A stretch of DNA of 64,000 nt, from assembly GCF_032302195.1 (NCBI RefSeq), contig NZ_CP135275.1, positions 1,488,001 to 1,552,000 of the forward strand. The letters are read 5' to 3'. The notes below the pieces were generated by a model. It was not told the DNA's origin, ran no database searches, and saw nothing but the letters and a program-made list of their open reading frames with translations. The first letter of the stretch is position 1. Each line of letters starts with the position of its first letter. The stretch is from Paenibacillus sp. MMS20-IR301. GTDB lineage: Bacteria; Bacillota; Bacilli; Paenibacillales; Paenibacillaceae. The position numbers were made by a program, and so were the translations under genes. Positions 1 through 64,000 of this stretch are shown piece by piece.

Positions 1-272
1 GTATGCTTCCGGTCTTTGATATTGAGGCCTGCATCAACTGTGCACAGTGCGACACCGTCTGCCCGGATCAATGCTTCGTCTGGGAGGAACGCCTGGACCG
101 CAAGGGCCGTTCGCAAATGTTCCTGACGGGTATTGACTACCAGTACTGTAAAGGCTGCCTGAAGTGCATTGGCGCGTGCCCGACTTCGGCGCTCTCCAGT
201 GCACGTGAGACGGAAGGTTATGCTGACAGCCGTACAGTGAAGCACACGTTTGATCTGGTTACTCAAGTCTAA
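1..272 (+). CDS. ferredoxin-like C-terminal part of a 2-oxoacid:acceptor oxidoreductase subunit (5' end outside window)
   Basis: The readable 89 residues contain two 4Fe-4S motifs. The first is CINCAQC followed by VCP near residues 10-20, and the second is CKGCLKC followed by CP near residues 49-60. This is the electron-carrier module of 2-oxoacid:ferredoxin oxidoreductases. It passes electrons from the thiamine-diphosphate subunit to ferredoxin. The first ATG is at position 3, but the frame is open to the window edge and no ribosome site can be checked. I infer that this is the C-terminal part of a longer gamma/delta subunit; a free-standing small ferredoxin is possible. It lies 27 bases before the fused alpha/beta subunit, so they are probably one operon. 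Confidence 0.75.
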   Translation, partial: MLPVFDIEACINCAQCDTVCPDQCFVWEERLDRKGRSQMFLTGIDYQYCKGCLKCIGACPTSALSSARETEGYADSRTVKHTFDLVTQV

Positions 273-299
273 ATACCCGGAAGAAAGGTGGAATGAATT

Positions 300-2606
300 G
301 TGGCTATCGATTATGAAAAAGAAGTAGGCTCTGCCAAGGTGGAGCAGAAATTCCTATATGAATCCGGCAATGAAATGGCGGCATATGCAGCCCATCAGAT
401 TAACTATCATGTCATGGGTTATTTCCCGATCTCCCCGTCGACAGAAGTAGCCCAGTTCCTCGATACGATGAAAGCCAGCGGACAGCATGATATCATGCTG
501 ATTCCTTCAGACGGAGAACACAGCTCGGCAGGGATCTGCTACGGCGCTTCGACTGCAGGCGGACGCGTGTTCAACGCAACGAGCGCTCAAGGATATATGT
601 TCATGCTGGAGCAGATGCCCGTACAAGCCGGCACGCGGATGCCGATGGTCATGAACCTGATCTGCCGCTCCATCTCCGGCCCGCTGAATATTCACGGCGA
701 CCACTCGGATCTCTATTTCGCACTGAACACCGGCTGGCCGATCCTGATGTGCCGTGATCCGCAGTCCGTCTATGACATGAACCTGATGGCGCTGAAGCTG
801 GCGGAGCATGCCAAGGTCCGGCTGCCGGTTATGGTAGCCTCTGACGGTTATTTCACTTCTCACCAGAAACGCCGCGTGCAGGCGTTCGCCCACCGCGAGG
901 ATGTTCATAAGTTCGTAGGTGAACAGCCGCCGGCCGGCTTCACAGATACGCTGGACCGCAATAACCCGGTAACTGTAGGGCCTTACATGAATGAGCCGGA
1001 TTATATCAACAACCGTTATCAGCAATCTGTTGCCATGTATAATGCCGGCGAAGTATTCGAGGAGATTGCTGCGGAGTTTGCCGAGCTGACAGGCCGCCAT
1101 TATCCGATGATCGAGCAGTACCGGATGGACGATGCCGATGTGGCTGTGTTCCTGATGAACTCTGCTTCAGAGATTATCAAGGATGTGGTCGATCAGCTTC
1201 GCCTGCAGGGAATTAAGGCCGGAGCCATCTCTCCGAACATGATCCGTCCGTTCCCGCAGAAGCAGATTGCTGAAGCGCTGAAGAACGTCAAAGCCATTAC
1301 CGTCGGTGACCGTGCGGATTCTGTCGGCGGACACGGCGGCAATATGGTTAATGAGATCAAGGCGGCATTGTTCACTTACGGCAACCGGACCACTAAGGTG
1401 ATCAGCCGGATCTACGGTCTGGGCGGCAAAGACTTCTATGCTGAAGATGGCCATCACTTCTTCCAGCTGGCAATGGATGCCGTAGTGGCTGACCGTGTAG
1501 AAATTCCATTCGATTACTACGGCCATAATCCCGGAGAACCGGACAAAGCTCCGCAGCGCCTGCTGAAGCCGATGGATTTTGATGCGCTGAAGACGGGTCT
1601 GATTACGGTGAAGCAGGATGAAGAGACCGGCAAGCTGGCCGTAAGAATCCCGCCGATCCGCAGTCTGATGAAGAAGCCGAGACGATTGTCGCCGGGACAT
1701 GGCGCATGCCCTGGCTGCGGGATTTTCTCCGGACTGGAACTGTTCTTCAAAGGAATCGAAGGCGATATCGTCGCGCTGTATCATACGGGCTGTGCCATGG
1801 TTACAACAACCGGCTATCCGTATTCTTCGCATAAATCGACCTTTATCCATAACCTCTTCCAGAACGGCGCAGCTACGCTGTCCGGTGTTGTGGAGATGTT
1901 CTGGGAACGCAAACGCCGCGGCGAGCTCGATGGTCTCGGTCTGAAGGAGGACTTCACGTTCGTCATGGTTACCGGCGACGGCGGGATGGATATCGGTATG
2001 GGGCCGGCCATCGGTGCAGCCCTGCGCGGCCACAAGATGATTATTGTGGAATACGATAATGAAGGTTATATGAATACAGGTGCGCAGCAGTCCTACTCCA
2101 CACCGCTCGGACACCGCACTTCAACATCCAGCATCGGCAAAACCCAGCAGGGTAAGGCGACCCAGCATAAGGATACAGCGCAGATTATGGCAGCGACCAA
2201 TATTCCTTATGTCTTCACCGGCTGTGAAGCCTACCCGCAGGATCTGCTGAAGAAGGCAGCGAAGGCACAGTGGTATGCGCAGAATGAAGGCCTGGTCTAC
2301 GGCAAGATTCTGATCGCCTGTCCGCTGAACTGGATGAGCGAAGATAAAGACGGGACGGATATCGTCTCCCTGGCTGTGGAATCCTGCTTCTTCCCGCTGT
2401 ACGAAGTTGAGCATGGCACGACCAACATTACGTACAATCCGGAAGATAAGGATAAGCGGGTAGAGGTAGGAGCCTGGCTGAAGACCATGGGCAAGACCCG
2501 TCATCTGCTGAAGCCGGAGAACGAACCGGCGCTGCGCAGCTTCGAAAGCGAAGTACAGCGCCGCTGGAGCCGCCTCAAAGCAAAGCATGAGCATCCGGAT
2601 TTGTAA
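300..2606 (+). CDS. 2-oxoacid:ferredoxin oxidoreductase, fused alpha and beta subunits
   Basis: This 768-residue protein would oxidatively decarboxylate a 2-oxoacid (pyruvate or a relative) to an acyl-CoA, using thiamine diphosphate and ferredoxin. Residues 1 to about 440 match the pyrimidine-binding and transketolase-C-like alpha subunit. Residues from about 465 are the beta subunit. That part has CPGCG near 470, a further Cys near 497, the diphosphate-binding GDGGMDIG near 559 and DNEGYMNTG near 583. The extra cysteines suit a bound 4Fe-4S cluster. The start is GTG, preceded by GAAAGGTGG. The two subunits are often separate genes, so the fusion is worth noting. The substrate cannot be read from sequence. 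A terminator follows at 2647. Confidence 0.88.
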   Translation: MAIDYEKEVGSAKVEQKFLYESGNEMAAYAAHQINYHVMGYFPISPSTEVAQFLDTMKASGQHDIMLIPSDGEHSSAGICYGASTAGGRVFNATSAQGYMFMLEQMPVQAGTRMPMVMNLICRSISGPLNIHGDHSDLYFALNTGWPILMCRDPQSVYDMNLMALKLAEHAKVRLPVMVASDGYFTSHQKRRVQAFAHREDVHKFVGEQPPAGFTDTLDRNNPVTVGPYMNEPDYINNRYQQSVAMYNAGEVFEEIAAEFAELTGRHYPMIEQYRMDDADVAVFLMNSASEIIKDVVDQLRLQGIKAGAISPNMIRPFPQKQIAEALKNVKAITVGDRADSVGGHGGNMVNEIKAALFTYGNRTTKVISRIYGLGGKDFYAEDGHHFFQLAMDAVVADRVEIPFDYYGHNPGEPDKAPQRLLKPMDFDALKTGLITVKQDEETGKLAVRIPPIRSLMKKPRRLSPGHGACPGCGIFSGLELFFKGIEGDIVALYHTGCAMVTTTGYPYSSHKSTFIHNLFQNGAATLSGVVEMFWERKRRGELDGLGLKEDFTFVMVTGDGGMDIGMGPAIGAALRGHKMIIVEYDNEGYMNTGAQQSYSTPLGHRTSTSSIGKTQQGKATQHKDTAQIMAATNIPYVFTGCEAYPQDLLKKAAKAQWYAQNEGLVYGKILIACPLNWMSEDKDGTDIVSLAVESCFFPLYEVEHGTTNITYNPEDKDKRVEVGAWLKTMGKTRHLLKPENEPALRSFESEVQRRWSRLKAKHEHPDL

Positions 2607-2646
2607 GCGAAACTGCAATCTTAAATTCATGAACCAGTATAAATTG

Positions 2647-2677
2647 CCTGGCAGAGAATTTTTCTGCCGGGTTTTTT
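2647..2677 (+). terminator. terminator of the oxidoreductase operon
   Basis: The arms at 2647-2655 and 2663-2671 form a nine-pair stem with one G-U pair. A run of six T follows. It lies 40 bases after the stop codon of the alpha/beta subunit gene. Confidence 0.8.
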
Positions 2678-2751
2678 GTTGTGCTGTTCCCTGTTGATAC
2701 CCGGATCAGGTACAATAAGCGTTAATTGAATGAATGAAAGGTGTGTATAAG

Positions 2752-3351
2752 ATGAGAATAGTAGAGTGGCAGGCTGGTCATTGGAGCAATGAACCTGTGT
2801 CCAGCAGGATTGTCTCAGGTACACTTGTGGTTGAGGCCGCAGCAGGCAGTGATTATTGGCAGCAGACCCTGTATGGCTTCCAGCATAATAACGGGCATGC
2901 CCTGCTTGCGCCTTGGGAAGATACAGAGGCGGTGGAGATCAGCTTTTCCCTGGACGGGTTCACAGAGCTGTATGATCAGGCAGGCATTATGCTGTGGCAC
3001 AGTGAGCACATCTGGATTAAAGCCGGGATTGAGCTGAATGACGGGGTTCCGCATATCGGCGCGGTTGTGACGGACACATACTCGGACTGGTCGCTCTCCC
3101 CTGTTCCGGAATGGGCAGGTGAAGAGGTGACCCTCCGCGCCTCGCGGATGAAGGATGCGGTAATCCTCAGAGCCAGAACGGACAACCATCCTTGGCGGAC
3201 AATCCGTGTTGCGCGGTTTCCATATGAGCTTGGCAAGCAGGCAGGACCGTTCCTATGTGCACCGACCCGGAGCGGATTCCAGGTAAGCTTCAAGCGCTGG
3301 AGTTTGTCAGATCCTGATTCAGATGTGCATACGGACCCGCAAGTTCTCTGA
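2752..3351 (+). CDS. DUF1349 family protein (concanavalin A-like fold)
   Basis: This soluble protein of 199 residues has no signal peptide or membrane segment. Aromatic-rich stretches (DYWQQTLYGFQHNNGH, AGIMLWHSEHIWIKAGIE, YSDWS) match the DUF1349 family, which is predicted to adopt a concanavalin A-like beta sandwich. No enzymatic activity can be assigned. ATG at 2752 is preferred because AAAGGTG stands ten bases upstream; an in-frame ATG at 2734 has no such site. It is apparently a single-gene unit. The family call is from memory of the pattern and was not searched. Confidence 0.75.
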   Translation: MRIVEWQAGHWSNEPVSSRIVSGTLVVEAAAGSDYWQQTLYGFQHNNGHALLAPWEDTEAVEISFSLDGFTELYDQAGIMLWHSEHIWIKAGIELNDGVPHIGAVVTDTYSDWSLSPVPEWAGEEVTLRASRMKDAVILRARTDNHPWRTIRVARFPYELGKQAGPFLCAPTRSGFQVSFKRWSLSDPDSDVHTDPQVL

Positions 3352-3489
3352 TATTATTCCCTATACGCAGACGATACTCTATCTATACAGCTCTGCATAC
3401 TTTTCCAATTGTCAGGCATCCTAAAGTTATTCATGCCGCTGTAAAGCGGCAGTTAAGAGATGCCGGGCATTGGAAAAGGGGGCTAAGAT

Positions 3490-4017
3490 ATGTTACACCG
3501 GTATAGAGGCATGCTCGCTGCTATTCTGGCTGCCGGAGCACTGCTTGCAGGCTGCTCCGGGCAGCGGGAAGCGCAAGACGCAGGAAATTACACTACACAT
3601 TCCTACCAGGATGGTACGCTGCTGGCCTACTCGCAGGGCAAAGGGCTGGACGGTCGGTTCCGCAAGGAGCTGCGCCAGGACTTTGCGGGTCAGCAGCTTG
3701 CTCTGACTGATGAGAAGTTTACTGAGGATAACCACGGGAACACCAGTTATCAGTATCTGATCAACAGCCAGCCCGCGCAGAATATTACACTGCATGTATT
3801 CAGCAGCCGCCCAGAGCGGGTAAGCCGGATTACGGACTGGTACGGGGGACAGCCGCTGACGGAAACATCCGGAGCCAGAACAGAAATTTACAACAAGGAT
3901 AATACTTCCCTGATCTATACCTCAATGGGCAAAGAGAAGGGGAAATACTCGGAGAAGATAAAGAAGCTCTTCACGAATCTGCTGGAGCATCTGGGAACAG
4001 ACTCGCATTCGCATTGA
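3490..4017 (+). CDS. secreted lipoprotein of unknown function
   Basis: The N-terminus has a short basic segment, a hydrophobic core and the lipobox LLAGC, with the modified cysteine at residue 22. This predicts a protein anchored to the outer face of the membrane. The remaining 150 or so residues are hydrophilic, contain a stretch resembling a small beta domain (NTSYQYLINSQPAQNITLHVF) and end in a histidine-rich tail. I do not recognise a family. AAAAGGGGG lies just upstream of the ATG. A GC-rich palindrome at 3435-3450 sits upstream of the gene. The terminator at 4065-4118 follows. Confidence 0.7.
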   Translation: MLHRYRGMLAAILAAGALLAGCSGQREAQDAGNYTTHSYQDGTLLAYSQGKGLDGRFRKELRQDFAGQQLALTDEKFTEDNHGNTSYQYLINSQPAQNITLHVFSSRPERVSRITDWYGGQPLTETSGARTEIYNKDNTSLIYTSMGKEKGKYSEKIKKLFTNLLEHLGTDSHSH

Positions 4018-4064
4018 TCGTAGCCGCTAAGCAGCTAATTCTGTTCAAGCTTGAGCCGGAAATA

Positions 4065-4118
4065 AAACCGCCCGCAAGGATAACGCAGCACTGCTGACGT
4101 TAAGCTTGCGGGCGGTTT
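4065..4118. terminator. bidirectional terminator between convergent genes
   Basis: Perfect 14-base arms (4065-4078 and 4105-4118) are flanked by A and T runs on both sides. It sits between the lipoprotein gene and the convergent ABC exporter operon, so it probably serves both. Confidence 0.85.
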
Positions 4119-4133
4119 CATTATATAGCGGGA

Positions 4134-4952
4134 TTAGAACATGCTCCAGTTGCCCTTGAGCCGGGCATGGCGCTCCGCGCTGTACAGGATGTACCGGGTG
4201 CAGCCGGCGAGCAGAATACTGCCGAGAACCAGCACGAGGAGCGCAGTCCACCAGCCCCGGCCGATGCTGCCGTATAAGGCCCCCCGGACCAGAATCAGAC
4301 TGTAGGTTACCGGAAACAGGCTGGACAGACCGGTGGCCCAGACCGGGAAGACGGCCGGAGGAATCCGCACACCGCCGAACAGCTCCATGGGGGCCTGGAA
4401 TACGTAATAGAGAAACGAGGATTCTCTGAAGAAAAGCGAGACGGCGCTTAGCAGTGCGCCCCAGATTACTGCTGCAGCCATAATCAGCAGCAGGGCTAGG
4501 GTCAGCGCCGCCCAGTTGACTGAGGAACTGTCCGCGACGAATACAAAGGTCAGCAGGGAGAAGACCGCGAACATCCAGATTCCGTGAAGCAGCGAATACA
4601 GGGAACGTCCGTACAGGAAGGATGATTTGGAAGCAGGTGTCAGGAACACGGTCTCAACCGTGCCGTCCTTGCGCTCCTGCTCAAATAGCCAGGCGGCTTC
4701 CACTACTGCCCAGAACAGCTGGAATACCAGATACCCGCTGAGCAGGAACAGCGGAATACGCTCATCCGGGATGATGCGTGAGAGTACAGAGCCTTCACCG
4801 GTCCGGTAAGGCTTCATTGTGTAGTAAGAGGTCAGGAAGCTGAGCACCGGCCAGAACAGGAGCGAGAAGAAGGTGGCTTTGCCCCTCCTGCGGTTCCTGT
4901 GCTGCTTGGTAAGCTCGGCGGCAACAATAGCCCATTGTCCGCTCCAATTCAT
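4134..4952 (-). CDS. ABC-2 type transporter permease
   Basis: This 272-residue membrane protein has about six hydrophobic segments: near 28-44, 65-90, 118-140, 150-175, 185-220 and 235-258. Between the second and third segments it has the cytoplasmic stretch FEQERKDGTVETVFLTP, typical of ABC-2 permeases. It is last in the minus-strand operon regulator, permease, ATPase, permease. Its ATG overlaps the stop of the ATPase gene by four bases, so the two are translationally coupled. With the other permease (5992-6789) it probably forms a heterodimeric export channel. The substrate is unknown; peptides, antibiotics and lipids are typical for the class. Confidence 0.88.
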   Translation of the reverse strand: MNWSGQWAIVAAELTKQHRNRRRGKATFFSLLFWPVLSFLTSYYTMKPYRTGEGSVLSRIIPDERIPLFLLSGYLVFQLFWAVVEAAWLFEQERKDGTVETVFLTPASKSSFLYGRSLYSLLHGIWMFAVFSLLTFVFVADSSSVNWAALTLALLLIMAAAVIWGALLSAVSLFFRESSFLYYVFQAPMELFGGVRIPPAVFPVWATGLSSLFPVTYSLILVRGALYGSIGRGWWTALLVLVLGSILLAGCTRYILYSAERHARLKGNWSMF

Positions 4953-5971
4953 GATACCTTGTCCTCAGCCAGCCGGATAATCGCATCCTCCAGCGTGGGC
5001 TTATCGCAGGAAAAGCTGTGTATCCGCAGTCCGTGGCTGCTGGCCCAGGGAAGCAGGGTGGTGATCAGCCTGTCCGCTGCAGGGGTCTGTACAGAGATCC
5101 GGTACGATTCATCCTCCTGCGCAGAAGTCTGCCCTGAGACTGCCGCGGTGCCGGCCAGCTGTGCAGGGTAACCCAGACCGGACAGATGTGTAAGCAGCAG
5201 CGGTCTGAGCTGCTCATCCCAGCCGTTCACATCCAGATGTGCCGTCTGGGAACCGGCGATCTGGGAGATGATGGCCTCCGGCTTGCCGCATAGCAGCAGC
5301 TCACCCCGGTTAAGAATGTACACCCGGTCGCATAGCTCCTCTACCTCCTGCAGATAATGGCTGGTCAGCAGGATGCCTTTCCCCTGCTCCTTGGCCAGCC
5401 TGCTTACCGTTGCCCGCAGCTGCCTGGCAATGGGGGCATCCAGGCCAAGCGTAGGCTCATCCAGAAACAAATAAGCCGGATCATTGATTAGGCCTCTGGC
5501 AATCTGCAGCCGCTGTTTCATCCCCTTCGAATACTGCTCCACCGGCAGATCGGCAGCATCAGCCAGGCCAACCTCGTTAAGGAGTCTTGCGCTTTCTGAG
5601 TTAATTGCTGCGCGGCTCAGACCATAGAGTCTGCCGAAGTACTCCAGATTCTCTCTGCCGGTCAGCCGCCAATACAGCATCCGTTCTCCGCCGGGAATCA
5701 TATTCACTTTCTGCTGAATCATCCGCCGGTGAGTGTTCATGGAGAGTCCGTCCACCTCGATTGTACCCGAAGTCGGATCAAGCAGTGTAGAAAGCATGCG
5801 GATGGTAGTAGTTTTGCCGGCTCCATTTAGACCCAGCAGACCGGCCACTTCACCCGGTTCAATGCTCAGGTTCAGCGCATGTACAGCCGTATGAAGCCGG
5901 GTCTCGGAACGGAACAGGCGGAGCCTGTTTTTGCTCTGGTATATTTTAGTTACATCGTTCATCCGGATCAT
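4949..5971 (-). CDS. ABC transporter ATP-binding protein (ABC-2 exporter)
   Basis: This 340-residue ATPase has Walker A GLNGAGKT (47-54), a signature reading YSKGMKQR near 147-154, and Walker B YLFLDEP followed by TLGLD. The H-loop lies in LLTSHYLQEVEELCDRV. A C-terminal extension of about 100 residues follows the nucleotide-binding domain, as in the CcmA/DrrA-type ATPases of ABC-2 exporters. It lies between the two permease genes. AGGAGG stands upstream of its ATG, and it overlaps the downstream permease by four bases. It would energise export by that permease pair. Confidence 0.93.
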   Translation of the reverse strand: MIRMNDVTKIYQSKNRLRLFRSETRLHTAVHALNLSIEPGEVAGLLGLNGAGKTTTIRMLSTLLDPTSGTIEVDGLSMNTHRRMIQQKVNMIPGGERMLYWRLTGRENLEYFGRLYGLSRAAINSESARLLNEVGLADAADLPVEQYSKGMKQRLQIARGLINDPAYLFLDEPTLGLDAPIARQLRATVSRLAKEQGKGILLTSHYLQEVEELCDRVYILNRGELLLCGKPEAIISQIAGSQTAHLDVNGWDEQLRPLLLTHLSGLGYPAQLAGTAAVSGQTSAQEDESYRISVQTPAADRLITTLLPWASSHGLRIHSFSCDKPTLEDAIIRLAEDKVS

Positions 5972-5991
5972 ATAGTATTCAGCCTCCTGGT

Positions 5992-6789
5992 TTAGAATTT
6001 CTCAAATAATTGGCGTTCCACCCTGCTGATGCACCATATGCCTACGGCAATATAGACCGTACTCAGGAAAAAGGCAGGCAGAAGGTCCGTCAGTGTAATG
6101 GTACTGCCATTCAGCAGGGCCCCGCGCAGCAGCTGGAGCGAGGAGGTCAGCGGGAAGATCTCCGCTGCGTTCTGGAGAAATCCGGGCAAATACTGCCTCG
6201 GGAACTGAAATCCGCAGAGCAGGGTTGTCACAGCAAATAAAGTATTCTGTACGATGTATGTATCACGGGTAAGCAGCATTACACTGCCCAGCACCAGCGC
6301 CATGGAATAGATAGAGAGAATGAATACCAGTGCTCCGGCCAGTACGGACAGCAGGTGAGGGGCAGGCAGCCTCAGTCCGGCCAGCAGGCCAAAGACCAGT
6401 ACAGCCAGCAGGATGAAGCCGCTGCGGTAAAACTGCTGGATGGCTGTCCCCAGGAAGTAGCCGTTCCGGCTGGAAGGCGATAACAGAAGCGCTTCCAGCG
6501 TGCCTTCCCGCCATTCTGTAATCAGCGCACGGGAAACATTCATCATCATGCTGATGCAGAAAATGTTCAAGGTACCGCCAATGATGGCAAATGCCAGATA
6601 ATTGTCAGTTCCGGTATACAGCAGAAACCTGTCATCCAGATCACCCTGAATCAAATAGACGTACGAGAAATAGGCGACGAGCACCAGATATGCACCATCG
6701 ATAATATGGCCTAACGTGAAGCTCCAGGGAAAGGCCCGTAGATTGGCCCGCTGGTTTCTCAGTGCCGTTGCAATTGCAGTATGCCACAT
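5992..6789 (-). CDS. ABC-2 type transporter permease
   Basis: This 265-residue integral membrane protein is the second channel subunit of the exporter. Hydrophobic segments lie near 22-50, 68-85, 110-135, 140-165, 170-190 and 232-255. The cytoplasmic stretch ITEWREGTLEALLLSPSSR is a hallmark of ABC-2 permeases. TAAGGAG stands before the start, 36 bases downstream of the regulator gene. The ATPase gene follows after 20 bases. Confidence 0.88.
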   Translation of the reverse strand: MWHTAIATALRNQRANLRAFPWSFTLGHIIDGAYLVLVAYFSYVYLIQGDLDDRFLLYTGTDNYLAFAIIGGTLNIFCISMMMNVSRALITEWREGTLEALLLSPSSRNGYFLGTAIQQFYRSGFILLAVLVFGLLAGLRLPAPHLLSVLAGALVFILSIYSMALVLGSVMLLTRDTYIVQNTLFAVTTLLCGFQFPRQYLPGFLQNAAEIFPLTSSLQLLRGALLNGSTITLTDLLPAFFLSTVYIAVGIWCISRVERQLFEKF

Positions 6790-6825
6790 CCGTGGTCAGC
6801 TCCTTACCAGTTAAATTAATCAGCC

Positions 6826-7887
6826 CTATTGGTCAAAATACTGCCGCTGCAGAATAATCAGGCTGTCGAATGCCTCCTTGTCAGTGGAGTAAAATAAATA
6901 ATTGCCTTTGCGTTCTGCCTGGACAAGCCCGGCTGCACTCAGCAGCTTAAGCTGCTTGGAGACTGCAGCCTCGGAAATTCCGAGCACCGGTGCAAGCTGC
7001 TTCGTACAGTGCGGGCTCTGGTAGAGCAGCTTCAGCATCCGCAGCCGGGTCGCATCCCCGAGCGCCTTGAAGCTGCGCAGCAGATCCTCCGGCGGGTCTT
7101 CACTTACCGGCTGGCCGGGGATATCGACTGCCAGCGGCAGCATAAGGCTGTCTGTAGTCCAGTCCATCAGCAGATGCGGGAAGATGAACGTGGAAGGAAG
7201 CACATAGATCAGCTGCAGCTGATCATGCCTGAAATAATAAGTATGCGCCTTCTGTGCAGTAATCGTCCCCTCCGCAGCATGAAGCCGGGGATGAAGCAGA
7301 TTCAGGGCTTTCTCTGCAGAGCGGGAGACGGTATCCTGAAAGCCCGTTGCGGCAGTAGACATCCACGGCTGAATATACTCCCATTCCTTGCGGAAGTAGT
7401 TCTGTTCGTATTGCTCCAGCGTGGTGAACAGCTGCGTACGGACAGACTCCAGATGACGCAGCAGATACCGGGCTGCTTCATCCGGCGCTTTCCCGGGTCC
7501 GTTCCACTCCCGGGTTCCGCTGTTTGCCGCAAGCTCCGGCTGCTGCAGCCATGCAAGAATGGTCCCGAGTGTGAATTTGCCGGCAAGCAGCAAACAGATA
7601 AGCTCTGCATCCGGAAGCAGCTTCAGCTGCAGGATGCCCTCCTGGCTGGAAGCAAAGGTGCCCTGCTTGAGGGTCAGTGTCAGGCCCAGCCAACTGTCGG
7701 ACAGCCGGCCTATGGTATGTATCCCCTCAATCAGTGATAAGGGCATCGTACTTAACATTAAGCCGGCCCAGTGCAGGCGCCGCGGGTGATGCTCCGGCTG
7801 ATGCAGCACATGCAGGCTGCACAGCATTTCGTGATACGGACAGGCAACCGTTCTAATCTTGCGTTGTAAGGCTTGGAGTGAGCTCAT
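6826..7887 (-). CDS. ArsR-family transcriptional regulator of the ABC exporter operon
   Basis: This 353-residue protein ends in a clear ArsR-type winged helix at about 265-345 (SFKALGDATRLRMLKLL, then SEAAVSKQLKLLSAAGLV). The N-terminal 250 residues resemble the DUF5937-like sensor region of some large ArsR regulators. No metal-binding cysteine cluster is visible in the helix, so a metal ligand is unlikely. It is the first gene of the minus-strand exporter operon. It lies directly behind a consensus promoter and a palindrome at 7900-7919 that overlaps its ribosome-site region. Autoregulation, and control of exporter expression in response to its substrate, is the likely role. Confidence 0.85.
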   Translation of the reverse strand: MSSLQALQRKIRTVACPYHEMLCSLHVLHQPEHHPRRLHWAGLMLSTMPLSLIEGIHTIGRLSDSWLGLTLTLKQGTFASSQEGILQLKLLPDAELICLLLAGKFTLGTILAWLQQPELAANSGTREWNGPGKAPDEAARYLLRHLESVRTQLFTTLEQYEQNYFRKEWEYIQPWMSTAATGFQDTVSRSAEKALNLLHPRLHAAEGTITAQKAHTYYFRHDQLQLIYVLPSTFIFPHLLMDWTTDSLMLPLAVDIPGQPVSEDPPEDLLRSFKALGDATRLRMLKLLYQSPHCTKQLAPVLGISEAAVSKQLKLLSAAGLVQAERKGNYLFYSTDKEAFDSLIILQRQYFDQ

Positions 7888-7899
7888 CTCTTCCTTTCC

Positions 7900-7919
7900 G
7901 ATTAACCGGATGGTTAATC
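7900..7919 (-). promoter_or_regulatory. palindromic operator in the leader of the ArsR/exporter operon
   Basis: GATTAACC and GGTTAATC are perfect inverted arms around GGAT, twelve bases from the regulator's start codon. A second inverted repeat, CACTTT and AAAGTG with a five-base centre, lies at 7926-7942 near the expected transcription start. Either could be the regulator's binding site; the assignment is inferred from position. Confidence 0.65.
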
Positions 7920-7948
7920 AAAAACCACTTTCGCGTAAAGTGTTCAAT

Positions 7949-7977
7949 ATTATAGGTACAAGACCAGCATTTGTCAA
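7949..7977 (-). promoter_or_regulatory. consensus sigma-A promoter of the ArsR/exporter operon
   Basis: On the minus strand TTGACA (7972-7977) and TATAAT (7949-7954) are separated by exactly 17 bases, a perfect match to both consensus boxes. Such a strong promoter followed by operator-like palindromes suggests the operon is held off by a repressor. Confidence 0.88.
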
Positions 7978-8010
7978 TGAAAATCTGACAGCTGTAATTG
8001 CACGGCAAAA

Positions 8011-8063
8011 AAGCAAACCTGCAGAAGCTGCGATCCGGTTGAATGCGGCTGTCAGGTTTGCTT
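8011..8063 (-). terminator. terminator downstream of moaB
   Basis: The arms AAGCAAACCTG (8011-8021) and its complement (8053-8063) enclose a partly structured loop. On the minus strand the stem is followed by a T run. It lies beyond the end of moaB. Confidence 0.7.
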
Positions 8064-8125
8064 ATATGGAGTTGCCTATAGCGCCTAATCTTCAATAGGA
8101 CACTGCCGCCCGCTGAATCTGCGCT

Positions 8126-8641
8126 TCAGGAGCGTTTGTAAATTTCCCGCATCACATGACGCAGCTCGGGCACAATCAGCCGTTCCATGGCCAGCTTAAT
8201 GGCTCCGGTGGACCCTGGCATTGAGAAGACGGCTGTAGTACCGATTGTACCGGCAATAGCCCGGCTGAGTATGGCAGCGGAGCCTATATCCTCAGTGAAG
8301 CTGAGCAGCCGGAATATCTCCCCAAAGCCCGGCAGCGACTTGTCGAGCAGGGAAGCAACCGCTTCATAAGTGGTATCGCGGGGGGAAATGCCTGTTCCTC
8401 CGGTCAGCAGGACGGCTTCAATGCCGGAATGAACAGAGCTTTTATAGACCAGCTCGCGGATCTCCTCATAATCATCCTTGACGATCGTACGGCCTATCAC
8501 GGTATACCCTGCGGCTTCTAGCATGCTCTGAATCAGCGGACCTCCGGTATCGGTCTCCGTGGTCCGGGTATCTGAGACGGTAATGACATAGCAGGCAACG
8601 GAATCAGGGGCTTCACGCCGGTGTTCCTCTACTGATGACAT
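8126..8641 (-). CDS. moaB: molybdenum cofactor biosynthesis protein MoaB/MogA type
   Basis: This 171-residue protein belongs to the family that binds molybdopterin and adenylylates it before molybdenum insertion. Visible motifs are the N-terminal ITVSDTR, the LLTGGTGISPRD loop and the FSMPGSTGAIKLAM segment. Together they form the molybdopterin-binding surface. The ATG at 8641 has AGGAG nine bases upstream; the frame stays open to 8827 but that extension has no family resemblance. It is a single gene behind its own promoter, divergent from the CobW-type gene. No other cofactor gene is in the window. Confidence 0.92.
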   Translation of the reverse strand: MSSVEEHRREAPDSVACYVITVSDTRTTETDTGGPLIQSMLEAAGYTVIGRTIVKDDYEEIRELVYKSSVHSGIEAVLLTGGTGISPRDTTYEAVASLLDKSLPGFGEIFRLLSFTEDIGSAAILSRAIAGTIGTTAVFSMPGSTGAIKLAMERLIVPELRHVMREIYKRS

Positions 8642-8685
8642 GCGGATCAGCTCCTCTGGCGGATAATGAATTTCTTGTAACCTCC

Positions 8686-8714
8686 ATGATAGGGGAAGGC
8701 GGGAGCAAAGACAA
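8686..8714 (-). promoter_or_regulatory. moaB: promoter of moaB
   Basis: On the minus strand TTGTCT (8709-8714) and TATCAT (8686-8691) are 17 bases apart, 45 bases before the moaB start. Confidence 0.6.
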
Positions 8715-8818
8715 GTCCATGCAGAACCGGGAGGCATAGCCGCCCGTTCCGCTTGCGTGAGCCGGATGGTTGTAGTACACTCGCTAGCATAACTGATTTT
8801 TACGGGGAGCGAGAGAAG

Positions 8819-9847
8819 TTGGAACAATCATTACCGGTATATATATTGTCGGGGTTTCTCGGCAGCGGCAAGACTACACTCCTGCAGCGGCTGCTTGCGC
8901 ACTGGAAATCACAAGGCCTCCGGCCGGCAGTCATTATGAATGAGCTTGGGGAAGTGAATCTGGATGGCCTGCTCGTGGAGCAGTCTGTGCCGATGGCGGA
9001 GATGCTGGGCGGTTGTATCTGCTGCACGAGCCGCGGGGATTTAAGCACAGAGCTGGCTACTCTGGTTAAAAAAGAAGCGCCGGATGTTGTCGTCATTGAA
9101 GCAACCGGCGCAGCTAATCCGCTGGAGATTGTCGATGCAGTGACCGAAACATCGCTGTACCAGCAGGTGGAGCTGAAAGGCCTGATTACCGTCGTGGATA
9201 CCGCCCATCTGCTGGAGCTGTACCTTTCACAGCAAGGCGCTACGTACCGTCTGATGCAGGAGCAGATCCGCTGCGCCTCTGTGCTGATTCTGAATAAAAC
9301 CGACCGGGTATCAGCTGAAGAAGCGGTGGAAATCTCGGAGGTGCTGCGCAAGTGGAATGCCTACGCAGAGATTCTGCCGGCTGTGCGCTGTGAGCTGGAT
9401 CCGGAGAAGCTGCTCAGTACACTGGGAGGCGTTCATACAGAGGACCGCTCTGCTGCCGGGACTGATGCGGGAGTACGGCAGGCGGAGGAAGCAGAACAAG
9501 CAGGCGGGGAAGGACGGCTGCATGCTTCGCATGACCATGTGATGGCGTATACACATTATTTTCAGAATCCGGTGAACAGCGAGGAATTTGAACGGTTCGT
9601 TAAAGACCTGCCGCGCGATGTCTACCGGGCTAAGGGAATCGTGGCTTTTAGCGATACATCCAGCCGGTTTCTGTTTCAGTATGCGTACAGGGAAGCGGAT
9701 TTTATGAAGATCACCCCGCAGGGCGACGTGCCCGATGTGGCTGTTTTTATCGGTGAACATTTCTCATCCGGCAATCTGCGCACAGAGCTGCTGCGGCTGG
9801 AGAAACGCCTGCCTGCCAGACCTTCTGCCGTCAAAAGAAGCTTGTAG
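8819..9847 (+). CDS. CobW/COG0523-family GTP-binding metallochaperone
   Basis: This is a G3E-family GTPase of 342 residues, thought to deliver metal ions such as zinc or cobalt to target enzymes. It has Walker A GFLGSGKTT (12-20), the metal-binding CICC (66-69), VVVIEATGAANP for Walker B, and NKTD near residue 160. A CobW C-terminal domain (VYRAKGIVAF near 265) closes the protein. The linker is rich in acidic residues and contains HASHDHV, a possible metal-binding patch. The start is probably TTG at 8819 with GGGGAG nine bases upstream; the ATG at 8753 adds 22 unrelated residues. I see no Zur-type operator upstream. Confidence 0.88.
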   Translation: MEQSLPVYILSGFLGSGKTTLLQRLLAHWKSQGLRPAVIMNELGEVNLDGLLVEQSVPMAEMLGGCICCTSRGDLSTELATLVKKEAPDVVVIEATGAANPLEIVDAVTETSLYQQVELKGLITVVDTAHLLELYLSQQGATYRLMQEQIRCASVLILNKTDRVSAEEAVEISEVLRKWNAYAEILPAVRCELDPEKLLSTLGGVHTEDRSAAGTDAGVRQAEEAEQAGGEGRLHASHDHVMAYTHYFQNPVNSEEFERFVKDLPRDVYRAKGIVAFSDTSSRFLFQYAYREADFMKITPQGDVPDVAVFIGEHFSSGNLRTELLRLEKRLPARPSAVKRSL

Positions 9848-9940
9848 TGAAGCTGGTCCGCTTCAAAGCATTGGTTCGTTCCTTTTCTTGCAGGTTAATA
9901 CATAGGCATACCCTATAAAAATTGCAGGAGGTTTAAGGCT

Positions 9941-10288
9941 ATGACCCGAATTCAATATCAGGAATGCATTGACGCTTGTATCAAATGTATGGATGCCTGT
10001 AACTACAGCTATGTCTCAAGCCTGAAACAATATGATCTGGCTGCCCTCCGGGAGAGCATCCAGCTGGACCGTGAGTGCGCTGACATGTGCTCCTTCGCTA
10101 TCCAGGCCATGACGCGCCAAAGTCCGTTCGTGGTGGAAATCCTCCGTTTATGTGCAGATATCTGTGAACGGTGCGCTGATACGAGCAGCCGTCAATCCCT
10201 TGCCCATTGCCGGGACTGTATCGATGCCTGCCGCAGTGCTGCAATGGCCTGCCGGCTGGTAAGCGGTGTTGCCAGCGTATATGCCTAG
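9941..10288 (+). CDS. four-helix bundle copper-binding protein (Csp/DUF326-like)
   Basis: This 115-residue all-helical protein has 13 cysteines spaced along predicted helices (CIDACIKCMDAC, ECADMC, CADICERCAD, CRDCIDAC). That pattern is typical of the cytosolic copper storage proteins, which bind many Cu(I) ions inside a four-helix bundle. It has no signal peptide, so storage would be cytosolic. AGGAGG precedes the ATG at good distance. A short inverted repeat (ATAGG and CCTAT, 9902-9916) lies before the ribosome site; a copper-responsive operator is conceivable but unproven. The preceding gene is another metal-handling protein. Confidence 0.88.
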   Translation: MTRIQYQECIDACIKCMDACNYSYVSSLKQYDLAALRESIQLDRECADMCSFAIQAMTRQSPFVVEILRLCADICERCADTSSRQSLAHCRDCIDACRSAAMACRLVSGVASVYA

Positions 10289-10320
10289 TCAGATTTCCGG
10301 ATCATTTCTATAGAATACAT

Positions 10321-10363
10321 AAGCCAGAGGACTGCAGTTCATTTTGCAGACCTCTGGCTTTTT
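10321..10363 (+). terminator. terminator of the copper-binding protein gene
   Basis: Ten-base arms (10321-10330 and 10351-10360) and an inner CTGCA/TGCAG helix end in a short T run, 33 bases after the stop. Confidence 0.8.
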
Positions 10364-10501
10364 GGGTGCGGCCAATACATAATTCTACAAAATCCGAAAG
10401 GAGAAGAGTGCCGCTCCGGCGAATGTAGTAACAGAAGTATTGAGTCCGCAGCCTGCGTGACAATAAATGATTAGCAGAAGCTTGAGGGAGGCACCAGAGA
10501 A

Positions 10502-11470
10502 ATGATCCTTCAAAGTACAGACCAGAGAATGCTGCCGGCAGAGGATAATAATGTACCGCCTTTAATAACACTAACCCGGGGGAGCAAGCTGTACGGCGGC
10601 CGTCCGGTTCTAAATGAAGTATCCCTGCGGATTACCTCAGGGACAGCCACGGCATTAGTCGGCCGGAACGGTTCAGGCAAGAGCACGCTGCTTGCAGTTC
10701 TGGCCGGACTGCTGAAGCCGTCCTCCGGCAAGCTGGAATATGGCAACCGGAGGTTAACCATCGGGTACGCGCCTGAAGCCTTTCCGGGTCAGAAATTAAC
10801 AGCGGAAGAATACCTGCATTTCATGGGCCGGATGGCGGGACTGGCTCCGGCAGCTGCTGAAGAACGGATTAGCGCACTGCTGGACAGCTTCAAGCTGGAA
10901 GCAGCCCGCAGCCGCCAGATGGCCGGATTCTCGAAGGGAATGCTGCAGAAGATTAACCTGATTCAGAGTCTGCTGGCCCGCCCGCAGCTTCTGCTGCTTG
11001 ATGAGCCGATGTCGGGGCTTGATCTTCCGGCTCAGGAGACCCTTGTGGAGCAGCTGCTGGGGCTGAAGGGAGAAGGCAGTGCGCTGATCTTCTCGGTCCA
11101 TGAGCCGGAGACGGTGGAGGCGCTGGCTGATACGGTGCATGTCTTGCAGGAAGGGCAGATTATCCGGACCATTCATGGTAATGAGAAGCTGCGGACGATT
11201 CCTGCGGTGCACATCACATTTAAGGGTCTTTCACAGGCCGAACACAAGGAAGTGCTGAGAATGCCGGGAATCGGCTCGGTGCAGCCTATGCCGGACTATG
11301 CAGAAGAAGAGTGTACATTATTAATTGCGGAACAGGCGGTGTCGGATGCTTGCCTGAAGCAAATACTGGCGGCCGGAGGTTCCATAATCAGCGTTGAACG
11401 TTCAGGCGGCACTATTGATTTGGCCAAATGGATGGACCCGAAGGCAACGGCTGGAAGGGGTGCGGAATGA
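10502..11470 (+). CDS. ABC transporter ATP-binding protein
   Basis: This 322-residue ATPase has Walker A GRNGSGKST near 55-63, a signature reading FSKGMLQK, and Walker B LLLLDEP followed by MSGLD. The H-loop lies in IFSVHEPE. About 100 further residues follow the nucleotide-binding domain, typical for ABC-2 ATPases. GAGGGAGG precedes the ATG. The stop overlaps the ATG of the permease gene, so both are one unit. Substrate unknown. Confidence 0.92.
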   Translation: MILQSTDQRMLPAEDNNVPPLITLTRGSKLYGGRPVLNEVSLRITSGTATALVGRNGSGKSTLLAVLAGLLKPSSGKLEYGNRRLTIGYAPEAFPGQKLTAEEYLHFMGRMAGLAPAAAEERISALLDSFKLEAARSRQMAGFSKGMLQKINLIQSLLARPQLLLLDEPMSGLDLPAQETLVEQLLGLKGEGSALIFSVHEPETVEALADTVHVLQEGQIIRTIHGNEKLRTIPAVHITFKGLSQAEHKEVLRMPGIGSVQPMPDYAEEECTLLIAEQAVSDACLKQILAAGGSIISVERSGGTIDLAKWMDPKATAGRGAE

Positions 11471-12174
11471 AGGGATTACTATCATATTTCTTGCGCAGCT
11501 ATACTGTGTCACAGAGGTATTTCGGTCCGCTCGCCGGTGTTATCATCCCAGCACTGCTTCTGTATTCCTATAAGCCCAATCCGGTCATGAGCAGCTATGC
11601 TGCCACTGCGGTCTTTCTATTCATCGGCTGCTGCTGGCTTGGAATAAGCTTTCTGAATCATGAGCATCCGGTACAAAAGCAGGTGAGCATCGTCCAGCTC
11701 GGCAGTGCCCGTCGGTACAGTGTTGGAGGTCTGCTTACATTAAGCCTGCTTACGCTGCTGCTGGATCTCTTTGTTGTGATCTATCCTGTAATAACGGGGA
11801 GCTTCGGAGAAGCTGCCGGACTTGACCGGATTCTTCTGGCCATATGCGGGCATGCTCTGCTCGGCCTGCTGGGGATAGCCGTCTCGCTATTTCTGCAGTC
11901 TTCCTGGGTACCCAAAGCCGGCTATGCCGCGGGGCTTATGCTGATTATCATCATTCTGTCAGTCAGTGCAGGAAAGGTAGCAGAGTTAGTACCCGGACCT
12001 ATAGTTTCTATTCTGCTGCCGCCGGTATTTCCGGTGATGGATGCTATGATGAATACGGATTCGCTGCCGCTGCGGGCGGTGCTTGGGGCGTATGCCCACG
12101 CTTTGGTATACATAATATTGCTGGCCGGACTGTACATATACCGTTCCGGCCGGATGGACTATAACAAAAATTAA
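11467..12174 (+). CDS. membrane subunit of the ABC transporter
   Basis: This 235-residue protein has six hydrophobic segments, near 17-35, 38-60, 85-110, 125-145, 150-175 and 205-228. It starts at an ATG that overlaps the stop of the ATPase gene (ATGA), so it is almost certainly the partner permease. It shows no strong family motif beyond the hydrophobic pattern. Exporter direction is inferred from the ATPase type. It is unrelated in sequence to the permeases at 4.1-6.8 kb. Confidence 0.78.
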   Translation: MKGLLSYFLRSYTVSQRYFGPLAGVIIPALLLYSYKPNPVMSSYAATAVFLFIGCCWLGISFLNHEHPVQKQVSIVQLGSARRYSVGGLLTLSLLTLLLDLFVVIYPVITGSFGEAAGLDRILLAICGHALLGLLGIAVSLFLQSSWVPKAGYAAGLMLIIIILSVSAGKVAELVPGPIVSILLPPVFPVMDAMMNTDSLPLRAVLGAYAHALVYIILLAGLYIYRSGRMDYNKN

Positions 12175-12201
12175 AATAACAGATCAGGAACGGGAGGAAA
12201 G

Positions 12202-12666
12202 ATGAAGGATACACAAATACCGGAGAGTGAACAATCCAAGGAGTTATTTGCATATTTCGGACTGGCGGTCTACTACTGCCAGGCACTGGAGCAGCAATTG
12301 ACCAATCTGCTGCTGCTAACGAAGCTGTCGCAGGGCCAGACCCCGACGGATGCCGAGCTTGCGGAACTGTATCAGCGCAAGCTCAGCAACTCACTCGGCC
12401 AGCTCATCAAAGAAATCCAGCATCATTTTCCATTCTCGGAGGAAGAAACGAGCCAGCTGCAGGCGGTGTGGAAGGAACGAAATCATATTGTCCATGATTA
12501 TTTCAAGGAACGGATTCAGGAGACCTTCACTCCGGCCGGAAGGGCGCAAATGATCCGCGAGCTGAAGCGCTTCAAGAATAAGGCGAGAAGACTGGAAATC
12601 AAGCTGCAGGGCTATTGTACAGAGATGTATAGCAAGCTGGGGCTGGAAGAAGAGCACTTCAGCTAA
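12202..12666 (+). CDS. conserved helical protein with an Rx4H motif (possibly HEPN-like)
   Basis: This 154-residue soluble protein is predicted to be mostly helical. The segment KERNHIVHDYF contains R93 and H98 separated by four residues, which matches the catalytic signature of HEPN-fold ribonucleases. The preceding helices (AVYYCQALEQQLTNLL) also resemble that fold. The motif is short, so the assignment is tentative and RNase activity is not established. GGGAGG precedes the ATG. It follows the ABC permease by 27 bases and may be co-transcribed. No nucleotidyltransferase or other antitoxin partner is adjacent. Confidence 0.6.
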   Translation: MKDTQIPESEQSKELFAYFGLAVYYCQALEQQLTNLLLLTKLSQGQTPTDAELAELYQRKLSNSLGQLIKEIQHHFPFSEEETSQLQAVWKERNHIVHDYFKERIQETFTPAGRAQMIRELKRFKNKARRLEIKLQGYCTEMYSKLGLEEEHFS

Positions 12667-12676
12667 TTCACAGACT

Positions 12677-12715
12677 CCCGCTCCGGAAGAATTCTACTGC
12701 GGAGCGGGGGGCTTT
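12677..12715 (+). terminator. terminator after the Rx4H gene
   Basis: CCCGCTCCG (12677-12685) pairs with CGGAGCGGG (12700-12708). A G-rich stretch and four T follow. Confidence 0.75.
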
Positions 12716-12791
12716 TGTATAAGGTTTGGGGTCCCCCCGCAGAGTACCAGAGTCATCACAGAGGTTAAAGCCTCACACTTTGCGGGGCTGG

Positions 12792-14093
12792 TCAGGGCTG
12801 CTGCAGGTCAGGGAGGAATACCGCTTCCAGCTCCTGCAGTCCGCAGGAGGTGACGGTGCCAGCGTCAAACCGGATGCTGGCTGCTCCTGTTGTCCGGGCA
12901 AGCGAGGTAAGCGCCCGGGTAAGCGCGGACAGCATTGCAGCGGTCAGGCTCGCTTCCGGCTCCCACCACCAGCGGACAATCGTGAGAACACCGCTCTTCC
13001 GGTTCATAACCGGCTCCAGCCGGGCGATAAAGCGGCCGTCATACAGAAGCGGGAGCACATAATAGCCATACTCCCGTTCCTGCACCGGCTTGTATACCTC
13101 CCAGCGGTAATGAAAGCCGAACAGCTGGCGGATTAGCTCCCGGTCCCACAGCAGGTTATCGAGCGGGGCCAGCACGGCAGCGAAGGCTGGAGGCTCCGGG
13201 GGTGAGTTATAATCCGGGGAAGAAACCAGCTTCGCCTCATCACCACTGCCGGCGTCCTCCTGCAGCAACGCTTCAAGCACGGGAGTGTCCGCAGTCCGTA
13301 CATACAGCGGCAGCTTAAGTCCTTCTACCTGAACCTCCCGCAGCAGGTCCCTCTGCAGCAGGCGCTGAACAGCGGCTGTGCGTTCCTTGCTCTTCATTCC
13401 GGAGATTCCCAGCCAGCCGTCACCCGACTTGTTCCACTGCAGCCCGATGCTGCCGATCCGCCGCAGAACATACCAGTCGTGATGCTGCTCTTCCGTCACG
13501 TTTGGATCGCTTGTGCGCAGAAGCTCCTCCGGCAGCAGATTCGCTGTAAAGTCATAATACCGCCGGGTATGGACCCTGTGATGGATCGAGAGCTCTCCCC
13601 AGAAATACATACTCTCCATCGCTGCCCGGGACAGTCTGGCCGGAGCCCAGGCCCAGTCGATCTTCTCCTTGCTCTCCAGATCAAGTGACGAGAGCGGGCC
13701 GCGGCTCATCAGCTCCTCCCGCACATGGGCTGCCATAGCGGACATCGCTTCATTGTTCTGATACCGGAGGGCCGCCGCTTCCCGCCGCCGCTGGAAATAA
13801 GGCCAGTCTTCGGTGCAGTAGATGGACATATTCTTGTCCCAGCCATCGAACAGCAGCCTGTCCTTATAGAGTAGCTCAGCAGCCATTTCCGGCAGGAAGC
13901 CCGGCAGTCTGGCCTGCAGCACAAGCTCATGATTATGTCCGGTGATATTCAGCGGGTCATACTGGATACAGCCTACATGACGGACGAATTCGTATATGCC
14001 ATTCTTGCCTTCGGACAATCCGCCGGGTACCAGGCGCTGGTGGCGCAGCAGGAATGACCGGGCTTGCCGTTTGCTCAGGTTATAGCTAACCAA
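12792..14093 (-). CDS. YcaQ/AlkX-type winged-helix DNA glycosylase
   Basis: This protein of about 433 residues belongs to the HTH_42 (YcaQ) family, whose studied members excise alkylated bases and unhook interstrand cross-links. The segment VGCIQYDPLN carries the QxD catalytic motif (Gln44 and Asp46 here). GWDKNMSIYCTEDWPYFQRRR follows, and LDNLLWDRELIRQLFGFHYRWEVYKPV in the C-terminal half is also characteristic. A TTG at 14093 has GAGGTG six bases upstream, whereas ATG at 14111 has no ribosome site, so I prefer the TTG. Alone on the minus strand between two terminators, it could serve in DNA repair or in self-protection against an alkylating metabolite. Confidence 0.85.
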   Translation of the reverse strand: MVSYNLSKRQARSFLLRHQRLVPGGLSEGKNGIYEFVRHVGCIQYDPLNITGHNHELVLQARLPGFLPEMAAELLYKDRLLFDGWDKNMSIYCTEDWPYFQRRREAAALRYQNNEAMSAMAAHVREELMSRGPLSSLDLESKEKIDWAWAPARLSRAAMESMYFWGELSIHHRVHTRRYYDFTANLLPEELLRTSDPNVTEEQHHDWYVLRRIGSIGLQWNKSGDGWLGISGMKSKERTAAVQRLLQRDLLREVQVEGLKLPLYVRTADTPVLEALLQEDAGSGDEAKLVSSPDYNSPPEPPAFAAVLAPLDNLLWDRELIRQLFGFHYRWEVYKPVQEREYGYYVLPLLYDGRFIARLEPVMNRKSGVLTIVRWWWEPEASLTAAMLSALTRALTSLARTTGAASIRFDAGTVTSCGLQELEAVFLPDLQQP

Positions 14094-14171
14094 TGTCCTC
14101 ACCTCATCCATTCTTATGTATTACCATTCATTATAAGGAACAAATGTTCGGAGTACAAGCTCTCATTACGC

Positions 14172-14210
14172 AGCAAAGCCCATCCCCTGCCTGAAGGGAT
14201 GGGCTTTGCT
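14172..14210 (-). terminator. terminator-like hairpin after bmrD
   Basis: Perfect 15-base arms (14172-14186 and 14196-14210) surround a nine-base loop. The T run lies inside the stem rather than after it. It separates the exporter operon from the glycosylase gene. Confidence 0.7.
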
Positions 14211-14246
14211 CATATTACTTGCCGCAGGCTTTCTGTTCCTGGCGGA

Positions 14247-16334
14247 TTACAGCTGCTCTGTTGACGGGCGCAGCACTCCGCCTGTGAAGGAGGAAGCGGC
14301 AGCGGGTTCCACTGCACCGTTTCCGGCGCCGGCTCCAAGCTGGAGCTGATACATCCGGAAGTAACGCCCGCCCATGGCCATAAGCTCATCATGGCTGCCG
14401 CGTTCCACAATTTCCCCGCGGTGCAGGACCAGAATCTGGTCTGCGCTGCGGATGGTGGATAAGCGGTGGGCGATGATGAAGGTCGTCCGGCCCTTTTTCA
14501 GCACTTCAAGCGCCTCCTGGATGATACTCTCGGTCTCGGTATCGATGTTCGAGGTCGCTTCATCCAGAATCAGAATTGCCGGATCGAAGGATAGCGCCCG
14601 CGCGAACGAGATCAGCTGACGCTGACCGGCGGACAATGTGCTGCCCTTTTCGATGACCGGCTCGTCAAAGCCTTTAGGCAGGTGAGCCAGCAGCTTGTCG
14701 GCACCGACTTCACGCAAGGCCCGTTCTACCCGCTGCCGGGAGATGCGTTCATCGCCAAGGCTGACATTGGAGGCGATGGTTCCGGTGAAGAGATAAGGGT
14801 CCTGCAGTACAATGCCCATATGACTGCGCAGCCATTGCTTCGGCAGCCCCTTGACCTCTTGCCCGTCAATGGTAATGCTTCCGGTTTGCGGATCATAGAA
14901 ACGGAAGAGCAGGTTGATGATGGAGCTTTTCCCTGAACCGGTATGGCCGACAAGCGCAACTGTTTCGCCCGGACGCGCCTCGAAGGAGATATCGCGCAGA
15001 ACGTAGTCCTTTTTATAAGCGAAAGACACATCCTTGAATACGACTTCGCCCTTATAGCGGGGCATGGAGCCATCGGTTACCGGTTCCCCAGGCTCATCCA
15101 TCAGCGTGAAGACGCGTCCGGCAGAGACCATCGAGCTGTCCAGGTTGGCGAGTTGATTGACCATCCCTGTGATCGGCTGGAACATCCGTCCCAGTACGTC
15201 GACGAAAGCATACAGCACGCCGAGCGAAACGAAGGTTGAACCGTCCAGACTGCCGAAGCCGAAGTACCACAATACGAGTACGAAGGAGAGGCTGCGCAGG
15301 GAGTTCACAAGGTTGTGGGAGGTGAAGGCATTCAGGTTCAGCATTTTATTCTGGTATTTCAGATAGTCATCATTCAGCTGCTCGAATTCAGCGCTGCTCT
15401 GCTTCTGGCGGCGGAAAATCCGGATGATCGACATCCCCTGAATCGATTCGTTAATAATGGCATTGATCTCGCTCAGACGCGAGCGGATGATCGTATTATA
15501 CTTGGTTGCCACCTTGCGGTAGAGCACGATCCAGATGATGATAACCGGCACGATGAACAAGCTTACGAGGCCCAGCTTCACATCCAGCAGGAAGAGTGCG
15601 ACATAGACACCGGTAATATTAATAATCCCTGTAGCAAAATTGGAGAGAACCGCAATGAACAGGTCTTTCACGGCCTCGGTATCATTGGTTACCCGCGAGA
15701 CAACCTTACCCGCCGGCAGATTATCGAAGAAATGCACCGGCAGCCGCTGGATATGGGCATACACATCGGTCCGGAGCTTACGGATTACTTGATTTGCTGA
15801 AGATTGCAGCCAGTAGGTTTTACCGAACTCCGCAATTATGGAGATCACAAGGAACATGGCATACAGGGCTACCAGCTCATAAATACCGGGAAGCTCCGGC
15901 TTGTAGAATGAAAACAGCTGATCCGCTGACAGCTTCACGGCCGGATAGACCGTTTCCTGTTCTCCGTAACGGATATGCAGCTTCCCGTCAGTGAAGCTTC
16001 GTTCACCTTCCGGCTGCGCCACAGCTTCATTGATGAAATAGAAGCTTCTGCCGGCCTGAAGCAGGCGGACCTCCTGGCCCTTTGCTTCATCTTCGGCAAA
16101 CCGGTCACCGCGTTTGTAATAGGTATTGTTATATTCAGCCGCTTCTTCATGCGAAGCCGTCTGGAAATAAGGCTTTTCAATGGCGAGCAGGTGATTGTCG
16201 ATCATGCTTTTGGCAATGAACGGCCCGGCCAGCTCAGCCGCTACCCCGATCGTAAGGAGCAGAAGGGCGGCGATAAAGGTTTTTTTGGCAGTCAGTGCGT
16301 ACTGCAGCAGACGTTTGCCTGTACTCTGTGTCAA
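14247..16334 (-). CDS. bmrD: heterodimeric ABC multidrug exporter, BmrD/YheH-like subunit
   Basis: This half-transporter of about 695 residues has an N-terminal membrane domain with a long hydrophilic insert near residues 55-140, between the first two membrane helices. That extracellular domain is characteristic of BmrD. The C-terminal ATPase has Walker A GHTGSGKSS, signature LSAGQRQ and Walker B ILILDEATSNID, with a normal catalytic glutamate. The start is probably TTG at 16334: AGGAGG is eight bases before it, while the GTG at 16343 overlaps that site. The partner gene ends 42 bases upstream. Expected role: drug or lipid efflux as a heterodimer with the 582-residue subunit. Confidence 0.88.
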   Translation of the reverse strand: MTQSTGKRLLQYALTAKKTFIAALLLLTIGVAAELAGPFIAKSMIDNHLLAIEKPYFQTASHEEAAEYNNTYYKRGDRFAEDEAKGQEVRLLQAGRSFYFINEAVAQPEGERSFTDGKLHIRYGEQETVYPAVKLSADQLFSFYKPELPGIYELVALYAMFLVISIIAEFGKTYWLQSSANQVIRKLRTDVYAHIQRLPVHFFDNLPAGKVVSRVTNDTEAVKDLFIAVLSNFATGIINITGVYVALFLLDVKLGLVSLFIVPVIIIWIVLYRKVATKYNTIIRSRLSEINAIINESIQGMSIIRIFRRQKQSSAEFEQLNDDYLKYQNKMLNLNAFTSHNLVNSLRSLSFVLVLWYFGFGSLDGSTFVSLGVLYAFVDVLGRMFQPITGMVNQLANLDSSMVSAGRVFTLMDEPGEPVTDGSMPRYKGEVVFKDVSFAYKKDYVLRDISFEARPGETVALVGHTGSGKSSIINLLFRFYDPQTGSITIDGQEVKGLPKQWLRSHMGIVLQDPYLFTGTIASNVSLGDERISRQRVERALREVGADKLLAHLPKGFDEPVIEKGSTLSAGQRQLISFARALSFDPAILILDEATSNIDTETESIIQEALEVLKKGRTTFIIAHRLSTIRSADQILVLHRGEIVERGSHDELMAMGGRYFRMYQLQLGAGAGNGAVEPAAASSFTGGVLRPSTEQL

Positions 16335-16376
16335 CGGTGACACCTCCTGAAAGTTTTGTGGAAAGGAAGCGTGAGC

Positions 16377-18125
16377 TTAGTCGTTCGTCAGATTGTTCTC
16401 CACCTGCTGGCGTTCAAACTGCTCGCGGTACCAGCCGCCCAGCTCCAGCAGCTCCTGATGGGTACCCCGCTCAGTAATATGGCCGCCGTCAAGCACCACA
16501 ATCAGGTCGGCATGTTCAATGGCCGAGAGGCGGTGGGTGGAGATCAGTGTGGTTTTACCGCTGCGCTCTTCACGGATATTCTCGATAATCTTCGCTTCCG
16601 TACGGGCGTCTACTGCAGACAAGGCATCGTCCAGAATAAGAATGTCAGGATTTGAGATGAATGCCCGGGAGATGGAGACCCGCTGCTTCTGGCCGCCGGA
16701 GAGGGAAACCCCGCGTTCGCCGACCGTGGTGTCCAGCCCGTCGGAGAGGGTGCCCAGGTCATTCTGGAACGCAGCTGCCGTAATCGCCTGCATAATAAGT
16801 TCATCGCTGGCTCCGGCATGGCCGAACTGGATATTTTCACGAACCGATTTGGAGAAGAGAATCTGCTCCTGCGGCACATACCCCATCCAGCTGTGTAACT
16901 GATCCAGGGCAATCTGGTTAATCGGAACGCCGGAGATCAGAATTTCACCTTGTCCGGTCGGGTATTCATGGAGCAGCTGCTTCAGCAGGGTCGATTTACC
17001 GCTGCCGGTCCGGCCGACAACACCCAGCGTCTGGCCCTGGGACAGGGACAGGCTGACACCGCTCAGGTTATCGATGGCTGAGGTCGGATAGCGGAAGGTT
17101 ACATTCTTCAGCTCAATCGAAGAAGGTCCGGCTACCGGAGTCGGATGCGGCATATCCGCTACATCAGGCTTCGCATTCAGTGTCTCATCAATCCGCTCCA
17201 GCGAGGCGCCGCCGCGCTGCATAATATTGATCAGCTCACCGATCGCGAACATCGGCCAGACAATCATACCGAGGTACATATTGAAGGAGACAAGATCTCC
17301 AAGTGTAATTTGATTGCGGAAGACCAGATAGATCCCGTAAGTCAGGGCAATAATGTAGCTCAGCCCCACACAGAAGCGGATCGTCGGCTCGAAAAATGCA
17401 TCCACCCGGGCAACAGCCATGTTTTTGCGGTACACATCATCGGTAATGTCAGAGAAACGTTTCTCATCCAGCCGTTCCTGCACATAAGCACGGATAACGC
17501 GTATGCCGGATACTGATTCAAGCACCTGGTCGTTCATGTCGCCGAAGGCATCCTGTGCCAGGCTGTAGCGGTCATGAATGGCTTTGCCGTAATAGATCAT
17601 GGCGATTGCGATCAGCGGCAGCGGAATTACTGCAGCCAGGGTCAGCTTCCAGCTGACCAGGAAGCCCATTGCGAACAGTACGACGGTCAGATAGACTGTA
17701 GAATCGACAAGGGTAAGCATACCAAAACCTACAGTTGCCGAGACCGCGCGGATATCATTGGTGGCACGGGCCATCAGATCACCTGTACGGTTGCGCTCGA
17801 AGAAGGCAGGCGTCATAGTCATTAGATGGTTCATGAAGCGTGAGCGGAGCAGGCGTTCTACCAGGTTGGAGCCCCCGAACAGCTTGTGCATCCATATGTA
17901 GGTGATCCAGTAAATAGTCAGCAGCATAAATACGATCAAGCCGATATATTTCATTAAGGAGCCTGCGGTAATGGCACCGCTGACAATATCGTCAATAGCG
18001 TTGCCCAGGAGACGTGGAGGCAGAAGTTCAAGTATACCTACCACAATTAACAGTACAAGGCCTATCGCATAGCGCCTTTTTTCCCGGCGGAAGAACCAGC
18101 CGAGATCGCGGAGAACGGAGAACAA
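16377..18125 (-). CDS. bmrC: heterodimeric ABC multidrug exporter, BmrC/YheI-like subunit
   Basis: This half-transporter has 582 residues, close to the length of BmrC. It has six membrane helices in residues 1-310, Walker A GRTGSGKST, signature LSGGQKQR and Walker B ILILDDALSAVD. The residue after the Walker B aspartate is Asp rather than Glu. That makes one ATP site degenerate, as in BmrC, while the partner keeps the Glu. It starts at TTG with AAGGAAGGG upstream. The gene is first in its operon, behind a leader with a terminator (18195-18228) and candidate leader ORFs, so expression is probably controlled by attenuation. Confidence 0.9.
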   Translation of the reverse strand: MFSVLRDLGWFFRREKRRYAIGLVLLIVVGILELLPPRLLGNAIDDIVSGAITAGSLMKYIGLIVFMLLTIYWITYIWMHKLFGGSNLVERLLRSRFMNHLMTMTPAFFERNRTGDLMARATNDIRAVSATVGFGMLTLVDSTVYLTVVLFAMGFLVSWKLTLAAVIPLPLIAIAMIYYGKAIHDRYSLAQDAFGDMNDQVLESVSGIRVIRAYVQERLDEKRFSDITDDVYRKNMAVARVDAFFEPTIRFCVGLSYIIALTYGIYLVFRNQITLGDLVSFNMYLGMIVWPMFAIGELINIMQRGGASLERIDETLNAKPDVADMPHPTPVAGPSSIELKNVTFRYPTSAIDNLSGVSLSLSQGQTLGVVGRTGSGKSTLLKQLLHEYPTGQGEILISGVPINQIALDQLHSWMGYVPQEQILFSKSVRENIQFGHAGASDELIMQAITAAAFQNDLGTLSDGLDTTVGERGVSLSGGQKQRVSISRAFISNPDILILDDALSAVDARTEAKIIENIREERSGKTTLISTHRLSAIEHADLIVVLDGGHITERGTHQELLELGGWYREQFERQQVENNLTND

Positions 18126-18194
18126 GGGAAATCCCTTCCTTTCATGTTGTGAATGTTGTTTGCCGGCAAAGTGGAGTGTACTCTCTCAGCATGC

Positions 18195-18228
18195 AAAAAA
18201 GCGTACCATCCGAAAACGGATGATACGC
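18195..18228 (-). terminator. leader terminator (attenuator) upstream of bmrC
   Basis: The arms 18217-18228 and 18201-18212 form 12 pairs with one G-U on the minus-strand RNA. The loop is four U and a run of six U follows. It sits upstream of the bmrC start rather than after a gene, so it would stop transcription before bmrC unless relieved. Confidence 0.85.
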
Positions 18229-18331
18229 CTGTATTTACGACGTTCATGTCTACGGTGCTAATCGCAGCACAGAGACATGGAAGAGATGTACTTGCCTGAA
18301 TTCATACGGTACGCGTAACACGTAAGAAGGT

Positions 18332-18412
18332 TCAGGAAGGCTCCACTACTCGGGCTGCTTCGGTATTATATTGTTTATTGTTGCCGGCACCGGCTGGATC
18401 AATAGTAAACAC
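18332..18412 (-). CDS. candidate 26-residue leader peptide of bmrCD
   Basis: A GTG at 18412 stands six bases after the Shine-Dalgarno-like GAAAGGGTG and opens a frame of 26 codons ending in TGA at 18332. The stop lies in the first arm of the next hairpin. A stalled ribosome would therefore prevent that hairpin and change folding downstream. It lies where bmrB lies in B. subtilis, but I do not claim sequence similarity. Alternative small frames exist: 15 codons at 18305-18258, and a 61-codon frame from 18247 that reads through the terminator. Neither has a good ribosome site. Confidence 0.45.
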   Translation of the reverse strand: MFTIDPAGAGNNKQYNTEAARVVEPS

Positions 18413-18470
18413 CGCGCTCACCCTTTCATTAATTTGGTAATAACTTGCAGATGCTTCGTTATGTTCCGAG

Positions 18471-18498
18471 TTTATCATCCCGCTTCGAGAATTGTCAA
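18471..18498 (-). promoter_or_regulatory. promoter of the bmrCD leader
   Basis: On the minus strand TTGACA (18493-18498) is followed after 16 bases by GATAAA (18471-18476), a four-of-six match to the -10 box. It lies about 60 bases before the candidate leader ORF. Confidence 0.55.
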
Positions 18499-18609
18499 AT
18501 GTAATTTTGAACAAATACCGAATAAGCGGTATGATGAAATAGGCTTCTGCCATCTGGAGCCTGTATTTTAATCAGACTTTCTTGAGAGTTGCGGGAGGAG
18601 TGGAGAGAG

Positions 18610-18927
18610 ATGAGCATTGAAATAAGCCCGGAGGCTGCCGCATGGTTCAAACGGGAGCTGAGTCTGGCGGACGGGGCCTATGTCCGTTTGTTTCCCCGGT
18701 ACAGCTCAGGGGGCGGGCTGCATCCCGGCTTCTCGCTGGGAATCGCTACCGAGCCGCCGGGGCGCCCGGCTGTGCAAACTGAGCAGGGCAGCCTGATTTT
18801 TTATATGGAGGAGCAGGATTTGTGGTATTTGGACGGGTACAGCCTGTCGGTTGTATATGTGGAGGCTGAGGACGATATTGAATACAACTATGTACCCACT
18901 CCGGCAGGCGCAGGCTTGAAGGAGTAG
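18610..18927 (+). CDS. HesB/IscA-like domain protein (YneR-type)
   Basis: This 105-residue protein starts MSIEISPEAAAWFKREL and contains YVRLFPRYSSGGGLHPGFSLGI, the pattern of the small HesB-like proteins of Bacilli. The cysteines of true A-type iron-sulfur carriers are absent: the protein contains none. An Fe-S transfer function is therefore doubtful and the role is unknown. GGAGG and GGAGAG precede the ATG at 18610. It is a single gene ended by the long hairpin at 19011-19064. Confidence 0.75.
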   Translation: MSIEISPEAAAWFKRELSLADGAYVRLFPRYSSGGGLHPGFSLGIATEPPGRPAVQTEQGSLIFYMEEQDLWYLDGYSLSVVYVEAEDDIEYNYVPTPAGAGLKE

Positions 18928-19010
18928 CTGCAACCGGCTTAACCGTTAATACGCAGAAGAGGGCTAAATGCCCGCGTATCACATCTGTTAGAAATCAGCC
19001 GCTGCAGTAC

Positions 19011-19064
19011 ACACAGAGGGGGTGTCCCGGCCATAATATGGCCTGCGGGACACCCCCTCTGTGT
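19011..19064. terminator. strong bidirectional terminator between convergent genes
   Basis: Perfect 19-base arms (19011-19029 and 19046-19064) enclose a second small palindrome around ATAATAT. It separates the HesB-like gene from the convergent gene at 19085. Confidence 0.85.
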
Positions 19065-19084
19065 TAAAATTCGTACGGCGGAGC

Positions 19085-19600
19085 CTAATGCGAGCTGCGG
19101 AAGGTCTCTTCCTCCATCGCAAATTCGAAATCATCGATATCGAATACCTGGACCGGGACGCTGCCCTCGATAATGCGCTGGATCAGCTCGAACTGGTCCG
19201 TCAGCACCGGCACCTTTTCCCGCTGGGAGGTGAGGAGCAGCTCCGTCTCAATCGGATCAAACGATTCGCCGTAAGAGGCGTTATCGATACTGTTGATAAT
19301 CGTCAGCTGCGCTTGACCGCCGAGCAGAATAGCCGGGCTTTTGGCCCAGGGCACATTGAGGGCACGGTTGATCTTCTTGGAATTGAGCGGCTCCTCGAAA
19401 TAACTGATCAGCTCGCGGATCCGGAGCTTGACCTGCCGGTCATCATCGGGATGGCTCATCACCGGCTCATCACTGTCGCGCAGCTCATATAATTCCATAA
19501 TCGTGGTATAAGGCACAATATATTCTACAGGGCTTCGCGGAACAAGCAGCTGGCCGTATATAGCAATCATGACGGCTTCCGTCACAAATTTCTTTGGCAT
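19085..19600 (-). CDS. conserved hypothetical protein, 171 residues
   Basis: This soluble protein with a strongly acidic C-terminus begins MPKKFVTEAVMIAIYGQLLVPRSPVEYIVPYTT. No catalytic motif is recognisable. The central AKSPAILLGGQAQLTIINSIDNASYGESFDPIETELLL looks like an alternating strand/helix domain. Homologues in related genomes may carry loosely based enzyme names such as ADP-heptose synthase; nothing in the sequence supports that activity. Two adjacent ATGs follow AGGAGG; the second (19600) has the better spacing. It is on the minus strand, 41 bases downstream of the DUF441 gene, perhaps in the same unit. Confidence 0.65.
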   Translation of the reverse strand: MPKKFVTEAVMIAIYGQLLVPRSPVEYIVPYTTIMELYELRDSDEPVMSHPDDDRQVKLRIRELISYFEEPLNSKKINRALNVPWAKSPAILLGGQAQLTIINSIDNASYGESFDPIETELLLTSQREKVPVLTDQFELIQRIIEGSVPVQVFDIDDFEFAMEEETFRSSH

Positions 19601-19641
19601 CATTATCCTCCTGAAAGTTCATTTCGCTGCGGATGCCTTAG

Positions 19642-20085
19642 TTAGAGGCGTCCAATCAGCAGCGACAGAATACCGGCTGCGATCAGCGGCCCAACCGGAA
19701 CCCCTTTGAAAAAAGCAACGCCAATTACAGTTCCGATCAGCAGACCGGCAACAATAGAAGGCTGGCTGCCCATAAGGACTGCTCCGCGTCCCCCAAGGTA
19801 AGCAACCAGAATTCCGATACCGACCGCCGCCAGCGATTTCCAGCCCAGGAACGTCTGCCAGAGGGTCTGCGGCGGGATTTTACCGCTGGCCAGCGGGGTC
19901 ATCACTCCGATGGTCAGAATGATGATGCCGATGGTCAGACCGTACTTCTCCAGCCATGGAAAAGCCTGCTGCAGGCCCAGTACGCGCAGCAGCAGCAGAC
20001 AGATTATGGCGATGGTCAGCGGCGAATTCTTGCTGATAATCCCCAGCGCCGCCAGGGCCAGCAGCAATAAAGAGGTTACATCCAT
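19642..20085 (-). CDS. DUF441 family membrane protein (YtwI-like)
   Basis: This 147-residue protein consists of about four hydrophobic segments (near 5-35, 48-65, 85-105 and 112-145) with glycine-rich turns ([29 protein letters not shown]). That is the DUF441/UPF0756 pattern. Its function is unknown. It lies 20 bases after ypdA on the minus strand and could be co-transcribed with it. Confidence 0.85.
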
Positions 20086-20105
20086 AGCTTAACTGAGCTC
20101 CTTCT

Positions 20106-21089
20106 CTACGAAAGCCGTTTACTAATAATATGATCGGCAATCAGTTTCCCATGCCCGCGTCCGCTTTCGATGAATACCTCATTGGCATTCCGGCCGGAGG
20201 CAATCACGCCTGCGACATAAATACCCGGGATGTTGCTCTCCATCGTTGCAGGATTGAAGGCGGGTTTGTCGAGGGTATCGTCCATGAGCACACCTGCCGA
20301 AGAGAGCAAAGCCCTGCTCGGGCGGAAGCCGGTCATGGCCAGCACGAAATCATTATCCAGCTCAGCGGTTTCCCCGCTGCTCGAAGTAATGATGACAGAA
20401 GCAGGGGTAATCTCCGTGACGCGCGATTCCAGATGGAGGGCGATGCTGCCTTTCTGCACCATACTCTCAAAAATCGGCCGGACCCAAGGCTTGATATTAT
20501 CCGAAATACTGCTGCCGCGGTAAATCATATCCACCTTGGCCCCTACACGGATTAGCTCAAGGGCCGCATCAACAGCCGAGTTGCTGCCCCCGATCACGGC
20601 AACCTTCATACCGGAATAGGGATGGGCTTCGCCGAAATAATGGGTTACCTTGGGTAATTCCTCACCGGGGATCCCAATCAGATTAGGCTGGTCGAAGTAG
20701 CCGGTAGAAATCACCACATTCGCCGCGCTGCGCGAAAGTTCTTCTCCGCGTTTATTGCGTGTATGTACAACAAAGCTGCCGTCACTCTGCGGAAGCACGG
20801 ATAGTGCTTCTTCATAAGCGGCGATGTCCAGATTATGCTGTGCGGCAGCCCGGCGGTAATAGACTAGAGCCTCATGGCGGTAAGGCTTGTCATTCGGGGA
20901 GGTGAAGGGCACATCCCCGATTTCAAGCAGCGGAGCCGTACTGAAAAACTGCATGTTCGTCGGATATAAATAAATCGAGTGAACAATAAAGTTCTTCTCA
21001 ATAATCAGGCTGGACAGGCCTTGGCGCTGGCATTCAATGGCTGCGGACAGTCCGCAGGGACCTGCGCCGATAATGATGACGTCTTTCAT
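20106..21089 (-). CDS. ypdA: YpdA-type bacillithiol disulfide reductase
   Basis: This 327-residue flavoprotein has an N-terminal FAD site IIGAGPCGLSAA and a second dinucleotide site VIGGSNSAVDAA near 160, used for NADPH. The length and the YLYPTNMQFFSTAPLLEIG segment fit YpdA, which reduces oxidised bacillithiol. The thioredoxin-reductase CxxC pair is absent, also as in YpdA. The start at 21089 has GGGAGGA upstream; the longer frame to 21191 is not needed. It is divergent from an ArsR-type gene, with a perfect palindrome at 21212-21227 between them. Confidence 0.9.
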   Translation of the reverse strand: MKDVIIIGAGPCGLSAAIECQRQGLSSLIIEKNFIVHSIYLYPTNMQFFSTAPLLEIGDVPFTSPNDKPYRHEALVYYRRAAAQHNLDIAAYEEALSVLPQSDGSFVVHTRNKRGEELSRSAANVVISTGYFDQPNLIGIPGEELPKVTHYFGEAHPYSGMKVAVIGGSNSAVDAALELIRVGAKVDMIYRGSSISDNIKPWVRPIFESMVQKGSIALHLESRVTEITPASVIITSSSGETAELDNDFVLAMTGFRPSRALLSSAGVLMDDTLDKPAFNPATMESNIPGIYVAGVIASGRNANEVFIESGRGHGKLIADHIISKRLS

Positions 21090-21183
21090 GATAGCTGAAT
21101 CCTCCCTGGAAAGTGTTCTTTGAGTAAATGGTACATTATATTTTAGAATTTTGCCATTATCCGCAGATTCTGCTGTGATTGTC

Positions 21184-21212
21184 TTGCTCATTTTCGTATA
21201 CGGGTATATAAT
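21184..21212 (+). promoter_or_regulatory. promoter of the ArsR-DUF2087 gene
   Basis: TTGCTC (21184-21189) and TATAAT (21207-21212) are 17 bases apart. The adjoining palindrome at 21212-21227 would let a bound repressor block it. Confidence 0.6.
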
Positions 21213-21227
21213 TAGATATATATCTAA
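21212..21227. promoter_or_regulatory. 16-base perfect palindrome, probable ArsR-type operator
   Basis: TTAGATATATATCTAA is its own reverse complement. It abuts the -10 box of the rightward promoter and lies between ypdA and the ArsR-type gene. AT-rich palindromes of this form are typical ArsR-family sites, so autoregulation and possible control of ypdA are inferred. Confidence 0.7.
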
Positions 21228-21285
21228 ATTATTTTTGCCAAGCGGCTTTTGCGGGCATTTATGAACATTACAGGAGTGTGGTCCG

Positions 21286-21882
21286 GTGCAGTTAGAAAAA
21301 ATCGTTGCTTATCATAAAGCTTTGTCCGACCCGACCCGGCTGCGGATCCTGCTGCTTCTCTCCAAAGGCGAAGTGCATGGCCAGGCTCTGGCCGAGAAGC
21401 TGAATCTGTCACAGCCGACCGTGACCCATCATGCAGCGAAGCTGCGGGAAGCTGCACTGATTATGGAGCGCAGAGACAAGAATACGGTGTATTTCAAGCT
21501 TAATCCCGAGTTTATCCAGGCCGGCTCAGAGGCATCGCTGAAATTTATTTTTGCCAAGGGGGTGGAGGAAATGGAAGTCGAATCGCCGGAGAGCAGCCTC
21601 AAGGCATCGGTTCTGCGTAATTTTTTTGCAAAGGACGGACGCCTGCGGCAGATTCCCTCACAATATAAGAAAAAGCTGATTGCCTTGCAGTATATTGTGG
21701 AGAAGCTGGAGCCGGGTGTTGTCTATTCCGAGAAAGAGATGAATGAATTCATCAAGCAGTTTCATGAGGATTATGCCACAATCCGCCGCGAGTTCATCAT
21801 GCATCAGTTCATGTACCGCGAGAATGATAAATACGAGTTGAATCCGCAGGAAATCTGGACCCGCTGGGAAAATGTCAAATAA
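21286..21882 (+). CDS. ArsR-family regulator with C-terminal DUF2087 domain
   Basis: Residues 5-75 are a winged helix (AYHKALSDPTRLRILLLLS and NLSQPTVTHHAAKLREAAL). Residues about 105-198 match the DUF2087 domain (LRQIPSQYKKKLIALQYIVEKLEPGVVYSEKEMNEFI), found alone or behind helix-turn-helix domains. No cysteine pair of a metal sensor is present, so the signal is unknown. The start is GTG with GGAGTG upstream. The palindrome at 21212-21227 is the likely binding site. A catabolite-response-like site follows the gene at 21959. Confidence 0.85.
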   Translation: MQLEKIVAYHKALSDPTRLRILLLLSKGEVHGQALAEKLNLSQPTVTHHAAKLREAALIMERRDKNTVYFKLNPEFIQAGSEASLKFIFAKGVEEMEVESPESSLKASVLRNFFAKDGRLRQIPSQYKKKLIALQYIVEKLEPGVVYSEKEMNEFIKQFHEDYATIRREFIMHQFMYRENDKYELNPQEIWTRWENVK

Positions 21883-21958
21883 TCATCTTAAGAATTGGGA
21901 CATTCTGTGACAAGTGAGAATACGCTGATTAAATGTCAACTTAATGAATAAAATGGAA

Positions 21959-21973
21959 TTGTAAGCGTTAACT
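21959..21973. promoter_or_regulatory. cre-like site (CcpA box)
   Basis: The 15 bases match the catabolite-response consensus WTGNAANCGNWNNCW at every position. It is 30 bases before the DUF3939 gene. Carbon control is inferred, not shown. Confidence 0.55.
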
Positions 21974-22002
21974 GACATAAGCTTCGAAAGGAGACTTTCA
22001 GT

Positions 22003-22461
22003 ATGATATTCAAACGCGCCAAAAAAAACATGCCGCCAGTTCATCTTACCGTAACTTTGCCGCAGATCAAGCAGGCCGTCCGGCAGTTTGAAGCAGATAT
22101 GCCTGCTCCAATTAACCGTACAGCTCTCATCCTGGAAGATAAAAGTATTGATTTAAGCAGGCTGAAAAGATATTTGGGCGGTATTCCGCAGCAAAAATTC
22201 TATATGTCCCGTGAAACCTTTGAAATCTTCGAGGAAGATGACAAGCTGGTGCCTTATTATCTCGATATGGTCCAGTCTGCTGTAGATAATTATATCAGCG
22301 ATACGGGCAAGCTGCCGCTCCTTGAGGACGCCTGGCTTCCGGAGGTTCATTACCGGCTGCTGGCTACCGAACGTTATCTGAAGGAAACTCCGCCCTTCCC
22401 GCTATACATTACGGAAGAGGAAATGATGCTTACTCACCGTGCCGAGTATTTCGAATCTTAA
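22003..22461 (+). CDS. DUF3939 family protein
   Basis: This 152-residue soluble protein has a basic N-terminus (MIFKRAKKN) and a conserved-looking core (IKQAVRQFEADMP, LKRYLGGIPQQKFYMSRETFEIFEE). That pattern fits DUF3939 of Bacilli, a family without known function. GGAG lies upstream of the ATG. It is apparently a single gene with a cre-like site at 21959. The family name is from memory. Confidence 0.65.
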   Translation: MIFKRAKKNMPPVHLTVTLPQIKQAVRQFEADMPAPINRTALILEDKSIDLSRLKRYLGGIPQQKFYMSRETFEIFEEDDKLVPYYLDMVQSAVDNYISDTGKLPLLEDAWLPEVHYRLLATERYLKETPPFPLYITEEEMMLTHRAEYFES

Positions 22462-22652
22462 AAGTATACCAATGCTTCCCATGAAGGCTATTCTGCCTGG
22501 AGAACGACGTTCTTCGGGTCAGGATGGTCTTTTCTTTATAGATTGTATATGTTACGGGTCTTTAGAGGGGGATTTCATTGTTCCCTGACGCATAGTACAA
22601 TGAATATCTGATGAATATTTACTGAAAATGATTGGAAAAGGGGAACTTCAGG

Positions 22653-23324
22653 ATGAAGGCAGTACAGGGTTTGCTGTTCGATCTGGACAATACGCTGATG
22701 GACCGGGATGCGACCTTCCGCAGCTTCAGCAGGCAATTTGTGCAGGACTTGCTGGGACATCTGGATGAGAATGAAGCAGCACTGATTGTAGACGATATAA
22801 TTGTGAGAGATGCTGACGGGTACCGGGACAAGGACGGATTTTTTGCCGAGCTGAGTGAGGTGCTGCCCTGGCAGAAGCCGTTCCCGGCAGCGGAGATCCG
22901 CTCTTATTATGACCTGACCTATGCCAGCCACGGTGCTGTCATGAAGCATGCGCTTGAGATACTTGAGTACTGCCGGGACCGGGGCTATCTGCTGGGACTG
23001 GTGACAAACGGCGGGAAGGACATCCAGAACGGAAAAATCGATCTGCTGGGCTTGCGCGGCTACTTCGATACGATAGTTATTTCTGGTGAGGTTGGCATCA
23101 GCAAGCCGGACCCGGATATTTATAAGCTTGCGCTTAAGCGCCTTGGCACTACCGCTGAAGCGACCTTGTTCATTGGCGATCATCCGGTGAATGATATCTG
23201 GGGGGCTGCAGCAGCAGGTATGGATACGATCTGGCTGAAGCGAAATCATGCCCTGGACGAATCATTGAATGTCCAGCCGGCAGCAACTATAAGCGAATTG
23301 GACGAGCTTAAGAACATCATTTAG
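22653..23324 (+). CDS. HAD-superfamily hydrolase (YjjG-like phosphatase)
   Basis: This 223-residue phosphatase has motif I FDLDNT (nucleophile Asp10, acid Asp12), motif II LVTNGG, motif III lysine in SKPDPDIY, and motif IV IGDHPVNDIWGAAAAGM. The cap lies between motifs I and II. This arrangement fits small-nucleotide or sugar-phosphate phosphatases; the substrate is not readable. ATG at 22653 has AAAGGGG nine bases upstream. A second HAD gene (59488) is only distantly similar. Confidence 0.87.
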   Translation: MKAVQGLLFDLDNTLMDRDATFRSFSRQFVQDLLGHLDENEAALIVDDIIVRDADGYRDKDGFFAELSEVLPWQKPFPAAEIRSYYDLTYASHGAVMKHALEILEYCRDRGYLLGLVTNGGKDIQNGKIDLLGLRGYFDTIVISGEVGISKPDPDIYKLALKRLGTTAEATLFIGDHPVNDIWGAAAAGMDTIWLKRNHALDESLNVQPAATISELDELKNII

Positions 23325-23410
23325 GAGGCTGGAAAATCCGGCTGTTGACAAATAGCTCCAAGTAGGGATATCATAACAGCATCTTAAGTATCGGAAGGAG
23401 ACGATGTGAT

Positions 23411-23506
23411 ATGACAGTTTATACAAAGGGTACAGAATGGGTTGCAACTGTTGTGGATACGTGTCTTCCGGGAACAGCGGCTGTGGAGCAGATGCACACG
23501 GCTTAG
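23411..23506 (+). CDS. 31-residue small ORF upstream of rsgA
   Basis: ATG at 23411 is preceded by AAGGAG at ten bases and opens 31 codons (MTVYTKGTEWVATVV near the start, ending EQMHTA). The peptide has one cysteine and no clear signal or membrane segment. A terminator stands 28 bases after its stop and a second about 120 bases after. It could be a real small protein, or a leader peptide whose translation governs read-through into rsgA. I do not recognise it. Confidence 0.5.
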   Translation: MTVYTKGTEWVATVVDTCLPGTAAVEQMHTA

Positions 23507-23533
23507 CAGGTAAGCTCTAATCATGTCTGTTAG

Positions 23534-23570
23534 AGCCGCCGGGAACCGTATCGGTTCCGGCGGCTTTTTT
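23534..23570 (+). terminator. first of two tandem terminators before rsgA
   Basis: The arms 23534-23548 and 23552-23565 pair with one bulged G, and a run of six T follows. Its second arm is also complementary to the first arm of the next terminator. Confidence 0.85.
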
Positions 23571-23589
23571 GCGTGTGCAGACCCGGTTA

Positions 23590-23608
23590 CATCCGGCAAA
23601 AGGATGTA
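23590..23608 (+). other. small hairpin between the tandem terminators
   Basis: ACATCC and GGATGT enclose a seven-base loop. The outer TGCAG and CTGCA can extend the structure. It may be part of a structured leader RNA before rsgA. Confidence 0.45.
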
Positions 23609-23628
23609 TTCAGGCCTGCAGTGTCCGC

Positions 23629-23659
23629 CGCCGGAACCTCTGGGTTCCGGCGTTTTTTT
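23629..23659 (+). terminator. second of two tandem terminators before rsgA
   Basis: CGCCGGAACC (23629-23638) pairs with GGTTCCGGCG (23643-23652) around a four-base loop. Seven T follow. It ends 41 bases before the rsgA start codon. Confidence 0.85.
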
Positions 23660-23700
23660 GTCTAAGGCACATAATACTTAACACCTTCAGGAGGAATTGA

Positions 23701-24792
23701 ATGATTATTGAACAGTATGGCTGGAACGAAGCATGGAAGAGCAAGTGGCAAGAGAAGCTGGCGGAGCTGGAGAATAAAACGCTTGAGCCGGGGAGGGTTG
23801 TCGGTGATTTCGGCAGTAAATACCGGGTAATTGCGGGCACCGGGGAAATCTGGGCAGAGCTGTCCGGCAGACTGAGGCATTCATTGACCGAATCGGGCAG
23901 CTATCCTGCTGTCGGCGACTGGGTGATGCTGGCCATGCAGGATGGCGGGGAGCATGCCGTCATTCATGGAGTCCTGCCCCGCCGCAGCGTGATTTCGCGC
24001 AAGGTGGCTGGATCCACCCAGGAGGAACAGATTGTCGCCTCCAATGTAGATACCTTGTTCCTCGTAAGTGCGCTTAACGATGACTTCAATGTACGGCGGA
24101 TGGAGCGGTATCTGATTATGGCCTGGAACAGCGGGGCTAATCCCGTCATCCTGCTGACCAAGGCAGACCTCTGCAGTGATGCGGAACACAAAATGGCTGA
24201 GATGGAGCGGGCGGCACCGGGCGTGCCTGTACATGCTGTCAGTGCACTGCTGGGCGACGGGCGGGAGGACCTGCTGCCATACATCGGGGCTGGTCAGACG
24301 GTTGCCTTGACCGGCTCGTCGGGCTGCGGCAAATCTACTATGGTCAATTGGCTCAGCGGCCGCAATCTGCAGCTGACTCAGGATGTCCGTGAAGGCGACA
24401 GCCGCGGGCGGCATACGACGACACACCGCGAGCTGTTCGTTCTGCCGGACGGAGGGATCATCGTCGATACACCTGGGATGCGTGAGCTGCAGCTCTGGGA
24501 GGATGACGGCGGTCTGGACCTGGCTTTCGGTGATATCAGCGGATTTGCGGGGGAATGCCGCTTCAGCGACTGCTCTCATACCCGTGAGGAGGGCTGTGCA
24601 GTGCTGGCCGCCGTGGAGAACGGACTGCTGGAGGAGAAACGGCTGCTGAATTACCGCAAGACGCAGAAGGAGCTGAAGTATCAGAACAGCAAGGAAACAA
24701 AGCAGAAGCGCAAGACCCTTGCTGCGGCTGCCAAGAGCACAGCGCCGCGCGCCAAGGGCAACAGCTGGCAGCGGGTGCTGGACGAATATTAA
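23701..24792 (+). CDS. rsgA: ribosome small subunit-dependent GTPase RsgA
   Basis: This 363-residue circularly permuted GTPase acts in late maturation of the 30S ribosomal subunit. An N-terminal OB-like domain (residues 20-100) precedes the permuted G domain: TKAD near 153, then the P-loop GSSGCGKST near 204, then DTPGMREL. A C-terminal zinc knuckle reads CRFSDCSHTREEGC near 285-298. The tail is very basic (KQKRKTLAAAAK), suited to rRNA contact. AGGAGG precedes the ATG. The length is nearer the E. coli protein than the shorter Bacillus YloQ, so a second copy elsewhere is possible. The tandem terminators upstream suggest leader control. Confidence 0.92.
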   Translation: MIIEQYGWNEAWKSKWQEKLAELENKTLEPGRVVGDFGSKYRVIAGTGEIWAELSGRLRHSLTESGSYPAVGDWVMLAMQDGGEHAVIHGVLPRRSVISRKVAGSTQEEQIVASNVDTLFLVSALNDDFNVRRMERYLIMAWNSGANPVILLTKADLCSDAEHKMAEMERAAPGVPVHAVSALLGDGREDLLPYIGAGQTVALTGSSGCGKSTMVNWLSGRNLQLTQDVREGDSRGRHTTTHRELFVLPDGGIIVDTPGMRELQLWEDDGGLDLAFGDISGFAGECRFSDCSHTREEGCAVLAAVENGLLEEKRLLNYRKTQKELKYQNSKETKQKRKTLAAAAKSTAPRAKGNSWQRVLDEY

Positions 24793-24806
24793 GCCTGCAA
24801 GTACGT

Positions 24807-24846
24807 AAAAAACCCTGACCGCTGTTGAAAGCGGTCAGGGTTTTTT
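24807..24846. terminator. bidirectional terminator after rsgA
   Basis: Perfect 16-base arms (24807-24822 and 24831-24846) include A and T runs at both ends. It is shared by rsgA and possibly the convergent azoR. A further long-range inverted repeat (24906-24915 and 24966-24975) stands just after azoR. Confidence 0.85.
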
Positions 24847-24987
24847 ATTGGTAAATGGTCCGGCAAATGAACCCGGAGGGTGCATTGCCGGAGCTATATA
24901 TAAATAAAAGTCCGGATAACAGTAAAGCGGATGCCTGATTAAAGTGCGGATATCTAAAGCGGGAACCGGACTTTTAATGCTGGCGGA

Positions 24988-25614
24988 TTAGAACGATGCA
25001 GCTGCTGTTTTAGCCAGTTGCAGGCCATTTGCAATAATCTCAGCAGATTGCTGCGGGTTCTGGTTGTGACCTTCAATAATAACCTGTGTAGTTTCTTTGA
25101 AGCCCCAGAAGTTCAGGTTGCCCATAATGAAGTTAACAGCCATTTCTGCGCTTGCTGCAGGACCTTCGGAATACACGCCGCCTCTGGCGTTCAGTACAGC
25201 TGCTTTTTTACCGTTCAGCAGGCCTACCGGACCTTCAGCAGTGTACTTGAAGGTAGTACCGGCTTGGTTCAGGTAGTCGATATAAGTGTGCAGCACGGCC
25301 GGAACAGTCATGTTCCAGAGCGGGAAGGCAAATACTACTTTGTCAGCAGCAAGGAACTGGTCCAGATACTTCTTCACAAGTGCTGCCCCAGCTGCTTCTT
25401 CCGGAGTAGCTTCGAAGCCTTGGTTAGCCTTGTATACACCGGTAATCAGTGTGTTATCGTAGTATGGAAGCTGTTCAGCGAACAGGTCCAGTTCAGTGAT
25501 TTCATCTTGCGGATGGGTTTCTTTGTAGCTGGAAAGGAATTCGTTATACAGCTGAACACTTACAGCTTGCTCTGCAGGACGGTTGTTTGCTTTGACGAAC
25601 AGTACATTTGACAT
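24988..25614 (-). CDS. azoR: FMN-dependent NADH-azoreductase
   Basis: This 208-residue flavodoxin-fold protein of the AzoR/quinone reductase family would reduce quinones or azo compounds by two electrons using NADH and FMN. FAFPLWNMTVPAVLHTYIDYLNQAGTTFKY is the diagnostic FMN-binding stretch, and VLNARGGVY is the second FMN loop. AAGGAGA lies before the ATG. Its promoter carries an inverted repeat over the -10 box, which suggests induction by electrophiles or quinones through a repressor. It is a single gene. Confidence 0.92.
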   Translation of the reverse strand: MSNVLFVKANNRPAEQAVSVQLYNEFLSSYKETHPQDEITELDLFAEQLPYYDNTLITGVYKANQGFEATPEEAAGAALVKKYLDQFLAADKVVFAFPLWNMTVPAVLHTYIDYLNQAGTTFKYTAEGPVGLLNGKKAAVLNARGGVYSEGPAASAEMAVNFIMGNLNFWGFKETTQVIIEGHNQNPQQSAEIIANGLQLAKTAAASF

Positions 25615-25641
25615 TATGATTTCTCCTTAAATATCTATTTA

Positions 25642-25661
25642 ATATTAACTTTCATTAATAT
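25642..25661 (-). promoter_or_regulatory. inverted repeat over the azoR promoter
   Basis: ATATTAA and TTAATAT with a six-base centre overlap the -10 box of the azoR promoter. The place and form suit a repressor operator; the regulator is unknown. Confidence 0.55.
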
Positions 25662-25685
25662 AGCATTTAATTTTTTGTTTGTAAA
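25657..25685 (-). promoter_or_regulatory. azoR: promoter of azoR
   Basis: On the minus strand TTTACA (25680-25685) and TATATT (25657-25662) are 17 bases apart, 43 bases before the start codon. Confidence 0.7.
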
Positions 25686-25910
25686 TATCCGTCGAATAAA
25701 ATTTTTATTTTTCCGACAGTAACATGCTTTCCTTCGCACAAATACCATATCTCTGTTTAATTGCTGACTATATACCGGCAGTTGATCAAGATGTAGTATG
25801 ACGAAATCCGCAGACATTTATTGCATATTATAGGCAGTGTTTAGAAATCCGGAGCCCGGTTATATAGGATTTACAAGGGGGTTAACCCCGATTGCAAAGG
25901 AGCGATTGAC

Positions 25911-26048
25911 ATGTCCATTGACCGTTTTATCATTAAGAAACTGGACAGCTGTCACGAAGAACATACCCGGCGCAACCTGGTGAAGCTGTTCAAACTGCGG
26001 ATTCAGAAGGCAGAGAATGAAGAAAACCGGAATCTCCGGATTGGCTGA
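25911..26048 (+). CDS. 45-residue basic small protein, unknown
   Basis: AAAGGAG stands eight bases before the ATG. The 45 codons begin MSIDRFIIKKLD and encode a highly charged, probably helical peptide with one cysteine (SCHEEHTRRNLVKLFKLRIQKAENEENRN). A good terminator follows at 26113. A 12-base palindrome GGGGTTAACCCC (25878-25889) lies 21 bases before the start and could be an operator. I know no family for it; DNA or RNA binding is conceivable from the charge alone. Confidence 0.6.
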   Translation: MSIDRFIIKKLDSCHEEHTRRNLVKLFKLRIQKAENEENRNLRIG

Positions 26049-26112
26049 CATGTACGGTAAATCACCCTTTAAGACCGATTCAACCCATAGGCATCTATAT
26101 AAGAGCGAAGGG

Positions 26113-26146
26113 GCACAATCCTGTATGCAGGCTTGTGCTTTTTTTT
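26113..26146 (+). terminator. terminator of the 45-residue gene
   Basis: GCACAA and TTGTGC with an inner CCTG/CAGG helix (26113-26138) are followed by eight T. Confidence 0.85.
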
Positions 26147-26185
26147 GTCATCTTTAGAGCAGAGCTGTTATCCCCGGTTTGCTGC

Positions 26186-26213
26186 AAAAAAATATCCCTC
26201 TATTAATAGAGGG
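26186..26213 (-). terminator. terminator overlapping the stop of the 79-residue gene
   Basis: CCCTCTATTAATAGAGGG (26196-26213) is a perfect palindrome. On the minus strand it is followed by an AT-only stretch with seven T. The stop codon of the gene (26203-26205) lies within it. Confidence 0.75.
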
Positions 26214-26442
26214 ACAGGGCCAATGAATCATTTTCACTATAACTGTGCAATATAGCTTCTGAGCCTTTAATTTCGATACTGATCAGTGAATTCAAACATT
26301 TCTGCAGGGCATTTTTTCCCTTTTGAATTTTGAGCTCCAAGGTGCTGTTAAGCAGTCGAAGTACTTTTTGGGTAGGCTGTTTGTTTTCTGTAGTAAAGTA
26401 CACGGGTACAAGTTTGTTCTGAAATGTGATGAGCATTCTCAT
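26203..26442 (-). CDS. 79-residue hypothetical protein
   Basis: GAGGT stands eight bases before the ATG. The protein begins MRMLITFQNKLVPVYF and continues with basic and polar residues (LELKIQKGKNALQKCL). It has no membrane segment. The gene and its surroundings (about 25.6-26.6 kb) are visibly richer in A and T than neighbouring genes, which hints at later acquisition. No family is recognised. Its stop is embedded in its own terminator. Confidence 0.55.
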   Translation of the reverse strand: MRMLITFQNKLVPVYFTTENKQPTQKVLRLLNSTLELKIQKGKNALQKCLNSLISIEIKGSEAILHSYSENDSLALSLY

Positions 26443-26621
26443 TTGAAATCACCTCGGTAAAAGTATTTCATGTTATAGATCATACCCTTCATTTCTTAAT
26501 TTTACCTTAAAATTAGCTTATGATAACATAAAGATTACAAGTTTTATAGTTTTGTTGAATCGTGAACCTGTTATGTGATAAGGTATTTCAGATTTAGGCA
26601 AACCGGGAAGGGAATTTAAAT

Positions 26622-27290
26622 GTGAATAATCAAGATGAAATCTGTTTGGCGCAATTCCTGTTCCCTGATGAAGCAGAACGGGCAGCTGCTGCAGGCTTAT
26701 TGCAGACTGCCCCTGCTGCAGAGCGGATCTGCAGGATCAAATACGCGGAAGGTGAACAGTTTCAGGATGTGTGCCTGCAGGTATTCTGTGACCGGACCGT
26801 AGTAACCGGGATGGATAAAGAGGATGGCTACAGCTATGTGCTGGAGGAGCCTGGACAGATCAAGCGGGCTTTCCGTTATCTGTTTAATTGTTCCGAGTAC
26901 GCCGAAGGCAGGAGTCTGGCTGTACCTGCGCTGGTCCTCTCCGGATATACAGTCCAGAAGCTGCTGGATGAGTCGGGTACCTGCAGTCTGATTATACTGG
27001 CTGAACTTCTGGGTGCAGAAACCGGTGATCCGCTGAGCGCCGCAAAGCTGGCGGCAACACTGCACAGCCGCGTGATAACAGGGGTGGTGTGGTTATGTAC
27101 CCGGAGCGTAAGCAGCTGGTGCCTGCAGCAGGCGGCTTTTGTTGAAGGCTCTGCCGGCGGGTGGCTGCTTAGAGGCGGCTGTGAAAGGGCGCAGGATTTC
27201 ATTACTGCCTGTCCGTTCACAAGAGCGGAAATGTGCCAGGCATTATATGATTGGATCGTGCTGCCGGGGGCTTCCCGCCATCCAGAATAG
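26622..27290 (+). CDS. conserved hypothetical protein, 222 residues
   Basis: The protein is soluble or weakly hydrophobic near 105-160, with eight cysteines scattered along the chain. No metal motif or catalytic signature is visible. It begins MNNQDEICLAQFLFPDEAERAAAAGLL. The GTG start is preceded by GGGAAGGGA. The coding bias fits the neighbours, unlike the AT-rich piece upstream. A short GC hairpin (27341-27360) without a T run follows. I cannot assign a function. Confidence 0.6.
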   Translation: MNNQDEICLAQFLFPDEAERAAAAGLLQTAPAAERICRIKYAEGEQFQDVCLQVFCDRTVVTGMDKEDGYSYVLEEPGQIKRAFRYLFNCSEYAEGRSLAVPALVLSGYTVQKLLDESGTCSLIILAELLGAETGDPLSAAKLAATLHSRVITGVVWLCTRSVSSWCLQQAAFVEGSAGGWLLRGGCERAQDFITACPFTRAEMCQALYDWIVLPGASRHPE

Positions 27291-27570
27291 AACCGGACGG
27301 AGTAATCAGCCGATCCGGCTGCAGTGCTTTCGTTTCTTAAGGCGGAGCCAAAGCTCCGCCGGCCAGTCCCCTGTATTTCCCCGCTTAATCTACTCTAAGA
27401 TGTTCTGCAGAACCCATTCAGAAGATATTTTTTTTGGTTTCCTTCATTTAATAGAGATTTTTATGTAAGCGTTTCATTATCGCTGCGTAGAACCGGCTTT
27501 AACCTTTCCTTAGGCATCCGCATATGCATAGAGCAAGGGCAATAGACCCTGGAGGAAAGGAGCAAACAGG
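27291..27570 (+). other. intergenic region before the ABC importer
   Basis: It holds a hairpin GGCGGAGC/GCTCCGCC at 27341-27360 and a near-match (14 of 15) to the catabolite-response consensus at 27463-27477. The ribosome site of the importer's binding-protein gene stands at the end. No riboswitch was recognised. Confidence 0.5.
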
Positions 27571-28575
27571 ATGAAGATGAAGAAAAAACTGTCATTGTCA
27601 CTTTTGATAATGATTTTATGCTTTGCGGCTCTCGCCGGCTGCGGCGGTGATTCGGCTGTAAAGGTGAAGATTGGTGAGGTCACCCGTTCTGTATTCTACG
27701 CACCGGAGTATGTGGCGCTGTCCCAGAATTTCTTCAAGGATGAAGGGCTGGATGTGGAGCTGCAGACGATACCGGGCGGAGATAAAACGATGACTGCACT
27801 GCTCTCCGGTGCCATTGATGTAGCCCTGGTCGGCTCGGAAACATCCATTTATGTGTATCAGCAAGGGGCAGATGACCCCGTAATCAATTTCGCCCAGCTT
27901 ACCCAGCGTGATGGAACCTTTTTGTTCGCGCGTAATCCGGACAGTGATTTTACATGGGATAAATTGAAGGGCTCAACCTTCCTCGGCCAAAGACAGGGTG
28001 GCATGCCGCAAATGGCCGGTGCCTTCACAATGCTGAACAAAGGGATCGACACCTCGAAGGATCTCACGCTGATCCAGAATATTGACTTCGCTAACATTGC
28101 CGGTGCGTTTGCTTCCGGTACCGGGGATTACGTGCAGCTGTTTGAGCCGCAGGCGTCGATCTTTGAAAGTGAAGGCCGCGGTAAGGTAGTTGCCTCCTTC
28201 GGTGTGGAGAGCGGATATCTGCCGTACACTGTTTTTATGTCCAAGGGCAGCTTTATCAGCAAAAACAAAGATACGGTGCAGAAATTCACCAATGCCATCC
28301 AGCGGGCTCAAATTTGGGTGAAGGATCACAGCCCGGAGGAAATCGCCGATGCGGTAATGCCTTATTTTGATAAAACGGACCGGAATATAGTAATCTCGGC
28401 AATCAGCCGCTATAAGGAAACAGACTCCTATGCGCTAAACCCTGTCATTGATGACAAAGAATGGAACAATTTGCTCGATGTAATCGACAATGCCGGTGAA
28501 CTGAAGGAACGAGTTGCTCCCGGCAAGATCGTAGACAACAGCTTCGCGGAGCAAGCGGCAAGCAATATCAAGTAG
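27571..28575 (+). CDS. NitT/TauT-type ABC transporter substrate-binding lipoprotein
   Basis: The N-terminal basic stretch, hydrophobic core and lipobox ALAGC (Cys24) predict an exported lipoprotein. The mature part has the SsuA/THI5-like fold (RSVFYAPEYVALSQNFFKDEGLDVEL, ALLSGAIDVALVGSE). It would deliver a small ligand to the permease encoded downstream. Relatives bind sulfonates, nitrate, taurine or pyrimidine precursors; the ligand here is unknown. GGAAAGGAG precedes the ATG. A cre-like site at 27463 may link it to carbon supply. Hairpin repeats separate it from the ATPase gene. Confidence 0.9.
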   Translation: MKMKKKLSLSLLIMILCFAALAGCGGDSAVKVKIGEVTRSVFYAPEYVALSQNFFKDEGLDVELQTIPGGDKTMTALLSGAIDVALVGSETSIYVYQQGADDPVINFAQLTQRDGTFLFARNPDSDFTWDKLKGSTFLGQRQGGMPQMAGAFTMLNKGIDTSKDLTLIQNIDFANIAGAFASGTGDYVQLFEPQASIFESEGRGKVVASFGVESGYLPYTVFMSKGSFISKNKDTVQKFTNAIQRAQIWVKDHSPEEIADAVMPYFDKTDRNIVISAISRYKETDSYALNPVIDDKEWNNLLDVIDNAGELKERVAPGKIVDNSFAEQAASNIK

Positions 28576-28703
28576 AAGCTTATGCTTACGAAGTGAGTTT
28601 GTTCGGAGCAGAATCAGACGAAGTAATGCTCACAAACTTAAGCTTATGCTTTCGAAGTGAGTTTTGCCGGAGACAATCAGGTTGCATATGCTATACAAAA
28701 CTT
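28573..28703 (+). repeat. interspersed hairpin repeats between importer genes
   Basis: Two related units end in AGTTTG (28601) and AGTTTTG (28666), with the core TATGCTT-N-CGAAGTGAG. The second is headed by CAAACTT at 28633. A partial third head, CAAAACTT at 28696, runs into the AGGAGG of the ATPase gene. Spacing between heads is about 63 bases. The same element occurs at 30393-30551. Confidence 0.75.
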
Positions 28704-28717
28704 TTAGGAGGGCAAAG

Positions 28718-29497
28718 ATGCTTCCAGTCGTAGAGTTAAAAGAAGTCACGCACGCCTACCTGGGAGACCGCGAGGCTTCACTGGCTATCGAGAACATGAA
28801 TCTGAGCGTCGGAAAAGGTGAGTTTGTCAGCCTCGTCGGGCCCAGCGGCTGCGGCAAGACTACGCTTTTGTCCATTATAGCAGGGCTGCTTCAGCCCTCG
28901 CGAGGTGAAGTGCTGCTCAGCGGACGCCCCAGTACCGGGCCTTCACCGGAGGTCGGCTATATGCTGCAGCAGGATTACTTGTTTCCCTGGCGGACGATCC
29001 AGGACAATGCCCTGCTCGGGCTTGAGCTGACCGGCCGGCTGGATGAGCCGTCACGGTCCAAAACACTGCAGCTGCTCGCGGACATGGGGCTGGCGGGCAA
29101 AGAGCTTGCCTATCCGGCACAGCTGTCCGGCGGGATGCGCCAGCGTGTCGCGCTGGTCCGGACGCTGGCAACCGACCCCGGTCTGCTGCTGCTGGATGAA
29201 CCCTTCTCTGCACTGGATTATCAGATCAAGCTGCAGCTGGAGGATCTGGTCTCGGAAACGCTGATGCGCCGGGGAACCACGGCAATTCTGGTCACGCATG
29301 ATCTGTCCGAGGCGATAGCTGTCAGTAACCGGGTTATTCTGCTGCAGCGTAATCCGGGACGTATCCGTAAAATATTCGATGTACCTGAAGCTATCCGCAG
29401 TACACCGCCGCTGTATGCGCGGGATCTGCCCGGCTTCGCGGAGCTGTTTCATGAGGTGTGGAAGGAAATGGAGCTGGCAGGGAGGGATGGTATGTGA
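28718..29497 (+). CDS. NitT/TauT-type ABC transporter ATP-binding protein
   Basis: This 259-residue importer ATPase has Walker A GPSGCGKTT near 38-46, Q-loop MLQQDYLFPWRTI, signature LSGGMRQR and Walker B LLLLDEPFSALD. The H-loop is in TAILVTHDLSEA. The FPWRT stretch is typical for sulfonate/nitrate-type importers. ATG at 28718 follows AGGAGGG; an upstream in-frame start at 28664 lies inside the repeat and is unlikely. Its stop overlaps the GTG of the permease gene. Confidence 0.93.
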   Translation: MLPVVELKEVTHAYLGDREASLAIENMNLSVGKGEFVSLVGPSGCGKTTLLSIIAGLLQPSRGEVLLSGRPSTGPSPEVGYMLQQDYLFPWRTIQDNALLGLELTGRLDEPSRSKTLQLLADMGLAGKELAYPAQLSGGMRQRVALVRTLATDPGLLLLDEPFSALDYQIKLQLEDLVSETLMRRGTTAILVTHDLSEAIAVSNRVILLQRNPGRIRKIFDVPEAIRSTPPLYARDLPGFAELFHEVWKEMELAGRDGM

Positions 29498-30330
29498 GTA
29501 CAGGATACCGTACTGAAGAAGCAGCCTCCCGGACAACGTGGCTGGAACAGAGGCATGCGGATTACCGGAAGAACAAGCTGCGCCGGAAAAGTCAGGTGCT
29601 GGCCGTCCGGAGCAGCCTGCTGATCCTGTTTTTTGTCCTCTGGGAGGCTGGCGCCCGGCTGGGCTGGTTCGATGAACTGCTGTTCAGCTATCCAACCAAG
29701 GTATTCGGGCAAATCTGGGGGGATATGATCAGCGGAAGCCTGTGGCCGCATCTGGGAACGACTGTGGGAGAGACTATTGTAGGCTTCATTCTCGGTACGC
29801 TGCTCGGAACACTGCTGGCGATAGTGATCTGGTGGTCGCCGTTTCTGTCTGCGGTCCTTGATCCTTATATGGTCGTATTCAACAGCATGCCGAAAGTTGC
29901 ACTGGGTCCGATCTTTATCGTTATGTTCGGAGCCGGATTCACGGCGATAGTAGTGACTACGTTATCGATTACAGTAATCATAACTACATTAGTGGTGTAC
30001 AACAGCTTCTGCAGTGTGGATCATAATCTGGTTAAGGTCGTCCGTTCGTTCGGGGCAACCAAAGTGCAGGAGTTCAGCAAGGTGATTCTGCCTGCTTCGT
30101 TTCCCACAGTAATCTCGACGCTCAAGGTGAATGTCGGCATGTCGTGGGTCGGGGTTATTGTCGGTGAGTTTCTGGTGGCGAAGTCCGGGCTCGGCTACCT
30201 GATTATTTACGGCTTCCAGGTGTTCAACTTTACCCTTGTAATGTCCAGCCTGCTTATTATTGCCGTGGTGGCTACAGCGATGTACCAGCTGGTTGTCTAT
30301 GTGGAGAAGCTGTTATTGTCGAGGCGGTAA
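29494..30330 (+). CDS. NitT/TauT-type ABC transporter permease
   Basis: This 278-residue protein has about six membrane helices. The BPD_transp_1 coupling motif reads VVRSFGATKVQEFSKVILPASFPTV near residues 180-205. GTG at 29494 overlaps the ATPase stop by four bases and is preceded by GGGAGGG. With the binding protein and ATPase it forms a complete importer. Confidence 0.92.
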   Translation: MSTGYRTEEAASRTTWLEQRHADYRKNKLRRKSQVLAVRSSLLILFFVLWEAGARLGWFDELLFSYPTKVFGQIWGDMISGSLWPHLGTTVGETIVGFILGTLLGTLLAIVIWWSPFLSAVLDPYMVVFNSMPKVALGPIFIVMFGAGFTAIVVTTLSITVIITTLVVYNSFCSVDHNLVKVVRSFGATKVQEFSKVILPASFPTVISTLKVNVGMSWVGVIVGEFLVAKSGLGYLIIYGFQVFNFTLVMSSLLIIAVVATAMYQLVVYVEKLLLSRR

Positions 30331-30392
30331 GAACAATGTAATATTGTGTCTCTCCGCAAAATCTTGTACCATGACAATATCTTTACCTGTAG

Positions 30393-30551
30393 CGAAGAAA
30401 TTCAAGGATGTATTGCTGACAAAACTTGAGTGTATGCTTCCGGAGCGAGTTTTGCGAAGAAACTCAAAGACGCATTGCTGACAAAACTTGAGTGTATGCT
30501 TCCGAAGCGAGTTTTGAGAAGGGACTCAAGGATGATTTGCTGACAAAACTT
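30393..30551 (+). repeat. tandem 62-bp hairpin repeats before the exporter gene
   Basis: Two complete units of a 27-base spacer (ending TTGCTGA) plus a 35-base hairpin lie in tandem, with hairpins at 30420-30454 and 30482-30516. A third spacer and the first eight bases of a third hairpin (30544-30551) follow. Each hairpin begins CAAAACTT, has GCTTCCGAAGC or a near copy inside and ends AGTTTTG. The truncated last copy runs directly into the AGGAG of the next gene. Confidence 0.85.
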
Positions 30552-30567
30552 GTAGGAGAGGTATTAA

Positions 30568-31557
30568 ATGGGATTTCGTATCATCAAAACGGCGGCTGCA
30601 ACCCTGCTGTCCATTCTGCTGGCCGCCGCCGCAGGCATTCCTAATGCGCAAAGCGCGGGTCTGCTCGCTATTCTCGGGGTGGAAACAACCCGCAAACGGA
30701 GTCTGCGCACCATCACGGCAAGATTTTTTGCCTCAATGGTAGGACTCGTTTTGGGTTGTATCCTCTTTTTCACCCTTGGTTTTCATTACTGGGTTCTGGG
30801 ATTATATGTATTATTCGGGTTTCCTCTGATCGTAAAATCCGGCTTCAAAGAGGGGATTGTCACCAGCTCCGTTATTGTGTTCCGGGTTTTTGGACAAGCT
30901 GAGATTACGGTTCATATCCTGCTGCAGCAGATTGAACTGCTGATTATCGGCCTCGGTTCGGCCGGTCTGGTCAACTTCATCTATATGCCGCAGACCGGGG
31001 GCATCATCGCCGGTATCCGCAAGGAGGTGGACGGTTATTTCTCCGTTATCTTCAAGCAGATTGCAAGGACACTGCGTGATCCGGCTTATGTGTGGGACGG
31101 GAAGGAACTGATAGGTGCTGGGGAAGCGGTGCATAAGGGGCTTACCGCAGCTTCCCGGGAGATGGAGAATCATGTGATTCATCCGGATGAGGCCTGGAAT
31201 GTGTATTTCTATATGCGCAAGGAACAGCTGGAGTCGATCCAGAATATGATGCAGCTGCTCTCCCAGGTGTACCGCCATTTGCCGCACGGGGAGATGGTCG
31301 CGGAGCTGTTCGATCAGCTGAGCGGCGATGTGCTGGCTGAAGAATACACCGGACGTACAGAACATCTGCTTGATGACCTGCAGCAGGAATTCCAGGAGAT
31401 GGAGCTGCCGGATTCCCGCGAGGAATTCGAGATCCGTTCAGCCATACTGCAGCTCTGCCGTGAGCTTGCGCTCTACCTCAAGATCGCCAAAAGGTATAAA
31501 GGTCCGGTGGAATTCAAACGCCTGAAGGACAAGCAGCCTGCCAAGGACAATATGTAA
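30568..31557 (+). CDS. aromatic acid exporter family protein (ArAE_1, YqjA/YgaE-like)
   Basis: This 329-residue protein has a hydrophobic N-terminal half with about five membrane helices (residues 5-145) and a cytoplasmic helical half rich in charged residues. MGFRIIKTAAATLLSILLAAAAG and the ETTRKRSLRTITARFFASMVGLVLG segment are typical of the ArAE_1/DUF939 family, related to aromatic-acid efflux proteins. Transport activity is inferred from family. AGGAGAGG precedes the ATG. The 5' region is occupied by the 62-bp repeats. Confidence 0.85.
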   Translation: MGFRIIKTAAATLLSILLAAAAGIPNAQSAGLLAILGVETTRKRSLRTITARFFASMVGLVLGCILFFTLGFHYWVLGLYVLFGFPLIVKSGFKEGIVTSSVIVFRVFGQAEITVHILLQQIELLIIGLGSAGLVNFIYMPQTGGIIAGIRKEVDGYFSVIFKQIARTLRDPAYVWDGKELIGAGEAVHKGLTAASREMENHVIHPDEAWNVYFYMRKEQLESIQNMMQLLSQVYRHLPHGEMVAELFDQLSGDVLAEEYTGRTEHLLDDLQQEFQEMELPDSREEFEIRSAILQLCRELALYLKIAKRYKGPVEFKRLKDKQPAKDNM

Positions 31558-31696
31558 ATCGTGAAAGAAATGGGCAAAAGTATTAACATTGCGGTGTGAA
31601 ATAACGATAAGAAATATAAGCACAAAAGGTGAGTGTTTGTATAAAGCTGTTCATTTTAATCCCGGAGAGTACAACCGCTGAAGAGTAAGTAGCTTG

Positions 31697-32788
31697 ATGA
31701 GGCCGCGAAGCTTCCAATTACAGCAGGGGTTCACTCGTGAACAGCTGCACTGGCAGGTGAGGAATTTGAACAACAGTAATGATCAATATATCGGAAAACA
31801 GCTTGCAGCCAACCTTTTTAATCAGAGTGGTGTGTTCGTTCTGCCGGCCTTAACCCTGTTAAGCGGGGAGCATATCCGGCTGATCGGCCAGCACAGGATT
31901 ATTCTGGAACCGCATGATGTGCTTCAGGTGGATAATGCCATGTTCTATCAGCTTGCTGTAGATGATTGTACGGCAGCGATGGAAAGTATCTTTGAAGAGA
32001 TGCGTCACACCAAGAGCAAACGGCTTCCGATGTTAGAGCTCAGAAATGAAGTTATTCCTTTTATCCAGCAGGTAAGTGAGAAGAATGATTTTTACGGTAT
32101 ACTGGCTGCACTGCAGTCAAAGGATGATTATACATACAGGCATAATGTTGCAGTCGGAATTATCTCCACGCTGCTCGGGAAGTGGCTGAAGCTGAAGCCC
32201 GAGGAGCTGAGCATGCTGACGACTGCCGCCACGCTTCACGATATCGGCAAGGTGATGATTCCGGCAGACATCCTGACTAAAGCCGGTCCGCTGAGCGAGG
32301 AAGAATATGCGCAGATGAAGAAGCATACTACCCTGGGCTATGAAATGATCCGTGATACCGTAGGCACAAGCCACATGCAGGCGCTGGTTGCGCTGCAGCA
32401 TCATGAGCGGATGGACGGCAGCGGCTATCCCTTTGGAGTACTGGGGCACCGGATTACCGATTTCAGTAAAATTGTAGCGGTAGCGGATGTGTTTCATGCC
32501 ATGACCTCAGACCGCTTTTACCGCTCGGCTGCACCGCTGTATGAGGTGCTCAGGCAGATGGATGACAATGTCTACGGCAAGCTGGACCCTTATATCTGCA
32601 GTGTGTTCATTAACAAGCTGATGCAGTCGATGATCGGCAATGAGGTTCTGCTGTCAGACGGGCGTTCCGGCAGAATCGTAATGATCCTTGTCCATGATCC
32701 GCTGCGGCCGCTGGTGAACATCGGGGAGGATTTCATTGACCTGAGCCGCCACCGGCAGCTTGGGATAGTACGAGTGATTCCGCAGTAA
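31697..32788 (+). CDS. HD-GYP domain protein (probable cyclic-di-GMP phosphodiesterase)
   Basis: This is a 363-residue cytoplasmic protein. Residues about 145-300 form the HD-GYP domain, with HDIGK near 180 and HHERMDGSGYP near 234, so metal-binding and GYP residues are present. The N-terminal 120 residues contain no recognised sensor. The domain is expected to hydrolyse cyclic di-GMP. The start is weakly supported: the region before ATG 31697 has no good ribosome site, and the next ATG is at 31780. A terminator follows at 32846. Confidence 0.87.
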   Translation: MRPRSFQLQQGFTREQLHWQVRNLNNSNDQYIGKQLAANLFNQSGVFVLPALTLLSGEHIRLIGQHRIILEPHDVLQVDNAMFYQLAVDDCTAAMESIFEEMRHTKSKRLPMLELRNEVIPFIQQVSEKNDFYGILAALQSKDDYTYRHNVAVGIISTLLGKWLKLKPEELSMLTTAATLHDIGKVMIPADILTKAGPLSEEEYAQMKKHTTLGYEMIRDTVGTSHMQALVALQHHERMDGSGYPFGVLGHRITDFSKIVAVADVFHAMTSDRFYRSAAPLYEVLRQMDDNVYGKLDPYICSVFINKLMQSMIGNEVLLSDGRSGRIVMILVHDPLRPLVNIGEDFIDLSRHRQLGIVRVIPQ

Positions 32789-32845
32789 GTGCGGCTGGCC
32801 TGGAGGAAGAGAAACAAAGCGATAAATGACATATGCTCACTTGAA

Positions 32846-32889
32846 AAAGCAGCGAATCTCTGCAGAAGAGGTTCGCTGCTTTATATTTT
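32846..32889 (+). terminator. terminator after the HD-GYP gene
   Basis: The arms 32846-32856 and 32872-32882 form an 11-pair stem; an AT-rich run with five T follows. Confidence 0.8.
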
Positions 32890-33047
32890 TAAGAATTGAA
32901 CTCTTCAATTTTTGGCTTTTTTCGGGCGGGAGGACTCATAACTGGGCAAACCCGGCAATAAAATGAAGCAGAGGGCAAAATAAACGGCTCCCGTAGGCTT
33001 ACCCAAATTTATTTCTACTCTAACAATCAACAAATGCCCAGAACGTG

Positions 33048-33055
33048 CATACACT
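33048..33055 (+). promoter_or_regulatory. candidate sigma-E-type -10 element of cotE
   Basis: CATACACT fits the CATACANT -10 pattern of mother-cell sigma-E promoters and lies 34 bases before the cotE start. The -35 side is not convincing. In B. subtilis cotE is known to have sigma-E and sigma-K promoters. Confidence 0.4.
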
Positions 33056-33089
33056 TGATAGTGAATGATTGTATGGAGGAGGTTCAAAG

Positions 33090-33647
33090 ATGTCATTAAG
33101 CCATAAACGTCAAACAAGGGAGATCATTACGAAGGCAATTTGCGGCAAAGGTCGTAAGTTCTCTACAGCAACCCATACCGTGACTCCGCCACATCATCCG
33201 ACTAGTATTCTGGGGGCTTGGATTATCAACCACCAGTACGAAGCGGTTGCCGCCGGTAACGGAATCGAAGTAATCGGTACTTACGATGTAAACATCTGGT
33301 ACTCGTACGACAAAAACAAACAGACCGAGGTTGCCAAGGAAACGGTCTCCTACGTGGAGCTTATTCCACTGTCGTATCTGGACCCGAGACACCGTGCCTC
33401 CACAGCACAGGTCTCTGCGGAGGCAACGCAGGAGCCTAATTGTGTGGAAGCCGGAGTATCACCGGGCGGCGGCAGTGTAACGCTGCGGGTAGAACGGGAG
33501 TTCGAGGCGGAACTGGTGGCTGAGACCAAGGTCCGCGTGTATGTCAGCGATCAGAGTGATGATCTGGAAGACAAGGATTATGACTTTGACGGTGAAAGCT
33601 TTGATTACGATGATCTGGACCCTGACGCCCTGGATGATGAGCTGTAA
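33090..33647 (+). CDS. cotE: outer spore coat morphogenetic protein CotE
   Basis: This 185-residue protein directs assembly of the outer spore coat in the mother cell. The N-terminal REIITKAICGKGRKFSTATHTVTPPHHPTSILGAWIINH region, the VIGTYDVNIWYSY strand and the very acidic C-terminal tail (EDKDYDFDGESFDYDDLDPDALDDEL) are typical of CotE. GGAGGAGG precedes the ATG. In Bacilli cotE stands just before mutS-mutL; here two other genes intervene. A double hairpin terminator follows. Confidence 0.95.
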   Translation: MSLSHKRQTREIITKAICGKGRKFSTATHTVTPPHHPTSILGAWIINHQYEAVAAGNGIEVIGTYDVNIWYSYDKNKQTEVAKETVSYVELIPLSYLDPRHRASTAQVSAEATQEPNCVEAGVSPGGGSVTLRVEREFEAELVAETKVRVYVSDQSDDLEDKDYDFDGESFDYDDLDPDALDDEL

Positions 33648-33655
33648 GAAGGAAT

Positions 33656-33743
33656 ACGCCGCTGCCTTCTGTTGCTGAGTGGGTTATGATCCATTATATG
33701 TAGTGAGGGCAGCGGCGTAGAGGGCGAATGCCCTCTTTTTTTT
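33656..33743 (+). terminator. cotE: double hairpin terminator after cotE
   Basis: A large hairpin (arms near 33656-33666 and 33708-33718) is followed by a short one, GAGGGC/GCCCTC (33720-33725 and 33730-33735), and eight T. The second is a classic intrinsic terminator. Confidence 0.85.
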
Positions 33744-33873
33744 AAATTATAAGAAAATATTTGTTCTACATAATACCTTAACACCCTGCTCTTAAAATTC
33801 TCGCTATGCCCGGTACTGTCCCATGGAGAGCGGCGGCGCAATGATATCTTGATTGATTCAGGAGGTTGCTGTG

Positions 33874-35478
33874 ATGAATGAAGGAATTGAGGTATTCCGG
33901 CAGCTGACACCGGAAGGGATCATAGCCAGGCTTGAGCGCTGCGGAATCGAGTCCGGCCCCGGGCTGGCCGGTAAACTCCGGCGCGCAAATAACCGCAGCA
34001 GCTTCGGTGGTAACGGAAAAGTGAGTACAAATCCGGGCAGACAAGTCCCCGGGAGCTACAAGCAGCACTACAGGGTGCTGGTTTTCAACTTGTGTGTGCT
34101 GGAATGCCGCGGGCTTGGCGCCGGAACGTTAGGCGGGGTAATCCATACTGGGAATCTTCGTCCCGAAAGCGGCGGGATAAAGCGTGGAACTGGTGCCTAT
34201 GCGGATGGACAAGGCCGGGAATCGCCAGAACGGGGAGAGCGCAGCAGGATAGAGATTAGAAATAGAGCATATGCGGAGGGACGCAATCAAGGAGCGGCAG
34301 AGCGGGGAATGAGCAGTGAAGCAGAAGGCGGATATGCGGCAGATGTGGAGGAAAGACACGGCTTAGGGGCAGGGGATAACGGGGCAATAAGCATAGATAA
34401 CTATGGTAGTGGTTCGGGAACGGGCAGCGGAGGCGGTGCTCCTGCACCGCGCGGAACGATAGGGATTCTGCACAGCACTGCTGTGCGGACACTATACAGC
34501 CTGGGGCTGGACAGCGGCGAGGTGGAGCTACGGGCGCTGGGCGGGCGGCGGTATGCGGTGACAGGCATTAAGCCGTTAATGCCTGCTGCGGGAGAGCCGC
34601 TGCCGCAGCCGTACCGGTCCGCAGCGCAGGCGCTGGACCGGGCGCTGGCCCTTGAGCCGCCCGGGCGCACCGGGCTGCTGATGGGCATGGACCCGGAGTT
34701 TCTCCTGCTCCGGGAATCCACAGGCCGCGTCGTGCCGGCGTCGCGGTACCTGCCCACGGACGGCATCGCGGGCTGCGATGCCGGACCCCCGGGAACATAC
34801 GGAGTGTTCCCGGTGGCGGAGCTGCGCCCTGCGCCGCGCGGGGAACCGCGCGCGCTGCTGGCGCAGCTGATGTCCGCCGCGGCGCAGGCGGACCGGTTAA
34901 TTGCCGACCGCTCGCTGCGCTGGCGGGCGGGAGGTATGCCGCTGCCGGGCTGGGCGCTCGGCGGCCACCTCCACTTCAGCGGCGTGACGCTGTGCGCGCC
35001 GCTGCTGCGCGCGCTCGATAACTATCTCGCGCTGCCAATGATGCTGCTCGAGGACGACCGGGCGGCGGCCCGGCGTCCACGCTATGGCGTGCTCGGCGAT
35101 TTCCGGCGGCAGCCGCATGGCGGCTTCGAGTACCGGACCCTGCCGAGCTTCCTGGTATCCCCGGTCATCGCCAAAGGCGCGGTCTGCCTGGCTCACCTGA
35201 TCGTGAGCCATTATGAGGACCTGCCGCTGCGCCCGCTCGACCGGGAAGACCTGCATGCCGCCTTCTACAGCGGCAATAAAGCTCCGCTGCGCGCGGTCTG
35301 GCCGCAGCTGGAGGCTCAGCTGCGTGCGCTGGGCGGCTACAGTGCCGCTGCACGCAGCGTAGATCCGCTGCTGCGCTCCATTGCCGCGCAGCAGACCTGG
35401 GATGAGTCGCGTGATATCCGCAGCTTATGGCGGACCGCTCCGCCCGTCAATGCCCTCCCGCAGGAAGTCCGGCGTTAG
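33874..35478 (+). CDS. putative amidoligase domain protein (COOH-NH2 ligase type)
   Basis: This 534-residue protein has a C-terminal half carrying GMDPEFLL near 270, GCDAGPPGTYGVFPVAELRP near 305 and GGHLHFSG near 362. These resemble the amidoligase (COOH-NH2 ligase) superfamily of ATP-dependent peptide-bond-forming enzymes related to glutamine synthetase. Substrates are unknown. Residues about 45-195 are a low-complexity stretch rich in Gly, Arg, Glu and Ser, with AYADGQGRESPERGERS-like sequence. It looks like a recent insert or a fast-evolving linker. AGGAGG precedes ATG 33874. Base use from about 34500 onward is very GC-rich. Its place between cotE and mutS suggests a possible sporulation-linked role, which is only inference. 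Confidence 0.7.
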   Translation: MNEGIEVFRQLTPEGIIARLERCGIESGPGLAGKLRRANNRSSFGGNGKVSTNPGRQVPGSYKQHYRVLVFNLCVLECRGLGAGTLGGVIHTGNLRPESGGIKRGTGAYADGQGRESPERGERSRIEIRNRAYAEGRNQGAAERGMSSEAEGGYAADVEERHGLGAGDNGAISIDNYGSGSGTGSGGGAPAPRGTIGILHSTAVRTLYSLGLDSGEVELRALGGRRYAVTGIKPLMPAAGEPLPQPYRSAAQALDRALALEPPGRTGLLMGMDPEFLLLRESTGRVVPASRYLPTDGIAGCDAGPPGTYGVFPVAELRPAPRGEPRALLAQLMSAAAQADRLIADRSLRWRAGGMPLPGWALGGHLHFSGVTLCAPLLRALDNYLALPMMLLEDDRAAARRPRYGVLGDFRRQPHGGFEYRTLPSFLVSPVIAKGAVCLAHLIVSHYEDLPLRPLDREDLHAAFYSGNKAPLRAVWPQLEAQLRALGGYSAAARSVDPLLRSIAAQQTWDESRDIRSLWRTAPPVNALPQEVRR

Positions 35479-35898
35479 GTCCGCCTGGCTGCATACTCAT
35501 GTAATGCCATCTCTCTGGTTCAAGTACAATGCCACTCTGACCCTGAACGGACACCACAGCCTTTATTCGCTCAAAAAAGGTCATTCGGGCGGGCTTACGG
35601 ACACGACAGCTCTTATCCGCCGCTTTTCATGGGCAAACTCCACTTTTCCGGTGAAATAACGTCTCTCATGTCCGCAAGTCCGGCACTCCGGTACCGTTCC
35701 TCAGGCTTAACGTCTCTCATGTCCGTAACGCTAAGCTAGTCACTTGAACAACCGTTGCGTGACTGGCCACCTTTTTTAACGGAGGGCCCGTTCAACCCAT
35801 TTACCTGCACGGCAGCTCATTGTACATAATTTTAATTCTGTAACTCAGGAATTCGTTAGTGTCCCAACATATCCCCTCCACCACCGGCTCATCCTTCC
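35479..35898. other. intergenic region with dispersed repeat modules
   Basis: This 420-base gap lies between convergent genes. It contains two direct copies of a 24-base module starting ACGGACAC (35547-35570 and 35597-35620). Two 18-base direct copies of TAACGTCTCTCATGTCCG (35657-35674 and 35708-35725) carry the related module in the other direction. The rest shows no ORF with a ribosome site and no clear RNA gene. Confidence 0.6.
35547..35725. repeat. two direct and two inverted GGACA-type repeat modules
   Basis: The forward modules begin CGGACAC and the reverse modules, read on the minus strand, begin CGGACATGAGAGACG. Spacing is 50 bases for the forward pair and 51 for the reverse pair. 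The layout resembles a degraded intergenic repeat element. Confidence 0.6.
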
Positions 35899-36696
35899 CT
35901 ACAAATACAACATCGACCAGGTGCCGATATCGCTGAAGCCGAGCTTTTTATAGATCAGGCCGGCCTTAGGATTGTTGTAGAAGAGGCAAAGTGACTTGCC
36001 TTCGGCCAGAACATCAGCGCATAAGCGGGCAACCACCCGTGTAGCCAGGCCCTGTCCCCGGTAGTCCGGATGAGTGGCTACGGCAATAACCATTGCCGAC
36101 ATGGAGTTCTCAGCTGCAGTTGATGCGGTTACGGCGGTTTGACCGTTTTTTGTCATGAAGTAGGTACGTCCGGTGCCGGTCTCCAGCGTTGTGTGCAGGG
36201 ATTGCCGTGAGTCGGCGGAGCTGCCGGAGAATTCAACAATCTGATCGGTAAGGCTGCAGATGTCCTCCACATCCTGAGGAGCAGCTGTCTGGAATTCTCC
36301 CGGGGGAGAAGCCGCCGCATAAATCCGCTCATTCAGAGACTTAAGCTCAGCGAAATACATATGCTTTTCGGTGCTGAAGCTTATGATCTTGCTGAACTGG
36401 CCCACTACCTCAGTGGAACCGGAGAGCATGTCCGCGTTGTCCGCTGCACTGAGCAGCTCTGCGAAGCCCTCCACATCAAAAGGACCGTCAGCATAACAGA
36501 TATAACTACCGTAATACCGCATCATCACCGCTTTTACCGGGCCACCCGGCTCATCCGTCTCACCCCACAGCTCCATAAAAGGCTGCTCCATTCCGAAATT
36601 CTCCACATCCCCGATGATATACAGATTTATGGCCGGATTCTGCTGCAAAAGCGTCATCAGCGGGGCGCGGTCAGCTTCATTCAACTTGCGGATCAT
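35899..36696 (-). CDS. GNAT-family acetyltransferase
   Basis: This 265-residue protein has a C-terminal GNAT domain. VIAVATHPDYRGQGLATRVVARL near 205-228 holds the acetyl-CoA-binding R/Q-x-x-G-x-G/A loop. LCLFYNNPKAGLIYKKLGFSDIG near 236-258 is the usual final segment. The N-terminal half is a divergent domain (LLQQNPAINLYIIGDVENFG) found in two-domain GNAT proteins. Substrate unknown. AGGGGAGG precedes the ATG on the minus strand. It interrupts the cotE-mutS neighbourhood. Confidence 0.88.
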   Translation of the reverse strand: MIRKLNEADRAPLMTLLQQNPAINLYIIGDVENFGMEQPFMELWGETDEPGGPVKAVMMRYYGSYICYADGPFDVEGFAELLSAADNADMLSGSTEVVGQFSKIISFSTEKHMYFAELKSLNERIYAAASPPGEFQTAAPQDVEDICSLTDQIVEFSGSSADSRQSLHTTLETGTGRTYFMTKNGQTAVTASTAAENSMSAMVIAVATHPDYRGQGLATRVVARLCADVLAEGKSLCLFYNNPKAGLIYKKLGFSDIGTWSMLYL

Positions 36697-37026
36697 CTCA
36701 CTTACCTCCCCTTAAAATATAAATCAGCAGAGCTCAACAATGTCCGGTAAGCAGCCAGTGAATTCCCTGCATGCTGCGGGTTGTATCCGGACCGGCGAAT
36801 CTGCTTCATCCTATCACTCTATTCATTTGATTATCATCTCACATCCTGAAGTGAACTGCCAAGGAGAGCATTCAGGTACATGTAATACGGGCAAAATGCC
36901 GCGGATGCTCGGGGTTTTTGCGGTGAGCCAGGTTTTAGCAGGCGGGGAGGAGCTGCTCCGGGTAACTCTGAATGCAAAGTTTCTGCTATAATAGAGAGCA
37001 GTATGAAGTAGGCATGGAGGTAGACG
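36697..37026 (+). other. divergent intergenic region before mutS
   Basis: The 330 bases hold the ribosome site of the acetyltransferase on the left and the mutS promoter on the right. At 36987-36992 TATAAT is preceded by TG one base upstream, an extended -10 box, with no good -35. An open frame at 36740-36991 has no ribosome site and was not accepted. Confidence 0.5.
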
Positions 37027-39792
37027 ATGGCAAACTATACGCCGATGATTCAGCAGTATTTAAAGGTTAAGGAAGGAGCCAAGGACGCTTTCCTTTTCTT
37101 TCGTCTGGGCGATTTCTATGAAATGTTCTTTGAGGATGCGCTGCTTGCGTCCAAGGAGCTTGAGATTACGTTAACCGGCCGCGACGGCGGAGTAGGAGAG
37201 AAGATTCCAATGTGCGGTGTGCCGTATCATGCCGCCGAAGGATATATCCAGCGCCTGATTGAAAAAGGCTACAAGGTCGCCATCTGTGAGCAGCTTGATG
37301 ATCCGGCCGTGACGAAGGGAATGGTCCGCCGTGATATAGTCCGGGTGGTAACCCCGGGTACAGTGATGGATGGCAAGATCATTACGGATAAAAGCAATAA
37401 CTACCTCGTCTGCGTTACAGAAGAGGATGGAATGATGGCGCTGGCTGCCTGTGATTTAACGACAGGTGAGCTGTATGTCACCTCTGTACTCGCCAGCACC
37501 GAATGGCTGCGGGACGAGATCGGGATCTATGAACCGGCGGAGATTATCGGTGATGCGGCACTGCTAGAGCAGCTTCGCAGTGAGGCTTCCCTGCTCGCGA
37601 AGCCGGTAGTCTATACCCCGTGGGACAAGCAGGAAGAGGCTTTGGCCCGCCGCCAGTTCGGCGAAGCGGCCTGGGTCCGGCTGGAGAAGGAACGCGGGCA
37701 CTGTCTCTCGCTTCTGATCTCCTATTTCAGTGAGACCCAGCGCCGGTCGCTGGGACAGCTTACCCAGATTTCGCCATATGAGCCGGGCAACTATATGATT
37801 CTCGACCCGTTCACCCGGCGTAATCTGGAGCTGACGGAAACGGTACGGGAACGTTCCAAAAAAGGCTCGCTCCTCTGGCTCCTCGACCGCACCGAGACCT
37901 CCATGGGCGGCCGTCTGCTGCGCCGCCGGATTGACAAGCCGCTGCTGCAGCGGGCGCCGATTGAGCGCCGGCTGGAAGCGGTAGACTATCTGTACAACCA
38001 GTTTATTGTCCGTGAGGATCTGCGCGGTGCGCTGAAAGAGATTTATGATCTGGAGCGGTTGGTCGGACGTATTGCCTTCGGCAGCGCAAACGGGCGGGAT
38101 ATGAATGCGCTGAAGCTGTCCTTGGCCCAGATTCCGGATCTGAAGGAGCTGTGCCTGTCCTCTGGATCTGCCACGCTCCGGGAGATCGGGGCGTCGATGG
38201 ATGTCTGTGCGGAGCTGCGTGAGGATATTGAGCAGGCCATTGTCGAGGATGCGCCGGTCTCGGTCCGTGACGGCGGAATTATCCGCAGCGGCTATCATGA
38301 GCGGCTGGATGAGCTGCGTCAGGCCAGCAGCAGCGGCAAGCAGTGGATTGCGGAGCTTGAAGCCAAGGAACGCCAGGTGACGGGGATTAAATCCCTTAAG
38401 ATCGGCTATAACAAAATCTTCGGTTATTACATTGAAATTACCCGCGCGAACCTGTCGTCGCTGCCGGAAGGCCGGTATGAGCGCAAGCAGACGCTGGCTA
38501 ACGCCGAGCGTTATGTTACACCGGAGCTGAAGGAGAAGGAAGCGCTGATTCTGGAAGCCCAGGATAAGATGACTGACCTTGAATACAGCCTGTTCACCGA
38601 ATTGCGCGAACGGATCAGCGCCCAGGTGCCGCGTCTTCAGGCGCTTGCCGAGAAGGTTGCGGAGATTGATGTGTATCAGTGCCTTGCAGCAGTCAGTGCG
38701 GAGCACCGGTTCGTGAAGCCGAAGCTGTCCGACGGCTATGATCTGCGGCTCGAAGGCGGACGCCATCCGGTGGTTGAGGCTGTGCTTAAGGATTCGGCGT
38801 TTATTGCCAACGGCAGCACGCTGAGCAAGGATGAGGGCAATATCCTTTTGATTACCGGGCCGAACATGGCGGGTAAAAGCACGTACATGCGCCAGGTGGC
38901 GCTCATCTGCATTATGGCCCAGATCGGCTGCTTTGTTCCGGCAGCCAGTGCCGAGGTGCCGCTGATTGACCGTATCTTCACGCGGATCGGTGCAGCAGAT
39001 GACCTGATTGGCGGCCAGAGTACGTTCATGGTCGAGATGGCCGATATCCAGGTGATGACGGAAAAGGCAACCGCGCGCAGTCTGATTATCATCGACGAGC
39101 TGGGCCGGGGAACTTCCACCAGTGAGGGCATGGCAATTGCCCAGGCAGTGATCGAATATGTGCATGATACCATTGCCTGCAAGGCGCTGGTCTCAACACA
39201 TTTCCACGAGCTGGCCCATCTGGAACAGAGTCTTCAAGGCCTCCGCAACTATTCAATGGCGGTGCAGGAGAGCGGGGACAAGGTGAACTTCCTGCGTAAG
39301 CTCGTTCCGGGAGCTGCCGACAGCAGCTATGGGATTTACTGTGCCAGATTAGCCGGACTGCCGGAAGGCATTATCGACCGTGCTTACGGTCTGCTGCAGA
39401 GCATCGAGCAGGCGTCGCCTCCGGGCAGCGTGCCGCTGAATTACGGTGCAGGCTACAATGAACATTCCGGCAGCGGGCCGGTTATCCGTGAGCAGCAGGG
39501 TGCACACCTGATGCCGGATTTGGAAGTTGCCGCAGCAGCTGAGCTGGAAGCAGCGGCTTCACTTGCTTCTCCGGCGGGAGAAGCGGACAATGAGGTGGTG
39601 CAGCTCTCCATCTTTGGTGAGGAGGAGCCGCGCAGGAACCGCAAGGGCGGGGCCATCGCATCTCCAGCCAAGGAGAATCCGCTGCTTAAAGAGCTTATCT
39701 CAGCTGTGCAGGGCGCTGATCTGATGAACATGACGCCGCTGCAGGCTATGGGCCTGCTGAATGAGCTGAAGCTGAAGGCCAGAGAGCTGTAG
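37027..39792 (+). CDS. mutS: DNA mismatch repair protein MutS
   Basis: This 921-residue mismatch recognition ATPase begins with the mismatch-binding domain (GDFYEMFFEDA near 28-38, holding the Phe-x-Glu wedge). Connector, lever and clamp domains follow. The ATPase has Walker A GPNMAGKST near 611-619, then DELGRGTSTSEG and THFHEL. The last 120 or so residues include an Ala-rich linker and the tail NPLLKELISAVQGADLMNMTPLQAMGLL, typical of Bacilli. It works with MutL, encoded 154 bases downstream. AGGAGG-like GGAGGT precedes the ATG. Confidence 0.97.
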   Translation: MANYTPMIQQYLKVKEGAKDAFLFFRLGDFYEMFFEDALLASKELEITLTGRDGGVGEKIPMCGVPYHAAEGYIQRLIEKGYKVAICEQLDDPAVTKGMVRRDIVRVVTPGTVMDGKIITDKSNNYLVCVTEEDGMMALAACDLTTGELYVTSVLASTEWLRDEIGIYEPAEIIGDAALLEQLRSEASLLAKPVVYTPWDKQEEALARRQFGEAAWVRLEKERGHCLSLLISYFSETQRRSLGQLTQISPYEPGNYMILDPFTRRNLELTETVRERSKKGSLLWLLDRTETSMGGRLLRRRIDKPLLQRAPIERRLEAVDYLYNQFIVREDLRGALKEIYDLERLVGRIAFGSANGRDMNALKLSLAQIPDLKELCLSSGSATLREIGASMDVCAELREDIEQAIVEDAPVSVRDGGIIRSGYHERLDELRQASSSGKQWIAELEAKERQVTGIKSLKIGYNKIFGYYIEITRANLSSLPEGRYERKQTLANAERYVTPELKEKEALILEAQDKMTDLEYSLFTELRERISAQVPRLQALAEKVAEIDVYQCLAAVSAEHRFVKPKLSDGYDLRLEGGRHPVVEAVLKDSAFIANGSTLSKDEGNILLITGPNMAGKSTYMRQVALICIMAQIGCFVPAASAEVPLIDRIFTRIGAADDLIGGQSTFMVEMADIQVMTEKATARSLIIIDELGRGTSTSEGMAIAQAVIEYVHDTIACKALVSTHFHELAHLEQSLQGLRNYSMAVQESGDKVNFLRKLVPGAADSSYGIYCARLAGLPEGIIDRAYGLLQSIEQASPPGSVPLNYGAGYNEHSGSGPVIREQQGAHLMPDLEVAAAAELEAAASLASPAGEADNEVVQLSIFGEEEPRRNRKGGAIASPAKENPLLKELISAVQGADLMNMTPLQAMGLLNELKLKAREL

Positions 39793-39806
39793 CCGATTTT
39801 AGCAAC

Positions 39807-39908
39807 CAAATGTATACCGTTTTCCGCATACATTGGGTCTGATTACCATCGTGGAACCGAATGTATTCGGTTTTCCGCATACATTCAGTCTGTTTGCCAC
39901 CGTGGTGG
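39807..39908 (+). repeat. two 51-bp tandem repeats between mutS and mutL
   Basis: Units at 39807-39857 and 39858-39908 share AATGTAT, TTTTCCGC, ATACATT, TCTG and CGTGG in the same order. Each can fold an AATGTAT/ATACATT hairpin. They fill most of the mutS-mutL gap. Confidence 0.8.
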
Positions 39909-39946
39909 CCAAAGTATACGTCTATAACAAATCGGGGGTGAATTTC

Positions 39947-42019
39947 ATGGCGAAAATTCATGTGCTGGATGAGCATATTGCCAACCAGATTGCTGCCGGG
40001 GAAGTGGTGGAGCGTCCCGCTTCTGTGGTGAAGGAGCTTGTCGAGAATGCGATCGATGCGGGCAGCACCCGGATCGAGGTGTCGGTGGAGGAAGGCGGAC
40101 TTCAGAGCATCCGGGTGAAGGATAACGGCTCGGGGATTGAGCCGGAGGACTGCGAGACGGCTTTTTACCGCCATGCTACAAGCAAAATTGCGAACGGCCG
40201 CGATCTGTTCCTGATCACGAGCCTCGGGTTCCGCGGAGAAGCACTGCCCAGTATCGCGGCGGTATCGAAGGTGTCACTGCTGACTGCAAGCAGTGATGAC
40301 GGCAAGGGACGGCTGCTCGAGATTGAAGGCGGGAAGCTGATCACGAATGAGGATGCTCCATCCGGCCGGGGCAGTGATCTCACCGTCCGGGAATTGTTCT
40401 ACAATACACCGGCGCGGCTGAAATATATGAAGAGCATCCAGACGGAGCTCGGACATATCTCGGATGCCATGTACCGGATGGCGCTGGCTCATCCGCAGAT
40501 CTCGTTTACTCTGCATCATAACGGCAATCAGCTGCTGCATACGCTGGGCAATGGTGACCTGCTGCAGGTTATCGCCGCGGTCTACGGTACTTCTGCCGCC
40601 AAGTCAATGCTCGCTGTTTCCGCAGAAGACCCGGATTACCGGATTACGGGGTTTATCAGCCGCCCGGAATGGACCCGCTCGAACCGCAATGCGGTTACGA
40701 CGATTGTCGGCGGACGGTATATCCGCAGCAACGGGCTGAATGCCGCGATTATGCGTGCTTATCATACCCTGCTGCCGATTAACCGGTACCCGCTGCTGGT
40801 GCTGCAGCTGGACATGCATCCTTCCCTGGTCGATGTCAACGTGCATCCGGCCAAGCTGGAGGTCCGCTTCAGCAAGGAAAGTGAGCTGTTCACCTTCGTG
40901 GAGCAGCAGCTCCGCAGCCTGCTGATGGGCCAGACACTGATCCCGCGCCCGACGAAGGAGATCATCGGCGGCAAGAACAGCAGCTCCTTCATCCAGGAGC
41001 AGTTTGCCTTCTCCAAAGGGGCAGCCACCGCAGAGCGCAGCGGCCAGAGCCAGCCAGGCGGTCTAACAACGCCTGCTGATGTCCCGCGCGGAGGCAATAT
41101 TATGCCTCCGCTTGCCGTAAGCCCGGATACCGGCAGTCAGCCGCCGGTATCCGGGTACAGCGCTGCTCCATTCTCCGGCAGCACAGCTGCTGCCGGGAGC
41201 CCGCAGCGCGGGTCCGGCCTTCCGCTGCCGCAGCAGCCTCAGGCCAGGGAAGCCGCTGCGGCGTACGGCAGCGGCACTCCGCTGCAAGCGCCGTACCGGG
41301 GCAATGCCGGCGTACAGCCGCCATCCTCTCCGCGCGCCAATGCAGCAGGCGCGGGCTACCGCCCGCAGGCGCAGATGCCTTCCGCTGAAGAGCTGTATGC
41401 GCCCGCCGGAACTGATGCCAAAGACAGCGGGCTGCCGCAATTTCCTGAGCTTAACTATATCGGGCAGCATCACGGAACGTATATTATCGCCCAGAATGAC
41501 AGCGGGCTGTACCTGATTGACCAGCACGCGGCGCATGAACGGGTGAATTATGAATTTTATTATGAGAAATTCGGCAAGCCTGAGGATGCCTCACAGGAGC
41601 TGCTGCTGCCGATTACGCTGGAGTTCACGCCGTCGGAGAGCCGGCAGCTTAGCGAACGGCTGCACTGGTTCCAGCAGGCCGGGGTGTTCCTGGAGCATTT
41701 CGGCGGCCAGACGTTCCTCGTCCGTTCCCTGCCGTACTGGTTCCCGGAAGGGGATGAGAAGGCCGTCATAGAAGAGATGGCGGAGTGGGTACTGAGTGAG
41801 CGGTCGATCGACCTCGCCAAGCTGCGCGAGAAATCGTCAATCCTCTGCTCCTGTAAGGCTTCTATCAAGGCCAACCAGAAGCTTACGGAGCTGGAAGTAG
41901 AGTCGCTGCTTTCCCGGCTGGCCGCCTGCCGGCAGCCCTATACCTGCCCGCATGGACGGCCGATCGTCGTTTCGTTCTCCGCGTATGATCTGGAGAAGCT
42001 GTTCAAACGGGTAATGTAA
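39947..42019 (+). CDS. mutL: DNA mismatch repair protein MutL (endonuclease-type)
   Basis: This 690-residue protein has a GHKL ATPase N-terminal region (VVKELVENAIDAG, DNGSGI, GFRGEALPSIA) and a DNA-binding segment. A Pro/Ala/Gly-rich linker spans about residues 345-490. The C-terminal nuclease domain has the metal motif DQHAAHERVNYE near 524-535 (the DQHA-x2-E-x4-E pattern), SCKASIKANQ and CPHGRP near 667. It should therefore nick DNA itself, as in organisms without MutH. GGGGGTG precedes ATG 39947; the open frame upstream runs through the repeats and is not coding. Confidence 0.96.
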   Translation: MAKIHVLDEHIANQIAAGEVVERPASVVKELVENAIDAGSTRIEVSVEEGGLQSIRVKDNGSGIEPEDCETAFYRHATSKIANGRDLFLITSLGFRGEALPSIAAVSKVSLLTASSDDGKGRLLEIEGGKLITNEDAPSGRGSDLTVRELFYNTPARLKYMKSIQTELGHISDAMYRMALAHPQISFTLHHNGNQLLHTLGNGDLLQVIAAVYGTSAAKSMLAVSAEDPDYRITGFISRPEWTRSNRNAVTTIVGGRYIRSNGLNAAIMRAYHTLLPINRYPLLVLQLDMHPSLVDVNVHPAKLEVRFSKESELFTFVEQQLRSLLMGQTLIPRPTKEIIGGKNSSSFIQEQFAFSKGAATAERSGQSQPGGLTTPADVPRGGNIMPPLAVSPDTGSQPPVSGYSAAPFSGSTAAAGSPQRGSGLPLPQQPQAREAAAAYGSGTPLQAPYRGNAGVQPPSSPRANAAGAGYRPQAQMPSAEELYAPAGTDAKDSGLPQFPELNYIGQHHGTYIIAQNDSGLYLIDQHAAHERVNYEFYYEKFGKPEDASQELLLPITLEFTPSESRQLSERLHWFQQAGVFLEHFGGQTFLVRSLPYWFPEGDEKAVIEEMAEWVLSERSIDLAKLREKSSILCSCKASIKANQKLTELEVESLLSRLAACRQPYTCPHGRPIVVSFSAYDLEKLFKRVM

Positions 42020-42060
42020 GGCAGTATTGTACATTTGATAAGTGCAAGATCGGAGGCAAC

Positions 42061-42840
42061 ATGATTATTACAACGGGTTTTGACCCGATACCGGAAATCG
42101 TATTACGCGCCCGTAAGCTCGCGGAGGTCACCGGCTGTGCTTATGCGCCGCGGGCCAGATTCTCCATGAGCAAGCTGGTGCAGCATTACGGGGACGGACA
42201 GATTCTGGTCGTCCTGCAGGAGGCGGTCCGGCTGATTACGCCGGAGATGCCGCCAATGGAGTTTCACCCCAGTATGGGGTTTGTCCGGGCGAAGCGGATC
42301 ATCCGGGGCGAAAGTGACCCGATGATCGAAGCGGCGCGACTGCTGCCTGGTGACAGCGTCCTGGATTGTACCGCAGGGCTTGGCGGTGACGCACTGCTCT
42401 TTGCTGTCAGTGGAGGCGAGACCTCGCAGGTTACAGCACTGGAGAGCTCGCTTCCCCTGTTTGCGCTGCTTCTGGAGGGGATGAGCCAGTATGTTTCAGG
42501 CCAGCCTAAGGTGAATGAGGCGCTGCGCAGGGTCAATGTGGTGCGGGCTGATCATCTGGATTATCTTCGGACACAGCCGGACAACAGCATTGACATCATC
42601 TATTTCGATCCGATGTTCCGGGTGCCGCTGACAGAATCCGCTGCGATCTCACCGCTGCGGCAATTCGCCAATCCGGCAGCATTGTCGGAGGAGAGCGTGG
42701 CGGAGGCGGTCCGTGTGGCGCGCAAGACTGTACTGCTTAAGGAGAAAGCGCTGAGCGGAGAATTCACCCGGCTGGGCTTCACAGAGCTGCTGCGGGCCAG
42801 TGCCAAAACATCATACGGGGTGATTTCGCTTGACAACTGA
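42061..42840 (+). CDS. class I SAM-dependent methyltransferase (RsmJ/YpiP-like)
   Basis: This 259-residue protein has the SAM-binding motif VLDCTAGLGGDALLFA near 98-113 and the catalytic-type YFDPMFRVPL near 183-192. That D-P-M-F motif is the pattern of RsmJ-like methyltransferases acting on RNA. The target is inferred. It follows mutL by 41 bases and its end overlaps the TTG start of miaA by 11 bases, so these genes are probably co-transcribed. Confidence 0.82.
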   Translation: MIITTGFDPIPEIVLRARKLAEVTGCAYAPRARFSMSKLVQHYGDGQILVVLQEAVRLITPEMPPMEFHPSMGFVRAKRIIRGESDPMIEAARLLPGDSVLDCTAGLGGDALLFAVSGGETSQVTALESSLPLFALLLEGMSQYVSGQPKVNEALRRVNVVRADHLDYLRTQPDNSIDIIYFDPMFRVPLTESAAISPLRQFANPAALSEESVAEAVRVARKTVLLKEKALSGEFTRLGFTELLRASAKTSYGVISLDN

Positions 42841-43810
42841 GAAGAAACATAGAGTACTCGTGCTGCTGGGGCCGACAGCCGTCGGCAAGACAAGGCTCAG
42901 CCTTGAACTGGCAGAGGCGCTTAATGCCGAGATTATTTCTGGTGACTCGATGCAGGTGTACCGCGGCATGGATATCGGAACGGCCAAGATCACGCAGCCT
43001 GAGATGCAGGGCATTGCCCACCATCTGATTGATATCCATGATCCGCAGGATGCTTACTCCACTGCTGAATTCCAGGAGCAGGGCACCCGGCTGATTGAAG
43101 AGATCAGCAGCAGGGGCAAGCTGCCGTTTATCGTCGGCGGAACCGGACTGTATATCGAGTCCCTCTGTTACGGCTTCCGCTTCTCTGAAGCGGTGGCTGA
43201 CGAGGCTTACCGCAGCGAGCTTGACGCTTATGCTGAAGAGCATGGAGCGGAGGCGCTGCATGCCCGGCTGGCGGCAGTTGATCCGGCCAGTGCGGAGCGG
43301 CTGCACCCGAATGACCGGCGGAGAATCATCCGTGCGCTGGAGATTCATCACCAGACCGGAGCCCCGCTTTCCGACTCTCTTGCCGGGCAGACAAAGGAAT
43401 CTCCCTACGAGCTTTGCCTCATCGGTTTGACAATGGACCGGAAAATACTATATAAACGTATTGAAGACCGAATCGATCAGATGCTGGCGGAAGGACTCGT
43501 GGCAGAGGTACAAGGACTGCTGGAACGCGGCTACAGCAGTAGCCTGGTATCGATGCAGGGACTGGGCTACAAAGAGATTGCCGCCTACCTGGAGGGAGAG
43601 ACTACGCTTGAAGAAGCTGTGACCCTGCTAAAGCGCGATACCCGCCGTTTCGCCAAAAGACAGTTGTCATGGTTTCGCCACATGAAGGAAATTCAGTGGA
43701 TCGACGTCGACGAGAGTCAAAATTTTTCTGAGAATTTTGCAAAAATACATGCTATAATAGCAGGAAAGTTTCTCTCAGGTCTTGAATATACTTCTGAACA
43801 ATCTAATTGA
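42830..43810 (+). CDS. miaA: tRNA dimethylallyltransferase MiaA
   Basis: This 326-residue enzyme transfers a dimethylallyl group to A37 of tRNAs reading codons that start with U. It shows the P-loop GPTAVGKT near 14-21, [18 protein letters not shown], and [32 protein letters not shown] and [10 protein letters not shown] follow. The TTG start overlaps the methyltransferase gene, and GGGGTGA lies upstream. hfq follows at 19 bases, the usual order in Bacilli. Confidence 0.96.
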
Positions 43811-43829
43811 ACCATTGGGGGTACGTCAT

Positions 43830-44069
43830 ATGAACAAGTCCATTAACATCCAAGATACGTTCTTGAACCAACTGCGTAAAGAGAATATCCCTGCTACAGT
43901 ATATTTGACCAACGGCTTCCAGATCCGGGGGATTATCAAAGCCTTCGACAACTTCACCATTGTGATCGACAGTGACGGACGCCAGCAGATGGTGTACAAG
44001 CATGCGATTTCGACCTTTACCCCGCAGCGCAGCGTATCGCTGATGCAGGACAATACGAACGAGATTTAA
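43830..44069 (+). CDS. hfq: RNA chaperone Hfq
   Basis: This 79-residue Sm-like protein forms hexamers that bind U- and A-rich RNA. Both Sm motifs are visible: [31 protein letters not shown] near 6-36 and the C-terminal YKHAISTF. The usual KH signature is present. GGGGGT precedes the ATG. A terminator (44131-44156) closes the miaA-hfq unit. Confidence 0.97.
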
Positions 44070-44130
44070 GTTTTACCGCCTTGAAGCGAAACCTTTTTGC
44101 TTATAAATCGTTTGAATAGAGAGTGCGAGA

Positions 44131-44156
44131 GAGCAACCTGAGAAGGTTGTTCTTTT
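44131..44156 (+). terminator. terminator after hfq
   Basis: Nine-base arms (44131-44139 and 44144-44152) with one G-U pair and a four-base loop are followed by four T. Confidence 0.75.
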
Positions 44157-44208
44157 CATTCGGGAACAGAAACCAGAGATTTTTCCGTTAAGGGAGTCAG
44201 GAGGCATC

Positions 44209-46776
44209 ATGTCACGAGACCAGCTAACCAGGAATGGGAATAGAGACAGAAGCGCAAGTCCGCCGAATTCCAAAGGAAAGCCTAAGAAGAAAAAGAAGTT
44301 TCTAACCAAGAAACGCGTACTATGGACACTGTTCTTTGCGACAGCACTGGCGATTTTTTGTGCGCTGGGCGGCTATTTGTTCATTATGCTGAACGGGGAG
44401 AAGCTGCTGAATGAGAACAAAGATAAATTAACCTTGAACCCGCCGACCCAGATTTTTGACCGTAATGCGAATCTGATCGGTGAGCTGTCACTGGAGAAAA
44501 GTGATCCCGTCGATTACGAGGATCTTCCTCCATTGCTGGTAACGGCTTTTATAGCAACAGAAGACAAACGGTTCCTCGATCATAAAGGCGTCGATTTCTG
44601 GTCGATCGGCCGGGCGGCCGTCAAGGATATTGCTGCCCGCAGCATGGTTGAGGGCGGAAGTACGATTACCCAGCAGCTGGCCAAAAATATCTTCTTGACC
44701 CGTGACAAGACATTCTTCCGTAAAGCAACCGAGCTGTCGATTGCGATCGCGCTGGAGAATGACTTCACCAAAGAAGATATCATCACCATGTATTTGAACC
44801 GGATTAATTTTGGCGGAACGACGTATGGGATTAAGGCTGCCTCCATCCGTTATTTCGGCAAGAGTGATCTGAGCAAGCTGGACCTGTGGGAAATGGCGAC
44901 CCTGGCGGCTATGCCGAAGGGCCCTTCCCGGTATAATCCGCTGCGTAATCCGGAGCTGTCCAAGGAGCGCCGTGCGGTCGTGCTTCAGCTCATGTATGAC
45001 CAGAAGGAGATTACCAAGGAGCAGATGGACGAAGCCAAGGCCGTGGATTACGACTATACACCGCCAGAGAGTAAGCAGCGCTATCAGGCTTTCATTGATT
45101 ATGTAGTAGACGAAGCCGAGGAAAAATTTGCTTTGACCGAGGATGATCTGAATATCGGCGGATATAAAATCTATACAACGATGGATAAGCATGCCCAGGA
45201 GACGATAGAGGCTGCTTTTGCCGACGATGACAATTTTGAGAAAAGCGTGGACGACGAGCTGGTACAGGGCTCGATGACCATCATCAATCAGGAGAACGGC
45301 AGCATTGTGGCGCTTATGGGCGGACGCAATTATGAGAAAAAAGGCTACAGCCGCGTTGACGGCAGCCGCCGTTCACCGGGCTCGTCGTTCAAGCCGCTGG
45401 TAGCTTATGCTCCGGCACTGGAGAGCGGGAAATTTACGACTACCTCCATGCTGAGCAATGAGAAGCAGTGCTTCGGCACCTACTGCCCGAACAACCTTCA
45501 TGGCTATTCGACCACCATCAGCATGGGGGATGCCCTGACGAAATCCGAGAATATTCCGGCAGTCTGGCTGCTCAATGAGATTGGTGTCAACACCGGCTTC
45601 CAGTTCGCCAAGAAGCTGGGGATTAACCTGAAGGATGAAGACAAGAACCTCTCGCTTGCCCTCGGCGGAATGAGCGAAGGAACGAACACCCTGGAGATGG
45701 CCCAGGCTTACAGTGCGTTTGCGAGCGGCGGTGAGCTGCGGGATGCCTACTCCATTAAGTCAATTGAGAATGCCGACGGTAAGACGGTGTATAAGGCTAA
45801 CACAAGTGCTGAACGGGTGATGAGTGAGGAAACTGCTTATCAGATGACCGAGATGATGCAGAAGGTCGTACAGGATGGTACAGGTAAAAAAGCGAAAATT
45901 AACCGTCCCGTAGCCGGTAAAACGGGAACGACGCAGAGCGGCTACAGCGGTATCAGCTCGAACCGTGATGTCTGGTTCGTCGGTTATACGCCGGAGTGGA
46001 CCGCAGCGGTCTGGATGGGCTACGACAAGCCCAGCAAGAAACATCTGCTGAAGAACAGCAGTCCGCTGGCTGCTGCCTTCTGGGGTAAGGTGATGGAGGA
46101 AGCGCTGCGGGATATTCCGGCGAAATCCTTCCCGGTCCCGAAAGGGGCGTCAGAGCCTGAACCAACACCTACTCCTGAGGCTGTCTCCATCGTAACCGGC
46201 CTGCAGGCAGCATATGATCCTTCAACGATGACGGTTAACCTGAACTGGAACCCGGTTGAAGCAGGCGGGGTGGAATACCGCATTTACCGCAGGGAGACTT
46301 CAGAAGCTGAATTTACCCAGCAGCTCGGTACAATGGCCACCAGTATCGGAGATATCAGCGCCATGCCGGGGCTGACTTATGAGTATTATGTTACTGCCTA
46401 TAATCCTGAAACCGCTACGGAAAGCGAGCAGTCAGATACTGTGACGGTGTCCGTCCAGGATGAGCTGCAGACACCTGAGCCGGAACCGACTCTGGAACCG
46501 GGCCTGCCGACGGATGACCCGCTGGGTGGCGGAAATAACGGAAACGGTAACGGTAACAACGGAAACGGAAATGGCAACGGCAACGGCAATGGAAACGGAA
46601 ACGGAAACGGCAATAACGGGGGTCCGGTGATTCCTGAGATTACTCCTCCTCCGGTACAGGTGACTCCTGAACCGTTGCCGACACCGGAACCAACAATAGA
46701 GCCGGAGCAGGGTCCGGTAACAGCTCCCGGCAGTGATCCGGATACAGGTGTGGTTGATGGTGTCACAACCCCATAG
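44209..46776 (+). CDS. class A penicillin-binding protein (PBP1A-type), with Fn3 domain and Gly/Asn-rich tail
   Basis: This 855-residue bifunctional peptidoglycan synthase has a basic cytoplasmic tail and one membrane helix near 45-68. The glycosyltransferase domain shows ATEDKRFLDHKG near 116 and GGSTITQQLAKN. The transpeptidase domain has SSFK near 393, SEN near 446 and KTGTT near 570. A fibronectin type III-like domain lies at about 660-745. A tail of alternating Gly-Asn (about 768-803) between Pro/Glu-rich stretches ends the protein. The tail is probably flexible and wall-exposed. AGGAGG precedes the ATG. It resembles ponA-type enzymes, but which paralogue is not certain. Confidence 0.93.
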   Translation: MSRDQLTRNGNRDRSASPPNSKGKPKKKKKFLTKKRVLWTLFFATALAIFCALGGYLFIMLNGEKLLNENKDKLTLNPPTQIFDRNANLIGELSLEKSDPVDYEDLPPLLVTAFIATEDKRFLDHKGVDFWSIGRAAVKDIAARSMVEGGSTITQQLAKNIFLTRDKTFFRKATELSIAIALENDFTKEDIITMYLNRINFGGTTYGIKAASIRYFGKSDLSKLDLWEMATLAAMPKGPSRYNPLRNPELSKERRAVVLQLMYDQKEITKEQMDEAKAVDYDYTPPESKQRYQAFIDYVVDEAEEKFALTEDDLNIGGYKIYTTMDKHAQETIEAAFADDDNFEKSVDDELVQGSMTIINQENGSIVALMGGRNYEKKGYSRVDGSRRSPGSSFKPLVAYAPALESGKFTTTSMLSNEKQCFGTYCPNNLHGYSTTISMGDALTKSENIPAVWLLNEIGVNTGFQFAKKLGINLKDEDKNLSLALGGMSEGTNTLEMAQAYSAFASGGELRDAYSIKSIENADGKTVYKANTSAERVMSEETAYQMTEMMQKVVQDGTGKKAKINRPVAGKTGTTQSGYSGISSNRDVWFVGYTPEWTAAVWMGYDKPSKKHLLKNSSPLAAAFWGKVMEEALRDIPAKSFPVPKGASEPEPTPTPEAVSIVTGLQAAYDPSTMTVNLNWNPVEAGGVEYRIYRRETSEAEFTQQLGTMATSIGDISAMPGLTYEYYVTAYNPETATESEQSDTVTVSVQDELQTPEPEPTLEPGLPTDDPLGGGNNGNGNGNNGNGNGNGNGNGNGNGNGNNGGPVIPEITPPPVQVTPEPLPTPEPTIEPEQGPVTAPGSDPDTGVVDGVTTP
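46546..46623 (+). repeat. short-period coding repeat for Gly-Asn
   Basis: Near-perfect six-base repeats of the type GGAAAC/GGTAAC encode the Gly-Asn tract of the penicillin-binding protein. Such repeats are prone to changes in copy number. Confidence 0.8.
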
Positions 46777-46824
46777 CATATTTACTGACCCGCTGCATGT
46801 CTGTGAGATCAGCGGCAACACCAG

Positions 46825-46880
46825 CCCTGCCAGCCCTGGGGATTCTGCTTCCTGCAGAATTTCCGGCTGGCGGGGTTTTT
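46825..46880 (+). terminator. terminator of the penicillin-binding protein gene
   Basis: The arms 46825-46835 and 46865-46875 (one G-U pair), with an inner ATTCTGC/GCAGAAT helix, are followed by a T run. Confidence 0.8.
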
Positions 46881-46997
46881 ATTATCAATAAGCAGAATCA
46901 TCCAGAAAATATTTCCGCCAGTTTGATAGGGATGTTTTGAGTGTCCTGGCGAAATGTGTTAAGCTGAAGGCACCATTATCAGAAGAGGGTTAATCAT

Positions 46998-47552
46998 ATG
47001 AAACGTAAATTCGGAGACCGGGCCAACTGGCGCCGGATTACGCGCCGCCATTTTGCCTGCCGCTATGTGGAAACCCGGGAGTTTAGCGGTTATATCACAT
47101 TGTATACGATTTACGGGCTGAAAGAGCCGCTATGGAAGAGCTATGGCAGGCATACATACCGCATTGCGGACAAAGGATATTCATGGCTGCAGTATTTTCC
47201 CAAAGACAGCCACTATATTGTGACGGCTATGTTTGATGAACGGCAGAATATTGTACAATGGTATATTGATACCTGCAAGGTTCAGGGGGTTACGGATCAG
47301 GGGGTTCCCTGGTTTGATGATTTGTACCTGGATGTTGTAGTGCTGTGGAACGGCGAGGTGTATTTGCTGGATGAGGATGAGCTGGAGGAAGCGCTGGAGC
47401 GGGGAGATATTACCGACAGTGATTATAATTTAGCCTGGTCTACAGCGAATACAATATTGCGCAGCATAGATGCCCACGCCTTTCCTTATTTCTCCCTTTC
47501 ACTGAAGCATCGTGCCGAATTGTTTCATCACGGAGAATTCAGGAGGAAATAA
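46998..47552 (+). CDS. ntdP: DUF402 nucleoside tri-/diphosphate phosphatase (NtdP/YgaC-like)
   Basis: This 184-residue protein of the DUF402 family hydrolyses nucleoside tri- and diphosphates in studied members. It shows RHFACRYVETREFSGYITLYTIYGLKEPLWKSYGRHTYRIADKGYSWLQYFP, IDTCKVQ, and the acidic metal-binding segment DLYLDVVVLWNGEVYLLDEDELEEA. The length matches YgaC. It overlaps nothing; the YdcF-like gene follows after two bases and is probably co-transcribed. Confidence 0.88.
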   Translation: MKRKFGDRANWRRITRRHFACRYVETREFSGYITLYTIYGLKEPLWKSYGRHTYRIADKGYSWLQYFPKDSHYIVTAMFDERQNIVQWYIDTCKVQGVTDQGVPWFDDLYLDVVVLWNGEVYLLDEDELEEALERGDITDSDYNLAWSTANTILRSIDAHAFPYFSLSLKHRAELFHHGEFRRK

Positions 47553-47554
47553 AC

Positions 47555-48211
47555 ATGGAATGGAATGTGTATCAGACAGGAGCAACCCCGATCCGCAGAT
47601 TCTCACGGAACCGCCCTGTCCGCCGGAGACGGGGATGGTGGATTCTGCTTGCGGTGCTGATTACCGCCGGACTGCTCTGGTCTATTGTGGCTTTCGGCAG
47701 GATTAACAGTGCAGTTACAACCTCACCTATGGCGAAAGCGGATGCAGGAGTGATTCTGGGAATGTCGATGTGGGGAGATGAGCCCAGTCCCGGTCTGAAG
47801 GAACGGCTGGATTACGGGCTTAAGCTCTACAAGTCAGGGGCGTTCAGCCATTTCGTGGTGTCCGGAGGGCTGGATCACCCGGATTACAAGTACACTGAAG
47901 CTGAAGGGATGCAGCGCTATTTGACTGCTCATGGTGTGCCTGAGGAAGTTATCATTCTAGAACAGAAGTCTACCAGCACTTATGAGAATCTGCTGTTCAG
48001 TAAGGCTGTCATGCAACAGGAGGGCTTGTCTACTGCAGTGATCATTACACATGATTTCCATGGCCGGAGGGCTCTGGAAATGGCCCGTGAGCTTGGGTAT
48101 ACGAACCCTGAGCTGGGGGTTACCACCTCTGAGGTTATGTCGATGTTTAAGTATAAGACACGCGAAATTCTGGCCTACACGAAGTGGAAACTGCAGCAGC
48201 TGTCCTTATAA
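47555..48211 (+). CDS. YdcF/SanA-like (DUF218) membrane-anchored protein
   Basis: This 218-residue protein has one N-terminal membrane helix near 30-50 and a DUF218 domain outside the membrane. It shows ADAGVILGMSMWGDEPSPGLKERLDYGLKLYKSG, FVVSGGLD, and EQKSTSTYENLLFSKAVM, then VIITHDFHGRRALEMARELG. Relatives act in envelope or undecaprenyl-phosphate-linked processes; the exact role is unknown. AGGAGG precedes the ATG. A two-layer hairpin at 48262-48301 follows. Confidence 0.85.
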   Translation: MEWNVYQTGATPIRRFSRNRPVRRRRGWWILLAVLITAGLLWSIVAFGRINSAVTTSPMAKADAGVILGMSMWGDEPSPGLKERLDYGLKLYKSGAFSHFVVSGGLDHPDYKYTEAEGMQRYLTAHGVPEEVIILEQKSTSTYENLLFSKAVMQQEGLSTAVIITHDFHGRRALEMARELGYTNPELGVTTSEVMSMFKYKTREILAYTKWKLQQLSL

Positions 48212-48261
48212 TATAAGAATTTATATGTTTCACACGATCAGTGATCCTTCGATTACTCGCT

Positions 48262-48301
48262 GAAACGGATACCGTCCTCTTAAGGACGGCGTAGCCGTTT
48301 C
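48262..48301 (+). terminator. terminator-like hairpin after the YdcF-like gene
   Basis: GAAACGG/CCGTTTC encloses CCGTCCT/AGGACGG. There is no T run, so termination is uncertain. Confidence 0.45.
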
Positions 48302-48400
48302 CACTTGTAACTCTGCTAATTTCCGAAACTGCTAATAACGCCTCTTGTGCCGGAATAGACTGGTTAGAGCAAGTCAGCCCTGTATAATGAGGTGAACAAG

Positions 48401-49372
48401 GTGAACGGACATGTAGCGGCGGCAAGCGGACGGGATGAAGGCAGACCGTCAAGGCAGATCAATATTGTGCTGAGGAATCAGGAGCCGGCACCGGCGGGCG
48501 GTACACCGCTAGAGACCGCCGGCGGGACGGTACCTCCTAAGACCAGCAGCCACAGCGGGCTGTTTCAGGAGCTGAGCCGTGAGCTGGATGCACTGGTGGG
48601 TCTTGATAATATCAAAGAGCTGGTCTTTGAGATATATGCCCTGCTGCAGGTAGCCCAGATGCGCAGTGAAGCCGGACTCGCCAGCGGCGGCCAGGCCTAT
48701 CATATGGTGTTCAAGGGGAATCCAGGCACCGGCAAAACAACGGTAGCCCGGATCGTTGCCAAGCTGTTCCAGCGGATGGGTGTGCTCAGCAAAGGACATC
48801 TGATCGAGGTGGAGCGTGCAGATCTGGTGGGTGAATATATCGGGCACACTGCACAGAAGACACGCGATTTGGTCAAAAAGGCGCTGGGCGGCATTCTTTT
48901 TATCGATGAAGCCTATAGTCTTGCCCGCGGCGGTGACAAGGATTTCGGCAAAGAGGCTATTGATACACTTGTAAAATCCATGGAAGACCACCGCAGCCAG
49001 TTTGTGCTGATTCTGGCCGGCTATTCCGGTGAGATCGATTATTTCCTGATGAGCAATCCGGGGCTTCCTTCACGCTTTCCAATTCAGGTGGAGTTTCCCG
49101 ACTATACAATTGACCAATTGCTGCAGATAGCCGAGCTGATGGCCAAGGAGCGTGATTATATTCTGATGCCGCAGGCGATACTCAAGCTAAAGCAGCACTT
49201 GCTGATTGAGAAAACCGAGAGTCTGCACGCCTTCAGCAACGCGCGTTATGTGCGCAACAGTATTGAAAAGGCGGTCCGCGCCCAGGCTGTGCGGCTGCTG
49301 AACCAGTATGAGAGCGCGAGCCCCGGCAAGCAGGAGCTGATGACGCTGCGGACCGAGGATTTCAAGCTGTGA
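48401..49372 (+). CDS. spoVK: stage V sporulation protein K (SpoVK), AAA ATPase
   Basis: This 323-residue CbbX/SpoVK-type AAA ATPase has Walker A GNPGTGKTT near 106-114, Walker B GILFIDEAYSLA and VGEYIGHTAQKT. An arginine-finger region reads NPGLPSRFP. SpoVK is needed in B. subtilis for spore maturation. The first GTG (48392) overlaps the GAGGTG site; the second (48401) is six bases beyond it and is preferred. The gene order spoVK-hflX-ynbB-glnR-glnA is the same as in B. subtilis. Confidence 0.93.
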   Translation: MNGHVAAASGRDEGRPSRQINIVLRNQEPAPAGGTPLETAGGTVPPKTSSHSGLFQELSRELDALVGLDNIKELVFEIYALLQVAQMRSEAGLASGGQAYHMVFKGNPGTGKTTVARIVAKLFQRMGVLSKGHLIEVERADLVGEYIGHTAQKTRDLVKKALGGILFIDEAYSLARGGDKDFGKEAIDTLVKSMEDHRSQFVLILAGYSGEIDYFLMSNPGLPSRFPIQVEFPDYTIDQLLQIAELMAKERDYILMPQAILKLKQHLLIEKTESLHAFSNARYVRNSIEKAVRAQAVRLLNQYESASPGKQELMTLRTEDFKL

Positions 49373-49407
49373 GACATGAATGTACAGAGATGAGGAGTAT
49401 TTAATTA

Positions 49408-50697
49408 ATGGCAATCACAACACATGATACAGAGACGGATTTGCAGGACCGGGCCATTCTGGTCAGTCTGGTAACCGATAAAATCAAACGTACAGGCATT
49501 GACCCTGAGCTGTCGCTTCAGGAGCTGGTTCAGCTGGCTGAAACAGCAGGTGTAGAGGTGCTGGATGTCCTGCGGCAGAATAAAGAAACCCCTGACTCCA
49601 AGTGGTTCATCGGTAAAGGGAAGGTTGAAGAGCTGCGGATGGCGGCAGACGGTCTGGGCGCGAATACGGCTATCTTCGATCAGGAGCTGTCCGGAGCACA
49701 GGTGCGCAACCTGGAGGAAGCACTGGATCTGAAGATTATTGACCGTACCCAGCTTATTTTGGATATTTTCGCCGGGCGGGCTAAGACCCGGGAGGGCATA
49801 ATTCAGGTAGAGCTGGCCCAGCTCTCCTATTTGCTGCCGCGTTTATCCGGCCACGGCAAGAATCTGTCCCGCCTGGGCGGCGGGATCGGGACACGCGGTC
49901 CCGGGGAGAGCAAGCTGGAGACGGACCGCCGGCATATCCGCGGCCGCATAACCGAGCTGAAGCGCCAGCTTGATGAGGTGGTCAAGACGCGTGAGCTGCA
50001 CCGCGAACGCCGGCGCAAGAGCGGTGCTGTTCAGGTGGCGCTGGTCGGCTATACCAATGCCGGCAAATCCACGCTGCTGAAGCAGCTGACGGATGCCGAT
50101 GTGTATATTGAGAACCAGCTGTTCGCAACACTTGACCCCACCTCGCGTGTCCTGCAGCTTCCCGGCGGCAAAGAGGTGGTGCTGACCGATACGGTCGGAT
50201 TCATCCAGAATCTGCCGCATGATCTGGTTGCTTCATTCCGGGCCACACTGGAGGAAGTGAATGAAGCGAATCTCGTGCTGCATGTAGTCGATTCATCTTC
50301 GCCTATGCGGGAGGAGCAGATGGAGGTAGTCGGATCCATTCTGCAGGACCTGGGCGCAGCCGGGAAGCCGCAGATTGTCTTGTTCAACAAGACAGATCTA
50401 TGCCAGCCGGAGCAGCTGGAGATGCTGCCGGCTGGCCCGGGGTATATGAAGATCAGTGCGTTTAATCCGGACGACCTCACCCGGATTACAGAGATAATCA
50501 GTGATGAGCTGGCCGGAGATACCCTGACCTTCCGTATTCCGGGGGACCGTGGAGATCTGTCCTCACTGCTCTACCGGGTGGGCGAGGTGCTGGAGCAGGA
50601 ATATGATGAGAATGATGTACTCTACAAGGTCCGGCTCAACAAAGAGGATTACGATAAGTGGAGCTATAAGCTTGCGGAATTCGTAGACTCCGAGTGA
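49408..50697 (+). CDS. hflX: ribosome-associated GTPase HflX
   Basis: This 429-residue protein has an N-terminal nucleotide-binding domain (LRQNKETPDSKWFIGKGKVEEL) and a helical linker. The signature GGGIGTRGPGESKLETDRR leads into a G domain with GYTNAGKSTL near 214, DTVGF and NKTD. HflX splits or rescues ribosomes under stress. GAGGAG is ten bases before the ATG. It follows spoVK after 35 bases. Confidence 0.95.
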   Translation: MAITTHDTETDLQDRAILVSLVTDKIKRTGIDPELSLQELVQLAETAGVEVLDVLRQNKETPDSKWFIGKGKVEELRMAADGLGANTAIFDQELSGAQVRNLEEALDLKIIDRTQLILDIFAGRAKTREGIIQVELAQLSYLLPRLSGHGKNLSRLGGGIGTRGPGESKLETDRRHIRGRITELKRQLDEVVKTRELHRERRRKSGAVQVALVGYTNAGKSTLLKQLTDADVYIENQLFATLDPTSRVLQLPGGKEVVLTDTVGFIQNLPHDLVASFRATLEEVNEANLVLHVVDSSSPMREEQMEVVGSILQDLGAAGKPQIVLFNKTDLCQPEQLEMLPAGPGYMKISAFNPDDLTRITEIISDELAGDTLTFRIPGDRGDLSSLLYRVGEVLEQEYDENDVLYKVRLNKEDYDKWSYKLAEFVDSE

Positions 50698-50859
50698 TTC
50701 GCCGAATGTGTGTTACCGGATAATCCAAGTCCCTGTATAGCAGTTGTACCGCTTTCGGATGATCCGGAAGAAGGCAGCTGCTGTGCGGGGGCTTAATTTC
50801 TTGCGGTAAAGCTTCATCATATGGCAGTTAAATGTAATGTAAGGAGAGGTTAAGGGGAA

Positions 50860-52113
50860 ATGGCAGTATTTGCAGAGGATTTATTACAGGCAGCGGAAGC
50901 TGCAGAGCTAGAAATAGAGAAGGCTGTGAAACGTCTCGAAGCAGTTGTAGATCATAATCAGTGGAAGGTTATTGAAGCATTCCAGCGCCAGCATGTCAGC
51001 GACTTTCACTTTGCCGGGTCTACCGGGTATGCTTATAACGACCGGGGGCGGGAAGTGCTCGACCTGGTCTATGCTGAAGTATTCGGTGCAGAAGCTGCGC
51101 TGGTGCGCCCGCATTTCGCCTCAGGCACACATACCATATCGACCGCACTGTTCGGCGTGCTCCGGCCCGGAGATGAGCTGCTGTACATCACAGGCCGCCC
51201 GTACGACACCCTGCATAAGGTAGTAGGCAAGCCGGGTGACGGAACAGGCTCCCTGGCCGACTTCGGCATCACCTACCGCGAGACAGCGCTGGATGCCGGT
51301 GGGCGGGTTGACTGGGATGCGGTTGCCGCAGCCATTAATGATCAAACGAAGGTAATCGGAATTCAGCGTTCACGCGGGTATGACTGGCGCTCCTCCTTCA
51401 CGGTTGCCGAAATCGGAGAAATGGTCACGAAAGTAAAGGCGCTGAAGCCGGGAGTCATCGTATTTGTCGACAACTGCTATGGTGAATTCACGGAGCTGAT
51501 TGAACCGCCGCAGGCCGGTGCTGACCTTGTTGCCGGCTCGCTGATTAAGAATCCGGGCGGCGGGATTGCCGAGACAGGCGGCTATATCTGCGGCCGTGCC
51601 GATTTGGTAGAGCTCGCAGCCTACCGCCTGACAGCCCCGGGCATAGGCGGTGAAGTAGGTGCCATGCTGGGCACTACACGCGGCCTCTATCAGGGGCTGT
51701 TCATGGCTCCGCACACGGTAGGACAGGCTGTGAAGGGCAGCATCTTCGCTGCCGCCGTGTTCCAGCGCTGCGGCTTTACGACCAAGCCGGCCTGGGATGA
51801 GCCGCGGAGTGATCTGATCCAGGCAGTGTCTTTTGACGGGCCGGAGCATCTGATTGCCTTCGTACAGGGGATTCAGCGTGCGGCTGCTGTAGACAGCCAT
51901 GTCGTTCCAGAACCTTGGGATATGCCTGGTTATGAGCATCCTGTAATTATGGCGGCAGGTACATTCATACAGGGGGGAAGTCTGGAATTGTCCGCTGATG
52001 CACCCATCCGTGCTCCTTACATCGGATATATGCAGGGCGGGTTAACTTACTCTCATGTGAAATATGGCGTGCTGATGGCTCTGCAGAGCATGCGGGAGCG
52101 GAACTTACTGTAG
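50860..52113 (+). CDS. ynbB: YnbB-type PLP-dependent enzyme (methionine gamma-lyase family)
   Basis: This 417-residue fold-type I PLP enzyme has the cofactor site DNCYGEFTE near 204 and the Schiff-base lysine in SLIKNPGGGIAETGG near 227. SRGYDWR is also typical of this family, named after methionine gamma-lyase or aluminium resistance. The natural substrate is not established. AAGGGGA precedes the ATG. Its place between hflX and glnR is conserved in Bacilli. Confidence 0.9.
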   Translation: MAVFAEDLLQAAEAAELEIEKAVKRLEAVVDHNQWKVIEAFQRQHVSDFHFAGSTGYAYNDRGREVLDLVYAEVFGAEAALVRPHFASGTHTISTALFGVLRPGDELLYITGRPYDTLHKVVGKPGDGTGSLADFGITYRETALDAGGRVDWDAVAAAINDQTKVIGIQRSRGYDWRSSFTVAEIGEMVTKVKALKPGVIVFVDNCYGEFTELIEPPQAGADLVAGSLIKNPGGGIAETGGYICGRADLVELAAYRLTAPGIGGEVGAMLGTTRGLYQGLFMAPHTVGQAVKGSIFAAAVFQRCGFTTKPAWDEPRSDLIQAVSFDGPEHLIAFVQGIQRAAAVDSHVVPEPWDMPGYEHPVIMAAGTFIQGGSLELSADAPIRAPYIGYMQGGLTYSHVKYGVLMALQSMRERNLL

Positions 52114-52182
52114 TGCAGCACACGTGGTAACGTTATGCTGACATCAAGGCTACAGCAGCTGTGAATATAAAAGAACAGGGTT

Positions 52183-52217
52183 ATAACCGGACGCGCAGCT
52201 ACGCCGTGTCCGGTTAT
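52183..52217. terminator. bidirectional terminator between ynbB and the zinc-ribbon gene
   Basis: ATAACCGGAC (52183-52192) pairs with GTCCGGTTAT (52208-52217), and GCG/CGC pair inside the loop. It serves convergent genes. Confidence 0.75.
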
Positions 52218-52225
52218 TTGTCTGG

Positions 52226-52414
52226 CTAGAATTTATTAGAATCCTCTACTTTCATTGATGCTACCTCACCGCAATGCTTGCATATTGTCAGAATAAGCTT
52301 TGATCCAAAGCTGAAAGGTTTATTGAGCGGTCTGACATTGGCGTAACCATCCATTTTACCTTTAACAAAAGTGTTATGTCCGCATGCCTTACAAACTAAG
52401 TTGCTATCCTTCAT
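52226..52414 (-). CDS. small zinc-ribbon protein
   Basis: These 62 residues have two CxxC pairs, CKAC at 8-11 and CKHC at 45-48, a complete zinc-ribbon set. The centre reads KMDGYANVRPLNKPFSFGSK. It may bind nucleic acid or act as a small regulator; function unknown. ATG at 52414 follows GGGGTGA; a GTG three codons earlier overlaps that site. Confidence 0.75.
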   Translation of the reverse strand: MKDSNLVCKACGHNTFVKGKMDGYANVRPLNKPFSFGSKLILTICKHCGEVASMKVEDSNKF

Positions 52415-52702
52415 GACAATCACCCCATAGTTGATTTATATAACACTCTACGTGACTCAGCAGGGAAGGGTTTCGCCAGACGGGCAGATCGCTGTAAATG
52501 AAATTACAAATTACATGATTTATTTTCATATTTGCGGGGACTCTATCAGGTATAATGACGCGGTATGACTGGAGCTTGCGAAAGGGAGCTGCAGAGCGGG
52601 AAACTTTTGCTTATCGCTCGGCCGATGTGATATACTGCGGTAAGCTTAATCCGCGGAACTGACATTCTGTTCACCTAATCTATTCATTATCAGAATAAAT
52701 CC

Positions 52703-52719
52703 TGTGAGAAAAACTAACA
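52703..52719 (+). promoter_or_regulatory. GlnR/TnrA box of the glnRA operon
   Basis: TGTGA, seven bases, TAACA match the TGTNA-N7-TNACA consensus fully. It sits six bases upstream of the -35 box. A degenerate second half-match, TGACA and TAAGG, begins inside the -35 box at 52726, like the second site in B. subtilis. This predicts repression by GlnR when nitrogen is plentiful. Confidence 0.85.
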
Positions 52720-52724
52720 TACCA

Positions 52725-52753
52725 TTGACACGCGAAATAAGGAAATGTACAAT
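52725..52753 (+). promoter_or_regulatory. glnRA promoter
   Basis: TTGACA (52725-52730) and TACAAT (52748-52753) are 17 bases apart, 37 bases before glnR. Confidence 0.88.
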
Positions 52754-52790
52754 GAGATGAGAAAAAGATCATTGGAAGGTTGGATGAGTC

Positions 52791-53201
52791 ATGGGTGATG
52801 AAATCCGCAGAAATATGGCATTATTCCCTATAGGAATCGTAATGAAGCTAACCGATTTATCTGCGAGACAAATTCGTTATTATGAGCAGCACAGCCTGAT
52901 CGTACCTGCACGTACATCCGGTAACCAGCGTTTATTCTCATTTAATGATGTAGAACGTCTGCTGGAGATCAAGGCATTAATTGAAAAAGGTGTAAATATT
53001 GCCGGCATTAAGCAGGTAATGAACCCTGTATCGAAGGAATCTGAAGAAGCTACAGTGATTACCCCTGATACTGAAGTAAGGCGCAGAGAGTTGTCTGATT
53101 CACAGCTTCACCGTCTGCTTAAGCAGGAACTGGTTTCCGGCAAAAGACCGGGACAAGTGTCTCTGATTCAAGGCGAGCTATCCCGGTTTTTTAATAAATA
53201 A
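52791..53201 (+). CDS. glnR: nitrogen regulator GlnR (MerR family)
   Basis: This 136-residue repressor has an N-terminal MerR-type winged helix (FPIGIVMKLTDLSARQIRYYEQHSLI near 12-37, SGNQRLFSFNDVERL). The short C-terminal tail (LLKQELVSGKRPGQVSLIQGELSRFF) is the part known to sense feedback-inhibited glutamine synthetase. It heads the glnRA operon, and a GlnR box stands in its own promoter. Confidence 0.96.
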   Translation: MGDEIRRNMALFPIGIVMKLTDLSARQIRYYEQHSLIVPARTSGNQRLFSFNDVERLLEIKALIEKGVNIAGIKQVMNPVSKESEEATVITPDTEVRRRELSDSQLHRLLKQELVSGKRPGQVSLIQGELSRFFNK

Positions 53202-53232
53202 CTATTAGAGCTGTTGAAAGGGAGAGGGTAAC

Positions 53233-54561
53233 GTGAGTTTTACTAAAGAGGATATCCTGCGCATTGCCAAGGACGAGAACGTCCGGTTTATTCGCCTGCA
53301 ATTTACCGACTTGCTCGGCACAATTAAGAACGTAGAAATTCCGGTAAGCCAGCTGGAGAAGGCGCTTGACAACAAAATGATGTTCGACGGCTCTTCCATC
53401 GAAGGTTATGTCCGTATTGAAGAATCCGATATGTACCTGTATCCTGACCTAAGCACCTGGGTTATCTTCCCTTGGGTTACCGACAGCCGTGTTGCCCGTC
53501 TGATCTGTGATGTATACATGCCGGACGGCACACCGTTTGCCGGAGACCCGCGCGGTATCCTCAAACGTTGTCTGCAGGAAGCGGAAGAAATGGGCTTCAC
53601 TGCAATGAACGTAGGCCCGGAACCGGAATTCTTCCTGTTCAGAACGGATGAGAAGGGCAACCCGACCATGGAACTGAACGATCAGGGGGGATATTTCGAT
53701 TTGGCGCCGATGGATCTTGGGGAGAACTGCCGCCGCGAAATCGTATTGACCCTTGAGGAAATGGGCTTTGAAGTGGAAGCTTCCCACCATGAAGTTGCTT
53801 CCGGCCAGCATGAGATCGACTTCAAATATGCTGACGCCATCAAAGCAGCGGATCAGATCCAGACCTTTAAGCTTGTCGTGAAGACGGTGGCCCGTCAACA
53901 CGGCCTGCATGCTACATTTATGCCTAAGCCGCTCTTCGGCATGAACGGATCCGGTATGCACGCACACCAATCCTTGTTCAACGGCAGCGAGAACATGTTC
54001 TATGACGAAAGCGACACACTGGGCCTCAGCAAGACCGCCCGTTACTATATGGCGGGAATTCTGAAGCATGCCCGCGCTTTTGCAGCTATTACGAATCCGA
54101 CAGTGAACTCTTACAAACGTCTCGTGCCTGGTTATGAAGCACCTTGCTATGTAGCCTGGTCTGCAAGTAACCGCAGCCCGATGATCCGTATCCCGGCTTC
54201 CAGAGGGCTTAGCACCCGCGTTGAAGTCCGTAATCCGGACCCTGCAGCGAACCCTTACCTTGCACTTGCTGTAATGCTGAAAGCAGGTCTCGACGGCATT
54301 AAGAACCAGCTGGAGCTTCCGGCTCCAATCGACCGCAACATCTATGTGATGTCCGAAGAAGAGCGGATTGAAGAAGGCATTCCAAGCCTGCCGTCCGATC
54401 TGAAGGAAGCACTGAACGAACTGATCCGCAGCCATGTCATCACAGAAGCCCTCGGCGAGCATGCACTGGCCCACTTCTACGAGCTCAAAGAAATTGAGTG
54501 GGACATCTACCGGACCCAGGTTCACCAATGGGAAAGAGATCAGTACATGACGCTTTACTAG
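53233..54561 (+). CDS. glnA: type I glutamine synthetase
   Basis: This 442-residue enzyme makes glutamine from glutamate, ammonia and [45 protein letters not shown] and the substrate-binding [13 protein letters not shown] segments are all present. The length fits the GlnA type of Bacilli, which lacks adenylylation control and is feedback inhibited. The GTG start is preceded by GGGAGAGGG, 31 bases after glnR. It also transmits the nitrogen signal to GlnR. Confidence 0.97.
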
Positions 54562-54568
54562 GATATAG

Positions 54569-54603
54569 CAGCCCTTGACGCTCTTGCGTCGGGGGCTTTT
54601 TTT
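54569..54603 (+). terminator. terminator of the glnRA operon
   Basis: AGCCC/GGGCT with an inner GACGC/GCGTC helix and a four-base loop is followed by seven T. Confidence 0.85.
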
Positions 54604-54636
54604 GTTATCAGACGAAGAAGCATAAGGGGAATGTCT

Positions 54637-54665
54637 TTTACATATTGTACCAAGTCCGATATAAT
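54637..54665 (+). promoter_or_regulatory. promoter of the small membrane protein gene
   Basis: TTTACA (54637-54642) and TATAAT (54660-54665) are 17 bases apart, 30 bases before the start at 54696. Confidence 0.75.
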
Positions 54666-54695
54666 ATACCCTATAGATAAACTTGGGGGGATCAG

Positions 54696-54947
54696 ATGAA
54701 GGTCATTTACAGAATGACAGGTATTATTTTTGCAATAATCACTATCGTTTTAGGGTTAACCTCGCTGATTACTAATAATGATACTATAAAGCAAGTTAGT
54801 CTTTTTTGGATGCTGGCGGCGATGTGCGGGAGTCTGATTTTCAATGGGCTGCATTACTATGTCAAGGACCGCAATAAACAAGGAATGGTTATGTATGTTA
54901 CCGGAGGAATTATTCTGATTGTTACAGTGGTAACACAATTCTTATAG
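54696..54947 (+). CDS. small membrane protein, 83 residues
   Basis: Three hydrophobic stretches, near 7-26, 36-54 and 64-82, separated by short charged turns (TNNDTIK, KDRNKQG), predict a small integral membrane protein. TTGGGGGG precedes the ATG. It has its own promoter at 54637. No family is recognised. Confidence 0.65.
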   Translation: MKVIYRMTGIIFAIITIVLGLTSLITNNDTIKQVSLFWMLAAMCGSLIFNGLHYYVKDRNKQGMVMYVTGGIILIVTVVTQFL

Positions 54948-54991
54948 CAGCGTCTGGCATACGGCCAAATATATATACATAGAGGTATAAG

Positions 54992-55255
54992 ATGAAGCTT
55001 AAAAAAATCGCCATACTTGTAATTATGCTGTTGCTTGTTCTGGTGTGCTCACAGGCCGGGGCTACCGAAGATGGGGGGATATCTGCTGAAACACGGGAGC
55101 GGATTTCAGACCAGTACGGGCTGGAATCACCATCGTCTGTACTGCCGTACTGGGCCGGAGCGGACATCGGAACCAGCAGTCCGGTTGATCTAATGTTGCT
55201 GATCATCAGGTTCATTGTCAGTCCGCTGACAGTTATGATCCAAGAATTATTATAA
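54992..55255 (+). CDS. small secreted or membrane-anchored protein, 87 residues
   Basis: The N-terminus (MKLKKIAILVIMLLLVLVCSQAGA) is a signal peptide, probably cut after AGA near residue 24. A second hydrophobic stretch (VDLMLLIIRFIVSPLTVMI) near the C-terminus could anchor or associate with the membrane. The middle is polar. AGAGGT precedes the ATG. It lies 15 bases before the DUF4359-like gene, so both may form an envelope-related pair. Confidence 0.6.
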   Translation: MKLKKIAILVIMLLLVLVCSQAGATEDGGISAETRERISDQYGLESPSSVLPYWAGADIGTSSPVDLMLLIIRFIVSPLTVMIQELL

Positions 55256-55270
55256 CAGGAGGGATCACGG

Positions 55271-55630
55271 ATGAATTCACGTTATGATATGCCGCAGACC
55301 CGGTACAAGGCGCGTAAGTCGAATTTCCCGAAAGTGCTGCTTGTTCTTATTCTGCTGGCGGCTGCGCTGGCGCTTACTAATCCGGTGAAGAGCGATTTCA
55401 GCAAATACGCCCTGAATAATCTGGAGGACTCCATCGGGATCAGTATTGGCGAAGGGGTATCAAGCCTGGTCGGAGAGCCGGTGGTGGAATCTTTTACCCT
55501 CCGGGACAATTATATACTGTTCTCTGTATTCAGCCTGCCCGATGTTCAAAACAGTAAGTTTTTAACCGGGGATGTTACAGCAGCTAAAAGGTATCTGGGC
55601 CTATTTAAAATCATTTTTATCAAGCTGTGA
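55271..55630 (+). CDS. DUF4359-like membrane-anchored protein
   Basis: This 119-residue protein has one hydrophobic helix near 20-37 followed by LALTNPVKSDFSKYALNNL, the start pattern of DUF4359 proteins. The rest is a small extracytoplasmic domain (NYILFSVFSLP, YLGLFKIIFIKL at the end). Function is unknown. AGGAGGGATC precedes the ATG. Confidence 0.7.
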   Translation: MNSRYDMPQTRYKARKSNFPKVLLVLILLAAALALTNPVKSDFSKYALNNLEDSIGISIGEGVSSLVGEPVVESFTLRDNYILFSVFSLPDVQNSKFLTGDVTAAKRYLGLFKIIFIKL

Positions 55631-55799
55631 TTAGGGGTTACAGAGTCTTCTGCAATCCGGTGCTGTAGGGGAGATTAGCTTCCGGTGATGTAACTTGCAT
55701 CCGCCGCGATAACAGTTCCAAAGATAACTGCCAAATCACACAAGCTCCAAAGGCAATCCTTGCATCTCCTATACTATAAAACGTAAAAGAGGTGTAATG

Positions 55800-56018
55800 A
55801 TGACGCAAAGAGAACGTAATAGAATTCGTAGAGCGATCAATGCGCTGCTGGCACAAAGAGCGATCCTGCTGGAACAGCTTGAAGAAATCAACGAGAATCT
55901 GCGCAGAGTTCCAAGCGGTTCACGTGCCAGAAGAGAGCTGCTGGCGGCCAGGGCTTCGATCCGTGAGGCGATCCGGCTGAATACGATTGCTATCCGTCTG
56001 CTCCGCAGTGTGCTGTAA
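55800..56018 (+). CDS. small basic helical protein, 72 residues
   Basis: The sequence is rich in Arg, Leu, Ala and Glu with heptad-like spacing (INALLAQRAILLEQLEEINENL), so a coiled coil is likely. GAGGTG stands before two adjacent ATGs; the second has the better distance. A hairpin (56050-56069) without a T run follows. No family recognised; the charge pattern resembles small DNA- or coat-associated proteins, without proof. Confidence 0.6.
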   Translation: MTQRERNRIRRAINALLAQRAILLEQLEEINENLRRVPSGSRARRELLAARASIREAIRLNTIAIRLLRSVL

Positions 56019-56160
56019 TTTTTCGAGGTAAGGCTATATTTGAGACGAGGGCATCCCGCAGGGGATGTCCTTGCTGCGTTGTGCTGGAGGATTCGTTGAG
56101 CAGCGCAGTATACGGGAGTATAATGAACGATAGAATCAGTTATGGAAGGTGAATGAGAGA

Positions 56161-56724
56161 ATGGATGATCAATTGCGCAGCCGTCTGGGTCTGCCTGTAC
56201 TTGAGAATGACCGTGCGGCGGTGCCGGCGGCCGAAGCCACAGCTACAGATATAGAATCCGAACCGGAGATAGCCGGTACAACTGTACTTTATGTGTCCAG
56301 AGAGGATGTGGAGCAGGGCAGGCTGGAGAGCTACTTGCGGGAGTTTAAGAAATATGAGAAAAAACGGCTGCAGAGCCGTGTTGTTTTGATTTTTACCGGA
56401 TATGAGAATGACCGCAGAGAAGTCTATCAGGTGCGCGAAATCACCAATTGGGTGGACCGGCTGCTGAAAAATGTGCCTCATTTGTTCTATTTCCTCAGCA
56501 GGGAGAATTATGCGATGCGGATCGCCTTCTTCTGTTTGTCGGAGGTCGTGGGCCGATCCGGTGTTGAAGTGTCCATTACTAAGGAACAAGGGCGCCGGCT
56601 GATTGAGAAGGTGACTAAAAGCGCAGTGCTGTATGCCAAAAAAATGAAAGTGTCCCCAGCCGGGCAATGGAAGCTTGCGGAGGATATTCTGGACGAGCTG
56701 GGTTATGGCCAGACCCTTCAGTAG
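56161..56724 (+). CDS. conserved hypothetical protein, 187 residues
   Basis: This soluble protein has no membrane segment. The N-terminal 40 residues are Ala/Glu-rich and probably disordered. The rest looks like an alpha/beta domain (TTVLYVSREDVEQG, RVVLIFTGYENDRREVYQVREITNWV, HLFYFLSRENYAMRIAFFCLSEV). No catalytic motif is recognised. ATG 56161 has GGAAGGTG nine bases before it; a GTG at 56149 overlaps that site. Confidence 0.65.
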   Translation: MDDQLRSRLGLPVLENDRAAVPAAEATATDIESEPEIAGTTVLYVSREDVEQGRLESYLREFKKYEKKRLQSRVVLIFTGYENDRREVYQVREITNWVDRLLKNVPHLFYFLSRENYAMRIAFFCLSEVVGRSGVEVSITKEQGRRLIEKVTKSAVLYAKKMKVSPAGQWKLAEDILDELGYGQTLQ

Positions 56725-56744
56725 ATTCAGTAGAATACGAACAA

Positions 56745-56780
56745 GAACCCCTGTGAGGATGTAAGAAGTCACAGGGGTTC
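56745..56780. terminator. bidirectional terminator between convergent genes
   Basis: Twelve-base perfect arms (56745-56756 and 56769-56780) lie between the hypothetical gene and the L,D-transpeptidase gene. Confidence 0.75.
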
Positions 56781-56803
56781 AGCGTTCTTAGGAAGCTGCG
56801 AGG

Positions 56804-57142
56804 CTACTCTCTGATGGTTACACGGGTACCGATTGGGATGATCGCTGCCAGGGCGACTACATCTTCATTATACATGCGGATACAGCCATGTGAGACCATA
56901 TGGCCGATTGATGCCGGATCATTGGTACCGTGAATTCCGTAATGCGGCTTGGACAGACCCATCCAGAATGCACCGAAGGGTCCGCCGGGATTAGGCTGCT
57001 TGTTAATAATCGTATACTCCCCGACCGGTGAAAGTGTCAGCATTCTGCCGATTCCGACCGGGAAACCTCTGGTCACAGTGTCATTGTCAAGCAGGTATAA
57101 CATACGCTGTGAAAGATCAACAATAATCCGGTAATTGGGCAT
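56804..57142 (-). CDS. YkuD-type L,D-transpeptidase
   Basis: This 112-residue protein is essentially a bare YkuD domain. It shows [21 protein letters not shown], the HGTN motif (His71) and the catalytic SHGCIRM with Cys87. The domain forms 3-3 cross-links in peptidoglycan or attaches proteins to it. No signal peptide or LysM domain is present, so export is unexplained; similar short proteins occur in spore formers. AAAGGAG is 11 bases before ATG 57142. Confidence 0.9.
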
Positions 57143-57203
57143 TGCATTCAGCACTCCTTTGTAATCAGGATATGTGCGGAAGGCTTAACTAGTTCATCGG
57201 AAA

Positions 57204-57259
57204 AAGTGCCCAAAAACACCAATAGGAACATATGATCCCACTAGTGTTTTTGGGCACTT
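57204..57259 (-). terminator. lexA: terminator of lexA
   Basis: Sixteen-base arms (57204-57219 and 57244-57259) are followed on the minus strand by a short T run. A second hairpin (57274-57308) lies between it and lexA. Confidence 0.7.
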
Positions 57260-57323
57260 ATCCTGAGACAGACAACAGGCTGCTTCGCTTAAAGCGGAGC
57301 AGCCTGTTCGTTAATGGGGAGTA

Positions 57324-57950
57324 TTAATGAATATCGCGGAATAATCCGATAACTCTGCCCAGAATGGTTACGCGGTTAAGGCGGAGAGGCTCGTACGCCG
57401 GATTCTCCGGCTGCAGGCGGATATGATCACGTTCTTTGTAGAAGGTCTTAACAGTAGCCTCATCCTCTTCGGTCATAGCAACAACGATATCGCCGTTATC
57501 AGCAGTCTGCTGCTGGCGGACAATAACATAATCGCCATCCATAATTCCGGCATCGACCATGCTGTCCCCGAGGACAGAGAGCATGAATACCTTGTTATCT
57601 CCTACGTAGTGGGTAGGCAGCGGGAAGTAATCTTCAATATTCTCCGTAGCTGTAATGGGAATACCGGCAGTAACCTTGCCCACTACAGGGACGCGGGTAA
57701 CGGTCTGGACGAATTGATGGACATTCTCTGAATCTTCCTGGCCGAGCAATTCAATAGCACGCGGTTTCGTAGGGTCGCGCCGGATCAGACCCTTCTTCTC
57801 CAGACGGTCCAGGTGACCGTGTACTGTAGAACTGGAAGCCAGGCCGACAGCCTCGCCAATTTCCCGGACGGACGGAGGATAACCCTTGCTGCGGACTTCG
57901 TTACGTATAAATTCCAGGATCGCCAGCTGGCGACTCGAAATCTTTGACAT
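57324..57950 (-). CDS. lexA: SOS repressor LexA
   Basis: This 208-residue repressor has an N-terminal winged helix ([32 protein letters not shown]). The autocleavage site is Ala95-Gly96 in VTAGIP, and the catalytic dyad is Ser130 (GDSMVDAGI) and Lys168 (ATVKTF). When RecA is activated it cleaves itself and releases SOS genes. The start at 57950 begins MSKISSRQ; the frame from 57965 adds five residues without a better ribosome site. It is divergent from yneA with shared operators, as in B. subtilis. Confidence 0.96.
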
Positions 57951-57982
57951 CGGAATCAACCCCATATACTATGTTTGGGAAA

Positions 57983-58022
57983 ATTATAACATAGAACTGC
58001 CGTTCGTACAAACATAAGTTCT
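57983..58022 (-). promoter_or_regulatory. lexA: lexA promoter with SOS operators
   Basis: On the minus strand TTGTAC (58006-58011) and TATAAT (57983-57988) are 17 bases apart. A GAAC-N4-GTTC palindrome at 57994-58005 fills the spacer. A weaker SOS-like site (58009-58022) overlaps the -35 box. Autorepression is expected. Confidence 0.8.
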
Positions 58023-58053
58023 AAAAATCTTGTGAACCCAGTAAAAATAAAAG

Positions 58054-58067
58054 GGAACAATTGTTCG
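58054..58067. promoter_or_regulatory. LexA box between lexA and yneA
   Basis: On the minus strand it reads CGAACAATTGTTCC, a 13 of 14 match to the Bacillus consensus CGAACRNRYGTTYC. Confidence 0.85.
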
Positions 58068-58076
58068 AAAAAACTA

Positions 58077-58105
58077 TTGATCAAAACACATGTTCGTGTT
58101 ATATT
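58077..58105 (+). promoter_or_regulatory. yneA: yneA promoter with embedded LexA box
   Basis: TTGATC (58077-58082) and TATATT (58100-58105) are 17 bases apart. The spacer holds a LexA-type site (58083-58096; 13 of 14 on the minus strand). Another candidate site lies downstream at 58119-58132. Confidence 0.8.
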
Positions 58106-58145
58106 ATTTTCGAAAGTAAGAACAAGTGTTTGGAGGATGATGATC

Positions 58146-58559
58146 ATGTTAAAATACAGTACATATAACAGCATCTACAACGAGGATATCAAGGTGTCTG
58201 CTCCCGGGAATCCATCTATTTATAATCAAGTGTCCCAGCTTAGAGATCGGATGCTTAAACAGCTTACAGGACTTGCTTTGTTATTCCGCCGGATCAGCTT
58301 CATTAAGATTGCTCTTGTTCTAATGCTTGTAGTCTCCGGATTTACTGTTGTCGGGAATGTATTCGCAGGTTCTGTCAGCTCATTGAATCAGGAGAAGCGG
58401 GTTGTGGTTGAGCGCGGAGATACGTTATGGAGCATTGCTCTGGAGAACAAGCCTGATGATATGAAGACTGCTGTATATATAGAAGGAATAATGAAGAATA
58501 ACGGGCTGGAGAACAGCAGAATTAAGGCCGGAGATATACTGACTGTGCCTGTGTATTAA
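58146..58559 (+). CDS. yneA: SOS-induced cell division suppressor YneA
   Basis: This 137-residue protein has an N-terminal cytoplasmic part, one membrane helix near 56-78 and a C-terminal LysM domain (VVVERGDTLWSIA near 96-108, RIKAGDILTVPVY at the end). YneA delays septation after DNA damage. The N-terminal extension of about 50 residues is longer than in B. subtilis YneA. Of four nearby ATGs, 58146 has GGAGG nine bases upstream. Divergent from lexA, with LexA boxes in its promoter. Confidence 0.88.
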   Translation: MLKYSTYNSIYNEDIKVSAPGNPSIYNQVSQLRDRMLKQLTGLALLFRRISFIKIALVLMLVVSGFTVVGNVFAGSVSSLNQEKRVVVERGDTLWSIALENKPDDMKTAVYIEGIMKNNGLENSRIKAGDILTVPVY

Positions 58560-58589
58560 CAGATTAGATCATACAGTTAATAGACTCAG

Positions 58590-58626
58590 AGAGCTTTCAG
58601 GGAGTAGACCTTGACAAGCTCTTTTT
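58590..58626 (+). terminator. terminator of yneA
   Basis: AGAGCTT (58590-58596) pairs with AAGCTCT (58616-58622), with further pairing in the loop; five T overlap the end. Confidence 0.75.
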
Positions 58627-58669
58627 CTCATGGCAAAGTTAGAATGAATTTAAAGGGGAGGGGAAAGTA

Positions 58670-58873
58670 TTGAATATTGATGAATTGGTCGCCCGTATTA
58701 ACGAATTAGCACGCAAACAGAAGGAAAGCGGCCTGAATGAGGAGGAACTGGCAGAACGTGCCAAGCTCCGTGAGATTTATCTGGGCAATATCCGGAAGAA
58801 TTTCCGGGCACAGCTCGATACCATTGAAATTGTGGATGATCCGAGGCATGAAGAAGGCAACAACGGACATTAA
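58670..58873 (+). CDS. ynzC: DUF896 (YnzC-like) small protein
   Basis: This 67-residue helical protein begins MNIDELVARINELARKQKESGLNEEELAERAKLREIYL and is a clear DUF896/UPF0291 member. Its B. subtilis relative is SOS-associated by its place beside yneA; the molecular role is unknown. The TTG start follows GGGGAGGGG. Confidence 0.92.
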   Translation: MNIDELVARINELARKQKESGLNEEELAERAKLREIYLGNIRKNFRAQLDTIEIVDDPRHEEGNNGH

Positions 58874-58927
58874 CTTTAAGTCTGCTGCCTTTTCATAGAT
58901 AATACAGGATGACTAGGGGGAACTGAC

Positions 58928-59455
58928 ATGGCCCGTTCTTGGGAAAGAATGGTTCAACGCAACACCAGGCAAGTTAATCAGCAGCGGAAGAAGCAGGGGA
59001 AGGATTCTATTTATTCTTCGAATTCTAAGGCAGCGGCAAAGAGCATTGATATTTTTAAAGGCCGGAATATTGTATTCCCTGTAGTGCTGCTGGCACTGGG
59101 TATTATGTTCTGGGTGGTAGGCTCGATCGACGAAACTAAGGGAAGCGGAATTCTCGCCAACTGGCTTGGAGTAGTATTATACTTCCTGCTCGCCGCACTG
59201 CTCTTCTTCCGCCGTCCGTTCCTTAAGGTAGAACGTGCCCGTCTCTCTACTATTAAATACAACCGTGAGCGCTGGCTCACAGCGGCAGATATTGAGAAGA
59301 TTATCGTATCGCGCAGTGTAGTTACCATTAAGCATAAAGCCAAACGCAAACAATGGATTTTCTCCAAGCTGATTAACCGTTATGATACCGCTTCGATGGC
59401 TGAACGCCTCGAGCAGTTCGGTAAGAACAATAACATCGAAGTAGTGCACGAGTAG
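58928..59455 (+). CDS. membrane protein, 175 residues
   Basis: A basic N-terminus (RNTRQVNQQRKKQGKDSIYSS) precedes two membrane helices near 48-66 and 78-95. A basic cytoplasmic domain (ARLSTIKYNRERWLTAADIEKIIVSRSVVTIKHKAKRKQW) follows. It may be a small PH-like domain, but I cannot assign it. GGGGGA precedes the ATG. The HAD gene follows after 32 bases. Confidence 0.7.
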   Translation: MARSWERMVQRNTRQVNQQRKKQGKDSIYSSNSKAAAKSIDIFKGRNIVFPVVLLALGIMFWVVGSIDETKGSGILANWLGVVLYFLLAALLFFRRPFLKVERARLSTIKYNRERWLTAADIEKIIVSRSVVTIKHKAKRKQWIFSKLINRYDTASMAERLEQFGKNNNIEVVHE

Positions 59456-59487
59456 TTAGAGAAACAGCATAGGGAGTGGGAGAACGA

Positions 59488-60273
59488 ATGCCGGTAACCG
59501 CCGTATTATTTGACCTTGACGATACACTGCTATGGGATGACCGCAGCGTGGAAGAAGCATTCCGCAGCGCCTCCGAGGCAGCTGGAGCTTCTGTTGATCC
59601 GGCCGCACTGGAGGCTGCTGTGCGTAAGGAAGCGCGTGCGCTCTATGAATCCTATGAGACTTATCCGTTCACGAAGATGATTGGTATCAATCCGTTCGAA
59701 GCGCTATGGGCTAACTTCACAGCCGGTGAACAGCCGGAATTCCGTCAGCTGGAGCAGCTTGCCCCGGTATACCGTACAGAATCCTGGCGCCGCGGCTTAG
59801 CTTGTCTTGGTGTAGACGATGAAGCTCTTGCTGAACGCCTTGCCGCCAAATTTGCCGCAGAACGCCGCAGCCGCCCGTATATCTATGAAGAGACCGTGCA
59901 GATCCTGGATGAGCTGCACGGTAAAGTGAAGCTGCTGCTCCTGACGAACGGCTGTCCGGCGCTCCAGCAGGAGAAGCTGGATAGTGTGCCTGAGCTGCTG
60001 CCGTATTTCGACCACATTGTCATTTCGGGCAGCTTCGGTAAAGGTAAACCGGACAAGGAAATTTTCGATCATGCGCTTGAACTGCTGGAAATTTCTCCGG
60101 AGCAGGGGATAATGGTCGGGGACAAGCTTACGACCGATATTCTCGGCGGACTTGCAGCCGGACTGACAACCGTCTGGATTAACCGTACTGATAAAGCAAT
60201 TGACCCGGAGATTACGCCGGATTATCAGATCAGCCATCTTTCGGAGCTGTTGCCGCTGGTGCACTCCCTATAA
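59488..60273 (+). CDS. HAD-superfamily hydrolase (YjjG-like)
   Basis: This 261-residue phosphatase has motif I FDLDDT (Asp9 nucleophile, Asp11), motif II LLLTNG, the motif III lysine in GKPDKEIFDHAL, and motif IV MVGDKLTTDILGGLAAGL. A helical cap follows motif I. The pattern fits nucleotidase or sugar phosphatase activity; substrate unknown. GGGAG precedes ATG 59488. It may be co-transcribed with the membrane protein. Confidence 0.87.
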   Translation: MPVTAVLFDLDDTLLWDDRSVEEAFRSASEAAGASVDPAALEAAVRKEARALYESYETYPFTKMIGINPFEALWANFTAGEQPEFRQLEQLAPVYRTESWRRGLACLGVDDEALAERLAAKFAAERRSRPYIYEETVQILDELHGKVKLLLLTNGCPALQQEKLDSVPELLPYFDHIVISGSFGKGKPDKEIFDHALELLEISPEQGIMVGDKLTTDILGGLAAGLTTVWINRTDKAIDPEITPDYQISHLSELLPLVHSL

Positions 60274-60291
60274 CTGTTAGCACTGAAGCCG

Positions 60292-60321
60292 GTATCCTCT
60301 CTAGGGGTGCTGGCTTTTTTG
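60292..60321 (+). terminator. terminator of the HAD gene
   Basis: An imperfect stem (60292-60301 with 60308-60318, with a bulge) is followed by six T. Confidence 0.6.
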
Positions 60322-60514
60322 ATCTATATGCACTGTTCTTATGTCTTTGACCGCCTGTGTATATGATTATTCTCATATTACCCGGGCAATTTATGAAGCT
60401 TATATAAAGCAAGATGAATATATTGTGTATAATAGGGATTGCAGGGTGAATTCTTTGTCAGTCTCAGTCAATATGGTACAGAATCTTTCAACAGAATCGG
60501 GAGGAATCCGGATA

Positions 60515-60934
60515 ATGAAGCTGAAGCTGCATACAGGACTGATTTGTATGATTATGGGGATGATGCTGGCCGGTTGTTCAGGGAATCATGAGGAGAACGG
60601 GCATATGCAGGCTGCTGCAGATTCCTCCATGACGCCGATCCAGGTGGAGCTTAGCTGGAGCCCTGAAGCCGTAACTGCCGGTGATACCGTAAGTATTAAG
60701 GCTGTTGTTACACAGGACGGCCAACCGGTGGATGATGCCAGGGAAGTGCAGTTCGAAATTGCGGGCGGGCCTGATGCAGGAGAGAGTATTGTGCTTGAAG
60801 GCAAGGGCAGCGGAGAGGGAGCTTATGGCATTGATCATACGTTCGGGCAATCCGGAAAGTTCACAATTACTTCTCACGTAACTGCACGGACTCAGCATTC
60901 TATGCCGAGTAAAGAGCTTGTGGTAGAGCCTTAA
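60515..60934 (+). CDS. FixH/YtkA-like lipoprotein
   Basis: This 139-residue protein has a signal peptide and lipobox MLAGC with Cys21. The mature part is a single immunoglobulin-like beta domain (IQVELSWSPEAVTAGDTVSIKAVVTQDGQPVDDAREVQFEI), as in YtkA/FixH-like proteins, some of which act in copper or oxidase assembly. No Cu-binding Met/His cluster is evident. GGGAGGA is nine bases before ATG 60515. TATAAT at 60430 may be part of its promoter. Confidence 0.75.
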   Translation: MKLKLHTGLICMIMGMMLAGCSGNHEENGHMQAAADSSMTPIQVELSWSPEAVTAGDTVSIKAVVTQDGQPVDDAREVQFEIAGGPDAGESIVLEGKGSGEGAYGIDHTFGQSGKFTITSHVTARTQHSMPSKELVVEP

Positions 60935-61052
60935 GGAAATTGGATAGACGAAATAGCGGTATAATACTAATAATGCAGGGTGGAAAGGAAGGCTTTCCGA
61001 ATTCCCTTTATTCTGCTAAACTTACTCTAATGTTCGACTAGGGGGATAGAAA

Positions 61053-64000
61053 GTGGCCAAATTCACACTTGCAGAAAGCTTGCAGCAACGCATATTAATA
61101 CTAGACGGAGCCATGGGCACTATGATTCAACAGGTGCCGCTTACAGGCGATGATTTCGGCGGAGAAGAGCTGGATGGCTGTAACGAGATGCTGGTGCTTA
61201 CCCGGCCGGAGGTTATTCAGGATATTCATGAGAAATACCTGGAGGCCGGTGCGGATCTGATTGAGACCAACACCTTCGGCGCCACCTCAGTTGTGCTTGC
61301 TGAATATGATATCCCGCAGCGGGCCAGGGAGATTAATCTGGAGGCTGCACGGCTTGCCCGTAATGCCGCTGATAAATATGACACACCTGAACGCCCGCGT
61401 TATGTAGTTGGAGCGATGGGGCCGACGACGAAGACGCTCTCAGTTACAGGAGGCGTGACCTTCCAGGAGCTGATAGACAGCTACGAAGAACAGGCTGTTG
61501 CGTTAATCGACGGCAAGGTTGATGCGCTGCTGCTGGAAACTTCACAGGACACTTTGAACGTAAAGGCTGGAAGCATCGGCATCCGCAATGCTTTTGCGGC
61601 GACCGGAGTTACCTTGCCGGTCATGATCTCGGGAACGATTGAACCGATGGGGACTACTCTCGCGGGGCAGAACATAGAGGCGTTCTACATTTCACTGGAG
61701 CATTTGAAGCCGATCTCAATCGGGCTGAACTGTGCAACCGGACCGGAATTCATGCGAGATCACATCCGTTCGCTGTCGGCAATCTCTTCAGCAGCGGTCA
61801 GCTGCTACCCGAATGCCGGTCTGCCCGATGAGAACGGGAATTATCACGAATCCCCGGATTCGCTTGCCCTCAAGCTGGCCGGCTTCGCTGAGAAGGGCTG
61901 GCTTAATATTGCCGGCGGCTGCTGCGGAACTACTCCGGACCATATCCGGGCAATGGCGGAGACTTTATCTGCATATCCGCCGCGCGGGCTGGACGGAGTA
62001 CATCCGCCGGCGCTTTCCGGGATTGAGCCTGTGTACATCGAGAGCGATAACCGTCCCTATATGGTCGGTGAGCGGACCAATGTGCTTGGTTCACGGAAAT
62101 TCAAGCGCCTGATTGTAGAAGGCAAATATGAGGAAGCTTCAGAAATTGCCCGGGCTCAGGTCAAGAGCGGGGCACAGGTGATTGACGTCTGTGTGCAGGA
62201 CCCGGACCGGGACGAGACTGAGGATATGAAACAGTTCCTGGAGCTGGTAGTGAAGAAGGTCAAGGTGCCGTTGATGATTGATACTACTGATCCGGCGGTT
62301 ATTGATCTGGCGCTGCAGTATTGCCAAGGGAAGGCGATTATTAACTCCATTAACCTTGAAGATGGTGAAGAGAAATTCGAGCATGTCACGCCGTTGATCC
62401 ATAAATATGGTGCAGCCATCGTTGTGGGTACAATTGACGAAACCGGCCAGGCTATACTGGCTAAGGACAAGCTGGAGGTTGCCCGGCGCTCTTACGATCT
62501 GCTCGTTAACAAATACGGCCTGAATGCAGAGGATCTGATCTTTGACACCCTCGTGTTCCCAGTTGGAACAGGGGATGAGCAATACATTGGTTCGGCTAAA
62601 GAAACAATCGAGGGTATCCGCCTCATTAAGCAAGCTATGCCTGCAGTTCATACCATACTGGGGATAAGCAACGTCTCCTTCGGCTTGCCGGAAGCAGGCC
62701 GCGAAGTGCTGAACTCCGTTTTCCTCTATGAGTGCACTAAGGCTGGTCTGGATTATGCGATTGTGAACACGGAAAAGGTAGAGCGCTATGCTTCCATTCC
62801 GGAAGAGGAACGTAAGCTTGCTGAACAGCTGATCTATAATACCAATGATGCTACCCTGTCAGCGTTTGTAGCGGCCTTCCGCGGCAAGAAGATTGAGAAG
62901 AAAGAGAAAATCTCAAATCTGTCACTGGATGAACGCCTTGCCTCTTATGTAGTGGAAGGAACAAAAGAAGGACTGATTCCGGATCTGGATGAAGCTCTGA
63001 AGACAGCAAACCCGCTGGAGATCATTAACGGGCCGCTCATGGCAGGCATGTCCGAGGTTGGACGTCTGTTCAATAACAATGAACTGATTGTTGCGGAAGT
63101 GCTGCAAAGCGCCGAAGTGATGAAAGCGTCTGTCGGTCATCTAGAGCAGTTCATGAAAAAGGATGAGACCTCGGTGAAGGGGCGGATAATGCTCGCTACC
63201 GTTAAGGGTGACGTACATGATATCGGCAAAAATCTCGTCGAGATTATCCTGTCCAACAACGGATACGAGATTGTTAATCTGGGGATCAAGGTACCGCCGG
63301 AGAATATTATCGAAGCCTTCCGCAAGGAAAAAGCGGATGCCATCGGCTTATCCGGCCTGCTGGTGAAATCGGCGCAGCAGATGGTGCTGACAGCCCAGGA
63401 TTTGCGCTCTGCCGGTATTGATGTGCCGATTCTGGTCGGCGGCGCGGCGTTAACGCGCAAATTCACCAAAACGCGGATCCGTCCTGAATATGACGGCCTG
63501 GTGCTGTATGCTAAAGATGCAATGGATGGTCTGGATATTGCCAACCGGCTGATGAACCCGGTCGAGCGGGTGAAGATAGAAGAGGAAGTCCGCCTGGAAG
63601 CAGAGTCAGCTGTAGCTGTAGCTTCAGAGCAGCCGCTCCCCGAGCTGACGCGTGCTGTACGTTCGAAGATCTCAGCGGATGCGCCGGTATTCACCCCGCC
63701 GGATCTGGAGCGTCATGTCCTGCGCAATTATCCGCTGGGGCATATTATTCCTTATGTAAATATGCAGATGCTGCTCGGGCACCATCTGGGTCTGAAAGGC
63801 TCGGTTGAGGCCGGACTGGCTGCCAAAGATCCGCGTACAGTAGAGCTTAAGGATACCGTGGATGAGATTCTGCATCAGGCTATGCTGGAAGGGACGATTG
63901 TCCCCCATGCGATGTATCAGTTCTTCCCGGCCCAGTCGCGCGGGAATGATATCCTGATCTATGATCCGCAGAATACGGAGCAGCTCCTTCATACCTTCAC
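61053..64000 (+). CDS. metH: cobalamin-dependent methionine synthase MetH (3' end outside window)
   Basis: About 982 residues are visible. The homocysteine-binding domain comes first ([10 protein letters not shown]; zinc ligands in GLNCATG and GGCCGT near 287). The folate-binding domain starts near 335 ([12 protein letters not shown]). The cobalamin cap and binding domain follow, with DVHDIGKN near 719, whose His binds cobalt. The start of the SAM-binding reactivation domain comes near 890. The enzyme methylates homocysteine with methyltetrahydrofolate. The start is GTG with GGGGGATAG upstream. No SAM or cobalamin riboswitch was recognised in the short gap before it. The frame is still open at position 64000. 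Confidence 0.96.

Follow-up and report, generated by a model that had tools for sequence, protein, structure and literature searches.

A conserved bmrCD leader in Paenibacillus with competing helices and a likely ribosome-position sensor

The bmrCD leader and its occurrence in the genus

The window, a stretch of 64,000 nt from Paenibacillus sp. MMS20-IR301, harbors on its minus strand a short leader directly upstream of orthologues of yheI and yheH, here called bmrC and bmrD. The products match YheI and YheH of B. subtilis, in agreement with the description of the exporter as BmrCD-like in a previous sequence-only reading. The leader comprises a promoter, a short ORF, a series of segments that can pair in alternative ways (R0 to R6) and an intrinsic terminator. 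All features lie on the minus strand:

18469 to 18498, minus: promoter, with TTGACA (18498-18493), 18 nt and a TG-extended TAAACT (18474-18469)
18407 to 18424, minus: R0, which spans the leader Shine-Dalgarno motif, the spacer and the start codon and pairs with R1 (from the fold and covariation)
18332 to 18412, minus: predicted leader ORF, GTG start, 26 codons, MFTIDPAGAGNNKQYNTEAARVVEPS, TGA stop
18351 to 18368, minus: R1, TAATACCGAAGCAGCCCG inside the ORF, partner of R0 or R3 (from the fold and comparison)
18295 to 18336, minus: H1, a hairpin between R1 and R3 that holds the leader stop codon (from the fold)
18264 to 18282, minus: R3, TTCCATGTCTCTGTGCTGC, which forms the 5' arm of H2 and can pair with R1 instead (from comparison)
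18241 to 18259, minus: R4, the 3' arm of H2 and its neighbour, AGCACCGTAGACATGAACG, proposed 5' strand of the antiterminator
18245 to 18279, minus: H2 (R3:R4), proposed anti-antiterminator (from the fold and a permutation test)
18195 to 18230, minus: intrinsic terminator, with R5 (18230-18217), R6 (18212-18199) and a T run (18200-18195)
18134 to 18139, minus: Shine-Dalgarno motif of bmrC, GGAAGG (by eye)
16377 to 18125, minus: bmrC, yheI orthologue, TTG start, 582 aa (YheI, PDB 8t1p, E 4.6e-245)
14247 to 16343, minus: bmrD, yheH orthologue, 698 aa (YheH in PDB, E 3.9e-254)

The −35 and −10 elements of the leader promoter agree with the consensus at 10 of 12 positions and give the top score among 14 promoter-like sites between 14000 and 22000. 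Judged by its letters, this is a housekeeping-type promoter. Both TTGACA and TGATAAACTC are largely kept across the genus sequences aligned, and the Shine-Dalgarno motif of bmrC is similar in most of them (this alignment was made without L061-L065, five sequences that are included in the later genus comparisons). The GTG of the leader ORF sits behind AAAGGGTGA; the choice of this start rests on the Shine-Dalgarno motif and its conservation, because the frame is open upstream as far as an ATG at 18553. At the likely start of the transcript (18462-18440) there is a stem, ATAAC..GTTAT, that the genus apparently retains with substitutions in both arms (by eye) and that may stabilise the RNA.

The minimum-free-energy fold of 18463-18195 contains H1, H2 and the terminator (z −3.84, with 0 of 200 dinucleotide shuffles as good). 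In the same fold R0 (18424-18407) pairs with R1, which corresponds to codons 15-21 of the leader ORF (18368-18351). The terminator consists of 14 pairs (18230-18199) leading into T6 and is also found by terminator prediction in the window. The sequence and this fold confirm the promoter, the 26-codon ORF with its ribosome site, the two hairpins and the terminator before bmrC, all of which had been proposed from the letters, as well as the position of the leader stop codon (TGA) inside the hairpin 18336-18295. Among 4227 Rfam models, none matches the window at the gathering threshold and none matches 18100-18520 at E values up to 5.

A DNA search with the leader across 100 same-genus genomes gives matches in 66 of them, counting the genome of the window itself, and 65 of the 66 matched loci lie directly upstream of a bmrC orthologue; the last one (L066), a chance match with no bmrC, was dropped. 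Of the remaining 34 genomes, 31 contain a bmrC, found irrespective of the leader, and 30 leaders of this group were read (27 fit by rule and the other 3 by eye). There is no bmrC at the threshold in G042, G044 and G089, and G004, which has bmrC, and G005 stand outside the leader count. The leader therefore occurs in 95 of the 95 genus bmrC upstream regions examined, 65 found by leader similarity and 30 by bmrC alone. With a leader ORF, alternative stems and a terminator in each of these 95, the general reading as a ribosome-mediated attenuator of a BmrCD-like exporter is well supported.

The leader ORF runs for 26-42 codons from a GTG located 5-6 nt past the Shine-Dalgarno motif in 65 of 65 genus leaders, and a short ORF with such a motif is also kept open in 30 of 30 further leaders. 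A script places the R1 segment in frame in 64 genus leaders, and direct counting does so for the window, where the script had picked up an earlier AATA. In the alignment of the 65 the indels between the start and R1 are multiples of three (by eye). A hairpin is present at the position of H1 in relatives, in varied form (by eye), and the terminator arm TATCRTCCG lies between the leader ORF and bmrC in all 65. The distance from terminator to bmrC is about 206 nt in L041, L044 and L045, compared with about 83-150 elsewhere. In L043, an insert before bmrC, downstream of the terminator, carries a further hairpin-like stretch and a T run (by eye).

Pairings within the leader, in the genus and across Bacilli

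The pairing of the start region with the late codons, R0:R1, was compared between own and swapped partners in 23 representatives of less than 80% identity. Own partners have a mean of −19.1 kcal/mol and swapped partners −17.3, and 0 of 20000 permutations are as good, in a test that, like all partner permutations given here, ignores the relatedness of the genomes. The pairing is present in the free full-length ensemble of 23/23 of these representatives. In 110 distinct genus and family leaders, the pair at the first base of the start codon is G:C in 90, A:U in 19 and G:U in 1, and the one at position −1 is G:C in 74, C:G in 18 and A:U in 8, with 4 other and 6 unpaired. Since the pairs are those of predicted best duplexes, the paired state is favoured by construction and the evidence lies in the change of pair types; the counts are not independent events, because the lineages are related. 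The true start is uncertain in 3 of the 19 A:U cases (L046, L053, L054), where an in-frame ATG stands immediately before the GTG. In L210 the partner of the start codon is altered through a bulge rather than a substitution. Read in this way, the comparison indicates that R0:R1 covaries, start codon included.

R1 has a second partner. The core helix of R1:R3 joins GCAGC-CC with GG-T-GCTGC, and both sides are changed in L061, L063 and L065 (by eye). As few as 6 of 20000 permutations are as good as the own pairs for the core and 4 of 20000 for extended segments; with a shortened R3 segment the value is 3339 of 20000, which is not significant, and the 6 of 20000 belongs to the corrected cut. For H2 (R3:R4) no permutation in 20000 equals the own pairs, and for the terminator (R5:R6) 47 do. 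R0:R1 and R1:R3 share R1, and R1:R3 and R3:R4 share R3, so that R1:R3 and each of the other two helices exclude one another, and all three beat swapped partners. The comparison of related leaders, proposed along with the sequence-only reading, finds ORF and stems conserved, and its covariation supports R0:R1, R1:R3 (within the genus), R3:R4 and R5:R6 as candidate elements. Permutation of 18 other segment pairs gave values of at least 3590 of 20000 for 16. R1 (18368-18351) with the 3' arm of the terminator, R6 (18212-18199), gave 42 of 20000; this pair is not proposed and has no role in the model. A pairing of R0 with R5, suggested by one truncated fold, was rejected as unsupported (4668 of 20000).

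A class-wide search across 299 genomes gives bmrC in 130 at E values up to 1e-200. A fixed rule, applied to 83 bmrC upstream regions from outside the genus, picked a leader ORF in 81 and found no candidate in two; several picks, for example at most loci of genus g2, are visibly the wrong ORF and were counted as failures. In 32 of the 81, no more than 2 of 200 shuffled ORF bodies give an R0:R1 as good, and in 17 none of the 200 does (mean z −1.84). As a control, the first 25 codons of 45 long ORFs of the window with good Shine-Dalgarno motifs reach that level in 0 of 45 cases (mean z +0.18). The paired sequences are wholly different across Bacilli, as in L121, where GGAGGGTTTGATAATGA pairs with TCATTGTCAGGCCCTCC; the survey that gave this pairing skipped 18 loci by hand, and the fixed-rule test covered all 83. 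R1:R3 is less general outside the genus, with at most 5 of 100 shuffles as good in 20 of 58 loci (mean z −1.0). These 58 are the loci with at most 20 of 200 R0:R1 shuffles as good, plus 12 with hand-set starts; loci without a T run or with less than 50 nt downstream (L139-L141 among them) were removed.

Scanning 295 family genomes with a narrow leader pattern gives a single occurrence in each of 39, which belong to genera g1 and g4, and no occurrence in the reversed control. Ten of the loci, from genus g4 throughout, were retrieved and lie upstream of bmrC in 10 of 10 cases. The pattern misses the window's own shorter ORF, and the count derived from it does not include 56 sampled genus g1 leaders and all g2 leaders, which misfit its spacing or letters. 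In a number of leaders of other families, a second short ORF with a good Shine-Dalgarno motif lies between the terminator and bmrC (L093, L106, L118, L120, L129, L134 and others), at about −100 to −30 from bmrC; the product of this ORF often has ESLEGG, ESG or a like sequence at its end. L109, L111, L114, L115 and L152 have tandem hairpins before bmrC, each followed by a T-rich run, a possible double attenuator.

The Bacillus set consists of 13 named genomes (L167-L179) of 19 loci, from the B. subtilis group and near relatives, with strain 168 absent. An ORF of 23-31 codons with a Shine-Dalgarno motif and an ATG start, ending before the terminator, precedes bmrC in 13/13, and R0:R1 is found in 13/13 (−16.1 to −31.4 kcal/mol). 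Because an ORF of the same design occurs in all 13, the leader of the window and those of Bacillus probably represent variants of a common plan. In B. inaquosorum (L167), with the leader region at −297 to −225 relative to bmrC, a 53-codon GTG ORF spans the terminator in a frame that differs from that of the 23-codon ORF with Shine-Dalgarno motif and ATG; the latter looks like the real leader. An ORF that runs through the terminator and starts near the ATG is present in 5 of the 13 genomes and absent in 8. As this frame is missing in most of these genomes and the shorter ORF is kept in 13/13, the real leader is probably not read in the frame published for bmrB, and the 53-codon bmrB is a probable misannotation.

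Proposed mechanism and competing explanations

We consider it likely that the leader senses the position of the ribosome and controls bmrCD transcription through a chain of competing helices: R0:R1, R1:R3, R3:R4 (H2), R4:R5 (the antiterminator) and R5:R6 (the terminator). With no ribosome on the leader, R1, which lies in the late codons, would tie up R0 with the Shine-Dalgarno motif and start codon, R3 would be free, and H2 and the terminator would form, leaving the genes off. A ribosome held at the start or the first codons (in the window, footprint arithmetic puts the limit at roughly codon 9) would cover R0 and free R1. The freed R1 would take R3, H2 would be blocked and R4 would pair with R5, turning the genes on. 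A ribosome that reaches the stop codon would cover R1 and open the base of H1; R3:R4 would form and the genes would be off again. Drugs that stop the ribosome early would therefore induce whatever the peptide says. The leader could in this manner report stalled ribosomes without any particular peptide. The comparison of relatives lends support to the leader ORF, R0:R1, R1:R3 in the genus, H2 and the terminator; we infer R4:R5, the order of events and their kinetics, the inducing drugs and induction itself.

For the Bacilli as a whole, we lean slightly towards the view that bmrCD leaders share a peptide-independent sensor, in which the leader gene is antisense to its own ribosome binding site, the start is the sensor strand, a further mimic of the start, R3, sets off antitermination and the published bmrB is in the wrong frame. 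Titles and abstract openings of the literature searched, which did not cover subscription papers, describe neither leaders antisense to their Shine-Dalgarno motif nor a Paenibacillus bmrC leader. This arrangement provides a search rule for other drug-responsive leaders: a short ORF that ends in a stretch complementary to the Shine-Dalgarno motif in front of it and is followed by a terminator.

The weakest link of the model is the antiterminator. The R4:R5 match ATGATA:TATCRT recurs in the genus, and genus g2 has a geometry of similar appearance, GC[C]GTATG:CATAC[C]GC. Covariation of R4:R5 is absent in the genus, where swapped partners pair more strongly than own ones and 19935 of 20000 permutations equal or exceed the latter. 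A cross-genus test, without L037 and L200, where no terminator was detected, shows no preference for own partners either. At equilibrium, full transcripts form the terminator in 23/23 representatives in every state, so that a switch would have to be kinetic, set by the order and speed of folding. When transcripts are cut at R5, at least 4 expected pairs of R4:R5 are reached in 13/23 when free, 16/23 with R0 covered and 10/23 with R1 covered; R1:R3 does so in 12/23 with R0 covered and 12/23 free (means 6.2 vs 5.0). In the window's own leader with R0 covered, R4:R5 has 5.4 pairs and R1:R3 1.9, and H2 stays at 12.6. Equilibrium folding of the 23 representatives by itself does not show the switch.

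These values bear on the strongest competitor, a two-state attenuator as described for B. subtilis, in which a slow ribosome buys time for the antiterminator and R0:R1 just keeps translation of the leader low. It is the model published for bmrB in the sections of the source covered (PMC4191407), R0:R1 would be expected to reduce initiation on the leader anyway, and covering R0 fails to raise the frequency of R1:R3 at equilibrium (12/23 either way). However, it leaves unexplained the raised termination when translation of the B. subtilis leader is blocked, the additional pairing of R1 with R3 in the genus and the covariation of H2, the anti-antiterminator. Overall, we regard the two-state attenuator as rather unlikely.

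It is more improbable still that the leader acts mainly by translational attenuation, masking the Shine-Dalgarno motif of bmrC. TCTCTTCC (18286-18279), which is conserved, can form 8/8 pairs, one of them G:U, with GGAAGGGA before bmrC (by eye). Nevertheless, TTCC is also explained by pairing with GTGGAA beside R1, the match is lost in L061 and L063, and the terminator intervenes in the 65 genus leaders.

Slightly behind this, and very improbable, is an ErmCL-like arrest in which a drug-bound ribosome stalls on a nascent motif such as QLNTEAA. The motif Q-x-N/H-T-E-A-A is frequent among the 65 genus leaders, and Q-L-N recurs in other families. Nonetheless, the RNA segment is conserved even where it is read in another frame. 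L187, L188 and L191 retain GAATAYCGGTGCARCCC read as TIEYRC or TTEYRC (leaders of the TIEYRCSPAGG type) instead of QLNTGA, and related segments of L189, L192, L194, L196, L197 and L200 are also in the TIEYRC-type frame. In the family, a frame shift at the R1 segment distinguishes L091 from L092. In Bacillus, L174 has the segment in frame and L175-L177 have it out of frame, which makes the Q-L-N of other families look like inherited RNA. The N-terminal codons, where the ribosome drugs considered here usually act, are variable in the 65 genus leaders. A peptide conserved independently of its RNA, as in leaders of the ErmCL type, was not found: the frame changes and the RNA is kept. Since R1 is kept while read in more than one frame, it appears to act as RNA and not as an arrest peptide; a conserved arrest peptide behind the leader is unlikely, and this candidate was dropped. 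The earlier suggestion of the same logic as in B. subtilis with a different leader peptide holds in that the peptide does differ, but the peptide is seemingly not the sensor.

The antiterminator of the sequence-only reading, TGTTACGC (18320-18313) in H1, is indeed complementary at 7/8 positions to the 5' arm of the terminator but is hardly credible and was dropped after conservation and permutation tests, given that the octamer occurs in just 9/65 genus leaders, 8-mers with at least 7/8 complementarity are near chance (6/65 leaders vs a shuffled mean of 4.0), and H1:R5 gives 7406 of 20000 permutations for own against swapped partners with the whole of H1 and 1088 of 20000 with its 5' part.

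Comparison with known attenuators

As in the proposed mechanism, the E. coli trp attenuator, also cited in PMC4191407, has coding RNA at the end of the leader that alternates between two partners, with the position of the ribosome choosing between them, and termination increases when the leader is not translated. The window model would sense the start region rather than regulatory codons as in trp, because its first strand is the Shine-Dalgarno motif and start codon, and it includes one exchange more (R3:R4 before R4:R5).

In the ermC and cat-86 leaders, both also described in PMC4191407, and in the yxjB (tlrB) leader, the subject of PMC6851288, a ribosome-targeting drug stalls the ribosome on a short leader ORF, as is proposed for the window. 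These leaders depend on particular stall sites or peptides, and those of ermC and cat-86 act on translation. In contrast, the peptide of the window leader would be free to vary. The vmlR leader of B. subtilis likewise provides drug-responsive attenuation before a resistance gene of Bacillota; by its description, in the part of the source covered, it is set apart by an ABC-F gene and another leader (PMC9226507).

The closest system is the bmrB leader of B. subtilis. Both leaders precede YheI/YheH orthologues and contain a translated leader ORF (a predicted one in the window), and the parts of the bmrB study covered describe an anti-antiterminator, an antiterminator and a terminator, as in the window model (PMC4191407). 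R0:R1 is shared with the window by close relatives of B. subtilis. The published bmrB, of 53 codons from a GTG, spans the terminator, whereas the ORF of the window stops at 18332, about 100 nt before it. The bmrB structures are published for nt 60-162, and a pairing of the start region is unmentioned in the sections covered (PMC4191407). When translation of bmrB is blocked, there is less read-through and no induction by lincomycin (Reilman et al., 2014; PMC4191407). According to the same sections, chloramphenicol, erythromycin and lincomycin induce bmrCD and kanamycin and gentamicin do not, and the start mutant of bmrB also carries four changed bases in the 5'-UTR (PMC4191407), which may touch R0. 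A lock formed by R0:R1, released by an early stall, would predict the result of blocked bmrB translation and fit the spectrum of drugs. This gives a testable reason why blocked translation of bmrB raises termination and why only some ribosome drugs induce, and assigns to H2 the anti-antiterminator role that is called unclear for bmrB in the sections covered (PMC4191407).
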